A stretch of 64,000 bases of DNA, from the NCBI GenBank assembly GCA_003116975.1, contig BGKB01000096.1:62001-126000 (forward strand), given 5' to 3'. The first letter of the stretch is position 1; the number at the start of each line of letters is the position of its first letter. Source of the DNA: Aurantiochytrium sp. KH105. Taxonomy: Eukaryota; Sar; Bigyra; Thraustochytrida; Thraustochytriidae. Below, in pieces: positions 1 through 64,000 of the stretch. Position numbers and translations under genes: made by a program. Under the pieces are notes generated by a model. That model saw only the letters and a program-made list of their open reading frames with translations. It was not told where the DNA came from and made no database searches.

Positions 1-1
1 C

Positions 2-778
2 CGTAAAGAGCTTCGACTCTGCTCGCGAGTGGAAAAGCTTGTCGGCCCCAGTGTTATGGAAGCGTGGGATAAAGTCTTGGGACGCCTGTGCGATCTCGCA
101 GAGGACATCGCTCATGAAGCAAAAGTAGAAGATGAAGAGACAAACGTCGCGCACGAGCTTTGCCGGGAATTTCGAGAATGCGGCTTTGCAGCGACGTGGC
201 GCGCAAACGGAGTCCTCAAAATATCGTGGTTCCGCGATGGCGTACCCACACGGAGCGATGAGATCATTGGCACAATTTCGAGCTCCGTCATCAAGCATCG
301 AAAGTTAAGTCGAGCACGCCTTTCGACGTCTCACAGCGGAGTTAGTTGCACCTTTGAGTGCAAGGCAGGCAGCGTCTACGCACCTCAGCACCTGAAATGG
401 GACAACGCTGGCGAAGTTCTCGCGCAATACATGAGTGTGCAAAAGTGGAATTCGGTGCTGGCCAATCTTGTGGCCCTTGCCGATGGCATTTGCCAAAAGA
501 AAACACTGGTCAAGAGCACGCTAGCAGTGCTTACGCAACGGCGACTTCGCCATCTTTTGCCCGAAGCGCGCATCCATGTGCAGCGTTATTCCTCACAACA
601 TTATTGCGTGGTGGTCATCTTTCGGAAACGAATCTTACCCTTGGCACAAGCAAGCGCCTCGGCAAGATCAAGAGGTCGAGCCACGGTGGCGCGTGCGGAA
701 GCACCGTGTGCCCAGGTTGTGACGGGCATTCGAAGCGCAACCCTCCCTCAGGCTCTTGTGGTGGCCACTGTGATTTGA
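2..778 (+). CDS. 3' end of an unrecognised protein-coding gene (partial)
   Basis: The frame is open from the window edge to a TGA at 776-778, so the gene begins before the window. The first in-frame ATG is at 56, but translation probably starts further upstream. The readable 258 residues are mixed in composition with one Cys-containing helical-looking stretch near the start. The last 45 residues are Ala/Arg-rich and look less conserved. I recognise no domain. It converges with the Rab21 gene, with about 220 bp between the stops. An overlapping open frame (358-801) in another phase makes frame choice slightly uncertain; this one is longer and reaches the edge. Confidence 0.45.
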   Translation, partial: RKELRLCSRVEKLVGPSVMEAWDKVLGRLCDLAEDIAHEAKVEDEETNVAHELCREFRECGFAATWRANGVLKISWFRDGVPTRSDEIIGTISSSVIKHRKLSRARLSTSHSGVSCTFECKAGSVYAPQHLKWDNAGEVLAQYMSVQKWNSVLANLVALADGICQKKTLVKSTLAVLTQRRLRHLLPEARIHVQRYSSQHYCVVVIFRKRILPLAQASASARSRGRATVARAEAPCAQVVTGIRSATLPQALVVATVI

Positions 779-999
779 GCAAAACTTTTGACATGTTATG
801 ATAGTACGTGGTTTGTATGATAAATTTCTCACCTGTTTGCAGCTTGCGAGAATGTTGAAAGGTTGGATTTGACTGTCTTGCCGTAAAAACACCGCTATGC
901 CATGGCTTTGATCTCAATTTGCTCACGGCATTGGCTTTTCGAGCTTTCGGCGTCTCTGTCTTGTGAAATCTGAAAAAGAAAATGTTGTGTCTCGGTCAA

Positions 1000-1725
1000 T
1001 CAGCAGCATGAAGAAGCTGCCGATGGCGTTGGATCTGAACCGTTATTATCGTCGTCGTCATCTGCAACGAGAACAATCTTACCGCGTCCAGCTGTCGCAG
1101 CATCAGGTTGACTCGAAGCAGAGCCTGGTGCAAGAGAGCCTTCAATGTGGCTCTCGTCGACAGGTGATGTCGATTGTGCCAACATTTTTCGGGTCAATTC
1201 TACAAAACACTCTTCGAGACCCTTGTTAAGCTTGGCAGAGACTTGAAAGTGCTCGGCGCCTACGGCGGCGGCGTACTGTGCAGCCTCTTGCTCGTCAACA
1301 CTGCGATTGCGCGCGAGATCGAGCTTGTTTCCTGCAATAGCGATGGCAATGCCCTCGCCCACCACTTTGCGCAGTTCGCGAACCCACGTCTTGACCTTGG
1401 CAAAGGACTCAATGTCGGTAATGTCATACACGAGCAAGGCAGCGTCGGCATCACGGTAGTAAATAGGTCCCAGCGCGTGAAAGCGTTCCTGGCCCGCGGT
1501 GTCCCAAATGGAGAGCTGTACAGGCTTGCCATCGATCGTCACGCGTCGATCCATGTATGAGGCATTCAGTGTTGGTGGTTGCCGCCCGTCGAATTCATTT
1601 CTGCAGAAGCGAAGTAGAATCGAAGTTTTACCCACCCGGCCTTCGCCCAGCAGCACGAACTTGTACTTGCGCCGCCGCGAGCTTCCCCCGCGCGCAAGCC
1701 CCGGCCGCGCGTTTTCCAGACTCAT
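1000..1725 (-). CDS. RAB21: Rab21-type small GTPase
   Basis: A 241-residue Ras-superfamily GTPase. Visible motifs in order are the P-loop GEGRVGKT (residues 28-35), WDTAGQERFHALGPIYYRDA (switch II), GNKLD (guanine specificity) and SAK. It ends in two cysteines, the usual double geranylgeranylation site. The switch II stretch and the following VYDITD closely match animal Rab21. Rab21 acts on early endosomes in cargo sorting and integrin or receptor traffic. The C-terminal hypervariable region carries an Asp/Asn run. An open frame continues 22 codons upstream without another ATG, so the ATG at 1725 is the start. No intron is needed. Confidence 0.88.
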   Translation of the reverse strand: MSLENARPGLARGGSSRRRKYKFVLLGEGRVGKTSILLRFCRNEFDGRQPPTLNASYMDRRVTIDGKPVQLSIWDTAGQERFHALGPIYYRDADAALLVYDITDIESFAKVKTWVRELRKVVGEGIAIAIAGNKLDLARNRSVDEQEAAQYAAAVGAEHFQVSAKLNKGLEECFVELTRKMLAQSTSPVDESHIEGSLAPGSASSQPDAATAGRGKIVLVADDDDDNNGSDPTPSAASSCC

Positions 1726-2240
1726 GTTTGCGCCGATCGGCGATGTCGTTGGCTGCCTGCCCACGCCCTGCGGGTCGGCGCGTTTGCGCAAGAGAGCGCA
1801 CGCCTCCTCGTCTCCCGCCGTTGCTCGTTGCTCTGCTCTGCTCTGCTCTGCTCTGCGCCGCGCGGCGCCCTCCTACCCCAAGGGGGCGCGACCGGTACGC
1901 GCTTATACGATACGAGTTCTGCCACACCCTCACATCGTCATCACGCACGCAACGCGTGCCTACCAACTGACAATACAAGCCAGTGTCATTGGCAAGGCAA
2001 TCGATGCAAGAATCAACAGCTGCAAAAACAACAGCTTTTACAGCCGCAAATGCAACAGCTGCAAGAGCAAGAGCGCCAAGTAGGGATTGGTTCCAATGGC
2101 ATCAATGAACACACCGCATTTTCCAGGTCCTGTCATATATTGATGTTGCCGGCCGACACGACATAAAAGATTGCATGTAGTCTAGCTGGCAAGATCAAGC
2201 TGTGCAGACCTAGTCCTTTCTAGTATGATGTACTTTTGTT
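1726..2240. other. Intergenic, 5' of the Rab21 gene
   Basis: This region lies between the Rab21 start and the stop of the first GNAT gene, both on the minus strand. It holds a five-base tandem repeat (1831-1855) and a CAG/CAA-rich stretch near 2020-2085. No coding region is supported. Confidence 0.6.
1831..1855. repeat. Pentanucleotide repeat (CTCTG)x5
   Basis: Five perfect copies of CTCTG, about 105 bp upstream of the Rab21 ATG. It is one of six five-base-unit arrays in the window. Confidence 0.9.
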
Positions 2241-3272
2241 CTATCGGGCGAGACTTGCCGGAGCGAGAGTGCTATAATGAATGAGCTCGCGTTTTGGACC
2301 CATAAGCTCGTCAACGTCAGCCTCGAGGTTGGTCGGCGCAGGTGTTGCATGAATGTTGATAGCCTCGCAATCCTGTTGCACACCGAGGCGGGCCCAGTGC
2401 GCAGCATGCGCCCACATTTCGTCGCGGACTGGCTCAAAGAGTGTACCAAAGTAAAGGGTAAAGACCAATAGACGCCCAAGCGGTTTAGCGTTTTCGATAA
2501 CCTTGCCAACACTCACCATGGCAGGAGACACCATTGCGACATATTCTTGCTCTTCGAACAAAGGGGGAACTGCGACCGGATCATAAAGGTGGTAATGCTG
2601 AAAGAGAAAGGTCCGCTCAGATCGAATGTCACGCAGTGCCTGAAGAACCGCCTCGGGATGACGCTCCTCTGAAAGCTCAGTTCCAACTGCACCAAAGATC
2701 TCCTCCATGCGAAGAAGGTATCCTGCAACGTCGAGGCCCGGGAATCCGCTCATGTACGGCTCCGAGTCGAAGCGCGGAGGAGAAATCATCGAGTAGCGGA
2801 AACGAGCAATCTCCGAAAAGCCGCATCGTAGAGCAAGCCGGATCGAAGGGATGTTGGAGGTAAAGGTTTGGTAACGAAGCTCCTTGGCATCAACATTCTT
2901 GACAATGTATTCGAGTAGCGCTGCTCCAAAACCGCGTTTCTGGTAGCGGGGATCCGCTCGCACGCCCTCTACATAGCCACCATAAGAAGTTTTGCGTACA
3001 TTGGCAAACGCAACGAGCGGTCCTCCAGGGTACTCCTCGACCCCGTAAAAAGTGCCCTTCGAGACCCAGGTGTCGAATTCTCCGTGGACGTAATCGTTTT
3101 CGCCAAAGAGCTCGCGTACGATATCTGCAACTTTGGTTTTGTCTGCGATTGCGACCTTCCGCACACATGGAGCACCTCTTGCGGCGGGTTCACTCCCGTT
3201 CTTGGGCTGCGCCTCTGCCGGTGCCTCTACCTGCGCCTCTGCCTGCGCCTCTGCCCGCGCTTCTGTCTCCAT
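2241..3272 (-). CDS. GNAT-family N-acetyltransferase, copy 1
   Basis: A 343-residue protein. After an Ala/Glu/Gln-rich leader (about residues 1-30, short EAQ-type repeats) comes a GNAT fold at about 38-165. The acetyl-CoA loop is seen in VEGVRADPRYQKRGFGAALL, the Q/RxxGxG/A motif region. The C-terminal half (about 190-340) is a second conserved module shared with the neighbouring copy. The layout resembles the NAT16/histidine N-acetyltransferase group, where the GNAT domain is followed by a long C-terminal part, but the substrate cannot be read from sequence. The ATG at 3272 is preceded by an in-frame TAG, which fixes the start. Its tandem partner lies 228 bp upstream of its ATG, on the same strand. 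Confidence 0.82.
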   Translation of the reverse strand: METEARAEAQAEAQVEAPAEAQPKNGSEPAARGAPCVRKVAIADKTKVADIVRELFGENDYVHGEFDTWVSKGTFYGVEEYPGGPLVAFANVRKTSYGGYVEGVRADPRYQKRGFGAALLEYIVKNVDAKELRYQTFTSNIPSIRLALRCGFSEIARFRYSMISPPRFDSEPYMSGFPGLDVAGYLLRMEEIFGAVGTELSEERHPEAVLQALRDIRSERTFLFQHYHLYDPVAVPPLFEEQEYVAMVSPAMVSVGKVIENAKPLGRLLVFTLYFGTLFEPVRDEMWAHAAHWARLGVQQDCEAINIHATPAPTNLEADVDELMGPKRELIHYSTLAPASLAR

Positions 3273-3500
3273 CTCGCCCTGCGTCTATGCCCGCGCCTCT
3301 GACCGCGTCTCTGCCATATTGGTTCTGGGTTGTGTGAAAGTGATCGCGGATGAGAGCAAAGAGCATGAGAGCAAAGAAGCAGTGGCAGGCCCAGCTAGAC
3401 CTAGGCCAAGTAGCACATTGACGAATGGTAGAGCTGGTGCACGTTGAGTTCATTCATTACAAAACTAGAAGGCCTTGGTGATGGTAGAAAGAAAAGCTTT

Positions 3501-4472
3501 TCACGAGGATCCCTCGGGCGCGGGCGGCGCAAAGCGGAGTCCCAAAATTTCTCGTTTGCGACCCATGATCTCATTGAGGGCCTCATCGAAGAATGCGGGA
3601 GGCTCAACCACATGCATACATAGCGCTTTGCACTCGCTTGCGGCGGCGAGACGCGTCCAGTGCGCAATGTGCGACCACAACTCACTTAGCGTTGGCGCCC
3701 TTTCGGTGGTGCCGAAATGTAAGGTAAATGTGGCAAGGTTGCCAAGAGGGTTGTTGTTGGCCTCAATACGACCTGTGCTCACCATGGACGGGGAAATTTG
3801 CGCCAAAAAGTTGCCAGCATCGAACACAGGCGCAAAGTCATCGGTATCCCAGTACCCGAACTGCTGAAAGGCCAAGACGCGCTGGTTTGGCTTGATCTCG
3901 CGCAAGGCCTGGACGACCTTCTCGCCGCTTGTTTCCTCAGTCAAAGATTGCAAAGCTGGGGCGTCGGCACGTTGACATGCGTCTTCGATCAAGCGGCAGT
4001 AGTCCGCAACGTCTTTACCGGGAAATGCGCTTAGAAAGGGCTCCGACGAAAAGGCATCCGAGGTCACTGATGCATAACGATACGAGTACGCAGGCTCAAA
4101 GCCGCTACGACGGGCGAGCGCAAGAGATGCTGCGTTGGCGTCGAAAGTCTGGTACATGAGCTCCTCCCCAGCTGGCACCTTGCTAATCAAGGACTGAAGG
4201 AGCTTTTTCCCAAATCCACGACGCTGATAGCGCGGATCAGATCGCACGCCTTCGACGTAGCCCCCGGACGAGGTCTTGCGGACATTCGCAACGGCGACAA
4301 GGGGTCCTCCAGGGCACGCTTCAACGCCGTAAAATGTGCCTTCGGCGACCCAGTCATCAAGTCGGCTGTTGACATAATCTTTGCCGCCAAAGAGCTCCTT
4401 GGTAATTTCCGCTACAATCGCGCGGTCTTCGAGCGTCACCTTTCTCGCCTCGTCCTTCATCGCAGTCGCCAT
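3501..4472 (-). CDS. GNAT-family N-acetyltransferase, copy 2
   Basis: A 323-residue paralogue of the gene at 2241-3272, on the same strand. It shares the block FYGVEACPGGPLVAVANVRK and the acetyl-CoA motif SDPRYQRRGFGKKLL, as well as the whole C-terminal module. It lacks the Ala/Glu/Gln leader of copy 1. The pair arose by tandem duplication and has since diverged, with clear differences throughout the C-terminal half. The open frame runs five codons past the ATG at 4472 to a TTG; the ATG is taken as start. The function is presumably acetylation of an amino acid or other small amine, by analogy with NAT16-type enzymes. Confidence 0.82.
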   Translation of the reverse strand: MATAMKDEARKVTLEDRAIVAEITKELFGGKDYVNSRLDDWVAEGTFYGVEACPGGPLVAVANVRKTSSGGYVEGVRSDPRYQRRGFGKKLLQSLISKVPAGEELMYQTFDANAASLALARRSGFEPAYSYRYASVTSDAFSSEPFLSAFPGKDVADYCRLIEDACQRADAPALQSLTEETSGEKVVQALREIKPNQRVLAFQQFGYWDTDDFAPVFDAGNFLAQISPSMVSTGRIEANNNPLGNLATFTLHFGTTERAPTLSELWSHIAHWTRLAAASECKALCMHVVEPPAFFDEALNEIMGRKREILGLRFAPPAPEGSS

Positions 4473-5068
4473 GGTCGCTGCTGCCAATCGCGCTAGTTTT
4501 TCCCTTTCTGATTTCTTCGCTCGCCCCGCCCTCCTCTACTCTGTTCCGCCTCGCGTCTCGTTTCGATTCTGCTCGCGCCTGCCCCCAAGGCCCCGCTCGC
4601 CTGCGTCTTGGGGCGGGCCCAGAAGCGGAGTCCGTCCGGGTCCGCGCTCTCTTCCTTCTTGCGGCGTTGCGCGACCTGCGCAGTCTGAGACCTCCGGCAG
4701 GAGCCTCGCGCGGGCTTGCTTCTCGACCCTCTCGAGGCGGCTTGGTGCAGCCCGCGAGCAGCCTGCGAGCAGCCCTGCGCCGCGCTCGCCAGCGTGGCGC
4801 ACGCTTCCGCGACTGTGCCGCTTGGCAAGTCTTCCCGCGAGCCAAATTCTCAGGCATCGATCGATCGGCGGGTCCTAGAGCTCCTGCTACTACTAACCCC
4901 TACCACCACGCCTGAGTTTGTGGAATGCGCGATGCTGATGAAGTTGGGCACAGGTTGCGACATGGCCTTCGAGAAACCTGGCAGGTGCACTGGCAGGTAG
5001 GTATAGGTAGTTTCTCAGGCGTGAAGCGAGGACTCTCGCTGGCGGAAATTTGCTGGACTGGGGTCAAT
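4473..5068. other. Intergenic, 5' of GNAT copy 2
   Basis: A GC-rich leader/promoter region (about 4480-4860), then a more mixed stretch up to the WASHC4 stop. Open frames on both strands here are Arg/Ala/Pro-rich and look like composition artefacts. I see no gene. Confidence 0.55.
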
Positions 5069-8000
5069 CTACGAGAGCTTGAAGAAGACGAGAGAGGACT
5101 CGAGGGCGAACTCGAGCAGGCGGAAATGGCGGCGGAAACGCTCGAGACGCTCCACGCGCGTCGCGTCTTCTTTTGACACGGACGAGGCGCCTCGCAAGTC
5201 GCGAATGTCCTGCGCAAAGGCCTGCTGCAGAGAAGCAAACCATAGCAGGGCGGAAAACTCCTCCGTCTCGCCCAAAATCGTCAGCATGTAGGCCACACCG
5301 ACGGCGAAGCCATCGTCCGTAAAGAACGCCTCGCGACCTTGATGCGAGCGCGAAAGCTGGTCTTCGCCAGACATGAGTGTTTCAACAAAATGTACCGTGA
5401 GTGCCGGCACGAGCATAAAAAAGTTGTCAAGGTGCGACTTGTCGTCGGCATTACCCAAGGCCCGCCGGAAGACGTCGACCAACACGCGCAGATAGTCCTT
5501 GCCCATGTCGAACTTTTTACAAAGCAGAGTAGTAGCAGACTCTTCTTTCTCTTGTTGTTGTTCTTCTTCTTTTAAAGTTGTCCTGCCGTTGACGTATTCC
5601 GATGGATCTGATGGCACGTCGAGCAAAGGGATCGTCTGCACGGCGTCTGCAACCCAACGTCGGCCTGCGACGCGTACCATGCGCACAAAGCCAAGTGTGT
5701 TGCCAATGTGAGTCAAAAGCTCGCATAAACGGGAAATCAGGCCAGATCCCGATTGGAGATCCCCGAGCCCTCGCGAATCGCGACTGTAACGGAAAGCACG
5801 CTCAAACGGGTACTTGTGATCAATGCCACGACTTTTGGCGTGCGAGGCAAACCAACGACGCTCGCGAGCCAAATATGACTTGACCGGCTCCTCGAGCAAA
5901 GCGTCCGCAACCTCCGAAACGCTCCGCGTGAGGAATTGATATGCAAAATTAACACATGTACTGAGAATCCCAAGCCCGTGCGTGCCAACCGAATCAGCAA
6001 TCGTTTGCACGCTCACCGTGCGTAAATGCTTGGCGCCGCGACGCAAACGCCGTTCGACAAAGAACTGCTGACTGAGATTATGCGTGTACTGCGAGACAAA
6101 AGTGTCCCAATGACGCATCAGCTCCAGAATATCCACCTGAGCATCAAGACCGCCCTGAGGCAAGGTAGAGTCCGCCACAGAGATGCCCAGCGTCTCCATA
6201 GCTACTTTTTGCATCTCTCTGTACGACCTCCAGTCGTGAAGCGAGAGAACTGTCATGTTGTAAAATTGCCTCTGCAGATAGTGCTCCACGCATGTCTTGG
6301 TGTGCAGAGACGCGTCCATGATCTCGAGGGGGCCCACGTGCACGGCTGATCGCAGCTCGTCGATTTCAAGCGCCGCCGCAGCGAGATGTTCCATATGCAC
6401 GGCGTGCTGCTGAAGACGGAGCGCCTCGTCCACGCGCACACAGAGCGGATCTACGTAATACTCGCGCACGGTAGCGACAAGACGATCACGAAAAGCGTCC
6501 GCATCGACTGTCTTTTGCCCAAAGAGAGCCAAAGCAGCCTCGCCAAAGGCGGCGGTCAAGAGTTTGACACGCGGCGGCGAAGCACTACGCAGCATGAGCG
6601 GCAGCAATGTGTCTGCGTCCCAATAGAGCATCGAGCACGTGCATGCTCGATCCAGATTCGTCTGCCAGCGCGTGACAAGACGAAGTCGCTCGAGCTGGCG
6701 CTCCAGGCGTACGACTTCCTCCCACTTGCAAAGTCCCGAGCCTGAGGCGCTGACCAGACTTGACACGGCGCCAAGAGCAACACGAGCGCGATCGAGACGC
6801 GCTCCCGAGGACGCATGAGTGAGCATGGACAGACCAGCCTTTGCAATGGCGTCCGGTGACTCGCCATTCCCAAGACGGTGCTTCCACACGGCGACCTGGC
6901 GTTCGACGTCTGTAAAGACACTTGAAACGACAAGAAATCGTGTTCGTGCGGTCTTTGCGCCCCGGCCGAGCTCGCTGCGCGCTGTGTCCCGAATGACCAT
7001 GAGAAGCTCGATGCAAACAGCAATATGCTGGCTGATGAGGTGCTTACTCATGGGGAGCTCCTCTTCTGCGTGGAGTCGAAGCGTCATGGTAAGTGCTCTG
7101 CGCACGCGATGAGCAAGAGCAAGTGCATGGACAATCGAACGTTCTGGGTTTGCTTCCTTGCCCGTCACGCTTGCAACCCATGCGGCAACTTGGCCGGCGT
7201 AGGCAGGAACACGCTGTGCAAGGGATGCGACAAGCCGCTGCGTATACTCCTTTCGGCGAGCGCGGCCGCCAACTTTGTCATCGACAAAGGCGTCAAGGCT
7301 CCATATGGTGCGCCCGCAAAGAGGGACAACGGGAATGAGCTTGTTGAGGTCATGTAAAAGGCGCCACGCATCGCAGGATCCAGTCGTACGATCGCACAAC
7401 TGACAAAGGGCCGCGAGACCAACGAATTTGCTTTCGCACTCGTAAGAGGGAAAGCTTTCGTCCTCGCGGCTAGCGGCTCTCCACTCTGCGTCAAAGTCTT
7501 TCACGAGGAGCTTGCTCGCGCGCTGCAATGCTGCGTGGTGCGCTGCAACATTTGCGGGCGATGCTGTAAGCTTTTTCAAGAGGGCGTCGAACCACTGGCC
7601 GCGGACGGAGCACGGGTCAATGAGTCCTTCCGCTCTGCAGGCGTCAGGGAGAAGACGCGTCCACCAGCGCTGCAGGGCCTCATTATCTTGCACGAGCGTG
7701 TCGACCGCGACGAGGATGCCCAAGAGGTTTGCCAAAATGGCCCAAGCGGCGAGGAAATGTTCGCTTCGATTGTCCAAGCCTGCGAGAAGGTCCCAGAGCG
7801 CCAGCGCAACCTCGCTACAGCGCAGACAAAAAGCTGTGCACGTTCTCACCTGCGTGGCAGCGGTCTGCGTCCGAGCAAGAACCGCGGCGTCGGAAACGTC
7901 ACCGTCGCCGCCTTCGCAGCTTGCCGCAAGTGCAGGAAAGATTTGTTGCTGAGCAGTCTCCGCAAGAAGCTGTGCCTCTTCGCACACGTACGCGATCGCT

Positions 8001-8254
8001 GCAACATGCTGCGCCGGCGACCGAGTCTCATCGGCAGCGGCAGTCCCCGTCGAAGAGGCCTCGTGCGGTTCGTCAAAGCATGACGGGTCGTCGTCGTGAC
8101 CCGGACATGTCCAGCCGGCCTCGAGACGCACAAGGTCTGCGTGCGGACGCGAGGCGGGGCAGAGGGTCTCGAGGCGCTTGTTGTAGCGCTGCAGCCAGGC
8201 GAGGTTCACCTCGGGCCCGCGGGCAAGCGGAGGTGGGTGGGCGGCCTCCACCAT
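5069..8254 (-). CDS. WASHC4: WASH complex subunit 4 (SWIP)
   Basis: A single-exon, 1061-residue protein; human WASHC4/SWIP is about 1170. The C-terminal third carries the family's best-conserved blocks. These include a segment like LLTHIGNTLGFVRMVR, an FFMLVPALTVHFVETLMSGE block, and AFFTDDGFAVGVAYML near residue 1000. A further conserved block, LNKLIPVVPLCGRTIW, lies in the first third. SWIP is a scaffold of the pentameric WASH complex, which activates Arp2/3 on endosomes to drive retromer-dependent sorting. The ATG at 8254 opens the frame with no competing start. Its upstream neighbour (WW-domain gene) lies 214 bp away on the same strand. Confidence 0.9.
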   Translation of the reverse strand: MVEAAHPPPLARGPEVNLAWLQRYNKRLETLCPASRPHADLVRLEAGWTCPGHDDDPSCFDEPHEASSTGTAAADETRSPAQHVAAIAYVCEEAQLLAETAQQQIFPALAASCEGGDGDVSDAAVLARTQTAATQVRTCTAFCLRCSEVALALWDLLAGLDNRSEHFLAAWAILANLLGILVAVDTLVQDNEALQRWWTRLLPDACRAEGLIDPCSVRGQWFDALLKKLTASPANVAAHHAALQRASKLLVKDFDAEWRAASREDESFPSYECESKFVGLAALCQLCDRTTGSCDAWRLLHDLNKLIPVVPLCGRTIWSLDAFVDDKVGGRARRKEYTQRLVASLAQRVPAYAGQVAAWVASVTGKEANPERSIVHALALAHRVRRALTMTLRLHAEEELPMSKHLISQHIAVCIELLMVIRDTARSELGRGAKTARTRFLVVSSVFTDVERQVAVWKHRLGNGESPDAIAKAGLSMLTHASSGARLDRARVALGAVSSLVSASGSGLCKWEEVVRLERQLERLRLVTRWQTNLDRACTCSMLYWDADTLLPLMLRSASPPRVKLLTAAFGEAALALFGQKTVDADAFRDRLVATVREYYVDPLCVRVDEALRLQQHAVHMEHLAAAALEIDELRSAVHVGPLEIMDASLHTKTCVEHYLQRQFYNMTVLSLHDWRSYREMQKVAMETLGISVADSTLPQGGLDAQVDILELMRHWDTFVSQYTHNLSQQFFVERRLRRGAKHLRTVSVQTIADSVGTHGLGILSTCVNFAYQFLTRSVSEVADALLEEPVKSYLARERRWFASHAKSRGIDHKYPFERAFRYSRDSRGLGDLQSGSGLISRLCELLTHIGNTLGFVRMVRVAGRRWVADAVQTIPLLDVPSDPSEYVNGRTTLKEEEQQQEKEESATTLLCKKFDMGKDYLRVLVDVFRRALGNADDKSHLDNFFMLVPALTVHFVETLMSGEDQLSRSHQGREAFFTDDGFAVGVAYMLTILGETEEFSALLWFASLQQAFAQDIRDLRGASSVSKEDATRVERLERFRRHFRLLEFALESSLVFFKLS

Positions 8255-8468
8255 GGCCCCGCGAGTTTGCAGCTTGTGAAAGATCGAAATGAATGGAAAA
8301 AAAAGAGGAAAAAGAGGTTTTTTGGTTGAAGTGTTATCAAGCTAGCCCAGACTGGGCTCGGAAGGGATGGCGTCTACCGTGCTTGCTCGTGTCGTCGTGC
8401 TTGCGCGTATCGTGCTTGCCCTCGAACGCGACGCTGGTTCCCTTCGTCACCGCAAAGGCGCTCACGCT

Positions 8469-9251
8469 TTAGCTGGCCTCCATGGTGCCTTTGGCACTCG
8501 AGCCATTGGCGGACATGGTCGACCCGTTGGTCGAGGCACCATTTGCTGTCTGCGGGGTCGACCCGTTGGTGGTCTTCTTCTTCTTCTTCTTGCTGATGCC
8601 ACCCTTGTACGTCTTGGCCTCCTCGCTACGCACGTCGATCAATATTATAACAGAAACAAAAAGTGCGGGCAGAGCATTGGTACGTACGTACAAAGATATT
8701 GTTGTCAGTTTCGTTCGCTTCCCGCGTCGCGAGACATGTAACACTTACGTCGGAACCCATGAGATGCGTTCGCCTGTTCACGATAATGGTACGGATAACA
8801 AGAAAAAAAGGTTTCAAGCAAAGGGTAATCCGCGGGGTGGATGAGGAAGACGTTAGTTGCCGGAAATTGGTAATCGTGCATGCCAACGGCACAACATTTA
8901 CACATTGTGCGAGCAATCAGGACTTACCGGTGTGAATGTTCTGATACGCCACCTTGCCCTGCGGAATTCAAAGCGCGGATTGGGGCAGGGGAATATCACC
9001 GAAAGACCAGCAAGCAATTGTGAGAAAATCCCCGAGTACAAGGCGTGAGTCATGCTGTCCGTCCGTCATCAAATAAAAAGAACACTCGATCACTTTGCTC
9101 AAACACGTACCGGTCGCGATCTTGAGGGCACGGCCTTCCAGCCGGCGGGGAGCTCTACGGGCGCGAGAGGCTCCGAGTCCTGCGTGGACGAGTCGCCGCC
9201 CAGAGCGTCATGGTGGCCCTCGGCCTCGTCGCGGCAGCACAGGTTTCCCAT
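8469..9251 (-). CDS. Small WW-domain protein, four exons, predicted N-myristoylated
   Basis: Minus-strand exons at 9111-9251, 8928-8958, 8749-8773 and 8469-8625 join to a 117-residue protein. All three introns have GT (GTACGT, GTAAGT, GTAAGT) and AG ends. Phases 0, 1 and 0+2 fit exactly. The joined frame yields a textbook WW domain: LPAGWK, then GKVAYQNIHTGE, then ISWVP (residues about 34-66). No single exon encodes it. The protein starts MGNLCC, a typical N-myristoylation plus palmitoylation signal. It ends in a Lys6 run and an Asn-Gly-Ser/Thr-rich tail. Exons 2 and 3 are only 31 and 25 nt. WW domains bind Pro-rich peptides; the partner is unknown. This is the only gene in the window for which I could find introns. 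Confidence 0.78.
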
Positions 9252-10317
9252 GTTTCTCGCCTAAACCTTCCCCTTTACTCTTGCTGCTGCGGCTGCTGCG
9301 GCTTGCACGTGTGCTGCCTGATCTCTAGCCGGTCCCCCACGAGGACGAGCGCGAGCGCGAGCGCGGACGCGTGCGAGCGAGCGAGCGGCCACGGCGGCGT
9401 TGGCTCCTTTGCAAACCCTGCACGCGACGAACCTCAGCGTCGCGCGACTTTGCTCTCTCGCGCTGCCGGCGGCGGCGGAGGAGAACGCAGCGGGGCGGAC
9501 GTGCGGACGCGGCGCGGGCGCGGGCGGCGCGGACGTGCGCGTCGGGCGCGGCGGCACGGGGCGAGCGGCGGGCGGCGGCGTGGCGTCGCGCGTTGGAGAT
9601 CTAGTGATCCATGCAATCACGAGCTGCTCTGAGGCACAGGGCCCCCCCTGCTCGCACGGGCCCTAGTCGTCCCGCCTCGCGCTGCCGTGCTTGCGAATGT
9701 CGGAGGACCCCCCTGCTCGCAAGCGATCATCGGCTCCACTTCAATAAGGAAAGCGCAACGCAGAAGAAGACGAAAATGGGTTGTCCGGACTCATGATCAT
9801 AACAAGGGCGCAAGCCGAAAAACGCAAGCAAGGAGCAACTGATGAAGAAGAATGATGGGAGACTAAAAAAGAAAAAGGGGCAGGTTTAGTGGCTTCAGCC
9901 ATAGATGGGGAACATAAGTACATGGAGCAAGCTTCTTGAGCTTGTGGTGGGACGCTGGCTGCAGTAGTGGCAACAGCAGCGTGGACAGGAAAAGGAAATA
10001 GGCTGAGTTTGTGAACCAATCGCGACTGACCGACCGACCGCCTTGGGGCGGCGCTTCCCGTCTTTCGATTGATCTCTCTCTCTCTCTCTCATTTTTTGTT
10101 CTCTCTCTCTTTCTTTCACAATTATCCATGGTCAATCAAATGTCAACAATGTTCGCTTGCAGGCAGGCACTGCCTGTCAGAAAGACCGCTGTGGTAGTGC
10201 TGGTGGTGGTGGCGGCTGTGGCGGTGGCGAACGGTTAATCATGACGCACAGCCAGAATTTTTGTACCGTACATGATGCACGCAAGTGGCTGTGGCAGGCA
10301 GAAGGGCAGATAGATCA
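9252..10317. other. Intergenic between WW-domain and PX-domain genes
   Basis: The 9260-9600 part is very GC-rich, with open frames on both strands that are Arg/Ala/Pro runs; it is probably the WW gene's promoter and leader. The part near 10070-10118 is a CT-rich tract, and 10195-10230 is GGT/GGC-rich. The rest is presumably 3' flank of the PX gene. I see no gene. Confidence 0.5.
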
Positions 10318-12903
10318 TCACGAGAGAGACGCAAAGATCTGAAAAAGACGCGCCGCCAGAAACGAATTGTAGACGGACTGGTTGGCTGGTTGTTTGTCGG
10401 GATGGGTCTGACGCAAAATCTGGCGCACGAGCTTGCGTTGCAACTGCGTCGAACTAGGCACAGCCTGCTTTTGCGCTTGCGTAAAATCCGTAAAGCGAGG
10501 AAGAGGGGCTGCAATCTCGCGCACATAAATGAGCATATCGGGCAAATTGTGATGAACATGCGACCACGCCTGAACAGCCTTTTCCACCTCCTCTTGCGCA
10601 GCACGCTCTTCCGGGGAGGTGGCCGGCGGCCGATGCCGGGTTTGCCCGGTGTGTTTATTGACCCAAAATGGCATGCCGTCGTCCGTCTCACTCCGGACCC
10701 ACTCTGCCTCTGCACGGCTCGGCGCAGCAGGTGCGGTGTCATCGGCGAAATGCACACGCTTTGTGCGCTGCTTCGTCTTGCGCGAAGGAACTGGAGGCGG
10801 CGGTCGCCGGGCTTGCGCAGCCTGAAGTTGTCTGATTTGCTCCTCGCGCTGCTCAAAGGTGAGCATCGATTGCTCCGAGTACACCGAGTCTCGGTCGCGG
10901 TCGCGCACAAATTCAGCATACGAAGGCTCGTCCGGGTGATTCACGTCGCTTCCATGAAGAGGATCTCGCTCGAGCGCCGTATACAGCGCCTGGGCGTCGA
11001 AGCGGAGTAGGTTGGCGCGCAGCCGCTCCCAGCGGGCCCGCCTCCGCGCAGCAAGCATAATTTGGTCCTCGGCGAAGCGCTCTGCCGCCGCGACCACGCT
11101 CGTCGATCGAACATTGTTGATACAAAACCATTCGGCAGCGAGCCGCTCCGAGGGCGTCACGCCGTGCTGGTGTTCATCCTCTTGGCGTGCAGCCACGCTT
11201 GAATTGTACAGGAAGCCCACGAGATGTGTCATGCGTGGGAAAATGTGCTTGGAAAATAGACGGAGGGTCTCTTCCAGCGTGTGCCCGGCCTCGAGCATGG
11301 CAACGTTCGCCTGCGCTTCGTCGGGACGCCTTCGCTTGAGGGCGACGCCCAAGTAATTGAGTGGATCAAGACGCATCGGGGCAAATTTGGCATCGTGCTG
11401 CTCGGTTTTGGACAATCGCAAGAGCGCGAGGCCAAGCGCCGACTCCTCCGCGCTCCGCGCCTCGACTTTGTCGGCAAGATGTCGCAACGCCATCTTGCCT
11501 GAATGATACCCGCGCTGCAATCCGGGAAGCACCGCGTTGATAGCACCGAGAGCAATTGGGCCAGACCCAAAGCGCCGCAGCACCATGTCCACTTGTGTGC
11601 GCGCACGAGCAGCCACAATGGGGTCTTCTGCAAACTCTGCGGCCCCTGACAAGCGGTCGCGCCGATGCTTGGAACGCAACAAGGACATTGCCCCTGCATC
11701 AGCGCTGGCGTTCGAGTGCGATCCGAGCGGACCCAGATGAGAGTCCACCGTGTACATATCATCGTCTTCGTCGAGGTCGTCTCGGCCATCGTGCACAGAA
11801 TCAAGCATGAATGTGCGCACGGGCATGCTCATGCCAATAATACTGTGAAGCGTGACGTAGCGCAGCCACACCTCAAGTTGCCGCATCCGAGTTAAGACAA
11901 ATGCGGTATCGCGCGAGGAAACGGGTGAGAATGACTTTTTCGGCGGCAAAGGCGGGACAAGGATAAGATGGACCCGACTCGATTGCCCAACCCTATATTG
12001 ATACACTTTTGCGAGGACTTCACGTAGTCGCTGAAACTCCGAGAAGCGTCGATTGACTTCAACGGGCGCCTCGACAGCGTCTGCCCACAATGTCCTCGCC
12101 TCCTTTTCCAACCATGGGCGTCCGCTCAAATCCGCCGTGAAGCCGTATGTGATGAATTCACGCGGGTGAGCACCAGCCTCGACGAGCTGCGTTTCCTGCT
12201 CGGCAGACAAGGTGCCTGCGTCTTGATGCAGAAAGTATGGGCGTGAGTGCCGTCCGCGCTCGTTTTCGTACGCGAGATAGCTTTGTAGAGAAGATACGCA
12301 CCAAAAGTCAACATTGAAGCGTCCGCGCGGCACCCGGTGCACGTTGGGCGCCTCTGCATTTTCATTGGTCAACGCACTCGTGGCACGAGAAGTCACGAGG
12401 GACGATGGGGACGGCAATGGCGATGGGGATGGCGACAGTGGAGGAGATAAAGATTGGTCCCCGCATGGGCTGTGATTCGCGCCGACGAGTAGACTGCGAT
12501 GGGACGCGGCCCTTTCTTGCTCTTCTTGTTGCCCGAGCGCAACGCTGACGTCTGCGAGGACGTCATCGATGCTCTTCCCTGCGGCGTAGCCTGCACGCAG
12601 CGTCGCCTCGAGTCGGGCGTAGAGTGCTGCCTCGCGCGGGGACCTTGGCGGCGCCGCTGGTGCCACAGCCGCCGCCGTTGCAGTGCCGCCCCCATGCCGC
12701 ATCTTTACGTCGAGGGGGGGGGGGTCGAGCTCGAGCGCGGAGCTCCGAGGCAGGACCAAGGCCGCGCGCAGCCTCGCCTCTCTGGGCCGCGCGACGGGCC
12801 CTCGGCGCAGCGGCCTCGCGCTCGACGCGAGTACGAATTCGTATTTGGGATGGCGCCGATCTTCGCCATCTTTTTCCAACAGGACGTCAATGCCGGCTGA
12901 CAT
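10318..12903 (-). CDS. PX-WW-J-domain protein (sorting-nexin-like)
   Basis: An 861-residue protein. A PX domain occupies about residues 280-370, with the lipid-binding RRFSEFQ motif, PPLPPKKSF and a helical end. A helical stretch of about 280 residues follows and could be a BAR-like module (inference). A degenerate WW domain comes next: W, then FWVNKHTGQT, then HRPP in place of the second Trp. The last 60 residues resemble the auxilin-type J domain, with an HPDK motif in helix-loop-helix context. PX domains target phosphoinositides on endosomes, and auxilin J domains recruit Hsc70 to uncoat clathrin. The start is uncertain: ATG at 12903 (used) or ATG at 12702, since the intervening 67 residues are Arg/Pro-rich and may be leader. 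Confidence 0.75.
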   Translation of the reverse strand: MSAGIDVLLEKDGEDRRHPKYEFVLASSARPLRRGPVARPREARLRAALVLPRSSALELDPPPLDVKMRHGGGTATAAAVAPAAPPRSPREAALYARLEATLRAGYAAGKSIDDVLADVSVALGQQEEQERAASHRSLLVGANHSPCGDQSLSPPLSPSPSPLPSPSSLVTSRATSALTNENAEAPNVHRVPRGRFNVDFWCVSSLQSYLAYENERGRHSRPYFLHQDAGTLSAEQETQLVEAGAHPREFITYGFTADLSGRPWLEKEARTLWADAVEAPVEVNRRFSEFQRLREVLAKVYQYRVGQSSRVHLILVPPLPPKKSFSPVSSRDTAFVLTRMRQLEVWLRYVTLHSIIGMSMPVRTFMLDSVHDGRDDLDEDDDMYTVDSHLGPLGSHSNASADAGAMSLLRSKHRRDRLSGAAEFAEDPIVAARARTQVDMVLRRFGSGPIALGAINAVLPGLQRGYHSGKMALRHLADKVEARSAEESALGLALLRLSKTEQHDAKFAPMRLDPLNYLGVALKRRRPDEAQANVAMLEAGHTLEETLRLFSKHIFPRMTHLVGFLYNSSVAARQEDEHQHGVTPSERLAAEWFCINNVRSTSVVAAAERFAEDQIMLAARRRARWERLRANLLRFDAQALYTALERDPLHGSDVNHPDEPSYAEFVRDRDRDSVYSEQSMLTFEQREEQIRQLQAAQARRPPPPVPSRKTKQRTKRVHFADDTAPAAPSRAEAEWVRSETDDGMPFWVNKHTGQTRHRPPATSPEERAAQEEVEKAVQAWSHVHHNLPDMLIYVREIAAPLPRFTDFTQAQKQAVPSSTQLQRKLVRQILRQTHPDKQPANQSVYNSFLAARLFQIFASLS

Positions 12904-13799
12904 CAAGAACAACCCAAACTTGATCTCGCGCCGCCATCATTCATTGCTCCAGCACCATCGACGATGGACGAGAGGAGAGACGTCGTGGACGATAGAAGAC
13001 GTCAAGCAAAGTAGTGCTGCGAGTCGGGACGTCCTCTCCAGCAAGTCGGACGGAGACAGCCACAGCTAGCATTTCTTTGCGCTTCCCCGGGAAGGGCGCC
13101 TTCGGCCTGGATTCCGGAAGCGCCTACTTTTGATGCCCCCTCCGTCAATCAGCGATGATCTGGACAATGGTTGTCGTTTGATCAAGGGTTTGGATCAAGA
13201 CATGCCATGTTCTGCCGGGATCGTGCAGTGCCCTCTTTTAGCTTCAGCAGCGAGCGAGAACTTCAACTCTTCCGTCCTGCCTGCACCTTGAATGCCGTCA
13301 ATCGAAACTTCTTGAACCGACTTTAGACTTCGAGACGGCCCCATCCCACGACGCTCGCGTCCTCAAACCAGCAAGTCGTCGCCCTCCAAGCCTCGCTGCA
13401 TCCTGCTATTGTTGCTTGTTCATTTGCCATAAATTCCGTCAAAGACCGTCCATCGTCAATCAGCTGCCGCTGCAACCCACCCATCCGTCCCTCACCCCGA
13501 AGACGGTTCTCGCGCTCTGTGCTCGAAGCCAGGCGGAGCTGCAGCCCCTGCTGCTGCTCTTGCGCTGCTCGACCGGCGTCCCTTGGTCTCTGGCGCTGCC
13601 GTGCTCGCAAGGCAAGGTCCGATCAGACCAGGCGGATCAGATCTGCTGCTGATCGGGAATCTATCTCCCTGTCTGTCACAAGTACACAACAGCAGGCGGG
13701 GCCCGCACCTATCCGCCACTGCAAAGCACGACCGCCTCGAGCGAGAGCGGCAAAAGCATTTCGTGGCTGCCGGCGCGGGCGAGGAGGAGAAGTCGAGGC
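12904..13799. other. Divergent promoter region, PX-WW-J / F1-alpha-like genes
   Basis: About 0.9 kb between two divergent ATGs, likely holding both promoters. I see no conserved motif or ORF that I can support. Confidence 0.5.
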
Positions 13800-15650
13800 A
13801 TGCGCGCGGCGGGCACGGCGCTCGCGGGCGCGGGCGCGGGCGGCATGCGCGCGGCGGCGCGGGCGCTCCGCGGCGGGCCCCGGCGGCTGCAGAAGCTGGG
13901 CCTGAGCACGGGCAGCGGCGGCGGCGGCGGCGGCGGCGGGGGCGCCGCGCCGACGCCGCCGCCCGTGGTGCAGCGCGTGGGCAGCGCCAAGAAGCGGTCG
14001 GCGACGGGCGTGACGCTCCGCGTGCGGGGCCAGGACGGGAGACTCATGGTCCTCGAGGAGCAGTTCATCCCTGGCGGAGATGGCGGCGTCGTTCGCGCCG
14101 GCGACACCTTTGGAAGCGGAGACGCCGCGGCGGCGCCGCTCGGCGTGGTCCTGTACAGCGCGCACGGGCTCTACTTCGGTGCTCGTCTCCCGCATGCGCA
14201 GGACGCCATTGTCAACGACATGGAGGTGATCTCCAGGCCTACGGCGCCGCTCAGGCTCACCAAGGCTGCCACGCGCGATGCCGAGAAAGCGCAACACAGC
14301 GTGCTGGAGGCCCTCTGCATCGATGGCAACCCGGATGAGGCATCCGACGAGGAAGTTTTTCGGCCGCAGCCCCGCGACATTGAGCGCAAGGTCATCAAGG
14401 TTGGATGGAATGTGGGCATTCCCAGCGTCGATGTGCTCACGCCCTTGGGACGCGGGCAGAGCATGCTCTTTGCCACGCCTGATGGACCCGGCATGGGCAA
14501 GCATCGCGACAGCTTCATGCTGGAGGTTGCTTCCGGCCTGCTGAACAGCGATGTCAATGTCGACACTCATGTCTGGGCTTGCTTGCCGCCGCGTACGAGT
14601 CCCGATGATACCAACACGGTTCTCACTCCAGAGCGCGTGCGTGCCGCGCTGGGGGATCGTTCTACTCTCGTGGAGTCCACGACGCCTTCGTCTGAAACGC
14701 AGGACGACGCCGACGTCCTTGGGGTGCTTGCTTCATACGTGACGTGTACACTCGCAGAGACCCGCCGGGACGCGGGCGGCGATGCCGTGCTTATGCTGCC
14801 AGACCTTCGCTCACACTATCGATTGTGGATGCGCGGCTTGCATCTGGCCGCTGAACACTTCAAGGAGAAGCGTGGTCACGTTCCCTCGGCGCTCTTTGCC
14901 CCAGGAGCTGACCGCGCAGATCTGCGACAATACTACTCGTCCCTTATTCAGCGCTCTGCACTGCTCCGGACAGGCGGAAGTCTTTCGACCCTTCAGGGTG
15001 TCTTTACGTCCGCGCCAGGCGCCAACAAGGAGGCAGAGGAGACTCCAATTGCATGGGCTGAACTCGTCAAGGACACGCGGCGCACAGCGAGCGAGCTGAG
15101 CCGTCTCAAGGTACTCAACGATCGCGGCATCCCGCTGACGTCCAAGAACCTTGCCAAGATTGGCATTCGCGTCGATCCGCCGCAGCTCACAGATCTCCAG
15201 ACCCAGCACGCGGAGGAACTCAAGTCTATTTCGGACGGACACATTGTCATGAATGGGCAAGGCGAAGATCTTTTCGAGTTCGATTTCCAGAACTCGCTCA
15301 CTCGCATTGGCATTGGTTTCAACAAGGTTGTTTCTGGTGACACGCGCCCGTTCGCTCTGCGCCAGGTGGCCGGCCCACTCCGTCTCGAGCTCAGCCACCT
15401 TATGGACGTGGCTCCCGACGCTACGGATGCGGGCGTTCCCGAACTTGTGCGCAAGTACGCACGCGCACTTCGTCATGAACCAGGCAAGTTTCTCTCTCTC
15501 CCGGAGGAGGTGTTGCTTGTTCACGCGGTTGCCATGGGCGTTGATCCAAGCGAAGGGCTTCCTCAAATGGACGAGGACCTCGCGCGCCAAATCAAGGAGA
15601 ACAAGGACAAGATTGACCTTGACGCACTTTCCAAACTCTTTGCTCAGTAG
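13800..15650 (+). CDS. Mitochondrial F1-ATPase alpha-subunit-like protein, nucleotide site degenerate
   Basis: A 616-residue protein. Residues 1-40 are Ala/Arg-rich without acids, like a mitochondrial targeting peptide, followed by a Gly run. Homology to ATP synthase alpha runs along the rest: GVVLYSAHGLYFGA (N-terminal barrel), PSVDVLTPLGRGQ (207-220), SLIQRSALLRTGGSLSTLQ, ISDGHIVMNG, ALRQVAGPLRLELSH, and LSLPEEVLLVHAVAMG. The Walker A loop (GDRQTGKT in true alpha) is replaced at 226-235 by a segment two residues longer that has GK followed by His instead of Thr. The alpha arginine-finger position reads Lys (about 509). It is therefore probably not a nucleotide-binding alpha subunit but a paralogue with a structural or assembly role. 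ATG at 13800; single exon. Confidence 0.82.
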   Translation: MRAAGTALAGAGAGGMRAAARALRGGPRRLQKLGLSTGSGGGGGGGGGAAPTPPPVVQRVGSAKKRSATGVTLRVRGQDGRLMVLEEQFIPGGDGGVVRAGDTFGSGDAAAAPLGVVLYSAHGLYFGARLPHAQDAIVNDMEVISRPTAPLRLTKAATRDAEKAQHSVLEALCIDGNPDEASDEEVFRPQPRDIERKVIKVGWNVGIPSVDVLTPLGRGQSMLFATPDGPGMGKHRDSFMLEVASGLLNSDVNVDTHVWACLPPRTSPDDTNTVLTPERVRAALGDRSTLVESTTPSSETQDDADVLGVLASYVTCTLAETRRDAGGDAVLMLPDLRSHYRLWMRGLHLAAEHFKEKRGHVPSALFAPGADRADLRQYYSSLIQRSALLRTGGSLSTLQGVFTSAPGANKEAEETPIAWAELVKDTRRTASELSRLKVLNDRGIPLTSKNLAKIGIRVDPPQLTDLQTQHAEELKSISDGHIVMNGQGEDLFEFDFQNSLTRIGIGFNKVVSGDTRPFALRQVAGPLRLELSHLMDVAPDATDAGVPELVRKYARALRHEPGKFLSLPEEVLLVHAVAMGVDPSEGLPQMDEDLARQIKENKDKIDLDALSKLFAQ

Positions 15651-15874
15651 CCGGCTGAGCGAGCGAGCAAGTGAATGAGCGAGTATACGAGTAGTAGTAC
15701 CCGCCCGCCCCTATTGTCTTACCTTACAGTTAGTGAATACAACAGCTGATGAATTTGTCCTGAAATCACTGCTGCTGCTTCTGCTGCTGCTTCTGCTGCC
15801 GCGGCCGTTTGTGCCATGAAGGAAAAAGGAGAGACTCTCATTTTGATGATTATGATTATTATTATATTTTATCT

Positions 15875-18800
15875 TCATGACGGTGCGACGGCAGCACTCA
15901 AACTTGACTCTCGCTGTTCCAAGCTCTCGAGCAAGCTCATGTCTCGGCAATGAAGCGTCACAGGTGTCGTTGCATCCGTGAGGGCCTTGTCGAGGGCCTC
16001 TTGATCTTCAGGCACGGACTCATGATTGATTTTCAAGAGCACGTGACCCACACCGACCTTGCCCGTTGCCTGCACAGGCCCCGGCAACTTCGAAAATGCC
16101 TTGAAGGCTGCGTCCCCGTTTGCGTTTTTGTAAAAGATGATTCCCATAGGACTGCCTTCAGGAAAGGTGCACGTGCACGTGGTCGCTGCTTGCGATTCCT
16201 CATCCTCGCTGTCCTCGCTGCCCTCGGATGCAGGAGGTGCCACAAAGTCGACCGTCATGGGACGCGGGCAACGCCGCAGCATGTCAATGGTTTCTGAAAA
16301 TTTCCCCGACGGCGCTGATTCTCCGTTGATCGTCTTGACAAGAAAACCCTTTTCCATAGTGTCGCCACATTGCTCTTCTGCAGGCCCTTTTCGTGAGACA
16401 AAGTTTGTCACCACGGCTGGTCCATCGGGCACGCAGGTCACGCGCAAATCCGTTGGTGACACATCGAGCGTCAAGACGTAAGAAGGGTCTCTGGCAAAAC
16501 GCAACAGCAGTGGTCTATCAGGCGTGTCGGCAAGAACCTTGCGCACTTCGCGAAAAGAGTGGCCCACCACGGAAACGTGATTGACGGCAGCCAGGATCAT
16601 CCCGGGGTGGACGCCGCCGCAAGCCTCGGCAGGGCCCTTGGACCCGTCGTCGCGAGGCTTGAACCCCTTCACCTGCACGGTGTACTCGTCGGGATTGGAA
16701 ACATCCATTTCGTTGCCATGCTTGGAGCCGATCACAAGGTAGAGCTTTGTTTCCGAAAACGTGACGTCGACAATGTCCGATGTGGCCTTGCGCACAAGAG
16801 GCCCGGAAAACTCCGGGGGCGGCGCCATGAACGTAAGATGTAGCGGGCGCTGGGCGCGACGAAGACGAGCCATGACCTTTTCCAGCGGCAGCGAGGTGAC
16901 CTGCTGCCCGTTAAAGGCCACGAGAATGTCGCTGACCTGGATCTCGCCCGATTGTTCCGCAGGAAGTTTCGCGTTGTCGGGACCGCGACGGAACTCCTTG
17001 ACCACGACATACTCGTGCTTCTGTGCAAAGGCAATGCCAAGTTGTCCCTTTTCGGAAAAGGTCACCGAATACACGTTTTTGCCTTCGTGGCGAAGACGGT
17101 TCATGCGTTCGCGCAGAATGTAATCCTGCGCGACACCGGCATCTGGGAGCTGGCTGACGTCAATGTCAAGAAAGTTCGAGACGACCGACCAGTTGGCAAC
17201 AACAAAGGAATTGAGTGTCTCGCTCAAGGTGAAGAGCTGTTTCGAGACAGTATCTTGCAATTGCGAGACAATGTAAAGCCGCATGCTCTCTGCAAAAAGC
17301 TCTGAAAACGTATTGTACAGCCATGCAAAGTGGCTGTCACGCACTTCAAGTTCAAGCTCTTCGATCTTGAGCTCGCACCCAGAAGGAAGGAGCTGCGGCT
17401 CGCCACCGGATGTCTGCACGAGCTGAAGGCCGATCTCGACGCTGCATTGTCCGAGGTTCGCGTCGGCGACACCTTCGCCAGAAATATGAGGGAAATAGTT
17501 CTGCTGGAACGACCACTCGACATCGTCAACCTTGGCCTCAATGTTCCGAATAGAGATGACAAAGAAAGGCGCTCCGTGCTTGACTTTATCAAAGGAGTTT
17601 AGTCGCACCTGAATGTACTCTCTGTGGATGATGAAACCCCCAAGGTCCAAATTAGCGATGCGGTACTCGAGTCCGTCGCGCTCGCCTGAGATCGGCGGAA
17701 GGCTGAGTTCCGGAAGATGCGACAGCAAGAATTCAAGCACCTTGGTGGCGATATCGTTGACGAAGGTGCGCCTTGCCTCGGCGTCGCGAGCAATTTTCTC
17801 GCCCCATTCAATGATCTTTTGCGGATCAAGATTCTTGGCCGCATCCTCGAGGGCCTTGACCTCGTCACGCTGGCGCAAACGCTCCACGCCTTGCGTTAGC
17901 GATTCTGTCTGGCCAAATTGCCGAAGCTGCTCGCCCAAAGCCGTGGCCTTTTCTTTGGCAAGAGGAAGTGCCTCGTTCGCAATGTCCACGCCATCCCTGA
18001 GCCTCACCCGTCCGCCGCTCTTTTGCTCGAGCGTCTGCGCCACGTCGGAACTGGCCGACTCAATCTGCTGGAGCACGACGGATGCGTACTTTTGCAAGAG
18101 GGTCTGCAAGAGCTCTTTATTGGCTTCGAGCTTCTGCTGCAATTCCTCGTGCGTTTTTTCGTCGTTTGCGAGCTCGCTCAATTTGGTCAAGAGCTGCTGC
18201 GTCTCGGGCCGGGCCTTGACCTGTTCCAAGATTGCGACAGCGTCTTCGTACAGCTTTTGTAGTTCTGGGTCTTCCTTGACCTTGACTTTGACCTTTTCCA
18301 CAATGGCCCCAACTGCCGCTTCGACTCTGGCCCGTTCGCGTTGCAGGTCGATGTTGCCTTCAAGCACTGCTCCAATGAGTTTCTTCGAAACGCCACCCGC
18401 GGCGTCTGGGTGTCCCAGCAAAGTAGGGCCTGAGTCGTCCGTGCGCATCTCCTCGCTCGCTGCCGCAGCAGCCTCGCGAACAAGCGGCGCGGTTGAAGCA
18501 GCCGCGTCGATGAAGCCGCGAATTCTTTCGTCATTTTTCTCCAACAATTTGGCCAAGAGAGCGGTACCGCCTTGTACTTGGTCAAGAATACCGGCGAGAA
18601 TGTCCTTGATGAGCCTTTGCAGGGCCGCTTTAATCTTGTCCACCCGACCGGCAAAGCCCTCGTCCGCCACAGTACTTTCGACGAGACTTTGTATTTCTTC
18701 AATGAGCTCTTTTGCTTCCGGCTGGACTTCATGAAGGGCATCCGCGATTTGAGTGCCAAGATCTTCGCTTGCTTCGCCTTCCTGGGCGCGAACTTTCTGG

Positions 18801-19642
18801 GTGAGCGATCTCAGTATGCCGACTACCGACTCTTTGTGCGAGCTAAGCTCCTCATCGCCGGCAGCCACGAGCTCGGCAATTTTTTCAATGACTTCATCGG
18901 CAGGGTCTTTCGAATGATCGCCAGTCTCCTCCACCTCTTGTTGAAACTCATCGCGGAGCTGTCCAGCTGTATCGCTTGCCACCTGGGCGGAGATTTTGGC
19001 TACTTCGTAGCCGATGAAGGCATTCTGGCAGGTATTTTCGATGCCTCGAACGGATTCGATGGCGCCAGCCTCCAGCAACACAGCGAACACGTCGCGCATG
19101 ACGCCTTGCATTTCTTGCTCCATGTCCTCCACAGGCGCGTCGGACTCCTCTAAAGCGCTCTGTACAAAGTTCATGGCTTTGCGGAGGGCTTCTTGGACCT
19201 GCGGCGGGGCCTCCTCGAGGACGCCGACGATGGGATCGTCGGCTTCCCTCGTCCTGGCCGCGAGCGTCTTCACAATGGAGTGCACGCGTTCCCTGTTCTC
19301 CTCGAGATCCGCGTCTCCCTGGACAAGAGACGCCGTGATGCGCTGCAGCGCCAGCCCGACCTCCGCGTCGTTGACCTCCCTCGGCGCGGTCGCCGGGGCT
19401 TGCTCCGCGGGCGCGCTCGGCGCCGGCGCCGGCGTGGTCGTCGGGGCGGTATCCATCTCGCCGCTCTGGAGACCGCGGCTGCCGGCCGCCGCCTCGCGGT
19501 CAGTGCCTCGCTCGCCCGCTCTCCGCGCGCACGCACGCGCGCGTCCCTCTCGCCCGCCCGCGCCCTCTCGCGCGTGTCGCGCTCGCTCGGGGTCTGCGGC
19601 GAAGAGACTGTGCCTCAGCCGCCTCGTCCACCTCCTCTTCAT
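15875..19642 (-). CDS. TULIP-like lipid-binding protein with four PDZ domains
   Basis: A 1255-residue protein. Residues about 90-620 are Glu/Lys/Leu-rich helices, probably coiled coil. Residues about 630-815 alternate hydrophobic strands in the style of the TULIP/BPI-HAM1 lipid-transfer fold (for example FVISIRNIEAKVDDVEWSF and CELKIEELELEVRDSHF). Four PDZ-like repeats follow at about 856-940, 955-1050, 1054-1140 and 1150-1235. Each has a beta start (VYSVTFSEKGQLGI and equivalents) and a DILVAFNG or HVLLKIN-type turn. PDZ domains scaffold membrane proteins and TULIP modules carry lipids, so a contact-site or membrane-linked scaffold is plausible (inference). The start may be ATG 19642 (used) or ATG 19456; the intervening 62 residues are Arg/Gly-rich and could be untranslated leader. 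Confidence 0.65.
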   Translation of the reverse strand: MKRRWTRRLRHSLFAADPERARHAREGAGGREGRARACARRAGERGTDREAAAGSRGLQSGEMDTAPTTTPAPAPSAPAEQAPATAPREVNDAEVGLALQRITASLVQGDADLEENRERVHSIVKTLAARTREADDPIVGVLEEAPPQVQEALRKAMNFVQSALEESDAPVEDMEQEMQGVMRDVFAVLLEAGAIESVRGIENTCQNAFIGYEVAKISAQVASDTAGQLRDEFQQEVEETGDHSKDPADEVIEKIAELVAAGDEELSSHKESVVGILRSLTQKVRAQEGEASEDLGTQIADALHEVQPEAKELIEEIQSLVESTVADEGFAGRVDKIKAALQRLIKDILAGILDQVQGGTALLAKLLEKNDERIRGFIDAAASTAPLVREAAAAASEEMRTDDSGPTLLGHPDAAGGVSKKLIGAVLEGNIDLQRERARVEAAVGAIVEKVKVKVKEDPELQKLYEDAVAILEQVKARPETQQLLTKLSELANDEKTHEELQQKLEANKELLQTLLQKYASVVLQQIESASSDVAQTLEQKSGGRVRLRDGVDIANEALPLAKEKATALGEQLRQFGQTESLTQGVERLRQRDEVKALEDAAKNLDPQKIIEWGEKIARDAEARRTFVNDIATKVLEFLLSHLPELSLPPISGERDGLEYRIANLDLGGFIIHREYIQVRLNSFDKVKHGAPFFVISIRNIEAKVDDVEWSFQQNYFPHISGEGVADANLGQCSVEIGLQLVQTSGGEPQLLPSGCELKIEELELEVRDSHFAWLYNTFSELFAESMRLYIVSQLQDTVSKQLFTLSETLNSFVVANWSVVSNFLDIDVSQLPDAGVAQDYILRERMNRLRHEGKNVYSVTFSEKGQLGIAFAQKHEYVVVKEFRRGPDNAKLPAEQSGEIQVSDILVAFNGQQVTSLPLEKVMARLRRAQRPLHLTFMAPPPEFSGPLVRKATSDIVDVTFSETKLYLVIGSKHGNEMDVSNPDEYTVQVKGFKPRDDGSKGPAEACGGVHPGMILAAVNHVSVVGHSFREVRKVLADTPDRPLLLRFARDPSYVLTLDVSPTDLRVTCVPDGPAVVTNFVSRKGPAEEQCGDTMEKGFLVKTINGESAPSGKFSETIDMLRRCPRPMTVDFVAPPASEGSEDSEDEESQAATTCTCTFPEGSPMGIIFYKNANGDAAFKAFSKLPGPVQATGKVGVGHVLLKINHESVPEDQEALDKALTDATTPVTLHCRDMSLLESLEQRESSLSAAVAPS

Positions 19643-19685
19643 CGTCGCAGCGCCTCACGCCGTGCCGAGCCATTTCATTTCGCGC

Positions 19686-19710
19686 CATGCCATGCCACGC
19701 CACGCCACGC
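19686..19710. repeat. Pentanucleotide repeat (CATGC/CACGC)x5
   Basis: Five 5-base units, two CATGC and three CACGC. The same unit family recurs at 47365-47399. Confidence 0.85.
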
Positions 19711-19780
19711 CGCGAGCCCCTCGCCGATAAACGCCTCGAACGTCGCCTGCCATCGCGCCACGTCCCATTTCGCGCTGCAT

Positions 19781-19810
19781 CGCATCGCAGCGCGTCGCAG
19801 CGCGTCGCAG
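19781..19810. repeat. 10-bp repeat x3 (CGCRTCGCAG)
   Basis: Three adjacent 10-base units. The first differs from the other two at one base. Confidence 0.85.
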
Positions 19811-20354
19811 CGCGGGCTGGGCTCGCGAGATGGGCCTCCATCGCCGGAGGGCGCGAAGAGGTATATAGGTCTCGCACGAGCCTGCTAGTATGGGGAGGGG
19901 AGCGGGAGGCAGGTGTCCGTTGACCCGCGAGTTGGCGGCAGGCGCGGCGAGGAGCGCGGGCACGTGCGCGAGCGCGGCAGCCTCGCGGGGAGGGCGAGCA
20001 GCGGGGAGAGGCGAGGCCTGAGCGAGACGCGGGAAAACATCAGAGCCTGCTTGGAGAGGAGGGGGGAAAGGGAAGGGGAGGAAAAGGAGGAAAACGACGA
20101 GCGAAAGTGGTGGTCTCATCGACGAGCGTCGAGGCTGGTGGAACTCGGGCGCTTGAGATTGTTGCACGCGTAGGACAGTACACAACGAACAGCAAAGCAA
20201 ACTTGGGAAAGCAGAGCAGAACAAGGTCGGGCACGGAAACCCCAACGACGAGCTGGGCAGCGCCACGGCGCAGGCGGACGCCGCGACGCCGGCTTGGCAA
20301 AGATCGAAAGAGGAGGACACGCGTGCGGCGTTGCTGCGCGAACACCCAAGCGCG

Positions 20355-23300
20355 ATGACGTCGAAAGGTTCGCCGCGAGAAAGCCTTCGGCCCGAAGTCG
20401 TGGAGGTCGGCGCCGATGCAAGGCTCGAGGAAAAGGACGCAAGCAGCGAAATCTTGCAGAGAGCGCGCAGCGGACAACTTGGAAGCATCAAAGCAAGAGA
20501 TAAATATCTGGATGGCAAGCAGCCTGCACACGGATTTGCGGGTCTTTCCGGGCAAAGTCTCTCGAACAAATTGCGTCTGGGCAAACTGGGAAGCGCCCTA
20601 TGGGGCGGCGTTCCTAAATTTACCGAGACACACAAGACTGACCTTGACTTCGATGCAAATGCAGACAGCGATCCTCTAAGTCCCGAGGTGCTTCTACGAA
20701 AGCGTCGTAACGTTCCTTCTGCTGCTGCGCGTGCCGATTTCGATGCTGATCGCGCCCTTCGCGCCAATACCGAGGGACAGTATGCTCGCCAGACGAGAGA
20801 CAACACGTGGCAGCAAATAGGTCGAGTGGAAAGTGCACTGGAGAAGCCTGTAACGCGACGAGACATTGCGCTTCTAGACAAACAATTTGATCGCTCTGTG
20901 CACGCAAGTCAGCGTGATATCCGGCACTCGCGCAAACCAGGGACGGGTCTCGTGGCCGAGGCCCGCATGGAGCAAGACATTGTCGCTGTGCGCGAGTATG
21001 CGCGCAAGCTCGTCAAGCGACCGAGTGCAAGCGAACCCGCATCGCGGGTGACTTCGCCGCAAATTGACGCCGTTGGTGTCGACGAGGCCCTTGAACAAGC
21101 GTGGAACGAAGAATTGCAGGCAGCTATTGGCTCCCATCTTGCCTCGCGGTCAAAACAGCGCGACGCAGAAGTGCAGAACCTGCTTGCAGCCTCGCTCTTT
21201 GAGCAAAAGTGGGCAGATCTTGTGCTCGGGGAACTCCAGGGTCAGGTCCTAGTGTCTTGCCTCGAGCAAGGCAAACTCTTGGCCAAAGTTCGAGCCCAGT
21301 TGGCCACAAGCTTTTCCTCGCTCGCCGAGGCGCAAACAATTACACTCGACGAGTTGCACGACATGGCCAGAGCAGTCGAGTTTTTCCGGGCCAAAGCGCG
21401 TGACCTGGCCAAGCAGCAGAGCACAATTCGTGCCGAGATTGAAAGGAAACACAAGGAGGACCTTGCGCATCAAGAGGCTCTTGCGAATGAAAAGTATGCC
21501 GCTTATGAGGAAGACATTCGTGAGGTCGAGGCGTCGCAGCAGCGCATGTCGGACACCCTCGCCGCTTTAAATGGAATTTACCGGAAAATGCGCGACGATG
21601 CCGAGACGATGCGGAATCTCGATATGAGCGACGTATGTGCTAAGCTGGAGAAAAAGCTGGCGGCTGCACAAACCGAGCTTGAGGAGCTTCGTCCATTGCG
21701 CGCGCAGTGCGAAGAATTAACGCGTACAACGGAACGTCAGAGCGATCATATCGAGGAGCAAACCCAGGAAATTGAGAGGTTGCGAGAGGAGCTCGAGCAG
21801 CGAAATGGGCTCGTGCAAAGTCTTATGGAACAACACAGTGCGCACCTGAGTTTCGAAGAGCTTGGCAAAGAAAAGGACGCTACGGGTGTGCAGCATGCTT
21901 CCGAGGAGGCCTTTGAAGACGACGACGAAGAAAGCGATGAGGATGAGGACGACGAGGACGACGAGGACGAAGACGAAGACGAAGAGGAAGGGGAGGAGAT
22001 CGACGAGGCTAACGAAGGCGCAGACCTTGCAATTGTTGCAGATCCGGCAAACGAGCATGCGGATGGTGAAGAGGTTGCGGACGCAGGTAATGCTGAGGAA
22101 GTCGCTGGCGCCGCCGGTGCCGACGCAAACGACGAGACAGATGCAGCAGGGGACGGTGCTAAAAAGACAAAGGGTAAAAAGAAAAAGGGAAAAGGAAAGA
22201 AGCTCAAACGAAAAGGAAAGAAGAAGGCCAAAAAGAAGGAAACCCCCTTTATCGTGGGCAAGAAAATCCGCAAGACAACAGACACTGTCAAAGTCCCGGG
22301 CGTGGAAGACGCCAGGCTCGGCGGGCCAGGCGCAGCAGGGGAGATCCGCGAAGGAATGGACGAGGCAAGCAGTGCCAAAACCTTTTTGTGTCCCAGATGC
22401 AACGTCGCGCTTGACCGAGCAGGCAACATCGATCCCTCCGCTTTGGCCAACAGCGACAATCGTCTGGCCTGTGAAGGCTACCGGATGCTATTGCCCAACC
22501 TCATGGGTTATAGGCCCGAGCGGCCGCGCACATGGGTGTTACGGTGCATGCGGAGCATTATTCGTGCGAAACGGTGCGCAGATTTTTCTGCAGCGCGTAT
22601 GGGAAAGCCCAAGATTCGCTTTCCTGAGTTCGTCTATCTGTGGTTCACGCCACGTAAGGAGCGACTCGCCGAGCTCGAGTCATTCGAAGGTCAAGAAGCA
22701 GTCCTCTTGGCCAAAGCCGAAGCAGACGAGAGTCGATGGGGCCTTTACTACGGTATCAAGAAGCTCGCCAAGGAGCTGCCCGAGGCGCGCGTCTTTTACA
22801 CATTTCTGGACGAAAAATACGGCGAGGACGACTTTGCCTTTTACCTGCACTGTCTGACCATCATGGAAGCCGTGGTGAACGAGAGGCGGTGCGTCTTTGC
22901 ATGGGGCTTTAACACGAATGCATGCGACTACGACGCGATGCGGGAAGTTGAGGACGAAGAAGGCGGCGAAGATGACATTGACGACTTCATCTTTGTGGAA
23001 ATCCGCCACGCTGTTGAAGTCACAGAGCGCGTCATGAAGCGTGCTTCGGAAGACGATTGCAAGCGCGCGGTCAAGACGCTGGTGGAAAACGCTGTCCAGG
23101 AAGAAATTCGCATCACGCCGACCACAGGCCAGCGCATTATCGACATCAATGTCTGCCTACGCGTCCTGCTCCAAGAGTATCGCGACGAGCAGGCGCACCG
23201 GCGCGCAGCGCTGCGTCTCATGTTTGGATGCGCCTCGTCGGGGCCGGAAGAGCAAGTCATAAACAAGTGCGTGGATCTGAGTCAAATGATTACCATTGTC

Positions 23301-25556
23301 CAAACGCTTAACTCGCGCGCTGGACCCGCAGAAGCTGTGACCTTGTATCGTCTCGCATACGAGATGGGTCGGGGCAAAGTCAACATCGAGTCCTTTACGC
23401 AGGCGGCGAATCGACTCAACTTTTTCTCCGATTGCTTGCGTTTGCCTTCGCATTTTGGCACCGAGGCCGCAAACGAGCTATCGTCAGCGCAGTGCATCCA
23501 AATCGGCTCGCAGGTGCGCCAGCAAATGGCCTTGCTGCGCCCGATCGTGGACACCTTCATGCGACGTCTCGATCCACCTGCGCGCCGCGAGCTGCAGCAT
23601 CTCGTGTATGATGTTTCAGATGAGCTCGAGCGCGGCAGCGTAACTCTGGATGGAAGGCGTGCGCTTTGTGCGATTCGCCGCATGCTCTTCTTCCTCTTGG
23701 GCGAGCGAAATGGGCGTCGCGAGCTTTATGGCGAGCAGGATCGCTCGGGCGACGTTGCAGTTGTAAATGCAAAGCGCGAAGTGGAAACGCTGTGCGCGAT
23801 TCTGCGCGACTTTGCCAAGGATGATCGCGAGGAGCGGATGCAAGAGCTCCAACTGAAGAGTTCCGCCATGAGAATTCAGCAAAAGTGGCGGCAGCGGCAG
23901 GAATTGGCGCCTGGAGTACCGCACACGATGCGCAAGCTCATGAGCGGTTGCTTTGAGCCAGGTGTGATTGTCGAGGCCCCGGCACATCGCGCATCAATCA
24001 TTGCTGAGCCGCGCAAGGATGACGAGGCGAATACTTCGGCAGCGACCGTGCGACGAAGGCTCCTGCGTGCCCCGGTGCTCCCAGAAGATTTTGCCTTGAT
24101 ATTTATGGAAGAGGCGTACAAATACAAGCTATGTGCGGACGCTGTAACAGGGGCGCGTGCGAGCGTGGAGGAGGCCATCCACGGCATGGCAATAACCATG
24201 TTTGGTGTTCGTGCAGTTGCAGAGCGTTTCATTTACGACTTTTTCTACAGTGTCCACAAGCATGCAACGACAAACCTTCGTCTTCGTCTCTTTGCTCGAT
24301 TTACAGGGGTGCGAACTCCGGCCTTGCTTCCGCCAAAGCCAAAGTCTGCACTCGATCCCATCGAAGACATGGCAAGCGCGACGAAACTGGAGCACGAGAT
24401 TGGCTACGGACTCGAGAATGACTGGTCACATGAGCCCATGAAGAGAATCTGGCCCAAGGCGCTGCGGGCGTCTGCTGCGGCGCACACATATGTGTCCGCC
24501 CTCGCGATCATTCACCAGGCGGCAGGAAGTCCAAGCGGTAAACTCTTTGTGGACGCCATTCCTCTTCCCAAGGCTGTCATGGTCGTAAAGTCCGTCTTCA
24601 AGGATGCTTGCAACCCGTCCAAGCATAGACCCTGCGGGGCGCAACCTTCGGCGCGCGTTGTAGAGGAGTGTATGACACGAATTGAGAGACTTCCGGTGCA
24701 ATCCGGGAATGTGGAGACTGACAAGCTTGCCCTCATTATCTTGCAGGGCTGGCACGCAGAGAGCATTTACCGAACACGGAGTCTGAGCGCGGCGTTCGAG
24801 CCGCGCGAAGCTTCGGTCGAGACCATCGTTTCGCTACCTGAATTTTCGCGATCTTGCGCTCCGCTCTTGCTTGATGCACAGACGGAAGCCCAAGACGTGA
24901 GCATGGTGGACCTGTACCGACGACTCTGCGTCGAGAGCGAGCCGTACCCAGTGCTGCAGCCAGGAGCCATTCAAATGGCACTTCATTCGCAGGGCGACTG
25001 CACATGGGCATCACGTGTCATTGGCGGTCCTGCCGGAGGTCAAAAGAAGGAAGCGGCGACAGCATCTTCGGGCGCTCCCTCCTCGGTTGTAGCTTTCTTG
25101 CAGACCTTTGCACCCGCACCCGAGAGTCGCTGGCGATTGCTCGTGTACTTTTGGCAACCTGTTCAGGCGACAATTTCCGGAATACTTGTGCGGATCCAAA
25201 ATGAGCTTCCAACAAAGAATTTGAAGCGGTCTTCGAAGAAGGCTCGCGCTCGAATGATGCAGGAGGATATTGATCGCGAAGATGACGAGTATGCGCGGAC
25301 TCTCGAGCGTCGAAGGCTGCTTTGCTCCCGTCTTGACACCGATCTCGAGATCTTTATGAATGCCTACAGTGAAATGACATCGGGAGGCGCCGAGAAACGC
25401 AGCAGCGCTGGTGTCGAGAGCGTGTGGGCACTGATGCGCACGTTCCTCGAAGGTTTGCAGCTCGCTCGATACGAGCTTGGGGAAGCTGACGAACCCATTG
25501 TCGACCGCTGGGATCAGGAACGTCTTGAGCGGATGCGACCTCTGGAACAGGTGTGA
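20355..25556 (+). CDS. Large coiled-coil protein with axonemal-dynein-light-chain-like segment
   Basis: A 1733-residue single-exon protein. Residues about 243-480 resemble the DNALI1/p28 axonemal dynein light-chain domain (also in AXDND1), with LFEQKWADLVLGELQGQVLV and ERG/EQGKLLAKVR-type blocks followed by a long coiled coil. Next come a nearly pure Asp/Glu tract (about 519-555), a Lys/Gly tract (about 602-632) that could be a nuclear or nucleic-acid-binding patch, a lone CPRC pair (678), and an IQ-like motif AMRIQQKWRQRQ (about 1171). The remaining 1000 residues are helical and unrecognised. Thraustochytrid zoospores are flagellate, so a ciliary role like AXDND1 is reasonable but unproven. 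The open frame starts at a TTG at 20331; the ATG at 20355 is used. Confidence 0.7.
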   Translation: MTSKGSPRESLRPEVVEVGADARLEEKDASSEILQRARSGQLGSIKARDKYLDGKQPAHGFAGLSGQSLSNKLRLGKLGSALWGGVPKFTETHKTDLDFDANADSDPLSPEVLLRKRRNVPSAAARADFDADRALRANTEGQYARQTRDNTWQQIGRVESALEKPVTRRDIALLDKQFDRSVHASQRDIRHSRKPGTGLVAEARMEQDIVAVREYARKLVKRPSASEPASRVTSPQIDAVGVDEALEQAWNEELQAAIGSHLASRSKQRDAEVQNLLAASLFEQKWADLVLGELQGQVLVSCLEQGKLLAKVRAQLATSFSSLAEAQTITLDELHDMARAVEFFRAKARDLAKQQSTIRAEIERKHKEDLAHQEALANEKYAAYEEDIREVEASQQRMSDTLAALNGIYRKMRDDAETMRNLDMSDVCAKLEKKLAAAQTELEELRPLRAQCEELTRTTERQSDHIEEQTQEIERLREELEQRNGLVQSLMEQHSAHLSFEELGKEKDATGVQHASEEAFEDDDEESDEDEDDEDDEDEDEDEEEGEEIDEANEGADLAIVADPANEHADGEEVADAGNAEEVAGAAGADANDETDAAGDGAKKTKGKKKKGKGKKLKRKGKKKAKKKETPFIVGKKIRKTTDTVKVPGVEDARLGGPGAAGEIREGMDEASSAKTFLCPRCNVALDRAGNIDPSALANSDNRLACEGYRMLLPNLMGYRPERPRTWVLRCMRSIIRAKRCADFSAARMGKPKIRFPEFVYLWFTPRKERLAELESFEGQEAVLLAKAEADESRWGLYYGIKKLAKELPEARVFYTFLDEKYGEDDFAFYLHCLTIMEAVVNERRCVFAWGFNTNACDYDAMREVEDEEGGEDDIDDFIFVEIRHAVEVTERVMKRASEDDCKRAVKTLVENAVQEEIRITPTTGQRIIDINVCLRVLLQEYRDEQAHRRAALRLMFGCASSGPEEQVINKCVDLSQMITIVQTLNSRAGPAEAVTLYRLAYEMGRGKVNIESFTQAANRLNFFSDCLRLPSHFGTEAANELSSAQCIQIGSQVRQQMALLRPIVDTFMRRLDPPARRELQHLVYDVSDELERGSVTLDGRRALCAIRRMLFFLLGERNGRRELYGEQDRSGDVAVVNAKREVETLCAILRDFAKDDREERMQELQLKSSAMRIQQKWRQRQELAPGVPHTMRKLMSGCFEPGVIVEAPAHRASIIAEPRKDDEANTSAATVRRRLLRAPVLPEDFALIFMEEAYKYKLCADAVTGARASVEEAIHGMAITMFGVRAVAERFIYDFFYSVHKHATTNLRLRLFARFTGVRTPALLPPKPKSALDPIEDMASATKLEHEIGYGLENDWSHEPMKRIWPKALRASAAAHTYVSALAIIHQAAGSPSGKLFVDAIPLPKAVMVVKSVFKDACNPSKHRPCGAQPSARVVEECMTRIERLPVQSGNVETDKLALIILQGWHAESIYRTRSLSAAFEPREASVETIVSLPEFSRSCAPLLLDAQTEAQDVSMVDLYRRLCVESEPYPVLQPGAIQMALHSQGDCTWASRVIGGPAGGQKKEAATASSGAPSSVVAFLQTFAPAPESRWRLLVYFWQPVQATISGILVRIQNELPTKNLKRSSKKARARMMQEDIDREDDEYARTLERRRLLCSRLDTDLEIFMNAYSEMTSGGAEKRSSAGVESVWALMRTFLEGLQLARYELGEADEPIVDRWDQERLERMRPLEQV

Positions 25557-25757
25557 GTAAGTTTTGCATAATTTTTATCATAGTCAGATTAGCCTATCTT
25601 GTAAATGATTTTTTGACTGGAGAAGGAGAGTTCAAATTTCTCAAACACACAGAAGCAAACCTGTTTCCCCCCTTTCCTTTTTTCCAAAAGTAAAAAGACG
25701 TGAAATGCGAAGAATTTGTTAGCATTGGTATTTGAGAGTGCAGTGCTGCAATCGTGA

Positions 25758-27656
25758 TTAGCTCTTGGCTCGAACCCAGAACTCGAATCCCTTGTCGAAC
25801 TTGTTGCGATCCGAGCTGAAGTGCACAAGCATCTGCTGCGCCTGGGCTTCCAGAGTCTCTGTCGCTTTGACTTTGCCATCGAAAGTATCACGCAAAACGG
25901 TGTCGATCTGACCTTGCGCCAAAGCTTCGAATGTGGCTTCGGCTGTCGAAGTGACATCCCAAACCTCGAGAATATCTTTGTTGGCCTGCGTCTTCCCTCC
26001 TTTAATAATCTGAAAGCTGACGAGCTTGTCCGCGGGAGCCCGAATAATCCAACACAGATCGGCATCGTTCTCATACTTTTTGTCCTCGTTCGTCTCGAGC
26101 TTGATCCAGTATCCATGAGCGGAAAGTTCGATGACCACATTGTCCTTTGGGCTCTGGCACTTGTCGCTCCAGTCCAATTCGACTCGCGAACAGTCCTTTG
26201 CGTTTTTCACACACTGACGTGTGGCCTCGTCGAGTATGAGGTCATCGGGACAGCGACAGTATGTCTGAAGAAAAGCGCTTTCCTCCTCGTGCGTGTAGGA
26301 ATCTTGCGGACTGGGGAGAACAACGAAGGCACGTTCCGCGTCATCAGGGCACTTTTTATCAAGACCCGAGCCACTGCACTTCTTTTCGCAAGCAGGTTTA
26401 AAGCACTGTGTGAGAATCATATTGTTCGGACATGCAGGAAAGTCGCTTTCCGTGGCGACAATCTCTAGCTCGGTCGGAGCCGGCGTCGGTGACGTTGGAA
26501 AAGGAGTGGGAGACTTTGTAGGAAAGCTGGTTGGCCTTTGTGTAGGAGCCTTGGTCGGAGCCTTTGTTGGGGCCAACGTTCCGAAATCGACCCTGTTAGT
26601 ACAAGCGGAAGACTTGACCATTTGGACACACTTTGAAACCTTTTTCTTGTTCTCCTTGATGTCGATGGGCTTGTCGTAGTGAAGCTCGCATGTACCGCTG
26701 CTCTCCGAGTTTCCATAAAACTCGTAAGCTTTGCAGTAGGTCGACTCGAGGCACTTTCGGTAGCATTCTTCCTCGCTAATGCTTCGGATCACCGTAAAAT
26801 CGCCGTGATAAGCCCGATCCTGGACGTTGGTGGGATCAGCAAAGCGACAGTATCCATTACCAATAACGTTGGGGCATTTGAGATCTTTGTTGCGCTCAGG
26901 GACCTCGTACATGCAGAGCTGGTTCGTCTTGATATAGTCCGCTCGATTTTTGAGCGTTGCGTAGATATTTCCCGAACGTTTCATAATTAGTGCAGAACAC
27001 TTGTCAGGAGACGATGTATACTCACTGTTACCATAAGTACTTGTGTACTCGGTGTTGTATTCTTCGCTGGAGTACGAATACTCATGCTCATAGTTAGTAG
27101 CGTAATCAGACGTGTATCCACGTCGTCCTGAATAATAGGAATCGCCGTCATCGAATTCTGAATCATAACCCGTTTCGTACTTGTCGTTGTCGGTATAGGC
27201 CCAGTAGGTGGTCTGCACATCACACGAGCGCCAGCCAATGGACCTCCCTAACAAATCGTCAAGCTGATCAGCATCTTTCAGTACTTTGTGCGATGGTGCT
27301 CTAACATGACCGACCTTTCCGGCGGCATACCCACGGCTAGGCGTCCAACCGATGAACGCCCAGCTCAGGCCTGTGCCCTTGAGTACTTTCTCCATTGCTT
27401 GAGCTTGCGCTTTATTGGTGATGGTGGCGCGCTCCATGTTGCGCGCCTGCTTGTATGTCTGGCGGCAAAAATCTTGTCTTTTCTCAAATTGCTCGCGGAA
27501 GTTCCGGGCTTCGGTATCTTTCGCAAGACCCATGCACCATCCATCGTGAAAGTAGAAGCCTTCGACACATTTGTCGCTTGTTTTGCTTGCCGCTGCATTC
27601 GAAGTCAGCGTTGCAAGTGTCACAACAACAATTCCAACGAGTGCGAGGCGGGTCAT
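25758..27656 (-). CDS. Secreted CTLD-PAN-TIL-CUB protein, array member 1
   Basis: A 632-residue secreted protein. Signal peptide 1-23. A C-type-lectin-like domain covers about 30-252, starting CVEGFYFHDGWC, with ATITNKAQA and AFIGW as the WIGL-type core and LCMYE as the closing strand. A Tyr/Ser/Asp-rich insert lies at about 151-218. A PAN/apple domain follows at about 261-343 (EECYRKCLESTYCKAYEFYG). A linker of PT/SP/AP repeats spans about 361-396. A TIL-like module (about 409-489) has CPNN and YCRCP. A CUB-like domain (about 500-630) shows DLCWIIRAPADKLVSF and DILEVWD. The protein is probably extracellular and carbohydrate- or protein-binding. No membrane anchor is visible. Start ATG 27656 is fixed by the signal peptide. 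Confidence 0.85.
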   Translation of the reverse strand: MTRLALVGIVVVTLATLTSNAAASKTSDKCVEGFYFHDGWCMGLAKDTEARNFREQFEKRQDFCRQTYKQARNMERATITNKAQAQAMEKVLKGTGLSWAFIGWTPSRGYAAGKVGHVRAPSHKVLKDADQLDDLLGRSIGWRSCDVQTTYWAYTDNDKYETGYDSEFDDGDSYYSGRRGYTSDYATNYEHEYSYSSEEYNTEYTSTYGNSEYTSSPDKCSALIMKRSGNIYATLKNRADYIKTNQLCMYEVPERNKDLKCPNVIGNGYCRFADPTNVQDRAYHGDFTVIRSISEEECYRKCLESTYCKAYEFYGNSESSGTCELHYDKPIDIKENKKKVSKCVQMVKSSACTNRVDFGTLAPTKAPTKAPTQRPTSFPTKSPTPFPTSPTPAPTELEIVATESDFPACPNNMILTQCFKPACEKKCSGSGLDKKCPDDAERAFVVLPSPQDSYTHEEESAFLQTYCRCPDDLILDEATRQCVKNAKDCSRVELDWSDKCQSPKDNVVIELSAHGYWIKLETNEDKKYENDADLCWIIRAPADKLVSFQIIKGGKTQANKDILEVWDVTSTAEATFEALAQGQIDTVLRDTFDGKVKATETLEAQAQQMLVHFSSDRNKFDKGFEFWVRAKS

Positions 27657-28080
27657 GGTTTAGGCTCGGATTATTTAGGCTTTGAGGTTCTTTGTTTCGG
27701 TTTTGCTGACCAGGCGCGCATGCTCGTTTTTCTTTTCAGCTTGAGCTCGAGCTTCAGGTCCAGCTTTGTTCTTCTCGAGCTTGATCAACGCGACCTCCGC
27801 ACCGTCGGTGCAGACAGAACCTACCACATTTGGACTCTCGATACTGCTGGCTCCGAGCACCTCCGCGCCACCACAGCGCTCGTGCTTGCGCCGCCGGGTT
27901 GATGACCTGTCCAGTTGGTGAGATCCTAGATTTCGTATCAGAAATTCCGTTGCAGTGCAGAGAAGTTCAACTTCGAAGTTTCATCAGCTTCCTAGAATGC
28001 ATTAGCGCGGGCCCGATCTCTCACAGGCCTCAAGGGGTAGTAGAACTCCGCGCTGCAAGTCCGTGACGCAACTGGGGTCA

Positions 28081-28110
28081 CCTCACCTCACCTCACCTCA
28101 CCTCACCTCA
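28081..28110. repeat. Pentanucleotide repeat (CCTCA)x6
   Basis: Six perfect CCTCA units in the spacer between array members 1 and 2. Confidence 0.92.
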
Positions 28111-28203
28111 CCTTGAAACGAGGCGGAAGACTATGCTAAGATGCCTTGAGCGTCAGGCAAGGCAACGCCAGATTCTTGTTGCCGTCCCCACAGTTGAGTG
28201 CAA

Positions 28204-28224
28204 GATCACGCATGATTGATGCGC
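28204..28224. promoter_or_regulatory. Candidate shared palindromic element, copy A
   Basis: Reads GATCACGCATGATTGATGCGC on the plus strand apart from its last base. It is related to the idealised palindrome GATCAACGCATGCGTTGATC found in imperfect form in each array spacer. It lies about 550 bp upstream of member 1. A regulatory role is inferred. Confidence 0.25.
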
Positions 28225-28906
28225 TGGGCCACAGAACTTCCTTTCAAAGAGTTCGTTGGCCTCGTTCGTGAGCCGCTGCCGCTGCCGATGCCACTGCCAT
28301 GGGACACGCTTAGTCAAGCCAGGTAGACCAACAGCAACGGGAATGGCCGCGTGCATCCGGGACAATTTTTTTCATAAGCTAAGCGATCGAGCGGCGAACG
28401 GATCGATGATGAATGATGATAGTAGCAAGAGCGCTTCTTGCTGATGGAGCGTTACAGGAAGAAGGCACGGTCAAAACTCCTGTAGGCCGAAGTTTAGAAC
28501 TCCACCCTGCCTTCTGAAGCTTTTCTTGGATCTTGCTAATGAGAAAACCGATAAGTCGAAACGAAATAGGATTTGTTGAAGAAGTGGATTTCGAAGGACG
28601 CCAAGACGCTGTCACTCGCTGCGTCGGTAGCAGCGGCCTTGCTAGAGGCTTCGCTGTCCACGCTATTATAGAAAAAGGTACCATGAAGCGCCTCTACCTT
28701 GCTTCTTGTACCGCGCACAAACGCCGCGCGTGAAAAAAAACCATGTTTGATTGCTCTTGCCCGGTTGCTTCTGGAATGCACAAGAGCTCCTTAAAGAAAA
28801 GAAGCAAGGACACACACACACACATACAAGCAAACGTGTAGAATGATAACGTGAAAAAGGATAGATTGTTGTTTTATCGTTTATGCCCATCAATGAGCTT
28901 GGCTCA

Positions 28907-30739
28907 TTACGTAGCCCGCACCCAGAAGTCGAAGCCTTTGACAACCTTTCTGTGATCCGAGTAAAAGTGCACAACCATTTGCTCCGCCTCGGCATCCAAA
29001 GTCTGGGTCTTTTTGATTTTGCCATCGAATGTCTCACGTAGGATAGTATCAACTTGGCCTTGTGTCAACGCGTCGAATGTGGCTTCGGCAGGCGACGTGA
29101 CATCCCAAACCTCAAGAACATCTTTATTCGCCTGCGTCTTGCCTCCCTTTGTGATCTTGAAATTGACCCGCCTGCCCGCGGGAGCGCGAATGATCCAACA
29201 CAAGTCAGCGTTGTTGTCATACTTTTTGTCATCGTTTGTTTTGAGTACGACCCAGGGTCCAAAGGCGGGAAGTTCGACGATTACGTTGTCATTCTTGTTC
29301 TGACACTTGTCGCTCCAGTCTACAACAACCTGTGGACAATCCTTGGATCTTGTCAAACATTGGCGCGAGGCTTCGTCAAGAATGAACCCTTCGGGACAGC
29401 GACAATAGGTCTGCAGGAAGGCAGCTTCCTCCTCATACGTATAAGACTTTTGGGGTGCAGGAAGGACAATGAAGGCTCGCTCAGCGTTGTCAGGACACTT
29501 ATCGTTGAGGTTTGAGCCGCCGCACCTTTTTTCACAAGCAGGTTTGAAGCACTGCGTGAGAATCATGTTGTTCGGACAGGCTGGATAATCGCTCTCCGTG
29601 GCGACGATCAAGGCCTCCGTCGGGGCCGGCGTTGGCGGCGTGGGGTACGGCGTCGGGGCCTGTGTTGGTGAAGGCGTCGAAAAGGGCACTTTGTTGGTGC
29701 AGGCGGAAGACTTGACCATCTGAACGCACTTTGCGACCTTTTTGTTGGTCTTCTTCCAAGAAATGGGCTTGTCGTAGTGCAGTTCGCACGTGCCTTTGCT
29801 TACCTTGTTGCCATAGAACTCGTAGGCTTTGCAGTACATTGACTCAAGACACTTTTGGTAGCAATTTTCCTCGCTGATGTCGCGATAGATGGTCCAGTCA
29901 CCGCTGTAGTCTCGATTTCCGATATTCGTGGGCTTAGCAAAGCGGCAATATCCTTCACCGATGAGGTTTGGGCAGCTTAAAACCTCGTTGCGCTTGTGCA
30001 CCTCGTACATGCAGAGCTGCTGTGTCTTGATGTAGTTCAACCGGTTCCTGAGAGTTGCGATGATCTTTCCCGAGCGTTTCATAATCAGCGGCGCACATTT
30101 GTCGTAGCTCGACGTGTACTCGCTGTTCCCGTAGGTTGTCGTGTAATCAGAAAAGTATTCTTCATATTTTGTCGAGTAGTCGCCATCCGCGTAATACGCG
30201 TCGAAGTCAGTCGAGTAGTCGCCTCGCTTCGAAGAGTACGAGTCATCGTCAAATTCCGAATTGTAATTGCCGCTGCCGTGACCGTAACCGTATGTATCAC
30301 CAGTGCAGGAACGCCAGCCGATTGACCTCCCTAGCAAGTTGTCAAGTTGATCCGCATCTTTGGTGACCCAGAGAGAAGGCGCTTTCACCTTGTCCACCTT
30401 TCCGCTGCTGTACCCGTCGCGGGGTGTCCAGCCAATGAAAGCCCAGTCCTGACCCGTGCCCTTGAGTGCTTTTTCCATTGCTTTCGCTTGGGCTTCGTTG
30501 GTAATGACGGCACGATCAATTCTCGGGGCGTGCTTGAACGATCTCCAGCAGTAGTTGCGATTGGTCTCAAATTGGTCAATAAATGTTCGGTCCTCACCAT
30601 CATCAGCAAGACCAATGCACCATCCATCATGGAAGTAAAATCCTTGGACACACTCGTCGCTGGACTTGCTCGCCTCCGCGTCGAAGAACAGCGCCGCAAG
30701 TGTTGCAGTGGCAATGAAGGCGAGTGCAAGGCGGGACAT
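28907..30739 (-). CDS. Secreted CTLD-PAN-TIL-CUB protein, array member 2
   Basis: A 610-residue paralogue of member 1 with the same domain order. Signal peptide about 1-23, CTLD opening CVQGFYFHDGWC and closing LCMYE, a Tyr/Ser/Asp-rich loop, PAN domain (ENCYQKCLESMYCKAYEFYG), a shorter Pro-Thr linker, TIL-like module, and C-terminal CUB-like domain. It is closer to member 1 than to members 4 and 5: both share the CALIMKRSG-type strand and the CQ(S/N)-K-DNV CUB opening. It is predicted soluble and secreted. ATG 30739 starts the signal peptide. Confidence 0.85.
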   Translation of the reverse strand: MSRLALAFIATATLAALFFDAEASKSSDECVQGFYFHDGWCIGLADDGEDRTFIDQFETNRNYCWRSFKHAPRIDRAVITNEAQAKAMEKALKGTGQDWAFIGWTPRDGYSSGKVDKVKAPSLWVTKDADQLDNLLGRSIGWRSCTGDTYGYGHGSGNYNSEFDDDSYSSKRGDYSTDFDAYYADGDYSTKYEEYFSDYTTTYGNSEYTSSYDKCAPLIMKRSGKIIATLRNRLNYIKTQQLCMYEVHKRNEVLSCPNLIGEGYCRFAKPTNIGNRDYSGDWTIYRDISEENCYQKCLESMYCKAYEFYGNKVSKGTCELHYDKPISWKKTNKKVAKCVQMVKSSACTNKVPFSTPSPTQAPTPYPTPPTPAPTEALIVATESDYPACPNNMILTQCFKPACEKRCGGSNLNDKCPDNAERAFIVLPAPQKSYTYEEEAAFLQTYCRCPEGFILDEASRQCLTRSKDCPQVVVDWSDKCQNKNDNVIVELPAFGPWVVLKTNDDKKYDNNADLCWIIRAPAGRRVNFKITKGGKTQANKDVLEVWDVTSPAEATFDALTQGQVDTILRETFDGKIKKTQTLDAEAEQMVVHFYSDHRKVVKGFDFWVRAT

Positions 30740-32097
30740 GATTGCACCAGCTTGGGTACGATTCTGCTCCTACGTTTCAATTTTGCTCGCTTCCTTGCTT
30801 CTTTGCTTGCTTTCTTGAAATTTGACTTTTGCCGCCTTGTCTTTCGGTTATTGACTGACTTCGCCTGAGACGGGCTCTTTGCTCGACAACTCAATGATCA
30901 ACGCAACTTGATTCCGTGAGAAGCGGATTAATTTGTGAGCTAGAGTCCAAGGCGCCCGATCTTCTTCATCATCCATGCCTGCGCAGCGTTCGAGTACACG
31001 CAAGCTGGTTGACCTGAAGCCAGACTGGGCGCGTTTGCGCGCGGGTGTGGATTCTCTGGGAACAAAAAGGATTCCTGACAGCAACCGGCGCGGTCTCCGT
31101 TTGAGGCTAGTGCATTGCAAGTGAAGCACGGAACCAGCCCGGATCTGCTCAACCCGCCCGCCCGTTGCCGGCTGCAGGCTGACCAACCTTGTCCGCGTAT
31201 ATCTCGCTAGCAGCGCCCGCCGGTAAGGGCAAGCGGCAGGACGGACCCTCACGGACCCTCACCCCACCGCTACCGGCATTGCCCGCGAGGCTGAACCCTG
31301 AGCAGCGCGTCTCGATCTGTGGCGGCGAGCTTCGCGGCGACCCTGCTCCATTCATCTCATCTCATCTCGATCGCACGCCTTCCTTGCTTGCTTGTTTGCT
31401 AGCTTGCTTGGTGCCGTTCTACCCAGCTTCCCCACAGCTTCACGCGCTGGAGGATGTAAAGTCACGCATGATTGGCTTGACGGAGAGCTGGTCCGGTGAA
31501 GCGGCTCCATGCCCATCGGCTCGCTTCTTCCAGCGAGGGCCGGACCGGTCACTGGTGATCAGGCCAGTGAGACCAGCACGGACGCGCCAGAGCCGCCACC
31601 TCCGCGCCAGTGGCCGCGTACATGGGCCGTCATGCCAAGCCACGCTCAATCGGCCAGGCGGACGGAGGGACGGGCGCGCCGCGAGATGATGCGAGAGTGG
31701 TGGACGCAGCCGAGTACGGGTGGGGTAGTAAGAGCTGTTTGTACTCCGTCGAGGGGAGGAGAGGGGGGGGGGTTGTTGCTGTGGTGGAGGGAGGGGCTTG
31801 TCACGCGTCGCAAACCTGGAGTAATGTGGCAGGCTGCTCCTCACGGCCGCGTTGACGAGGTTCGCGGTCTGGGCGCCCGCGTTAGGACAAGCTCTTTCTC
31901 GGAGGAAGTCGACGACTCGGGTGCGCAGCCAGCATCGACCGTTGAGCATTGATGATGACAGAAAAAATCGTGAAACGTGTTGTTATTGGCCTTCTATTTC
32001 ATGCCCCTGGACTGACGGTATGGGTACAGGTAGGTGGATGACTTGTCGCGCGACCTGCCGGGATGCTGCGAAAGCCGGATAGCTTGCACGCGCTTCT
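30740..32097. other. Spacer between array members 2 and 3
   Basis: Holds a TGATCAACGC half-site at about 30895-30904 (some 155 bp upstream of member 2), a G-run near 31760, and an element copy at 31461-31481. I see no gene. Confidence 0.5.
31461..31481. promoter_or_regulatory. Candidate shared palindromic element, copy B
   Basis: Shares the 13-base core TCACGCATGATTG exactly with the copy at 28206-28218. It lies in the spacer upstream of member 2. The role is inferred. Confidence 0.22.
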
Positions 32098-33459
32098 TCA
32101 TGCTCGCGCGTCCTGGAGCTGCATCATAAATCCAGCGAAGAGCAGCGCCACGGCACTCACGGAAACTCCTCCGGCAGCTGCGCGAGTCGCAGAAGATGGC
32201 ACGAGGTCGTCCGAGTCAGTAATGTTTGTCTGCTCAGAATCGGGCGTGGGCTGAGACGTGGATTCGAGCTCGGGCGTCGGGGCAGACGTCCGCGCATCTT
32301 CGTCTGCTGAGATATCGCGCGTGGTCTCAGGCGTGGGCTCTGGCGTGGGCTTGGACGTAGGCGTGGCGGATGTAGGCTTGGGCGTGGGTGTGGGTGTGGG
32401 CTTTGGCGTAGAGTGCGAGACTTCGTCAGTGCAGGCACTCTCCTCTTTGAGGGCGACGCAGCGCGTGACCTTGTGATTAGAGGTTGTCTTTACATTGACG
32501 GGCACGTCAAAGTGCATTTCGCACATGCCCTTGTCAACGCTCTCGCCATAAAACTCGTAGGCCTTGCAGTACTTGAAGCTGCGGCACTTCTCGTAACATT
32601 CTTCCTCGCTAATGTCCTCACGGTTCGAACTGTCGCCCGAGTAGTCTTTCTTGCGTTGATCGGTAGGCTTAGCGAAGCGGCAAAAGCCGTTGCCCAGGAG
32701 ATGCGGGCACGACACGGAACTCTCTCGCTCGGGGACCTCATACATACAAACAGGGTAAGAACTGGTGTATTCGTCCGCCTGATGAAGACCTTGCGCCATG
32801 AGCGTGACTTTGAGAGATTGCGTCATGATGAGCTCCGAGTTTTCCGTGCACCCATATGAAGACCCATAAGACCCATAAGAGTCGCGATTCGAACTGTAAG
32901 TGGGAGTGTAGTAGTCGTTTTCCCCGGAATAGTGCCAATTACTGCGGCCGCTGATGCGAGCATACGTATCTACGGTGGCGTAATTGCCCTCGTCTTCAGT
33001 AAAGTAGTGATCTGAACCTGGTGAGCAGTCGATCTCAAATTTATTGACGCCGAGCATACTTTTGAGTTTCTTTGGCTTCCTTCTGATATCTGGATCAGCA
33101 GCCTCGAGCTTATCAACAGGCCCATCTTTGTAGTTCTCGAAGGGAGCCCACCCGATGAAGGCCCATTTCAGGTCTTCGCCTTTAAGGACCTTTTTCAGCG
33201 CCGTCACCTGGGCATTATTCGTAATTGTTGCGGCTTTGACCTGGCGACCATGCTTGAACTTTTCCTCGCAAAAGGTCTTATCCTGTCTGAACTGATTAGC
33301 ATAGCTCTTCTTCTTGTTGCGGTTGCCCAAGCCAAGGCACCATCCGTCGTGAAAGTAGAACCCTTCAACACAGCGCGAGCTGGTCGAGCTTGCCTCGATA
33401 TGAGCCGTGGTCAACAATACCATGCCCACAATCAGCAAGAGAATATGCGTCTGCATCAT
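32098..33459 (-). CDS. CTLD-PAN protein with predicted GPI-type tail, array member 3
   Basis: A 453-residue paralogue that stops after the PAN domain and a Pro/Thr/Glu-rich linker. It has no TIL or CUB part. Signal peptide about 1-23; CTLD opens CVEGFYFHDGWC; PAN has EECYEKCRSFKYCKAYEFYG. The last 25 residues (SSATRAAAGG then VSVSAVALLFAGFMM and a short tail) fit a GPI-attachment signal; a single transmembrane segment is the alternative. It would be the cell-surface-anchored member of an otherwise secreted family. The tyrosine-rich loop is present but shorter. Two ATGs (33459, 33456) open the gene. Confidence 0.82.
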   Translation of the reverse strand: MMQTHILLLIVGMVLLTTAHIEASSTSSRCVEGFYFHDGWCLGLGNRNKKKSYANQFRQDKTFCEEKFKHGRQVKAATITNNAQVTALKKVLKGEDLKWAFIGWAPFENYKDGPVDKLEAADPDIRRKPKKLKSMLGVNKFEIDCSPGSDHYFTEDEGNYATVDTYARISGRSNWHYSGENDYYTPTYSSNRDSYGSYGSSYGCTENSELIMTQSLKVTLMAQGLHQADEYTSSYPVCMYEVPERESSVSCPHLLGNGFCRFAKPTDQRKKDYSGDSSNREDISEEECYEKCRSFKYCKAYEFYGESVDKGMCEMHFDVPVNVKTTSNHKVTRCVALKEESACTDEVSHSTPKPTPTPTPKPTSATPTSKPTPEPTPETTRDISADEDARTSAPTPELESTSQPTPDSEQTNITDSDDLVPSSATRAAAGGVSVSAVALLFAGFMMQLQDARA

Positions 33460-33952
33460 AGACGATGGCTTCTTGCCTCGGCGTTGCGATCGGCTGCTTG
33501 TGTACCTGTCTCCTTGCCTGTCTCTGCCTGTCTGCTGGCGGATTTCTTATGTGCAAAGTTGTGGATTTGCTTGTGGCCTTTCACTCGTCGCATACAGCTG
33601 CAGGCCAGCACCGCACCGCGAATGTATTGTCATTGGCAGTGTGGCCGCTCGTCAACGCGGACCACACAATAGCCAGCCACGCATCCAGCCACTCATCCAG
33701 CACGACAACCCGTGAGCCACTAGCGTAGACCACAGTGACACTTTGGGGCAAGGCTTTTACTTCCGGGACGCGTGAGCCGCTCCGGCCGGACTGGCGGCTG
33801 CGTGAGACGGTGCAAGGGGTTGAGAGCTGCGTCCCGCCCCCGCGAATGAGGCTAATCATGGCGGCTTGAAGCGTTCGGGACGGCTGCAATCCACCACCAC
33901 TTCAAACTCTCAATCGCCTCTTTTCGCCTGCATCCTCTTCCGGGATCATGCC

Positions 33953-33972
33953 GCCTCGCCTCGCCTCGCCTC
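33953..33972. repeat. Pentanucleotide repeat (GCCTC)x4
   Basis: Four perfect GCCTC units, followed by one imperfect unit (GTCTC). Confidence 0.85.
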
Positions 33973-34279
33973 GTCTCCCACAGCTCCCGCCCGAGTTCTT
34001 GCGAATCCCACGCACGTCCCGCGGTCAACGCGGCGGGAGAAACAAGTACGTACTACGTACAGCCACGTACAGGCTGGGCTGATGTTGGCCACTGCCAGCG
34101 ACGGCGCAGAAGAGGCCTGGTCCAGCGGTAGCAGCAGCGAGCGGCGTTTCTTGCTGCAGCTGCGCACTGCACGCGTCCGCGGCCCGAGCTTTGCTGACGA
34201 TTGCGACTGCGCAAGAGTGTGAGATGAGCAAGTGCAGGCATGGGAGACGAGGCAGCGTTTCTCGGGTTGGAAGTAACCT

Positions 34280-34300
34280 GGTCAACGCATAGAGTTGATC
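34280..34300. promoter_or_regulatory. Candidate shared palindromic element, copy C
   Basis: GGTCAAC and GTTGATC half-sites in inverted orientation with a 7-base spacer. Its first 11 bases are identical to those of the copy at 42755-42774. It lies about 820 bp upstream of member 3. The role is inferred. Confidence 0.28.
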
Positions 34301-34663
34301 CAGAGTGACCGTGGATCGACTGCGTGTGGCTCTGGACGGGGAGTGAGCAGCCCGGGCGCAGCGAATAGTAGTAGGAGAAGCATGCGGGGGAGGGGGACAT
34401 CGAGATTGGCTGGCGTACGGGACGGCTACAAAGATTGCCTTCCGCGTTGGATGGTTGCAAGCAAAGTAGTGATGAGATTTGTCATGACGATTTCTACACA
34501 AAAGATAGGCGTGTTCAACCATAAGCGCTTGCGCTGCCTCTAGCACCAGCACCAGGACCAGCAAAATCGCGCCCGCTTCATGACGACGCAGACACTGTTA
34601 GCTATCTGCAAACGATTGTACAAGCCGCAAGTTGGTCCTACCTAACTAGACGTTTTCTCCCGC

Positions 34664-36268
34664 TCATTCAAAGCAACGACGCGGAGACTCAAACGGTGCT
34701 CCTTGCCGCCAAATGATCTCCTGGCGGCAGTGATCCCAGCCAAGATTCATACGACGCGCATAGGCCCAGCGACAGCGCCGACATTCGGAGTGCGTGCGGG
34801 TAAAGGCAAAAGTGCGCTCAAAGCGCTCAGAGAATGGCTTGAAGCGCCATGCATGGTACTCCATGTATGCAGTGCGATTCTTTGTGAGATAAAGAAGGTG
34901 TTCCCCGAGTTCCTCAAAGGAGGCAAAGTCAGCGGCGCTGACGACCGAATGCTCTGGTACATACAAGTTCACGTTGGGAGCGCCAAGGTAAACTGGCAGA
35001 GAGCCCGAGCTAAGCGCTCCCCAAACCTTTTCGGTAATGTAGTCATCCGAGTTTTCATTCTCCGCAGACAAGTGAAAGAGGTACTTGCGCATCATGCCTG
35101 ACTTGTCAGATCTTTTGATATCAGCGGGCCAGGGTGCATTGTTCAGACACGAGCTCACACTGTCGACCTGAATGTATTTTTGAAGCGTTCTGACGAGACC
35201 TTCGCGATTGTTGAGGCTCCGACAATTCCTTGCGGCAAAGGAAATACCCGGGATGACCTCCGTAAAATTAATAGGAGTAGTTTTGATGTCGTATTCAGCT
35301 TCGGAATAATAAGGCATTGGGATGTCGCTTAGATAGGAGGTCGTGGACAGACCATCATGAGTGCCTTTATCCCTCGATCGAGGGTAGTGTTTAGGTCCCT
35401 CCATTGTTGACATAAACGTGGTCCGAACATCCCGCTCATCATATACTGAAAAAGTGCCTACCAGGGGCCCGCCTCCTTTGATGATACACGGGACGTCACA
35501 TTTGGCCACTCTTCCAGTGCTGCTTTGCGCGGCTCTGAAGTATCGCTCTTGGGCGACGCGTTGTAATGAGTCGCTGTCTTCAATATCGATAAATTCTGGG
35601 GAAGTGGTATCTGCAGCCGTAGAATCATCGCCGTCATTTTGAACAGTAGCAGAACCAGCATTGACAGAAGCAGCAGCATCAATAGCAGAGACAGACTCTT
35701 TTGTAGGTGGCGATTGTTGGCTTTGCGCGTCGATATCGCTATTTTGATTGCGATGGGTAGAGATGTCCCGAGACTTGACAGGAGTGCTATCAGACTTTAC
35801 AGAGACCGCATCCTCTTGTCGAACGGGGTGAATATGCTGCGTATCATGCTCACTGATGTCGACAGATGCGCGAAGAGGAGTACCCCCTTCTATTGGTGAA
35901 AGCGTAACTTGTGCGCCGCGTGCGTCGCGCAAGTTTTCGTTTTCTGCTTGCAAATTGATCGCGCTCGCGCAGGCATGCATGACGTAGAGGACAACGCTGA
36001 GGCTTACGAGCACCATCCCGGCGCTCCTCCACTGCCCGCGCTGCAGCTTGGCCTTGACTGCGGCCCTGAACGCGCTCGTCCGTAGGCCCTTCCGCTGCAC
36101 GTCATCCTCCTCGCGGCCGAGGAGCGGCGCGTTTCCTCGCGTGCGCATCCTCCGCCGCCCGCGCGCTCGCGCGTGCGTGCTTGCTTGCGCCCGCCCGCGC
36201 GCGGCTGCTGCTCCGCCCGCGGCCCTGCCTCCCGGGCCCGCGTCTCCGTTTCGAGTCTGCTCGATCAT
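34664..36268 (-). CDS. Alpha-1,3-fucosyltransferase-like type II membrane protein (GT10)
   Basis: A 534-residue protein. It has a short basic cytoplasmic N-terminus, one membrane segment at about 83-104 and a Ser/Thr-rich stem, the layout of a Golgi type II glycosyltransferase. The GT10 signature lies at about 399-429: AENENSDDYITEKVWGALSS then PVYLGAPN, the GDP-fucose site. Conserved Cys residues follow near the end. GT10 enzymes add fucose to GlcNAc in N-glycans or other glycans. It is embedded on the same strand between members 3 and 4 of the secreted array, so it may modify these or similar surface glycoproteins (inference from position only). ATG 36268. The first 80 residues are low-complexity and the true start could be the ATG at residue 41. 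Confidence 0.85.
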   Translation of the reverse strand: MIEQTRNGDAGPGGRAAGGAAAARGRAQASTHARARGRRRMRTRGNAPLLGREEDDVQRKGLRTSAFRAAVKAKLQRGQWRSAGMVLVSLSVVLYVMHACASAINLQAENENLRDARGAQVTLSPIEGGTPLRASVDISEHDTQHIHPVRQEDAVSVKSDSTPVKSRDISTHRNQNSDIDAQSQQSPPTKESVSAIDAAASVNAGSATVQNDGDDSTAADTTSPEFIDIEDSDSLQRVAQERYFRAAQSSTGRVAKCDVPCIIKGGGPLVGTFSVYDERDVRTTFMSTMEGPKHYPRSRDKGTHDGLSTTSYLSDIPMPYYSEAEYDIKTTPINFTEVIPGISFAARNCRSLNNREGLVRTLQKYIQVDSVSSCLNNAPWPADIKRSDKSGMMRKYLFHLSAENENSDDYITEKVWGALSSGSLPVYLGAPNVNLYVPEHSVVSAADFASFEELGEHLLYLTKNRTAYMEYHAWRFKPFSERFERTFAFTRTHSECRRCRWAYARRMNLGWDHCRQEIIWRQGAPFESPRRCFE

Positions 36269-37318
36269 CGCGCGCCCGCGACACCTGTCCTGCGCAACGC
36301 ATTTTGCCGCGGCGGGCGGCCTATCTACCTCCTACTGAACTGCTAGTAGGTCTTGTCTTGTGAGCTGCAGCTGCGTTATCCATCCCAACCACGTTCATGG
36401 GGCGCGTCCTCCGCTGGCCATGCCTGCAGCCGGCTGGCTGGCTCGGAAAATCGGCCGGCCGAGCGAGGCTGCCTTCGCGCACAGCCCCGCGAGCCGCCGT
36501 CGCGTCCGAGGCTCCGAGGCTCGCGGCCGAGGCCGGCTCGACCCAATCATTCCCACCTCCTGGCTGCCCCTGACTGCTGCCGCCAATGTTCGTTTTGCTC
36601 GCGGTCTCTTCCAATTTCATCGCGCACCCTTGTTTTTACGACCGTAATGAGCGCAAAAAGGTGCACACTCCTCGATACAAGGGACCGGTCTTGTGGGAGC
36701 AAGGTAGGCTTCACGCTGGGTGCGGATGCTACAAGACGCGGATACGGCCTGGATGGGATGGGAGGTGCGATGTCATGAGAAGCGTGTGAGCATGCATGAG
36801 AAGGAGGAGCTGATTGGGATCGTTGATTCCCTGGATAGTGGGCGAGCGGGGGGTCAGTGGAGTGGAGGGCTTTCCGTTTGAGGTGGAGAGATAGATAGAT
36901 AGATAGATAGATAGAGAGAGAGAGTTCGCGCGCGCGCGAGAGGGAGACGAGGACGACTTTTGACCGTGTTCCTGAGAGGTACAAGACAATGACCCCGACT
37001 TGATTCAAGATGTCGGTCGACGGATGAGATGAGAATCTTTCGCTTCGAAGATAATTCTTAAAAAGATTCTCTTCTCCGGGCGATTGAGCCTGAACTTCGA
37101 TCGTGCTTCCTTCCCATGCATGTACACGTCTCTCAGAAAATTGAGCTTCCGATTTCTGAAAGATGCGACATCAACCTTTAAAAATCATCTGACAGTGTAA
37201 CAAGCGTGAGGATGCTGGCGAGCAAAAGACCCTTGCGTAGACGAAAAAATCGAATCGCTCTTACATCTTCAAGTTGAAGGGAATAGATGAAGACGCGAAA
37301 ATAATTGCAAGAAGTAGA
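36269..37318. other. Spacer between fucosyltransferase and array member 4
   Basis: A GC-rich leader of the fucosyltransferase (about 36269-36600), then a GATA/GA/CG microsatellite cluster, then AT-richer 3' flank of member 4. I see no gene. Confidence 0.5.
36890..36938. repeat. Compound microsatellite (GATA)n-(GA)n-(CG)n
   Basis: About six GATA units run into a GA tract and then an alternating CG tract. Confidence 0.85.
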
Positions 37319-39169
37319 CTAAACGTACATGGCCCAAAAGTCGAAGCCAGTCTGAACCTTTTTCTTGTCCGAGTAAAAGTGAACAACCATCTGCTGCGCC
37401 TCGGCGTCGAGCGTCGTCCGCCGCTTCACCTTGCCATCAAAGGTTTCGCGCAGCTCGGTGTCAACATCGCCACTGCTAAGCGCATCAAAGGTGGCCTCCG
37501 AAGGCGATAGAACATCCCATACCTCGAGCACATCCTTTTTGGCTTGAGACTTGCCGCCGCCTTCGACTTGCAGAATAACTTTCTTGCCCGCGGGGGCGCG
37601 AATGATCCAGCACAAGTCAGCGTTGTTCTCGTACTTTTTCGCCACATTCGTCTCGAGCTTGGTCCACGAGCCGATTGTCGTGAGGTCAACGACTACATTG
37701 TCGTCGTCTTCCTGACACTTGTCGGTCCACGCAGCAATGGCGGGCGGGCATTCCTTTCCTTTCTTGACACACTTGCGCGATGCCGTGTCCTTGATCAGGC
37801 CTTCGGGACAACGACAATAGGTCTCAATGAAAGTGGCTTCGGCATCGTAGCTGTACGAGGACTTTGGGTCCGGGAGATCGATGCAGACGCGGTCAGCCTT
37901 CTTAGAGCATTTGCCGTTGAGCTTGCGATCTCCGCACTTCTTCTCGCACTCGGGCTTGAAGCACTGTGCCAGGATCATGTTGTTCGGGCACGACGGATAT
38001 TCGTCAACGTTATCAGGAATGGTGGCGAGTGTGGGGCTCGGGGTTGGCTTCGTCGGCCGAGAAGTTGGAAAGGGTGTGGGGCTTCGAGTGGGCTCCGGCG
38101 TGGGCGCCGGCGTGGCAAAGGTTACCTCATCCGAGCAGTCCTGGTCGTCAACGAGAACAGCGCAGTGTGTGAGCTTATGACTCGAGGTCGTCTTGATGCG
38201 AACAGGCGTATCAAAGTGCATTTCGCACGTGCCCTTTTCTCTATTCTTGCCGTAAAACTCGTAGGCCTTGCAGTAGGCAAAACTGACGCACTTCTTGTAG
38301 CACTCTTCCTCACTAATGTTCTCGCGGTCCGAACTGTCGCCATCGTAATCTGTCTCACGAAGATCCGTGGGCTTGGCAAAGAGACAGTAGCCGTTGCCCA
38401 AGAGCTGCGGGCAGGTCTTGGATTCCTTTCTCTCGGGGACCTCATACATGCATACCGGAAAGGACTTGGCGTAGCGGTTCGTCGACCACGAATTTGTGGA
38501 GACAGTGACATCGCCCGACCGTGTCATGATGAGCTTAGACTTACTGTTGCATCCAGCAGAGTACTCATCAGAGTACTCATTATCATAGGCGTATGGATCT
38601 GACGTGTAGCTGTTGTACTTGCTACCCTTGGACGAATAGGATCCATAATTGTTGGAGTAGAACTCCTCCGCGTACTTGTCGCCCCCCGAGTAATCGGATT
38701 CAGAGTAATATTCTGTCCTTCCCGAGCAGCTGCTGACGTCAATGTCGACACCAAGCATGTTCTTGAGCGCCTTGGGCGTCTTCTTCATGTCAAGTCTGGG
38801 TGCCTCGAGCTTCTTGATCGAGCCGCCGCGATAGTCTTGGGGAGGCGCCCAGCCAAGAAAAGCCCAAGGGAGGTCCTCTCCATCAAGAATTTTTTGGAGC
38901 GCTTCGAGTTGGCCTTCGTTGGTAATAGTGGCCGGTTGAATGTCGCGACCATGGGCAAACCTCATCTGGCAAAAACTATGATCTTCATCAAGAAACTGGT
39001 GACGCCAGCGCTTCTTCTTGTCTCGGTTCCCAAGGCCAAGACACCATCCATCGTGAAAGTAAAAGCCTTCGACGCAGCGAGAGCTCGTGGAGCTGGCCTC
39101 AACACCAACGCAGATAGCCAGCAAAAGGCCTGCGACGAGTAAGCAAAGGCGATCCATTGCGAGCGACAT
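37319..39169 (-). CDS. Secreted CTLD-PAN-TIL-CUB protein, array member 4
   Basis: A 616-residue protein with the full domain order: signal peptide (about 1-26), CTLD with a Tyr/Ser/Gly-rich loop, PAN (EECYKKCVSFAYCKAYEFYG), Pro-Thr-Ser linker, TIL-like module (CPNNMILAQCFKPECEKKC) and CUB-like domain. The C-terminal half is nearly identical to member 5, while the lectin loop and linker differ clearly. This marks a recent duplication or local gene conversion. Start: ATG 39169; ATG 39157, matching the start of member 5, is equally plausible. It is predicted soluble and extracellular. Confidence 0.86.
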   Translation of the reverse strand: MSLAMDRLCLLVAGLLLAICVGVEASSTSSRCVEGFYFHDGWCLGLGNRDKKKRWRHQFLDEDHSFCQMRFAHGRDIQPATITNEGQLEALQKILDGEDLPWAFLGWAPPQDYRGGSIKKLEAPRLDMKKTPKALKNMLGVDIDVSSCSGRTEYYSESDYSGGDKYAEEFYSNNYGSYSSKGSKYNSYTSDPYAYDNEYSDEYSAGCNSKSKLIMTRSGDVTVSTNSWSTNRYAKSFPVCMYEVPERKESKTCPQLLGNGYCLFAKPTDLRETDYDGDSSDRENISEEECYKKCVSFAYCKAYEFYGKNREKGTCEMHFDTPVRIKTTSSHKLTHCAVLVDDQDCSDEVTFATPAPTPEPTRSPTPFPTSRPTKPTPSPTLATIPDNVDEYPSCPNNMILAQCFKPECEKKCGDRKLNGKCSKKADRVCIDLPDPKSSYSYDAEATFIETYCRCPEGLIKDTASRKCVKKGKECPPAIAAWTDKCQEDDDNVVVDLTTIGSWTKLETNVAKKYENNADLCWIIRAPAGKKVILQVEGGGKSQAKKDVLEVWDVLSPSEATFDALSSGDVDTELRETFDGKVKRRTTLDAEAQQMVVHFYSDKKKVQTGFDFWAMYV

Positions 39170-40817
39170 GGTTGCGTGTTCGAAGTAAGCTGAGCTGAGA
39201 GACTAGCTTGAGGATTTGCTTGGTGGTCAAGACGTTGGCTTGCTCTCTTTCCCGCGCGCTATTGGATCCTGATCAACGCATGCATGATCTGCGAGGTGTT
39301 AGTAAGGTCTGATTCAGGCGCGATTCATCATTTCTTGAAGTTGGGGAGGGGGAAGGTTCAGCAACATTTCCGCCTTGATCAGGAGGGCAAAACTTTGCTA
39401 CATCGCACCTCGAAGCAACCGATTTTGTGGAACTTGTCCCCAGCTTCAAAATGGATGGTGGTCTACAATGCATATCGCTGGTGAGCCTGGTGGCTCGTGC
39501 TGCCTTTCGCGGATCGACAGGAGCTGGCGAGGAGGAAGAGATCGACCACGAAGTAAGGGCTGCTGCCAAGCCATGGGGAACTTCCCTTCGGCAAAGGTTG
39601 GCGCTGGTGCTGGTGCTGCTGCTGGTGCTGCTTCGTCAAGATTGATTGGCGAGACGAGATCCGTGCCGGTCAAAAGGAGAAAGAAAGAAAGACCATCCGA
39701 GGGGTTGCTGGTAGCTTTTCTGGCTTTTTCGTGAAAGGCACTGTCACTGCCCGTGCCGAGTTTGTGAACGAAGCAGTGAGCAAACGCCTTGTGCATGTAT
39801 GTGCAAGGTCCGTGATTGGACTTCGGTCAATCTGGTAGCCCTGGAGGTGGCCCTGGAAGCGGCTCGCTGCGGCCTTGATCACTGCCATCAGTCTGCCATG
39901 CCCAGTGAAAAGAGTCGTAGAACAGCAAAAGAGGATGTTGTTGCGTTGATGATGGGCTAGATCCAGGCCCGCAGAGAGATGTTTACAAACGTGTATACGT
40001 GTACTCAATTCACCTGATTAGTGCAATAACCAAAGGGTTCCTTTCAGTCCAACTGAGTAATGTAAGATCGCCGGGCTCTGCTCTGCGCGTGCACTAGGTC
40101 CGAAGACTGACCTCCTCATGCATGCAGTGGGCCTGGAGCGGCATTGACAGAGTTGGTCAGCCATGCCCAATGGCTCTTTTGATCTTATGGCAGCCAAACT
40201 TGCAAACTTCCAAAAGTCGAGGCTTACTCCGGTCGCCTGCGCCACCAACGCGGCGCGTGCTCGGTAGGGAGAAATAAACGACAATGGGGACGCCAAAGCA
40301 TCTGCAGCTGCTGCCAACCACTGCCGCCAGGTCAGTCCGTAGACCAGGCTATGATCGGCCCATAAAGTACGCACGAACTTACGAACACGGATTTGGCTTG
40401 CGTCTGGCACGGAGAGGAGGCAGGGCGTCCAGATCCAGCGAGTGAGCGCGACCTGTCATACTTTCTCTATGAGTTGATTGGATTGGGGAGAGGGATTTTC
40501 TTGCACGTGATGGAAGCATGGTTAGAAGGCAAGTAGGATGTCCTATTTATGCCAACCCCCCGTGCCGGATGTTGGTTGGGCATAGGTAGAGCCTAGTGCG
40601 CACACGACGCAATGTGAATATCGAGGGACAAGAATGACGCCACGCCAATGGGCGAGATGACGGCAACCTCTCGCCCATAAGGAGCCTCATCTAGCCTTTC
40701 CGGCGACGCAGAGCTCTCTCACTCACCCGCCAGCCGCAACATCACATTTGTAGAAAGTTGCGCAGTGGGATGTTACTTTTTATTCCTTTTCAACATGAGG
40801 CAACTTGGCCAACTCGT
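39170..40817. other. Spacer between array members 4 and 5
   Basis: Holds the presumed promoter of member 4 with an element copy about 100 bp upstream of its ATG, and a GCTGGT-type repeat near 39600-39635. I see no gene. Confidence 0.5.
39271..39290. promoter_or_regulatory. Candidate shared palindromic element, copy D
   Basis: GATCAACGCATGCATGATCT, an imperfect palindrome about 100 bp upstream of the member 4 ATG. It differs from the copy upstream of member 5 at two of 20 positions. A transcription-factor site is inferred from the shared position and symmetry. Confidence 0.35.
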
Positions 40818-42617
40818 CTAGACAAACATGACCCAAAAGTCGAAGCCGTTCTTGGCCTTCCTCTTATCCGAGTAAAAGTGAACAACCATCTGCTGCGACT
40901 CGGCGTCGAGCGTCGTCCGCCGCTTCACCTTGCCATCAAAGGTTTCGCGAAGCCTCGTATCGATCTCGCCGCTAGTGAGCGCATCAAAGGTCGCCTTCGA
41001 AGGCGATAGAACATCCCATACCTCGAGCACGTCCTTGTTGGCTTGAGACTTGCCGCCGCCTTCGACTTGCAAAATGACCTTGTTGCCTTTGGGGGCGCGA
41101 ATGATCCAGCACAAGTCAGCGTCGTTCTCGTACTTTTTCGCCACATTCGTCTCGAGCTTGGTCCACGAGCCGATTGTCGTAAGGTCAACAACTACATTGT
41201 CGTCGTCTTCCTGACACTTGTCGGCCCACGCGGCAATGGCGGGTGGGCACTCTTTTCCTTTCTTGACGCATTTGCGCGATACCGCGTCCTTGATCAGGCC
41301 TTCGGGACAACGACAATAGGTCTCAATGAAAGTGGCTTCGGCGTCGTAGCTGTACGAGGACTTTGGGTCCGGGAGATCGATGCAGACGCGGTCAGCCTTC
41401 TTGGAGCATTTGCCGTTGAGCTTGCGATCTCCGCACTTCTTCTCGCACTCGGGCTTGAAGCACTGTGCCAGGATCATGTTGTTCGGACATGACGGATATT
41501 CGTCAACGTTATCAGGGATGATACCAGGCGTGGGACGAGGAGTCGGTCGCGTCGGCCGAGAAGTTGGAAAGGGCGTGGGCCCTGGCGTGGAGAATCTAAC
41601 TTCGTCTGAGCAGTCCTTGTCGTCGACGAGAGTCACGCAGCGCGTGACCTTATGATGAAAAGTCGGCTTGACGCAAGTAGGTGTGTCAAAGTGTAACTCG
41701 CACATGCCCTTTTCTCTGTTCTTGCCGTAAAACTCGTAGGCCTTGCAGTATCTGAATTGACGGCACTTCTTGTAGCAATCTTCCTCACTGATGTCCTTGC
41801 GGTTCGAGCTGTCGCCAGTGTAGTCCAACTCGCGAAGATCCGTGGGCTTGGAAAAGCGACAGTAGCCGTTGCCGAGGAAATGTGGGCACGTTTTGGATTC
41901 CTTTCGCTCGGGGACCTCATACATGCATACCGGAGATGACTTGTCGAAGTTGTCCGTCCACCACGAATTTGTGGAGACAGTGACGTCACCAGACCGTGTC
42001 ATGATGAGCTCAGACTTTCTGGTGCATCCTTCAGAGTAATGATCATAGTAGTGGTATGAATCGGTTGTGTAGCTGTTGTACTTGCTGCCCTTGGACGAAT
42101 AGGCTCCATAATAATCGGAGTAGTGCTCTATGTACTTGTCGCCCCCCGTGTAATCGGATTCAGAGTAATACTGCGTCCTTCCCGAGCAGCTACTGACGTC
42201 AATGTCGACACCAAGCATTTTTTTGAGCGCCTTGGGCGTCTTCTTCATGTTAAGCCTGGGTGCCTCGAGCTTCTTGATCGAGCCGCCGCGATAGTCCTGG
42301 GGAGGCGCCCAACCAAGAAAAGCCCAAGGAAGGTCCTCTCCATCAAGGACCTTTTGGAGCGCTTCGAGTTGGCCTTCGTTGGTAATGGTGGCCGGTTGAA
42401 CGTCGCGGCCATGCGCGAACCTTTTTTGGCAAAAGCTGTGGTCTTCAACGAGAAACTGATGGGCCCATCTCTTCTCCTTGTCACGGTTTGCAAGGCCGAG
42501 ACACCATCCATCGTGAAAGTAAAAGCCTTCAACACAACGGGAGCTCGTGGAGCTGGCTTCGACGCCAACGCAGATGGCAAGAAGAAGTCCAGCAATGAGC
42601 ACACAAAAGCGATCCAT
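40818..42617 (-). CDS. Secreted CTLD-PAN-TIL-CUB protein, array member 5
   Basis: A 599-residue protein, sister of member 4. The open frame continues 66 codons upstream, but ATG 42617 begins a clear signal peptide (MDRFCVLIAGLLLAICVGV), so it is the start. CTLD opens CVEGFYFHDGWC; the loop is Tyr/Ser-rich with YYDHYSEGC near its end. The PAN domain has EDCYKKCRQFRYCKAYEFYG. The Pro-Thr linker is shorter than in member 4. The TIL-like and CUB-like domains match member 4 almost residue for residue. It is predicted soluble and extracellular. Confidence 0.86.
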   Translation of the reverse strand: MDRFCVLIAGLLLAICVGVEASSTSSRCVEGFYFHDGWCLGLANRDKEKRWAHQFLVEDHSFCQKRFAHGRDVQPATITNEGQLEALQKVLDGEDLPWAFLGWAPPQDYRGGSIKKLEAPRLNMKKTPKALKKMLGVDIDVSSCSGRTQYYSESDYTGGDKYIEHYSDYYGAYSSKGSKYNSYTTDSYHYYDHYSEGCTRKSELIMTRSGDVTVSTNSWWTDNFDKSSPVCMYEVPERKESKTCPHFLGNGYCRFSKPTDLRELDYTGDSSNRKDISEEDCYKKCRQFRYCKAYEFYGKNREKGMCELHFDTPTCVKPTFHHKVTRCVTLVDDKDCSDEVRFSTPGPTPFPTSRPTRPTPRPTPGIIPDNVDEYPSCPNNMILAQCFKPECEKKCGDRKLNGKCSKKADRVCIDLPDPKSSYSYDAEATFIETYCRCPEGLIKDAVSRKCVKKGKECPPAIAAWADKCQEDDDNVVVDLTTIGSWTKLETNVAKKYENDADLCWIIRAPKGNKVILQVEGGGKSQANKDVLEVWDVLSPSKATFDALTSGEIDTRLRETFDGKVKRRTTLDAESQQMVVHFYSDKRKAKNGFDFWVMFV

Positions 42618-45095
42618 TGTGGGCGTTGAGTGCGAACGTGCGCCAGCGAGCTTGCGCTCAGATACTTGCTTTGGTCTTTGCTTTTTAATTAACTCGAAGT
42701 ACGCGGTAAGGGATTTGGATTTACTTTGCTTCTCGCGGCCCATCCTTGAAGTTTGGTCAACGCATGCGTGATCTTGGAGATGAGCCTCTCTGCAGGTGAA
42801 CGCTCGGTTGTCCATCAGGTGATACTGGTCGTTCGATTCGATTTGAAGCGGCGGTTGCGGCCCAGGTGGAGCAGCCTATTTCTCATACGCGACAGCCTCT
42901 GTCTGTCTTCGATTAGGAAGCAACATCGGAAGCAAAGATCGGTCTTTCACGGCTTCCCGGTGTACAAGGAGCGAGCGTTCATACTTTTCTCACGCAGGAT
43001 GCATCGACTCCTGTCATCACGCCAGAACCCCACCAACCCACAATGGCAGACAATGACGCCGTGGCCTGCCGCCAGCTGCGCTTCGTCGCGACTGATCGAT
43101 GTGAAGGAAGGTGAAAAGGAAGCATGGATTGGTTAACACCAGCACCAGCGATGGCCTGGCGGATTGTACCTTCCCACCGTCAATTAGCCGGGTCTAGTAG
43201 CAGAGTAATTATGTTCTTTGCAAGTTCGCTGTCGATTCCTGGGGATGGGGTGGATGATATTGAGCCGCCACCAGGTCTGAAAAAGCGTTCAACTCCTCCT
43301 GTCGCATGTCGCAGACGCTGCTGCTGCTGCTGCAGGTGCTTCTCCCAGTATGCACGTGCCTTCTCCTGGGTCACCGACAGAGGTCCGCCCGGCTGCTGCC
43401 ACCTCGATTAGTTCATTGCTTCGCCCGCGCAGCCCCATCCAGATTCAGCTTCAAGGCGTTCTAACTGTAAGTGCGCTGCTGCTGTCGACAGAGGATTCCC
43501 ACTATCACGGTGGTCTCGCAGCCCCGTCGAGGTCATTGGGAAGTCCAGGTCGGGCTTCATGCATGGTGCGAAGGCGCGTTCATTGACCGTGCATTGCAGG
43601 GCTCGATTGGGGGACTCAATAGTCAGCTGTGGCGTTGGATTGCAGGCTGTGGCGCAGCCTTCGAGTTTGCGCTGCTGCAGGTCCCGTGTGCTGCGCTTCG
43701 CCACGCTTGCGTGCGCCCGGAATGACATTGGGCTCAGTTCCTGTCAGGTCGATAGGCAGCCGCAGGGGCGCTACGGAGAAGCGCGCTAGAATAGATTGGA
43801 GCGGCAATGGATTGATCGGTCACGTCAACTCGCGGATGACGGAGGATACGGGCGGGAAAAGAGACTGTCACAAGTGAACTGGCTCGAGCGCGCGCAAGTG
43901 AAGGTCAATGTCGCAGTGCAGACAGAGCTGTCGCAGAGGCTATCTTTGAAAATTTATCGGCGCGGAAGGCATTGACGCTTATATACAAACTGGACAAAGC
44001 GTGACGACGGGTGGTTTTTATCACCCCCGACAATTCTGTCCGGAACTCTTGCAGAAGAATATGTGGCCATATCCTTCGGAACGCAAGTTGCATTGAAGAT
44101 CTCTCCTTGTTCGCATGCACGTCGACCAAGCCAGAACACTCGTCAAAGATAATTTACTGCAGTCTTGGCGCGCTTGATGCTCGCATCTCGGCTTGATTTC
44201 ACAGCAGCATGGGCCGCAGAATGGAAAAGGCTGCTCCTTGCTGGACAAGATTAAGATCGTCTCATTACCTCTCTTCCTTCATCAAAATAGCGCGATCGAG
44301 TCGGTTTGACGAGCAACCGGTACTATGAGCTGGGCAGACAGCGAGTCGGAGCCTGCGTAAGTAGAGAATTATCGAATGTACGTGGCAGACGCAAGTACTG
44401 GCTGCCTCATTTTGGTATGAAATTTGTGGCATCAAAATGTTTGAGATACGTAGATGCTCCTTTGCTGTTGTTCCTAATCTTAGCACCTTTTAGTCGTTTG
44501 TTGTCACAAAGCTTGCTGGCATAATCCATGCGTTTCTTGCCGCAAAGGCACTCATTCGATGCCAGCATAAACTTTTTCGTTTCATGTTGCGAGAAAGCTT
44601 GGATTTCGTGTCGTGTTTGTCTGTTGTCGCCACAAAGCGTGCATTTCTTGGGAGTTTCTTAGTGCATCACATCGTTGCTCAAGGGCAATCTTCCAGAACG
44701 AGGAGGAACAAACAAGGGAAATGGACACGTGTGCGTTTGCGTTTATTGGGAAAGGGAGTGAAATGAGGGTGTAAGGATCGTTGGGGGTTGATGGAATGGA
44801 GGAAGGAAAAGGCGAGCCCAGCCGAAAGATGCGCCTCCCGAGGCAAAGTCATGAGAAGCAGCTACGATGTGTCGTCGGCTACTGAGAGTACGTATGGGAC
44901 TGCCGCGGAAAAGACGGGCAACAAACTGTAAGAGCTCTCTACAGAGAAAGTAGTTGCGCGAGGCGGTACCATCCAGCCTGAGCATGCATGAAGCGCAGCT
45001 TGCTGGCACAACCGAGGGGAGGCTGGATTGGCGCAGAAAAGAGGCAAAAAGGGAAGGAGCGCGAAAGATGACACATCAATCGCGCGGCTGCCAGC
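42618..45095. other. Gene-free stretch 5' of array member 5
   Basis: About 2.5 kb. Contains an element copy at 42755-42774 and a CTG run near 43320. The remaining sequence has only short, unconvincing open frames on both strands. I see no gene or RNA. Confidence 0.5.
42755..42774. promoter_or_regulatory. Candidate shared palindromic element, copy E
   Basis: GGTCAACGCATGCGTGATCT, about 138 bp upstream of the member 5 ATG. It is nearly the same as the element upstream of member 4. Confidence 0.35.
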
Positions 45096-46592
45096 TTACA
45101 AGTTCATGAGCATGGGCTTGGCCATGTAGGCCTGAAAGACCTGAAGGAACTGGCCCATGGTGAGGTCGTCAACGACGCGGCGGTCCGCAGAGAGCTGGAC
45201 GGTGAGCATGTTGACAACCTTCATGTCAGCGGGGTCGTCGGTGGGGCAGACAAACTCCTGGCGGCCACCACCAACGGCCATGATGGCGGAGTGGGGCGGG
45301 CTGATGACAGCGGTGAAGTCGGTGATGCCGAACATGCCAAGGTTGGAGACGGCAAAGGAACCACCCTGGAACTCCTCAAGCTTGAGCTTGTTCTCGCGCG
45401 CACGACCCGCAAGATCACGCATATCAGCAGAGATTTGAGTGACGCCCTTTTGGTCAGTGTTCTTGACGATGGGCGTGATAAGGCCCGTCGGTGTGGCAAC
45501 AGCGACAGCAACGTCGACGGAGTCGTTCTGAACGATGGACCCATCGGGCTCGACGCGGCAGTTGACGCGGGGCACGTCCCGGAGGGCGAGAGCGGCGGCC
45601 TTGAGGATCATATCGTTGATGGAGGGCGCGGAGCCGAGGGCAGCCTTGAGCTCCTTGCGCATGGCGAGAATAGCGTCGATTTCACAGTCAATGGTGGCGT
45701 AAAAGTGGGGGCGGGACTGTTTGGCTTCGGTGAGGCGACTGGCAATGACCTTGCGCATGTTGGTCATGGCGACGTCCTCGTACTCGCGCTCGGGCTCGGA
45801 TTCGGGAACGACGACCTCTTCGCGCTTGGCCTTGGGGGCCTGCTGCTGCTGCTGCTGCTGGGGCTGGGCTTGTTGCTGGGGCTGGGAGGTCTGTGCGGGG
45901 GCAGCCTTTTTGGCGCTCGCGCTCTGGTCCACAAGGTCCTTGCCCTTGACAGCCTTGAGGGCGTCCGACTTGCCGATGATGGGAGTGCCATTGGGGCTCT
46001 TGAGCGAGCCCGCGACGGTAGAAGGGTCAACGCCATACGAGGCCAGGATCGAGGCCGCCGCGGGGGAGACGAGCTGCTTGGCGGGGATGGGACCCGAGGG
46101 CGCAGCGGCGTCGTCACTGGCGCTGGAGGTCTCGCTGCTGCTGCTACTGCTGGACGCGGCGTCGTCGCTGCTGCCGGCAAGGAGCGAGGAGAGATCCATG
46201 GCCTGGACCTCCTTTGCGACCTCGAGGGACTCGGCGATGACGGCGATGGGGCTGCCAACGTCGAGGGTGTCGGATCCGGCTTGGACGAGCTGCTTGGCGA
46301 GGAAGCCGTCGTCCTGGACCTCGAGGTCGACGGTGGCCTTGTCGGTCTCGACCTCACAGATGGACTGGCCGGCGGAGAAGCTGCCGAGTTCCTCGACGGT
46401 CCACGCCGCGACGCGTCCGCTGTCCATGGTCGGCGAGAGCGCTGGGAGCGCCAGCATGCTGGCCCCCTCGGGGAGCGCGGGGCCTCCGCTCATGGCGCGC
46501 GCGGTCGTCCAGGGCCGCGTCATGCCCATGGCCGCCGGCATCCTCGCCGCCGGCTGCGCCCCGCGCCTCGCGAGCGCCAGTGCGCGCAGCAT
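45096..46592 (-). CDS. Pyruvate dehydrogenase protein-X-like (E3-binding, catalytically degenerate E2)
   Basis: A 498-residue mitochondrial protein. The targeting-like leader is about 1-35. A lipoyl domain (about 46-125) has lipoyl-lysine K85 in ETDKATV. The E3-binding domain is at about 173-216 (SPAAASILASYGVDPS). A Pro/Gln-rich linker with a poly-Gln run is at 238-250. The E2 inner core follows at about 270-498. The E2 catalytic signature DHRVVDG reads DRRVVDD here (470-476): the catalytic His is Arg and the last Gly is Asp. Animal PDHX has the same loss (SRVVDD). It probably tethers E3 or helps build the PDH core rather than acetylating CoA. The open frame extends 111 codons upstream, but ATG 46592 starts the targeting leader. 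Confidence 0.85.
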   Translation of the reverse strand: MLRALALARRGAQPAARMPAAMGMTRPWTTARAMSGGPALPEGASMLALPALSPTMDSGRVAAWTVEELGSFSAGQSICEVETDKATVDLEVQDDGFLAKQLVQAGSDTLDVGSPIAVIAESLEVAKEVQAMDLSSLLAGSSDDAASSSSSSSETSSASDDAAAPSGPIPAKQLVSPAAASILASYGVDPSTVAGSLKSPNGTPIIGKSDALKAVKGKDLVDQSASAKKAAPAQTSQPQQQAQPQQQQQQQAPKAKREEVVVPESEPEREYEDVAMTNMRKVIASRLTEAKQSRPHFYATIDCEIDAILAMRKELKAALGSAPSINDMILKAAALALRDVPRVNCRVEPDGSIVQNDSVDVAVAVATPTGLITPIVKNTDQKGVTQISADMRDLAGRARENKLKLEEFQGGSFAVSNLGMFGITDFTAVISPPHSAIMAVGGGRQEFVCPTDDPADMKVVNMLTVQLSADRRVVDDLTMGQFLQVFQAYMAKPMLMNL

Positions 46593-47364
46593 CTCTCCCG
46601 CCGCCGCGCCTCGCTCTCTCCGCTCGCTCGCTGCGCTCTCTCGCTCCGGGCGCACTCTGCTGCTGCTGCTGCTCGCGCGAGCGGGTCTGCCCGACCGCGC
46701 CTGCGCCTGCGCCCTGCGCCGCCGGCGTCGTCGCCCCACACAGGCAGACCGCACGCCGCAAACTGCTTTAAAACGCCCGCCCAGTCGGCCAAACCCCGCC
46801 CCAACACAAACAAACAAACAAACAGTCAACAGATACACAGACAGACGATCGAGCTCCCGCAAGCCAAGCTCAGCAGTACAAACTCCACCAAAGATATCCT
46901 CGCCGCGCCGCCGCTGCGCAAGCACCCAGGCAGCCTAGCTCGGCCGGCCCTCCGCTCCTTCTCCGCGCGGGCGCCAGCCAGACCAGCTGCAGGTGGCAGG
47001 ATAGCTCGACCTCCGCGTCGTTGCGGCCGGAGGCCGGCCTCGCGCTCCCAAATCGAGGTCTCTCTTTCCCACTGCACCTGACTAACTACGGCAAGGGCCG
47101 CGGAGGAGAAACAAAGAACGCGGGGCAGACTCGCATCAGCCTGCCAGGGCGCGGAAGCAGCGGCAGCTGCGCACGCCGCGCGAAAAGGCCCCTCGGGCGG
47201 CGGCGAAACACAAATTTCGGGCCAGGGCAGCGGCCGCGCGGCGACGACGCGGGCGAGCGCGGGCTCGTTCGACGGGCGCGGATGTGACGCGACGCACCGC
47301 GCTCGCCTCGTGCGCGAGGGGAACGGGCGAGGATGCCATCGATCGATCGAGGTGACGGCGATGT

Positions 47365-47399
47365 CATGTCATGCCATGCCATGCCACGCCATGCCATGC
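47365..47399. repeat. Pentanucleotide repeat (CATGC)x7
   Basis: Seven 5-base units: five CATGC, one CATGT and one CACGC. It is the same unit family as 19686-19710. Confidence 0.88.
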
Positions 47400-48305
47400 G
47401 CGATGCCGGCGAGGCCATGCGAGGCGAGGGACCGATCGGATGCGGTCGGTCGGTCACCTGTGCGAGCGAGCGTGGCCATGCGTGTCGGGATGTGCGTGGC
47501 ATATCGCGGTGACGCATGGGAGGGAAAGATTTGAACGAGAGAACCGCGGCGCGCGGGCGAATGACCGGGAGGGGCGCGACACCTCGCGAGGAGCTGCAGC
47601 AGCGGTAGCAGCAGCGGCAGGGGCCAGTGGCACGGGCACGTAGCGCCGCGCAGCGTTGCGCTCATCATTAGGCGCGAGCGAGCGAGCGAGCGAGCGAACG
47701 TGGCCGCACAAGACAAGGCGGGCGAGGAGGACGCATAGGTTCTGTCCCCGGCACCATTTCAAACCCGCTACGCCCCGACAATCATACAAGTTTACATAAT
47801 TATATATATCTCCCCGTATCTATAGATATTCGCTACAATTCTACGCGGGTCGACTACGACAGGCCAGGGTTTGACGTGCTGAAAAACTCGTAGTCTGCAG
47901 CGGGCCGCGCGTTCTTTCTCCGGCACCACAAAAAAGCAAAAAAAAGCGGCGCAGCTGCCCTGCGCTGCCGCGCGCAGTCGCCCGCGCCTCCCTCCCTCCT
48001 TTCCTCTCTCCCTCCTGCCTCCCGTCGCGCCCCGCGCCAGCCCGCTCGCTCGCCCGCTCGCTCGCCCGCTCTCCAGGCCGCCCGCCGTCCCGCCCCGCTG
48101 GCTGCGAGGCATCTGCGAGCGCGCGCGAGGGCGCGGCCGACTTGCGCCCTTTCTTTCTCCAGGGATTCACATCAAGTCAAAATCCCAAAACGGGAGACAG
48201 CTCGCTACAAAAGAGGACGCACTCCCGACGACGCCGCCGCCCCCGCCGCCGCCGCTGCCACGCAGAAGCCCGGCAGCCACAAAAACAAACACAGGCGCCG
48301 CCGCT

Positions 48306-48332
48306 CTGCTGCTGCTGCTGCTGCTGCTGCTG
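48306..48332. repeat. Trinucleotide repeat (CTG)x9
   Basis: Nine perfect CTG units. They face a (CAG)7 run 111 bp downstream, with which they can pair. Confidence 0.92.
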
Positions 48333-48443
48333 CAGCTGCTGCTGCGTAGCGTGCGGCGACGACGACGAGGAGGAGGATGCACGCGGCCGGAGCGAAGACG
48401 GCGGAGCGGCGGTGCGGAGTGGAGCCGTGCAGTGCAGGAGGTC

Positions 48444-48464
48444 CAGCAGCAGCAGCAGCAGCAG
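48444..48464. repeat. Trinucleotide repeat (CAG)x7
   Basis: Seven perfect CAG units, the reverse complement of the CTG run at 48306-48332. They run directly into a hairpin. Confidence 0.92.
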
Positions 48465-48487
48465 TGCAGGCAGCTTGCCTGCACTGC
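48461..48487. repeat. Perfect inverted repeat, 12-bp stem, 3-base loop
   Basis: GCAGTGCAGGCA at 48461-48472, loop GCT, and the exact reverse complement at 48476-48487. There is no T-run after it, so it does not resemble a bacterial terminator; it could form a hairpin in RNA or DNA. Confidence 0.85.
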
Positions 48488-48566
48488 CGGCAGGGTTCCG
48501 CATGCGCATCACCACCGGGACTGTGTGGCGCTGCTTTCTTTTTTGTTTGTGGCTTTCCCGAAATTT

Positions 48567-48611
48567 GGGGTTGCGCATAAAGGGGTTGCGCATAAAGGGG
48601 TTGCGCGAAAT
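48567..48611. repeat. 15-bp direct repeat (GGGGTTGCGCATAAA)
   Basis: Two perfect copies (48567-48581, 48582-48596) and a diverged third (48597-48611). A fourth GGGGTTGCGC core lies at 48662-48671. Confidence 0.85.
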
Positions 48612-49421
48612 AAATTGAGGTCGCGGAAAAATTGGGGTCCTGCGAGTGGAGACCCGAAACTGGGGTTGCGCAGAACTAGTTACGGGGAACTAGATTTTGC
48701 ACAACGTGGCACTGGGAGTCAGTGATCAGTAACCGCGGCGGCAGCCAGCTCTAGCCAGACGAAGGCCGTTGAGAAAAGCCTGCGTCCCACGAGCGCGCCA
48801 CGTAACAAAAGCAGCTGCAGCTGCAGCTCCCTCATCGCGAGCTTCGCCTGGGCCTCGGGCTCTGCCTCTGCAGCTGCATTTGCCCCTCAGCAGCCAGCTG
48901 CAGCGCGGCGGAGAACTCGCTCGAACTGCTACCTACCCTGATCATGGCCAGCGCAAGCGAAAGCTCCCGACATGGGCCTCTTCTCGCGAATGCACAGCTG
49001 CTGCTGCTGCTTCCCTCCGACGAGTCAAGTCGCCGACGCCCGCACCGTGCGGCGTCCGGCACGATGCTCTCTTTTTCCAGCCGGTTGACCGTGCGTGCCG
49101 CAAAAGAGCTTGCTGGTGTGGACAACAAACCAAGAATCCATCTATCAAGCACCAACAAGCCAAGGAAAAGAGAGGCGAAGTCCGCCTCGGGCCCCGCGCA
49201 CCGGTCTGCTTCGCGTCGGGACGGACCTTTGGCGGTGTATACAACGACAGCGACGTCCGGGGACGTATTCGGGCCCACGACAATCGACCAAGAAAGGCGC
49301 CGAAGGATCGGCGTGACGGGTGACAGGACGTGTACCGCACTGGCGTGGCGTGGCGGCGTGACGGAGTACGCTGCTCAACTCAGGCTGCTCTGCACTGCTC
49401 TGCTCTCTGCTCAGCCCAGCC

Positions 49422-49471
49422 CAGCTCAGCTCAGCTCAGCTCAGCTCAGCTCAGCTCAGCTCAGCTCAGCT
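49422..49471. repeat. Pentanucleotide repeat (CAGCT)x10
   Basis: Ten perfect CAGCT units, the longest five-base array in the window, about 315 bp upstream of the KCTD9-like ATG. Confidence 0.93.
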
Positions 49472-49786
49472 CGTCGGTCGGTCGGTCAATCAGTCGGCGA
49501 CTGCAAGCACCCTGGCGACACCCTGGCCGGGTTGTTCTGCGCCTGACAGAGACGGCGAAGGCAGACTCTTCTTCGCGCACGCAACTCTTGCCTCGGCCAC
49601 CCGACGAGTGTTCGCAGCCCCCCCTCCCCGCGCACGCGCGCGCACGCGCAGGTAGGGACGCCCTGTCCGAGCCGTGCCGTTTTCAGCCCTCGCTCCGACA
49701 CCCCTCCCGGCCTGCACAAGCAGCAAGCAACCCAGCCCACCCGGAACTCGCTCGGGTTGGCAGAGCCCAGACGGGCGGCACGCGAA

Positions 49787-51418
49787 ATGCACAACGCCCA
49801 TACGGAAGAGAAGGACGACCCGCGAGTCGAGGAGGACCGCGACGTAGTTGTCGTAGAAGGCGCAGCCGGCAACAACAGTGGCCAGACGGGCATGGAGAGC
49901 TCAAACGAAGCGAACAGCGTGGCCGCCGCCGCCGCCGCAGCAAACAATAGCTTTCTCGCTCGCGACCGCGAAAACGTGACGAGCGAGAGAAACAACAACA
50001 ACAACAACAACAACTTCAACTTCAATAACAACAACAGAAACGACATCAACAACGAGCGTCGTAACAGACACGGATCCGCGATGTCGGTAAGCTCATCCGT
50101 GATGAGCGCGCCGGAAACAGACGCCCTGCGCGAGGTGCCCATCAACATCCTCAGCGAGGTCGACGCCCTCCGAAAGGAGCGCAGCCTTCTTGCCAAGGAG
50201 AGATCAAGGCTCGAGGAGCTTCGCATGGAGGGCGGCAAGCTCGACAATAAGCGACAGGTCATCAACCTAAATGTCGGGGGCAAATCCTTTGTCACCACCT
50301 CCAACACGCTCGCAGCCTGCAACGGGAGTCTCTTGTACAGCATTGTAAAACACAGCGCCACGATGAAGGCGTGGACTCTGGAGGACGCGAGCGACGCCAT
50401 CTTTATCGACCGCGACGGCGAACATTTTGGCTACATTGTAAATTGGCTGCGCGCCAAGGCGTGTTGCTCCGGGTATAAGCCACCGCCGCTGCGTATTCGT
50501 GACGAGGTCATTATTGAGGCCGAGTATTTTGGAATCGACGACCTCGCCGATTTTTTGCGCAGCTGCCGCTCAAGCGACTGCGAGCGCATTGAGCCGCTGC
50601 GACTGCTCGAGCTGAAATCCATGGGGGCCACTGACTTTGACGGAGCCAATTTTTCCAATGGCTCCTTTGACGGCGTCACCTTTAGCTCCAAGACCTCAAA
50701 GCGACACGCCCGCTGCGCCAAGTTCACGAGCAGCAGCCTCCAGCGCGCGCGCTTCGACGTCATGAACCTCGAGCACGCCGATTTTTCCGGGAGCAGGTTG
50801 GATGGCGCCAGCTTTCGCGGAGCCAACCTCTCTGGCGCGGTCTTTGATGGTGCCTCGCTCCGAAAGGTTGACTTTAGCGGCGCTTGTCTCGAAGGCGCAA
50901 TGCTCGAGCGCGCAGAAACCCTGAACGATTGTGTTTTTGCCGGCGCAAAGATGCACGGTATTCTTTTGCGCGACCGTCTCGATCTACAGCGCGTGTGCAT
51001 GGAGCGCGCCGATCTTTCCGAGGCGGATCTCAGCGGTAGCAATTTGCAGCGCGCCAATCTCAAGGGCGCGCAGCTGCATCACGCGCATCTTCAGGGCTGC
51101 TGCTTGCGGTATTCATCGTTGCAGCCTTCCGACTGCCAGCGTCTGAATCACGGCTCGCAAGAGCAGGAGACCGACTTGCACAATGCGGATCTCTCGGGGT
51201 GCGATTTTCTTTGTGCCACGCTGCAGCGCGTCAATTTTCAGTCGGCCAAGCTCGACGGCGTCATTTTTTCCGGCGCCAATACGCGTGGGGCGCGCTTTGA
51301 AGACACCCACCTCGAGTCCATTCGGGGCCCTAGCGCCTTGCCGGGTCATCATGGCCCTGGTGCCGCTCACGGGCATGGTACCGTCTTGCCTACTGGCCGT
51401 CGCCTTTCGGCAGGCTAG
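49787..51418 (+). CDS. KCTD9-like BTB/pentapeptide-repeat protein
   Basis: A 543-residue protein. The N-terminus is low-complexity, with poly-Ala and poly-Asn runs (about 53-86). Next is a short coiled coil (about 124-150). A BTB/T1 domain (about 158-265) opens with INLNVGGKSFVTT, the KCTD-type tetramerisation fold. Pentapeptide repeats of the A(D/N)LXX kind fill about 278-514 (ADLSEADLSGSNLQRANLKG and similar), forming a right-handed beta helix. KCTD proteins often act as adaptors for Cullin-3 ubiquitin ligases; KCTD9 has the same BTB plus pentapeptide layout. The Gly/His-rich tail is unrecognised. The open frame begins at a TTG; ATG 49787 is used. Confidence 0.85.
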   Translation: MHNAHTEEKDDPRVEEDRDVVVVEGAAGNNSGQTGMESSNEANSVAAAAAAANNSFLARDRENVTSERNNNNNNNNFNFNNNNRNDINNERRNRHGSAMSVSSSVMSAPETDALREVPINILSEVDALRKERSLLAKERSRLEELRMEGGKLDNKRQVINLNVGGKSFVTTSNTLAACNGSLLYSIVKHSATMKAWTLEDASDAIFIDRDGEHFGYIVNWLRAKACCSGYKPPPLRIRDEVIIEAEYFGIDDLADFLRSCRSSDCERIEPLRLLELKSMGATDFDGANFSNGSFDGVTFSSKTSKRHARCAKFTSSSLQRARFDVMNLEHADFSGSRLDGASFRGANLSGAVFDGASLRKVDFSGACLEGAMLERAETLNDCVFAGAKMHGILLRDRLDLQRVCMERADLSEADLSGSNLQRANLKGAQLHHAHLQGCCLRYSSLQPSDCQRLNHGSQEQETDLHNADLSGCDFLCATLQRVNFQSAKLDGVIFSGANTRGARFEDTHLESIRGPSALPGHHGPGAAHGHGTVLPTGRRLSAG

Positions 51419-54400
51419 CCGTCTGTGTAGGACGGCGGAGGTTTCGACCTTTTGTCTAGATATTTATCGCGTAGAGTGTCATTTTGCATTCTCTTTCATT
51501 TCTTGAAAACACGGACCTGCATTTTACACTGCACGCTCGACAAACAGGCGAGGAAGAACAACGGGAGCTTTTCTCTGCTCTGCGAGATGTCCTTGCTCAC
51601 TGCTTTCTTGCTCTGTTGCTTGTGGCTGACACAGAGGGCGTGCCAATGGCGCAACCTCTAGTGTCCACAATTATTTACTTCAATGACGTACCATTCCCAC
51701 GCGCCTTACTCTTGACCACCAAAGACAAGAGTCTCTGTTTCTCACCAAATAGGAGTTGTGATCGCGCAAGATTATCTTCAAGATGCCTGTGGCTGGCTGG
51801 CTGGCGGCTGGCTGGCTGACTGACTGATTGACTGGCTGGCTGACTGACTGACTGGCTGACTGCACAATTGTTTCACGAACCCAGCAAAACCATCTCATTC
51901 CGTTTGTCAGACAATGTCTTGTTTCTCTGCCCTTGAGCACCGAACCGTAGGACTTGTGAATGCCAGTGGTGGCCATTGGCAGGCATCTCACTGTAGAACA
52001 CGTAGTAGAATAACAAAAAGCGACCAGTCATTGCATTTTAGATTGCTCTAGCTGCCACTGGCCATGGTGGATGGTGAGGCCGCCGCAGATTGGCAAGCTT
52101 CGCGCAACCAACCAACCAACCAAGTAGTCACGACGTCAAGTATGTATGCAAGGTCGAATTCTGTTTCGTTGGTTGGTCGGTTGGCTGGTTGGTGTCTGTC
52201 ATTACATGACATGGATGATGATGAGACAAGGACGCTTTGCCATATTGCAAGCATGGACGCTTTGCTGTCGTCGTCGCAGCTTCGTTGGCAGGCAAGGATT
52301 TCTAAAAAGCGTCAGAATCGCGTCCTTTCGCACGCAAACTTTACCCAAGCTCGGACTACTACCATCAACATCGCACGCAAGGACGGACGCATCAGCCACC
52401 AGTGCAATTGTTCGTCTACGCGCAGGCCACGTGTGCAAGATCTCAGGGCCCCCAAAACATCGCGACGATTCTTCCTGATTTGGCCGCACGGAGGGACGTC
52501 AACATTTCGTCGTGTAGATACGTCTGCAGATCAGACAGTAGGCGCGAGGCCAGTATGAGCGGCCCGTTGCTAGCGACGACGGCCGTGAGCCAGAAAAAGG
52601 GATCGGAGTATGACGCACCGTCCAGGACGGCCAACCATGATATTCTGTGTGGCCTGGCCGACCTTATAGACAACCGCCGCTCGCTACGGCCCAACACCCC
52701 CAACACGATTCGAGCTTCCCTTTTGCCAACTTGTGTTGACGTTTCCAGTGAACGCACGCCTTGGAGGCAGCACGTCTTGAGTCGTGGCAGGGAGTGGTGA
52801 GGCAGATTTGGCTTACTGATTTGACCTGACTGACTGACCGTCGGCCGGCCGGCCGGCCGTGCGAGGGATGACCGACCGACCGTCCGACCGACAGTCCGAG
52901 CACTAGACTCGCGTCCGCGTCTCAAAGGAAGGAAGCGAAGCGAAGCTTTTCTGGCCGATTCCCATTGCCGAATCTTGAGAAGCGTCCGGCCGCAGTCACT
53001 GTCAGTCGCGTGCCGCCGCGCGAGGCTACTGGGACACGACGCTATTACGGCATGTCGCCACTTGCGGTGCGACAATCAAGGCGTCACGAGGGTGAGGATG
53101 CGGTTGCCTTCTTCAACCAAATTCTTCTATTTCAAGACATTCGCCGCAGCCGCCAGCATCTGCATCTGCTGATGATGATGGCTCCTCTGTCAACGAGGTT
53201 GTGATCACGGCGAGGCGCAGCATCGCTCACGAACACGAGCCGTCCGTCCCAACTTGGCAAGTGTCCGCTCGGACGCTCGATCTGGGTGGCTGCTCGTCGT
53301 CGGTTTCTCTCTCGAGCATCCCGACGGCGATCTTCACGCGGGAAGCACGGAAAGGAAAGGAACGGAAAGGGCTCTGCCCCCATGATCATCGTCCGAGGTA
53401 GCACATGCGTCCTTTCCAAGTTCGCGACTCGGGACGGCTCGCGCGACGCGATTGAATTTTAATGTTTGGCCGTTTGATTGTCTTTGGTTCTTGGTTCTTG
53501 GTTCTTTTCCGGCTATTCCATGGCGCTTGATCTTCGTTCTTTCGTTCATTCGTTTACCCACTGTCAGTGCAGGCCACTGCCATCTGGCTGGCTGGCTGAT
53601 TGGCGGCCGTGCCGCGCTGGCCGGTCCGGCTCGCCCGCCTCCGTCACGATCGCTAGAGCTAGCCGGCCCCGCTGCTTCTCGCAAAGTATATCAGCGCTGT
53701 GCCTCCAGGACGGAGGTATCGACCGATCGACGTCAATGCATCGACCGCGCGCGTGCGTGAGCGTGTGCATCGCTGGCTGGCTGGCCGGCCAGCCAGGCGC
53801 GGCTGGTTCACGCGCCCAAGTGGCTTTGTCGTGCTGGGGCGCCGTCCACCGGATACATGTAGAGGTTTACCATAGCACTACTAAGCCCCACCGGAACCTG
53901 GCGGCCCCCACACCTGGCGCCGCAGGGCCGGCCCGGTACGCTGTAGGGCCGGCGGGCCCCACACCTGCCGTGCGCGTGCGCCATACCACATCAACACCCG
54001 CAGCGTGTGCGGTAGCTCGTCCGTGGGCCGCGCGGCTGGCGCCCACACCCTCCCAGCAAGAAGCTGGCCGGGCGCGCGGCCCCCGTCGTCCAAGCTCTAT
54101 GGGATCTCTGTGGGCATGGCGCCGTGCTGCGCAGACGGGGGCCGTAACCCACAGCCGCGGTCTCTGCGGGCCTGGCGGGGCCGTCTCTGCGTTCTCGCGC
54201 AGTTCTCGCAAGCGTCCCTCCTCGCAGGCCGTCGACGCCCTACCTCTCGCCTTCCCGCGCCTGCGTCACCCCCCCCTCGCCGCCAGCCCAGCCCTGCCCA
54301 GCCCCGCCCAGCCCTGTCGTCGCGAGAGCGTGGCCCCAACCCCTCGCTCCCCCGCCCGCCGAGCCGCCGGCGAGCCACGCCAGCTGAGTCGCTGTCGCGC

Positions 54401-55973
54401 GGCCGTCCGTGCCGCGATGGTGGATGAAAGGAGATGGAACGAAATGAAAGACAGACGGCGCGAGAGGGAGGTGTGCGCCGCGCACTAACTGTAAGCAGCG
54501 CAGAGGAAGCGTCCCCACGCGTCCCTCCCTCTTCGGGCCGTCCCCGGAGAGAGAGAGAGCGCGGGAAAAGAGGGGAGGAAAGGGGCGGGGCGATGCACAG
54601 CAGCAGCCCTGGCGGCTAGAACTAACGCCTCGGCGCGGCGCGCGGCTGCAGACTGACTACGAAGCGGCGGCGCGGAGCGGCGTACGCGCGCAGAGAGGGC
54701 AGGGCTCCTGGGGCTAGCTAGAGCGGCCAGGGCAGGCAGCCAGGTCGCGCGGATTGCCGGCAAGCAAGCGGCGAGAAGGTCGTTCGCTCATTTTTTTTGG
54801 AGGAATTCAAATTCAAACTCCGGCGAGCGAGGCAGGCTCGCAGTCCACCGCCGTCTCCATTGAAGAAAGCAGGAACCGCGAAGCGAGACGCGGCGGCACT
54901 CTCCTCTCCACGTCTCACTCTGCTTCCGTCTCCTCTTCGCGCCTCGGCCGCCGCCGCGCTGCGCCGCGAGACTCTTCTCGGTCCCGGCCGCGAGCGATCC
55001 GAGAGCCCATTCACCCATCCATTCATCCAGCCATCCAGCCATCCGTTTCCATCTCGCAGCCCCGTGCACCGCTCGCCGCGCAGACCGACCTCCGGCGCTG
55101 CAGGTTGACGCGCAGGCCGCCGCACTCTCCCGCGTGCAGACCCCGACGCGCGCGGCCTCGTCCTCGTCGGCGTCGCGGTCTCGCCTCCCGGAGACGCCCA
55201 TCTTTGAAGGCGCCTCGGGCAGACCCTGATCGTGCGATCTCTCATACACAGACGAACAGCAAACAGACAAACAGCCGCATACCCTTGTGTGTCTCTACGC
55301 TGCCACAAGTCGCGCTCCGGTTCTTTAGTCCACTTGCCGGGGCAAGAAGCAGCCAGGCCCCTCCACACGGCGCCCCGCAGCCGCGCCAACAGAAGCAAAC
55401 GGCCTCGCAAGTGGGGTAAACCGGCGCCCAAGTCTGCAATCCTCTCCGGCGGCCTTCGCCTCGCGCCCGCACGCCCTCTCTGCCCGCCCGCCGCCCGGCG
55501 TCTGCACGGGCGCGGCGCGCCTCGGAGGGGCAGCGGCGGAGAAACGAGGCCCACAGCGGCTGAGCGGGAGGGCCGGAAGGAAGCAAGCACGCGGGCGAGC
55601 GGGAAAAGAAAGTGCGGGAGAAGCAGGAGGCCAGGAGGAGGGAGGCGACGGGGGAGAATAAATAACACGGAGGAGAAAGAATAGCAAGGAGGCGGAGGAG
55701 GAGAAGAAGCACGCGGAGAAGGCGCGGCAGAGGGCCAAGAGGACGGGCACGACGGCGCGCACAACGGCGCGCGCGGCGGCGGCGGCGGCGGCGGCGGCGC
55801 GCGGCGGCGGCGAGGGCGGCGGCGGCGGGAAGAAGCGAGGAAGGGTGGAGGCGGAGCAGGCGGCGGCGGCGGCGGCGGCGGCGCGGGGGCCGCCGCCCGC
55901 GCCGGCGCCGACGGTCGCGCCCTCCGCGCGCCCGGCCGCGGACAAGGACAAGGACGCGGCGCGCGCGAGGAAG
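51419..55973. other. 4.6 kb gene-free stretch, repeat- and GC-rich
   Basis: Includes 3' flank of the KCTD9-like gene, CTGG/CTGA tetranucleotide repeats (51790-51862), GGCC and GACC runs near 52843-52893, a very GC-rich block with short internal duplications at about 53890-54210, CATC-type repeats near 55008-55056 and GCG runs up to the PCO gene. Long open frames on both strands are Arg/Pro/Ala runs without domains. A spliced gene could hide here; I could not find one. Confidence 0.4.
51790..51862. repeat. Tetranucleotide repeat (CTGG/CTGA)n
   Basis: About 17 imperfect 4-base units alternating between CTGG and CTGA blocks. Confidence 0.85.
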
Positions 55974-56840
55974 ATGGCCAGGGGCGCGGCCGCCGTGCAG
56001 AGGCTCGTGCGCACCTGCGAGCGCACCGCGCGCAGAGAGCTTGTCGGCAGGCCCGACCTGCTCACGCCCGAGCTCATTGAGCCTATCGCGCGCGCGCTCC
56101 AGGACGTCACCAAGGCAGACTTCGGACTCGCCGAGCCCTGGCACTGGCGCCACCCCGAGGACGAAGCCGCAGCAGCAGCAGAAGCTAAAGCAGAAGCAGA
56201 CGAAGAAGACCAGCAAAAAGTTCACGATGCAGAAGCCCCACCAGTCAAACGGGTCGCCGCGAGGCCCAACACCCCGAACTTGCTGGCCTCCAAACCCGCC
56301 GAAACCTACTATTACCACATCACCGAGACCAGCAGGTACTCGATCGGCATTTTCATCCTGCCGCCAGGCGGCCGCATTCCCATGCACGACCACCCTCGTA
56401 TGTGCGTACTCTCCAAGGTCCTCTTTGGCGACATGAACGTTTCCTCCTACGATTGGACCGTGCCCGCAGACCTCGACCACAACCGTAAGCACGGCGGCCT
56501 CGCCGATACCGTCGACGTCGGCGCCACATACTCGGAGGGCATGACCAAGGTCCTCTTTCCACACAAGGGCAACATGCACGAGTTCTACACCCAGGCAAAG
56601 CCCACCTCTGAAAACGGTGGCTCCCTCGGCGTCGGCGTTGCCATCCTCGACGTCATTTTGCCACCATACGACGAGGGGTCGGGCAGGGACTGCACTTACT
56701 TTGTGCGTTCCCAGGTTGAGGACGATGACGCCTCCACTTCCCTCGGGGAGACCACCGACCACACGACCGCTTTTCCTAGCTCGCGCGTTTTCCTCGAGCC
56801 AGCAGAGCCCGAGGACTTTTACGTCGAGAATCTCAACTAA
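55974..56840 (+). CDS. Plant-cysteine-oxidase/ADO-type thiol dioxygenase
   Basis: A 288-residue cupin-fold Fe(II) enzyme of the PCO/ADO family. The core GIFILPPGGRIPMHDHPRMC contains the iron ligands H138 and H140. The following VLSKVLFGDMNVSSYDW is strongly family-typical, and a third His lies in GNMHEF (H202). Family members use O2 to oxidise N-terminal cysteine of proteins (oxygen-sensing N-degron pathway) or cysteamine; which of these applies here is not clear. The frame is open upstream to 55662 without an ATG, encoding Ala/Lys/Arg runs. ATG 55974 is used, giving a normal family length; an upstream exon is possible. An acidic Ala/Glu insert sits at about 61-82. Confidence 0.85.
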   Translation: MARGAAAVQRLVRTCERTARRELVGRPDLLTPELIEPIARALQDVTKADFGLAEPWHWRHPEDEAAAAAEAKAEADEEDQQKVHDAEAPPVKRVAARPNTPNLLASKPAETYYYHITETSRYSIGIFILPPGGRIPMHDHPRMCVLSKVLFGDMNVSSYDWTVPADLDHNRKHGGLADTVDVGATYSEGMTKVLFPHKGNMHEFYTQAKPTSENGGSLGVGVAILDVILPPYDEGSGRDCTYFVRSQVEDDDASTSLGETTDHTTAFPSSRVFLEPAEPEDFYVENLN

Positions 56841-58087
56841 TCGACCTTTTCCTCTCTCGTCCTTTCTTTCTGTCACAGATTGGGAGGACAAAGAGAGGAG
56901 GTTTGGGGAGTGTGGGAGCGAGATGGAGGAAGGGAACCTTGGAATTGACATCTATCGCACTTTCGTGCTTTTGCAGCAAGCCCACCTGAGCACAAGCAGT
57001 CAGGCTCGTCTTCGCACGCTGCGAACACACCTGCCGCTCTCCGGCGGGGTTTGACCCATGCCGAGGCCGTTTTCTTTTTCCTTCTTTATTGGTGTGCTGT
57101 GGACAACCTTCGATTGTACCTTTCATCCATGCATGCATTCGTCCCGTTTGTTCATTCGTGCGCGCATCCGCCTCGTGCCAGCTTCGAGCTCCGAGTTCAC
57201 GCTCTTTCAATACTTTGCAGGCTCCGTCTCTCGTTCTTTCTTTGTCCATCGGCGCCGTACTCTCTCTTTCTTTTTGGTCAAGATCCGTGGAATTTCTTTT
57301 TGCCTCCATCATGATTTTTCCTTCGAAGAATCAGTCAAAGACCAGTTGGCGGCCTTGGGGCCGACCTACTGCGTTCATGTGTATGTATGCATGTCTACGC
57401 ACCCGTATACGTGCTTTTCTCAACTCGATACCGAGAATTTGCAAAAGCATCTTTCTTTTTTGTCACTGTTCTTCTTCACGCTCTCTTTATGAGATCAGAC
57501 GTTGCGAGACTAGGCCTAGCACCATTTTCTTACATTTCCCCAAATGAAGGCTTGTCGCATCAAGACCCAAGTATTACAGCTTTTCACTCACTCACTCTGC
57601 AGTTCCATTTGTTTGACGGTGAACAGAAAGAATAATGGGCTGAAACAATTCTTTGCTGTGTCTCTTTGGTTCTAAAAGTAGCAAACGTCTCATGGCGAAA
57701 TTGCGGCATCGTGAAATTGTTTCGAAAATGGTTGGTTTTCGGCAAAAAATCGATAACGATTAGAAACTCGCTTTTCCTTTTTTTTTTAAATTCCATCCGC
57801 TAGCCGATGCTACCGTGAGACCCAAGCGACCTTTGTTCATGCAACAAATTTGTTTCAAATTTATAAAGATTGGTGTTGCCTTCAATTGGGGCACAACCAG
57901 AACCTCACTTCCCACTTTCGCTTTCCCTTATTGACTCTACTTTACGCCCTCGCCTCCTTCCCACATTCTCGCACAAACATATACACAAGCACAGGTCATC
58001 AACAACGAAACAAATACATCTCTTTGGGCCATATACAACACAGGAAATGAAAATCTTTGCCGAGAGGTCGATTGGTTCCAACCTCTT
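56841..58087. other. Convergent 3' flanks of PCO and tetraspanin genes
   Basis: T- and TC-rich on the plus strand, lower in GC than the rest of the window, with a T-run near 57780. Short open frames only. I see no gene. Confidence 0.5.
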
Positions 58088-59122
58088 CTAGCTTGCACCT
58101 GAAAAGCCCGAGCGACCAGAAAACCCAGAAAAGCGGTCGCGTTGGGTATCCGACGAATCCTGAACGGAATAGCGCCCGGACGCAGATCGTTGCACCGAGA
58201 AGCGCTGCGAGGAGACCTCAGAACGGTCCACAGAGTACCGCGACGAGGGAACCACGGGACGCGCGTACGCGGCATTGTAAGTTCCACTAGACTCGTCAAT
58301 CTCCTCCGCACGAGGAATAAGGTTTGGTCGCACAAAAAGAAGCGCCATGCCGCTCAGAACAATGAGCACTTGCACAATGCCCACGCCGAGAGCTCCATAG
58401 CCAAAAAATCGAATATTCTCCTGAATCCATCCCGTGATCGCAGCCTCAAAGGCTTCCGGGTCACCACCTCCGCACGAAACAGAGTTGCCCGTTGTGACTT
58501 CATCCACAATAGCGTGTTCCATGTAGATAACCTCCTGAAGAGCAGTGCAGACAGCAACATCGACACTCGTCAGCGAGTCCGCTTGCACGCAAGCCTCCTC
58601 CTCGTTCGAGGTCGTGGCGTTTGTGCAGAGTTCCACGGGTGTGCAAACGTTGGTATAGTTAACGCGACACAACTCGGTCTCCACACAGCACGTCTGATAC
58701 GAGCTGTAGATAAAGTTGTTGATCGCAATCTCCGTCGAGTCCTGCAAGTCGCTCGAGCTCGACTCTTGCGAAGACTCAATCACATTAAGATAGTCCAGGA
58801 AGATCACCGCAGCGCCGACCTCGATGGCCAGAATCACGACCACCAGAATGAGGTACACGGTCAAGACCCATTTCTTTCCCGTTACGGCGCCAAAGACGCC
58901 AAAGACGGTAATGATAAAGAGGCAAAGGCCGGCGATCATGACCCCAATGATTGGCGCCGGCGACATGAGCTCTGAGAACTGGTCATCGTACTCAATGTAA
59001 AGGTATGCACCGCCCGCACAAAGCAAGAGGCCAAGCACCGCCGACACCAGGTTAATGAAGATCAGAAACTGCCTCCCGAACCCCATAAAGCACGACTCAT
59101 TATCCCTGCCCATCTTGGTCAT
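58088..59122 (-). CDS. Tetraspanin-like membrane protein
   Basis: A 344-residue protein with four membrane segments at about 17-42, 57-80, 85-109 and 240-264. The large loop between segments 3 and 4 has the CC pair (145-146, TCCVE) and further cysteines, including SCGGG, that pair in tetraspanin extracellular domains. Two Asn-X-Thr sites lie in the loop (NYT, NAT). The cytoplasmic tail carries repeated R(Y/F)SV and FSG units and is Ser/Arg-rich, suggesting phosphorylation. Tetraspanins organise membrane microdomains. Start ATG 59122, or ATG 59113 three codons in. It diverges from the PhyH-like gene. Confidence 0.82.
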   Translation of the reverse strand: MTKMGRDNESCFMGFGRQFLIFINLVSAVLGLLLCAGGAYLYIEYDDQFSELMSPAPIIGVMIAGLCLFIITVFGVFGAVTGKKWVLTVYLILVVVILAIEVGAAVIFLDYLNVIESSQESSSSDLQDSTEIAINNFIYSSYQTCCVETELCRVNYTNVCTPVELCTNATTSNEEEACVQADSLTSVDVAVCTALQEVIYMEHAIVDEVTTGNSVSCGGGDPEAFEAAITGWIQENIRFFGYGALGVGIVQVLIVLSGMALLFVRPNLIPRAEEIDESSGTYNAAYARPVVPSSRYSVDRSEVSSQRFSVQRSASGRYSVQDSSDTQRDRFSGFSGRSGFSGAS

Positions 59123-59382
59123 TCTTCCGGCCCAGCGCCGCGCGTCCCACGCAGGCCCAGCTCTGCTTCACCTTCTCTGCCTTTGCTTGTTTGCTTGCTC
59201 GCCTGATTGCCTGTTTGTTTCCGCTTGCTTGCGTGCAGTCTCTGCCGCAGCCGCCGCCCTCCTCCTCGTCCTTGAGGTACTTTCTCCCGCACACCTCCTC
59301 CCTCTCGGCGTGGAGGACGATGATCACCGTCGCCGCCGATCAGCGCCCCTAATCTCGGCTCAGCAGCTCGCGGCGCTCCACG

Positions 59383-59420
59383 CTTGCGGCGCGTGCGGCG
59401 CGTGCGGCGCGTGCGGCGCG
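59383..59420. repeat. 9-bp repeat (GCGTGCGGC)n, about 4 copies
   Basis: About four adjacent copies of a GC-only 9-base unit containing a single T, upstream of the tetraspanin gene. Confidence 0.75.
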
Positions 59421-60020
59421 GCGCTCAAGCTGCGGCGCGGCGCGGAGCCGGGCCTGCTGCTGCGGCGGTCCGGCGGCGGCGGTCGCGAGCGCGCGATCAG
59501 AGTCTGCCTCAGCTCCATGGCGCTCCGTCTTCACGCGCTTGTTGCAGTAGTATAGGCCTGGTACTACGTATAGTATAGTATACGATTGTATTTCTGAGTG
59601 TGCACCTGGCTGCTTATACTACTAGTATGCTGCTAGACAATGGGGAAGGGCGCGGCACGCGCGTGTGAACTCGTGCACGCAGGACTCGCGCGGTGCCCCC
59701 ACTCTGGCGTGTCCACTTGGAACATGCTTGTAGAATAGAACGAGGGGACGCGCTAGGCCCGCGAGTGCACGGGCGGGCACCGGGCGAGTCTGGAGTAAGG
59801 GCTTGCACATGCTTTGAAAGCCAGGACTCGACTCGACACGTGCGTGGTAGAATAACAGCGTTTATCAGTATGATGAGAGCAGCCAGAAGCAGCTGCAGCA
59901 GAGATTGTTCATTTGCTGTCTGCAAGGCAGAGCGCTCTTCGCGATGTCTGATTCTTGTAAAACGTGCCGAACACGGCCAGTTGGTCACCGATACTCGCGT
60001 CACAGGGGCTCCGAACCTGG

Positions 60021-60050
60021 CAGTCGCAGTCGCAGTCGCAGTCGCAGTCG
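60021..60050. repeat. Hexanucleotide repeat (CAGTCG)x5
   Basis: Five perfect copies in non-coding sequence. Confidence 0.92.
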
Positions 60051-60501
60051 CTCGTTCGCGAGGCATTGTTCGGGCTGCGGCCGAGGTGCACTCACTCATT
60101 TTGTGCAGAAGCGAGGAATGGGTGGTCTGGTTAGCGGCGGGTGAAACGTCTCGATGGAGGGATGGAGGGAGGGAGGGAGGGAGCGAGTGAACGAGGGAAG
60201 GAGTGGGAGGAGGCTCGCCGAGGGCCTAGATGCAAGAGTTCGCGGAGGCTTTCATGATCACCAAGACCCCCGCGCATAGGCTAGGGCTATGATCCTTGCG
60301 AACCATTCCATCGTGACCACATCGCGTCGAAAGCGTCATCGACTGCGACCGGAGCCGTAGTCGGAGCTCCAGGCAACCAAGAACCTGCTCCTCTAATTCT
60401 GGTTCGACTGATTGACTGTGAGTGCACAAGGCGCTCGCGCAGAATTGATTAGAACCTTCTTCATTGTCAATGCAAACTCAGCGTCAACGTCATTACTCTT
60501 C

Positions 60502-60527
60502 GCTGTCGCTGTCGCTGTCGCTGTCGC
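60502..60527. repeat. Hexanucleotide repeat (GCTGTC)x4
   Basis: Four perfect copies plus a partial unit, about 230 bp upstream of the PhyH-like ATG. Confidence 0.88.
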
Positions 60528-60754
60528 GCCGGTCCAATGGCTGCGCGAAATCGTTGCACACATTCTGCCAGCCACGGCCACAGCCACAGGTGCCAAGATT
60601 CGATGGATAACTCACTTTGTAGGAAGAAATTCTTCACTTTGAGAACAAATCGAACAAACGCAGAAGACGAGTGGTAGACTATTGTCCGACATTCATGGCA
60701 AAAAGCAGCCAACCAAGGCCTATACCCAAATTGTAAAACACAGAATCAGCAGAG

Positions 60755-62197
60755 ATGCGCGCAGACGTCCTCCTCGCGGCGCTGTGCGCGTCGCTGGCCG
60801 TGAACGTGGCGCTCCTGGTCTCCTCCGACGTCTTCGCGGACTGGGCCACTCGCCTGTCTCCGGCCGCTTGGACGTCCATGACGCCCGAGAGGTTCATGCC
60901 AGAAGGCCCCGGTCGCAAGTTTCTCAACAAAGTCGTCAAGCGGAAACTCCTCCTCGACGAAGAAGCCCTCGCGAATGCGACGGCACGGAAACCCGACTAT
61001 GATGCGGCGCATCTCTCTGCAGAGGATGTACGCGACATTGGCTCCGTCTTCTTTTACGAACGCTTTGCAGAGCTCGTGGCCCAAGACGATGCACGAGAGG
61101 CGCTGGGCGAGCCCATGCCAATCGACAGGCCCGTGGGGAAACCGGCGCTTGACTACATCGGCGTTCAGCTCAGCGACGAGGAGCTGGCCGAAGAAAAGCT
61201 GCGCCCTGAAACCGTCGAGGCTCTCGTCGAGCGCATTGATGAGCACGGCGTCTTTGTTCTCCCCAGCATTATCGACCCAAGCCTCTGCCGACAGCTCGCC
61301 GAAGAGACCAACAAGCTCATTCACAACCCGGATGACAATTTTGGCTTCATCGCCAAGCCCTCGTTTCGCAAGGATCACCCGCTCAAGCTTAAAGGTAACG
61401 TACGAACCGTCATGAAAAAGGTTCTGCGCATGCTGGAACCTGTGCTCCAAAGAACTCTGGGGAACAACGTACGTCTTCGCGAGCTCTCCACGCTCACCAC
61501 GTACCCGGGTGCTCCCTCGCAAGACTTTCATCCGGACACCATTTCACGTAAACCAAATGTGAAAAGTGTCAAGCTCTTTTCGTCATTCATCTATCTCGAC
61601 GACATTGGCATGGACCAGGCCCCGCTCGACGTCTTTCCTGGAACACATGGCCATGCGCATCACCTCAAGCCTTCGCATCAACGCTGGCTCGATCAGCGCG
61701 CCCCCTTTCTCCGCGTCGCCGTGCCACAAGGCAGTCTTGTCATGTACGATTCGCGCGTCCGCCATCGCGGGTCAGCAAACAACTCCCCTCTCGTACGCCC
61801 GACCGTGTACTTTTCAGTGCAGGAGGACGTGGCAGATGTCGAGGCTGGGTCTACTTATTCGATCTACTCTGACTACGAAGAGCTCAAGGTCGCAGATGTT
61901 CTGTCTGGCCGTATTCCGGAGATCGATTTGGGACCTTTTCCCGATCGCGTGTGTCTTGAAAACATGAAGAAAAAGTGCCCTGGAAAAGAGCACGAGGAGC
62001 TTTTCAAGTGCAGCATTCTCCCCAAAGGCAAGCCCATTAGAGAAGGCGATGACAATTGGATGCCGCGTCGCACGGAAGATTTCAAGTTCCCTCATCGCTG
62101 CTTCCTCGTGAGCCGAATGGAAATGCTGGCGCAGGCTCATATCTTCAGACCCGACTTTGTCACACTCGCATCCTGGGGCCCCTTGCCCAACAAATGA
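60755..62197 (+). CDS. PhyH-like Fe(II)/2-oxoglutarate dioxygenase, membrane-anchored
   Basis: A 480-residue protein. A hydrophobic N-terminus (about 4-23) acts as a signal peptide or signal anchor. The double-stranded beta-helix core spans about 150-360. The iron motif is H259-x-D261 (FHPDT) with distal His about 337 in VRHRGSANNS. The 2-oxoglutarate-binding Arg is about 348 (VRPTVYFS). This fits phytanoyl-CoA dioxygenase-type hydroxylases. The C-terminal 100 residues have several cysteines (CLENMKKKC, FKCSIL, HRCF), consistent with a lumenal or extracellular location. The substrate is unknown. ATG 60755; single exon. Confidence 0.8.
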   Translation: MRADVLLAALCASLAVNVALLVSSDVFADWATRLSPAAWTSMTPERFMPEGPGRKFLNKVVKRKLLLDEEALANATARKPDYDAAHLSAEDVRDIGSVFFYERFAELVAQDDAREALGEPMPIDRPVGKPALDYIGVQLSDEELAEEKLRPETVEALVERIDEHGVFVLPSIIDPSLCRQLAEETNKLIHNPDDNFGFIAKPSFRKDHPLKLKGNVRTVMKKVLRMLEPVLQRTLGNNVRLRELSTLTTYPGAPSQDFHPDTISRKPNVKSVKLFSSFIYLDDIGMDQAPLDVFPGTHGHAHHLKPSHQRWLDQRAPFLRVAVPQGSLVMYDSRVRHRGSANNSPLVRPTVYFSVQEDVADVEAGSTYSIYSDYEELKVADVLSGRIPEIDLGPFPDRVCLENMKKKCPGKEHEELFKCSILPKGKPIREGDDNWMPRRTEDFKFPHRCFLVSRMEMLAQAHIFRPDFVTLASWGPLPNK

Positions 62198-62551
62198 GCG
62201 TCACAGCACACGCTCAAGCGATCGTCGATTTACGCAGGCTTGTTGCAAGAAACCAACAAGGAAAACAATTTTCCTTGTTTAAAATTCAAAGTGGCCTTCC
62301 AATCAAAGAGGCAAGCAGCCGGGTATACATCTTGGACGAGCGATGCTCCAACAACAGAAAAGGATTTGTCGCTATATAGAACCAACAATCAGCAAGAGCA
62401 AGTGTGTGTGTGTTTTTTTCAACAAAAGAAACCCTGCAAGCCAACGCAAAGCATACACGACTCGGTCCATCGTACAACCAAATAAAGAACAAAACAGCAA
62501 TACTTTGTCACTTTTTAGATACACATTAAAGAAGGCAGGTTGCTGCTTCAA
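62198..62551. other. Convergent 3' flanks
   Basis: AT-rich, with a GT run near 62402 and an AATAAA at about 62480. I see no gene. Confidence 0.5.
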
Positions 62552-64000
62552 TCATCGCTCTTCGACGATACGCACGAGCAAGGAGCACGACATGGGACTT
62601 TGTGGCAGCCGCCGCATCTCGTCCTGGAGCGCGGAACGAATCAAGCAAGGGATTTCAACAAAATTGGCGTCCATCACGCTTTGCTGATCAACGATGCGAA
62701 GTGCTGCCGCCAAGGCTTCCGTAGACACGGCATGCATTGTCTGCGGGTGGCTGTGGGCCTCGCTGATAAAGTCAGCCAAGCGCGACGCCAATCGAGGCAG
62801 CAGTGTAATGCGATTGTGGTCATCATCGAGACCGGCATCCACTGCGGTCAAGAGATCCTCCACGGGCCATTCCAAGAAAAAGGAGTCCTCATCGCAGCGT
62901 CCCGACACTGCGCTGTCCACGAGCGCCAAAAGATCATCCAACGAAAAATCGCAAAGAGCGGGCGGATGCGCCAGACAAAAGAGCGTAAGACTGGCGGTGA
63001 TCCGGGCGAATTTGAGACCCTTGTCTGCGGCCAGCGAGGCGAGACGCGCCAGACGCTGCATCAGGCGACAATCTTGCAACATGACTTCGGCGAGATGTTC
63101 GTCGTGTGCAAGCTCGTAGAGGATCAACAAGGCGTAACCCTCCACAGAGTACCCTCGTGCTTCTGCATTGTACCAGGACGAAGGGGCACGCTTGCACCTT
63201 CGCACGAGGTTACTGCAGAGGGCAACAATACCGTGGTCGCGGAGAAGCAACATGCAAGCGGGGCGAGTAGTCATGCGCGAAAATCGGTGTAACAGCGCCA
63301 TGGCCATGACCTGGCTCCCACGCACACTCCTGTCGGGATGTGCCACGGCAGCCCTGCAGAGCGCAATGCAGAAATCGATCTGATGTGGGGAAAGAAGCAG
63401 GGCAGCATCGTCGACTGGGACAAACGCACCTGTGCCGTGGCGGGGTGCGAGCAGGTTGCTCAGGGTTGCAAGCGCGTGAAATCGAGCCGCTCCGGCCTCT
63501 TTGACCGCCAGAGAAACGCACTTGCCCGGGCAGTCACGCACAATGAGAGCCTCGCGCCCGACGGCTGATGCAGAGAGATTTTGCAAAAGACGCAAGGCTG
63601 CACAGCGAATCGCGGGAGCGAGATGAGCGTCGACTGCTTTATCCAGCGCTGCATCCGCGGCGCCAGATGCAAGCAGGACATCGGCGCGGTCCAGTTTCCT
63701 CGATAGATTCGACAAAATGCCCAACGAGTGCTCTACAATCGCAGGAGTGGCAAGGTCGCTCTGCAAAATATTAACGCACGTGACGCAAACTTTGCGCTTG
63801 AAGACGGCCTCTTGCGTCTCTTCGTAAGCTGCCAGATTTTGCAGAGCAATCAGGGCCCACCACTCTTGGTTTGTATCGACAACAGAAGTTGCTTGCGACG
63901 TGCGCGCAAGCGCGCGACCCCAGACCTTAACGGCAGCAGCAACAATTGCTTCAATTCTGTCCGTCGACGCAAGAGCCTCTTGCGCACCTGGCGTCGCAGT
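62552..64000 (-). CDS. Armadillo-like helical-repeat protein, 3' part (partial)
   Basis: The frame is open from the stop at 62552 to the window edge, so the 5' end lies outside. The readable 482 residues are repeated amphipathic helices with Leu/Ala spacing of the armadillo/HEAT kind. Examples are WWALIALQNLAAYEETQEAV near the edge, HSLGILSNLSRKLDRADVLL, and AALRLLQNLSASAVGREALI. Arm-like proteins are scaffolds or transport factors; no more specific family is recognised. ATG codons inside the frame are internal, not the start. Confidence 0.6.
   Translation of the reverse strand, partial: TATPGAQEALASTDRIEAIVAAAVKVWGRALARTSQATSVVDTNQEWWALIALQNLAAYEETQEAVFKRKVCVTCVNILQSDLATPAIVEHSLGILSNLSRKLDRADVLLASGAADAALDKAVDAHLAPAIRCAALRLLQNLSASAVGREALIVRDCPGKCVSLAVKEAGAARFHALATLSNLLAPRHGTGAFVPVDDAALLLSPHQIDFCIALCRAAVAHPDRSVRGSQVMAMALLHRFSRMTTRPACMLLLRDHGIVALCSNLVRRCKRAPSSWYNAEARGYSVEGYALLILYELAHDEHLAEVMLQDCRLMQRLARLASLAADKGLKFARITASLTLFCLAHPPALCDFSLDDLLALVDSAVSGRCDEDSFFLEWPVEDLLTAVDAGLDDDHNRITLLPRLASRLADFISEAHSHPQTMHAVSTEALAAALRIVDQQSVMDANFVEIPCLIRSALQDEMRRLPQSPMSCSLLVRIVEER

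Follow-up and report, generated by a model that had tools for sequence, protein, structure and literature searches.

The minus strand between positions 25758 and 42617 of the window (the whole 64,000-nucleotide stretch analyzed here) carries an array of five paralogous genes, A to E, which we tentatively interpret from their sequences as encoding a family of modular, cysteine-rich secreted proteins restricted to one lineage, most likely extracellular adhesive or matrix proteins. The first-pass annotation had reported five paralogs on one strand, and each is indeed present there as an uninterrupted open reading frame (Table 1) with a hydrophobic, signal-peptide-like start; identity to member A among the paralogs is 36-67%. 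The tandem array is not unbroken: a GT10 fucosyltransferase gene splits C from D. The most distinctive feature of the family, which that annotation missed, is an acidic, tyrosine-rich stretch of 53-74 residues in the N-terminal domain (N-domain), flanked on either side by a conserved cysteine.

Table 1. Genes of the array, the interrupting gene and the tyrosine-rich stretches, in window positions
Feature	Position	Strand	Description
Member A	25758..27656	-	632-aa ORF, secreted; N-domain, PAN, Pro/Thr linker, TIL-like, CUB
Member B	28907..30739	-	610-aa ORF, secreted; domain order as in A
Member C	32098..33459	-	453-aa ORF; N-domain, PAN, Pro/Thr linker, hydrophobic C-terminal tail
GT10 fucosyltransferase gene	34664..36268	-	Glyco_transf_10, E 3.9e-34; between C and D
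Member D	37319..39169	-	616-aa ORF, secreted
Member E	40818..42617	-	599 aa, counted from the ATG opening the signal peptide
Tyr-rich stretch of A	27000..27221	-	Residues 146-219, between Cys145 and Cys220; 15 Tyr/74, net charge -13
Tyr-rich stretch of B	30098..30304	-	Residues 146-214; 14 Tyr/69, net charge -11
Tyr-rich stretch of C	32851..33024	-	Residues 146-203; 10 Tyr/61 by a slightly longer boundary
Tyr-rich stretch of D	38552..38725	-	Residues 149-206; 13 Tyr/61 by a slightly longer boundary
Tyr-rich stretch of E	42027..42185	-	Residues 145-197; 14 Tyr/56 by a slightly longer boundary

All five genes recur in the same order on a second contig of the same assembly, C147, so the array is more than a chance arrangement. 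Positions 4677-64000 of the window are collinear with this contig at 89-95% DNA identity, and the C147 copy is a second haplotype or subgenome. Were it instead a recent segmental duplication, the family would comprise ten loci; the two copies do sit on separate contigs, but the collinearity extends over almost the entire 60 kb that was compared, unrelated genes included, and the unrelated GT10, Lectin_C, PfaA and tyrosinase families are also paired, a pattern matching that of a diploid or hybrid assembly, which makes a duplication very improbable. GT10 itself is found at eight places in the assembly that form four apparent pairs, one of which includes the gene interrupting the array. Among the best candidates scored across the 76-Mb assembly, the N-domain is found at 10 places, all inside the two arrays, and the only other scored candidate has E=2. 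The second copy also informs the gene starts. The longest reading frame of E runs on to 42815, but its C147 allele aligns from the same methionine as the 599-residue start; an alternative start of D is possible at ATG 39157, the methionine where the other haplotype's copy was cut.

Phylogenetic analysis recovers the two sister pairs proposed in the first-pass annotation, A/B with support of 100/100 and D/E with 94/98, and growth of this set of secreted modular PAN/CUB proteins by repeated tandem duplication is likewise supported. The midpoint-rooted tree suggests the duplication order ((A,B),(C,(D,E))), in which case C would have lost its TIL and CUB regions after duplication; a tblastn search of the window with the family found no TIL/CUB remnant beside C. 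Divergence between D and E is patchy: some blocks show 1-2 third-position differences per 40 codons, others 15-20. Low-divergence blocks are located near where the first half of the N-domain ends, in TIL and in CUB. The patchwork resembles the outcome of gene conversion, with sequence apparently exchanged between D and E.

A domain order of signal peptide, C-type-lectin-like, PAN, Pro/Thr linker, TIL-like and CUB-like regions had been ascribed to all five members, yet C lacks TIL and CUB, leaving four of five with the full order. The individual assignments differ in strength. PAN_1 exceeds the Pfam cut-off in A (E 3.5e-05) and B, falls below it in C (E 0.0092) and D (E 0.022), and in E the sole indication is PAN_4 at E 0.28. 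In profile-profile comparison with 20 of the at least 97 PAN (PF00024) matches of the same genome, none of 100 column shuffles reached the observed score. PAN is so common in this assembly that its presence by itself says little. CUB (PF00431) exceeds the cut-off in three of the four members that possess the region (full-length E 0.00014 in D and 3.4e-05 in E, as well as in B) and falls short in A (E 0.005), while all four match when searched as fragments (best E 3.1e-06). A low-confidence AlphaFold2 model of B gave 55 PDB matches at E≤0.001; we take 46 of the 50 listed to be CUB-containing entries (Kremen, PCPE-1, neuropilin, spermadhesins, enteropeptidase) and the remaining four to be CPE/claudin entries, and the C-terminal domain of B is probably the part of the model responsible for the CUB matches. 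The array proteins thereby resemble spermadhesins, neuropilin and PCPE-1, but their CUB regions in A, B, D and E each contain two cysteines rather than the usual four (two disulphides) and have different domain neighbors. The TIL assignment (PF01826) stands as a likeness: all four fragments match at E≤1, but the best (E 0.0075) scores 16.8 bits against a cut-off of 24.5. Ten cysteines are expected of a TIL domain; D and E have ten, and A and B have nine, an odd number. Profile searches of the PDB gave no match for TIL plus CUB, and for member A alone a single match around the linker (E 0.81), which was disregarded. The earlier statement that all members but one lack a membrane anchor agrees with hydropathy: the best C-terminal 15-residue value is 2.2 in C, which has a hydrophobic tail, versus -0.13 to 0.04 in A, B, D and E. 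The tail of C resembles a GPI signal and may be a GPI-type or short membrane tail.

The label of C-type-lectin-like for the N-domain fares less well. Pfam Lectin_C matches none of the five full-length proteins at E≤1 and none of the five N-terminal fragments at E≤10; across the assembly it is found at eight places, none within the array. An hhalign comparison of the N-domain with six of these eight places gave P 0.085, with 6 of 100 shuffles reaching the score, and aligned the region of the first helix in register. For the two halves of the N-domain taken alone, 18/200 and 74/200 shuffles reached the score in local mode and 18/200 and 58/200 in global mode. A PDB profile search of the N-domain for C-type-lectin domains (CTLDs) returned no hits, the EPN, QPD and WND sugar motifs occur in none of the 10 sequences of both haplotypes (a looser W-x-D is present in the N-domain of E only, in both haplotypes), and AlphaFold2 given five sequences reached a mean pLDDT of only 36 for full-length B and 30 for the N-domain of E. 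A CTLD is therefore not established by Pfam, PDB profile search, hhalign or AlphaFold2. The long-form CTLD has the cysteine framework C0-C0', C1, C2-C3, C4. The N-domains of A-E share six conserved cysteines in the same order, in a layout that fits this form (PF00059), and judged by eye the motifs WAF(I/L)GW and CMYEV are placed like the WIGL and C4 strand; they differ from it in carrying the tyrosine-rich stretch, which lies between the fourth and fifth cysteines. It is conceivable, but in our judgement distinctly unlikely, that the N-domain is a CTLD-derived scaffold whose sugar-binding part gave way to a variable loop, acidic, rich in tyrosine and bounded by a disulphide. The stramenopile would then have a tandem, diversifying set of secreted binders, or of adhesives with modified tyrosines, one member of which is membrane-held. 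Such a loop would be an unusual elaboration of the CTLD fold.

Tyrosine makes up 16-25% of the stretch in the window copies, with a maximum of 14 in 56 residues, compared with at most 6 in 56 in other parts of the window, sampled as stop-free runs of 100 codons or more; 45 of its 66 tyrosines have an acidic residue within two positions. Replacement differences between the two haplotypes are also in excess in this stretch. Pooled allele dN/dS is 0.20 overall and 0.57 in the tyrosine-rich stretch, against 0.28 in the signal part, 0.19 and 0.23 in the N-domain halves, 0.09 in PAN, 0.02 in the Pro/Thr linker, 0.09 in TIL and 0.21 in CUB. This replacement excess is significant versus the rest of the protein (Fisher p 4e-6) and versus the rest of the N-domain alone (p 0.0013), and persists on dropping any one gene (p≤2.2e-4). 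The synonymous rate in the stretch is the same as elsewhere (odds 1.0), and in replacement changes the stretch differs from the Pro/Thr linker, which is just as low in complexity (p 3e-6). Each of the 7 gap columns that separate the haplotypes falls within the stretch. The signal is uneven among genes (loop dN/dS of 1.96, 0.38, 0.70, 0.30 and 0.37 in A to E), and higher values than in the loop are seen in the part after the loop in C (0.98) and in CUB in E (0.45). We do not claim positive selection, as the allele pair of A (A1/A2) is the only one of five to exceed 1, on 13 changes; with a pooled value below 1, relaxed constraint explains the excess as well as selection does. Tyrosines within the loop are kept better than other residues (p 0.037 between alleles, 0.0035 between paralog pairs), which is not special to the loop since the same is seen outside it (odds 2.5 vs 2.7, p 0.048).

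Several functions could be proposed for proteins of this composition. Were the tyrosine-rich loop a diversifying surface in mating, self/non-self discrimination or prey recognition, with D/E gene conversion shuffling variants, then the concentration of haplotype replacements and gaps in the loop, the D/E patchwork and the tandem arrangement would all be in keeping; but the pooled ratio does not exceed 1 and only one allele pair does, the comparison covers two haplotypes only, the low-divergence D/E blocks homogenize rather than diversify, and no partner gene was identified, and we regard variable recognition as rather unlikely. Quite improbable is that the stretch acts as a glue, in which tyrosines oxidized to DOPA or di-tyrosine, or sulphated, would mediate adhesion or cross-linking while PAN and CUB direct the protein to a matrix. 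The tyrosine content and the acidic neighbors would fit, and the assembly contains six tyrosinase-domain places, apparently three genes in two haplotypes; yet tyrosinases are common, none is linked to the array locus, the modification is a prediction, and high tyrosine content also occurs in unmodified low-complexity sequence. Animal innate recognition employs PAN, CUB and CTLD-type proteins, which together with the TIL-like match in all four fragments might point to secreted defense or nutrient capture, through soluble pattern recognition or protease inhibition by the TIL-like domain. This, too, is hardly probable, given a TIL match below the cut-off, one of ten cysteines missing in A and B, and the lack of TIL in C.

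A surface-recognition or adhesion role, which the first-pass annotation had also raised, remains a reasonable interpretation of A-E. In such a role, PAN and CUB would engage glycans or proteins on the cell surface or in the matrix, the Pro/Thr linker would keep the two halves of the protein apart, and the tyrosine-rich loop would provide an outward contact that tolerates or favors change. Member C would be membrane-held by its tail, with A, B, D and E released, and the likeliest place of action in a thraustochytrid would be the ectoplasmic net or the surface of the settled cell. Assignment of the assembly to a thraustochytrid is provisional: its PfaA match (930 bits) falls short of the curated cut-off, the gene is divided between contigs, and searching for this family also gives matches in 11 of 14 control genomes, none of them above the cut-off. 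MIC4 is a PAN/Apple protein. Recent work on Aurantiochytrium, in its accessible text, proposes the secreted, microneme-MIC4-like ectoplasmic-net candidate A0A6S8AHQ2 as an adhesin (PMC12221091). Compared by description only, this candidate resembles the array proteins in being a secreted labyrinthulomycete protein, with its MIC4 similarity as the point of contact and adhesion as the proposed role, and differs in that its description, as far as that text goes, includes neither TIL/CUB nor a tandem array (PMC12221091). The closest functional parallel may lie in the oomycetes: CBEL (cellulose-binding elicitor lectin) of Phytophthora combines PAN with a Pro/Thr-rich hinge, and knocking it down affects adhesion, according to the accessible part of PMC3532174. 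With CBEL and other oomycete CBM1-PAN proteins as described there, A-E share a secreted, modular, non-enzymatic stramenopile architecture with PAN/Apple and a Pro/Thr-rich hinge, and, putatively, an adhesion role (PMC3532174). They differ in matching no CBM1 (0/5 by Pfam scan at E≤1), in possessing one PAN versus two in CBEL as there described, and in adding the six-cysteine N-domain with its tyrosine-rich loop, the TIL-like region and CUB. On our best reading, the array proteins would work like oomycete CBEL without being members of that family.

Literature searches found no description of the A-E domain architecture, of a thraustochytrid CUB domain or of an Aurantiochytrium PAN domain, and the words lectin and adhesion do not occur in the accessible portion of PMC6050695. 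Pattern searches of viral contigs (30 stretches) and genome contigs (38 stretches), neither a eukaryotic collection, gave no confirmed relatives, phages searched with member B gave no match, an NCBIfam search gave nothing near any cut-off, and Rfam gave no match to the window at gathering scores. Thraustochytrid surface-attachment molecules and ectoplasmic-net proteins are, in the accessible text of PMC12221091, largely untested and only listed as candidates. If the assembly is that of a thraustochytrid, the array adds five more attachment or net candidates, with a split between released and membrane-held forms and a defined variable loop. The window also contains six short tandem-repeat rows, two in the Pro/Thr linker of C and four intergenic.

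Five paralogous genes, A to E, encode putatively secreted proteins in the window, and B to E share 36-67% identity with A. They had been described in the first-pass annotation as a tandem array; the five same-strand ORFs are borne out, but the array is not strictly tandem because a GT10 fucosyltransferase gene sits between C and D. Seven of the nine other window ORFs scanned gave Pfam matches at E<=0.01, every one to an unrelated family (WASH subunit, PX, ATP-synthase-like nucleotide-binding, 2-oxoacid dehydrogenase E2, BTB-pentapeptide, PhyH and GNAT). The fucosyltransferase has, by eye, a hydrophobic segment at its N-terminus and occupies the same place in both haplotypes. A TCACC tandem repeat of 7.2 perfect copies lies between A and B (window 28078-28113).

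Coordinates of the array genes and the intervening gene within the window
Feature	Position	Strand	Remark
A	25758-27656	same as B-E	uninterrupted ORF
B	28907-30739	same as A, C-E	uninterrupted ORF
C	32098-33459	same as the other four	uninterrupted ORF
GT10 fucosyltransferase gene	34664-36268		between C and D; E 3.9e-34
D	37319-39169	same as the other four	uninterrupted ORF
E	40818-42617	same as A-D	uninterrupted ORF

Within the 76 Mb assembly (367 contigs, denoted C plus a number; the window is C96:62001-126000), A to E and the fucosyltransferase are present again on C147 in unchanged order, and window 4677-64000 is collinear with that contig at 89-95% DNA identity. We read the copies as two haplotypes, or as two subgenomes of a hybrid; several unrelated families also occur in pairs, on pairs of contigs. 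The stretch of C147 compared is C147:46001-106000, and the retention of two collinear copies resembles an uncollapsed diploid or hybrid assembly. In a midpoint-rooted tree of the part common to all members (signal region to the end of PAN), every gene groups with its own C147 counterpart, in the order ((A,B),(C,(D,E))), with support of 94/98 at the D+E fork and the other six inner branches starred; the duplications are therefore older than the haplotype split.

All 10 copies of the N-terminal domain (N-domain) found in the assembly lie inside the two arrays. It is a possible C-type-lectin-like domain (CTLD): its six cysteines are ordered as in the framework of long-form CTLDs. There was no match to the Lectin_C profile, nor to the PDB by profile search, and the EPN, QPD and WND sugar motifs occur in 0/10 sequences, with W-x-D only in E. 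Structure prediction gave no usable model (mean pLDDT 30). A comparison of its profile with undisputed CTLDs from this genome, covering six of their eight places, recovered the expected register without reaching significance (P 0.085; 6/100 shuffles as good), where a PAN control was clear (0/100), and the two N-domain halves tested separately fell nearer chance (18/200 and 74/200).

Profile searches upheld the PAN and CUB assignments in part. PAN_1 scored above cut-off in A and B and under it in C and D, with a weak PAN_4 match the only PAN evidence in E; CUB exceeded its cut-off in three members (B, D and E) and fell short of it in A. All four TIL-CUB fragments matched both CUB and TIL, the best TIL match (E 0.0075) falling under cut-off. 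The CUB region retains 2/4 cysteines. A poor model of full-length B (mean pLDDT 36; blocks of ~44-67 over CUB) gave 55 PDB matches at E<=0.001, and 46 of the 50 listed, for which the aligned part of the model is not given, are presumably CUB-containing proteins. The single domain order first ascribed to all five proteins applies to A, B, D and E, whereas C lacks TIL and CUB; as the other four have both, C is most simply a loser of these domains, under a rooting that is not independent. PAN, CUB and the Pro/Thr linker are known parts. Their combination here, above all the N-domain with its variable Tyr-rich loop, was not found in the profile libraries and literature searched, eukaryotic sequence collections being outside that scope.

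PAN domains form a large family in the assembly (at least 97 places, with clusters on C1/C26, C24, C112 and C92/C101), and Pro/Thr-rich linkers were detected by script at 3/14 loci (11 PAN and 3 CTLD loci scanned). TIL-like stretches with ~33% identity to the family's TIL lie at C134:163162-163425 and C128:189324-189590. The ORFs holding them are short (365 and 314 aa), and weaker matches follow ~3 kb further on; these loci are perhaps another small array.

The Tyr-rich loop spans 53-74 residues between the fourth and fifth cysteines of the N-domain, carries 10-15 tyrosines per window copy (16-25%) and a net charge of -3 to -13, and is also rich in Ser, Gly, Thr and acidic residues. Its tyrosine density reaches 14 per 56 residues, against at most 6 outside the array in stop-free stretches of >=100 codons sampled every five codons. 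Pooled over 2,903 codons from the five allele pairs (four pairs for linker, TIL and CUB), dN/dS is 0.57 in the loop, its boundary overrunning the fifth cysteine by a few residues in C, D and E, compared with 0.19 and 0.23 in the N-domain halves, 0.28 in the signal part, 0.09 in PAN, 0.02 in the Pro/Thr linker, 0.09 in TIL and 0.21 in CUB. Gene by gene, the loop values are 1.96 (A), 0.38 (B), 0.70 (C), 0.30 (D) and 0.37 (E), exceeded within the same gene by the part of C after the loop (0.98) and the CUB of E (0.45). With fractional Nei-Gojobori changes rounded to integers and the same boundary, the loop has, on pooled counts, more replacement changes relative to silent ones: p is 4e-6 when it is compared with everything else and 0.0013 when it is compared with the remaining N-domain. 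This excess stays at p <= 2.2e-4 with any one gene dropped, and accompanies a silent rate equal to that elsewhere (p 1.0). The Pro/Thr linker, likewise low-complexity, lacks this excess, so disorder alone is not its cause; two haplotypes do not suffice to separate relaxed constraint from weak diversification.

Hydropathy and domain type suggest that A to E are secreted, and C would be kept at the membrane by its hydrophobic C-terminal tail. By analogy, they may be adhesive or matrix proteins: the oomycete protein CBEL likewise combines PAN with a Pro/Thr-rich hinge, and its knockdown affects adhesion to cellulose (PMC3532174). In Aurantiochytrium, a secreted protein similar to MIC4, a microneme protein, has been proposed as an ectoplasmic-net protein (PMC12221091). 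The main rival readings assign the variable Tyr-rich loop a recognition role or make it a modified-tyrosine glue. Tyrosinase-domain genes encoded in the assembly permit such a glue and do not support it. Tyrosines in the loop are retained between alleles more often than other residues (120/129 vs 442/514, p 0.037), as they are between paralogue pairs (p 0.0035); this retention is not special to the loop, since tyrosines outside it are also better retained, with similar odds (p 0.048).

D and E differ in a patchwork that looks like gene conversion. Counted per 40 codons, third-position differences drop to 1-2 in some blocks, codons 400-440 among them, and reach 15-20 in codons 0-80 and 320-360. 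Between D1 and E1, dS is 0.175 for TIL, compared with 0.49 for the first half of the N-domain and 0.59 for PAN; for D2 and E2 the values are 0.23, 0.55 and 0.75 respectively. Their DNA similarity stops at about the coding limits.

Elsewhere in the assembly, C72 and C155 match a PfaA-type PUFA synthase at 930 bits, under the curated cut-off; the same family search gave matches in 11/14 control genomes, none above cut-off. The source is probably a thraustochytrid, with which the PfaA match is consistent although it does not prove that placement. PfaA carries ACP repeats, and the PfaA-like gene is split between contigs, probably by an assembly break in them. C72 and C155 end shortly after the match, C61, where the match runs from base 32, starts inside it, and C290 also matches.
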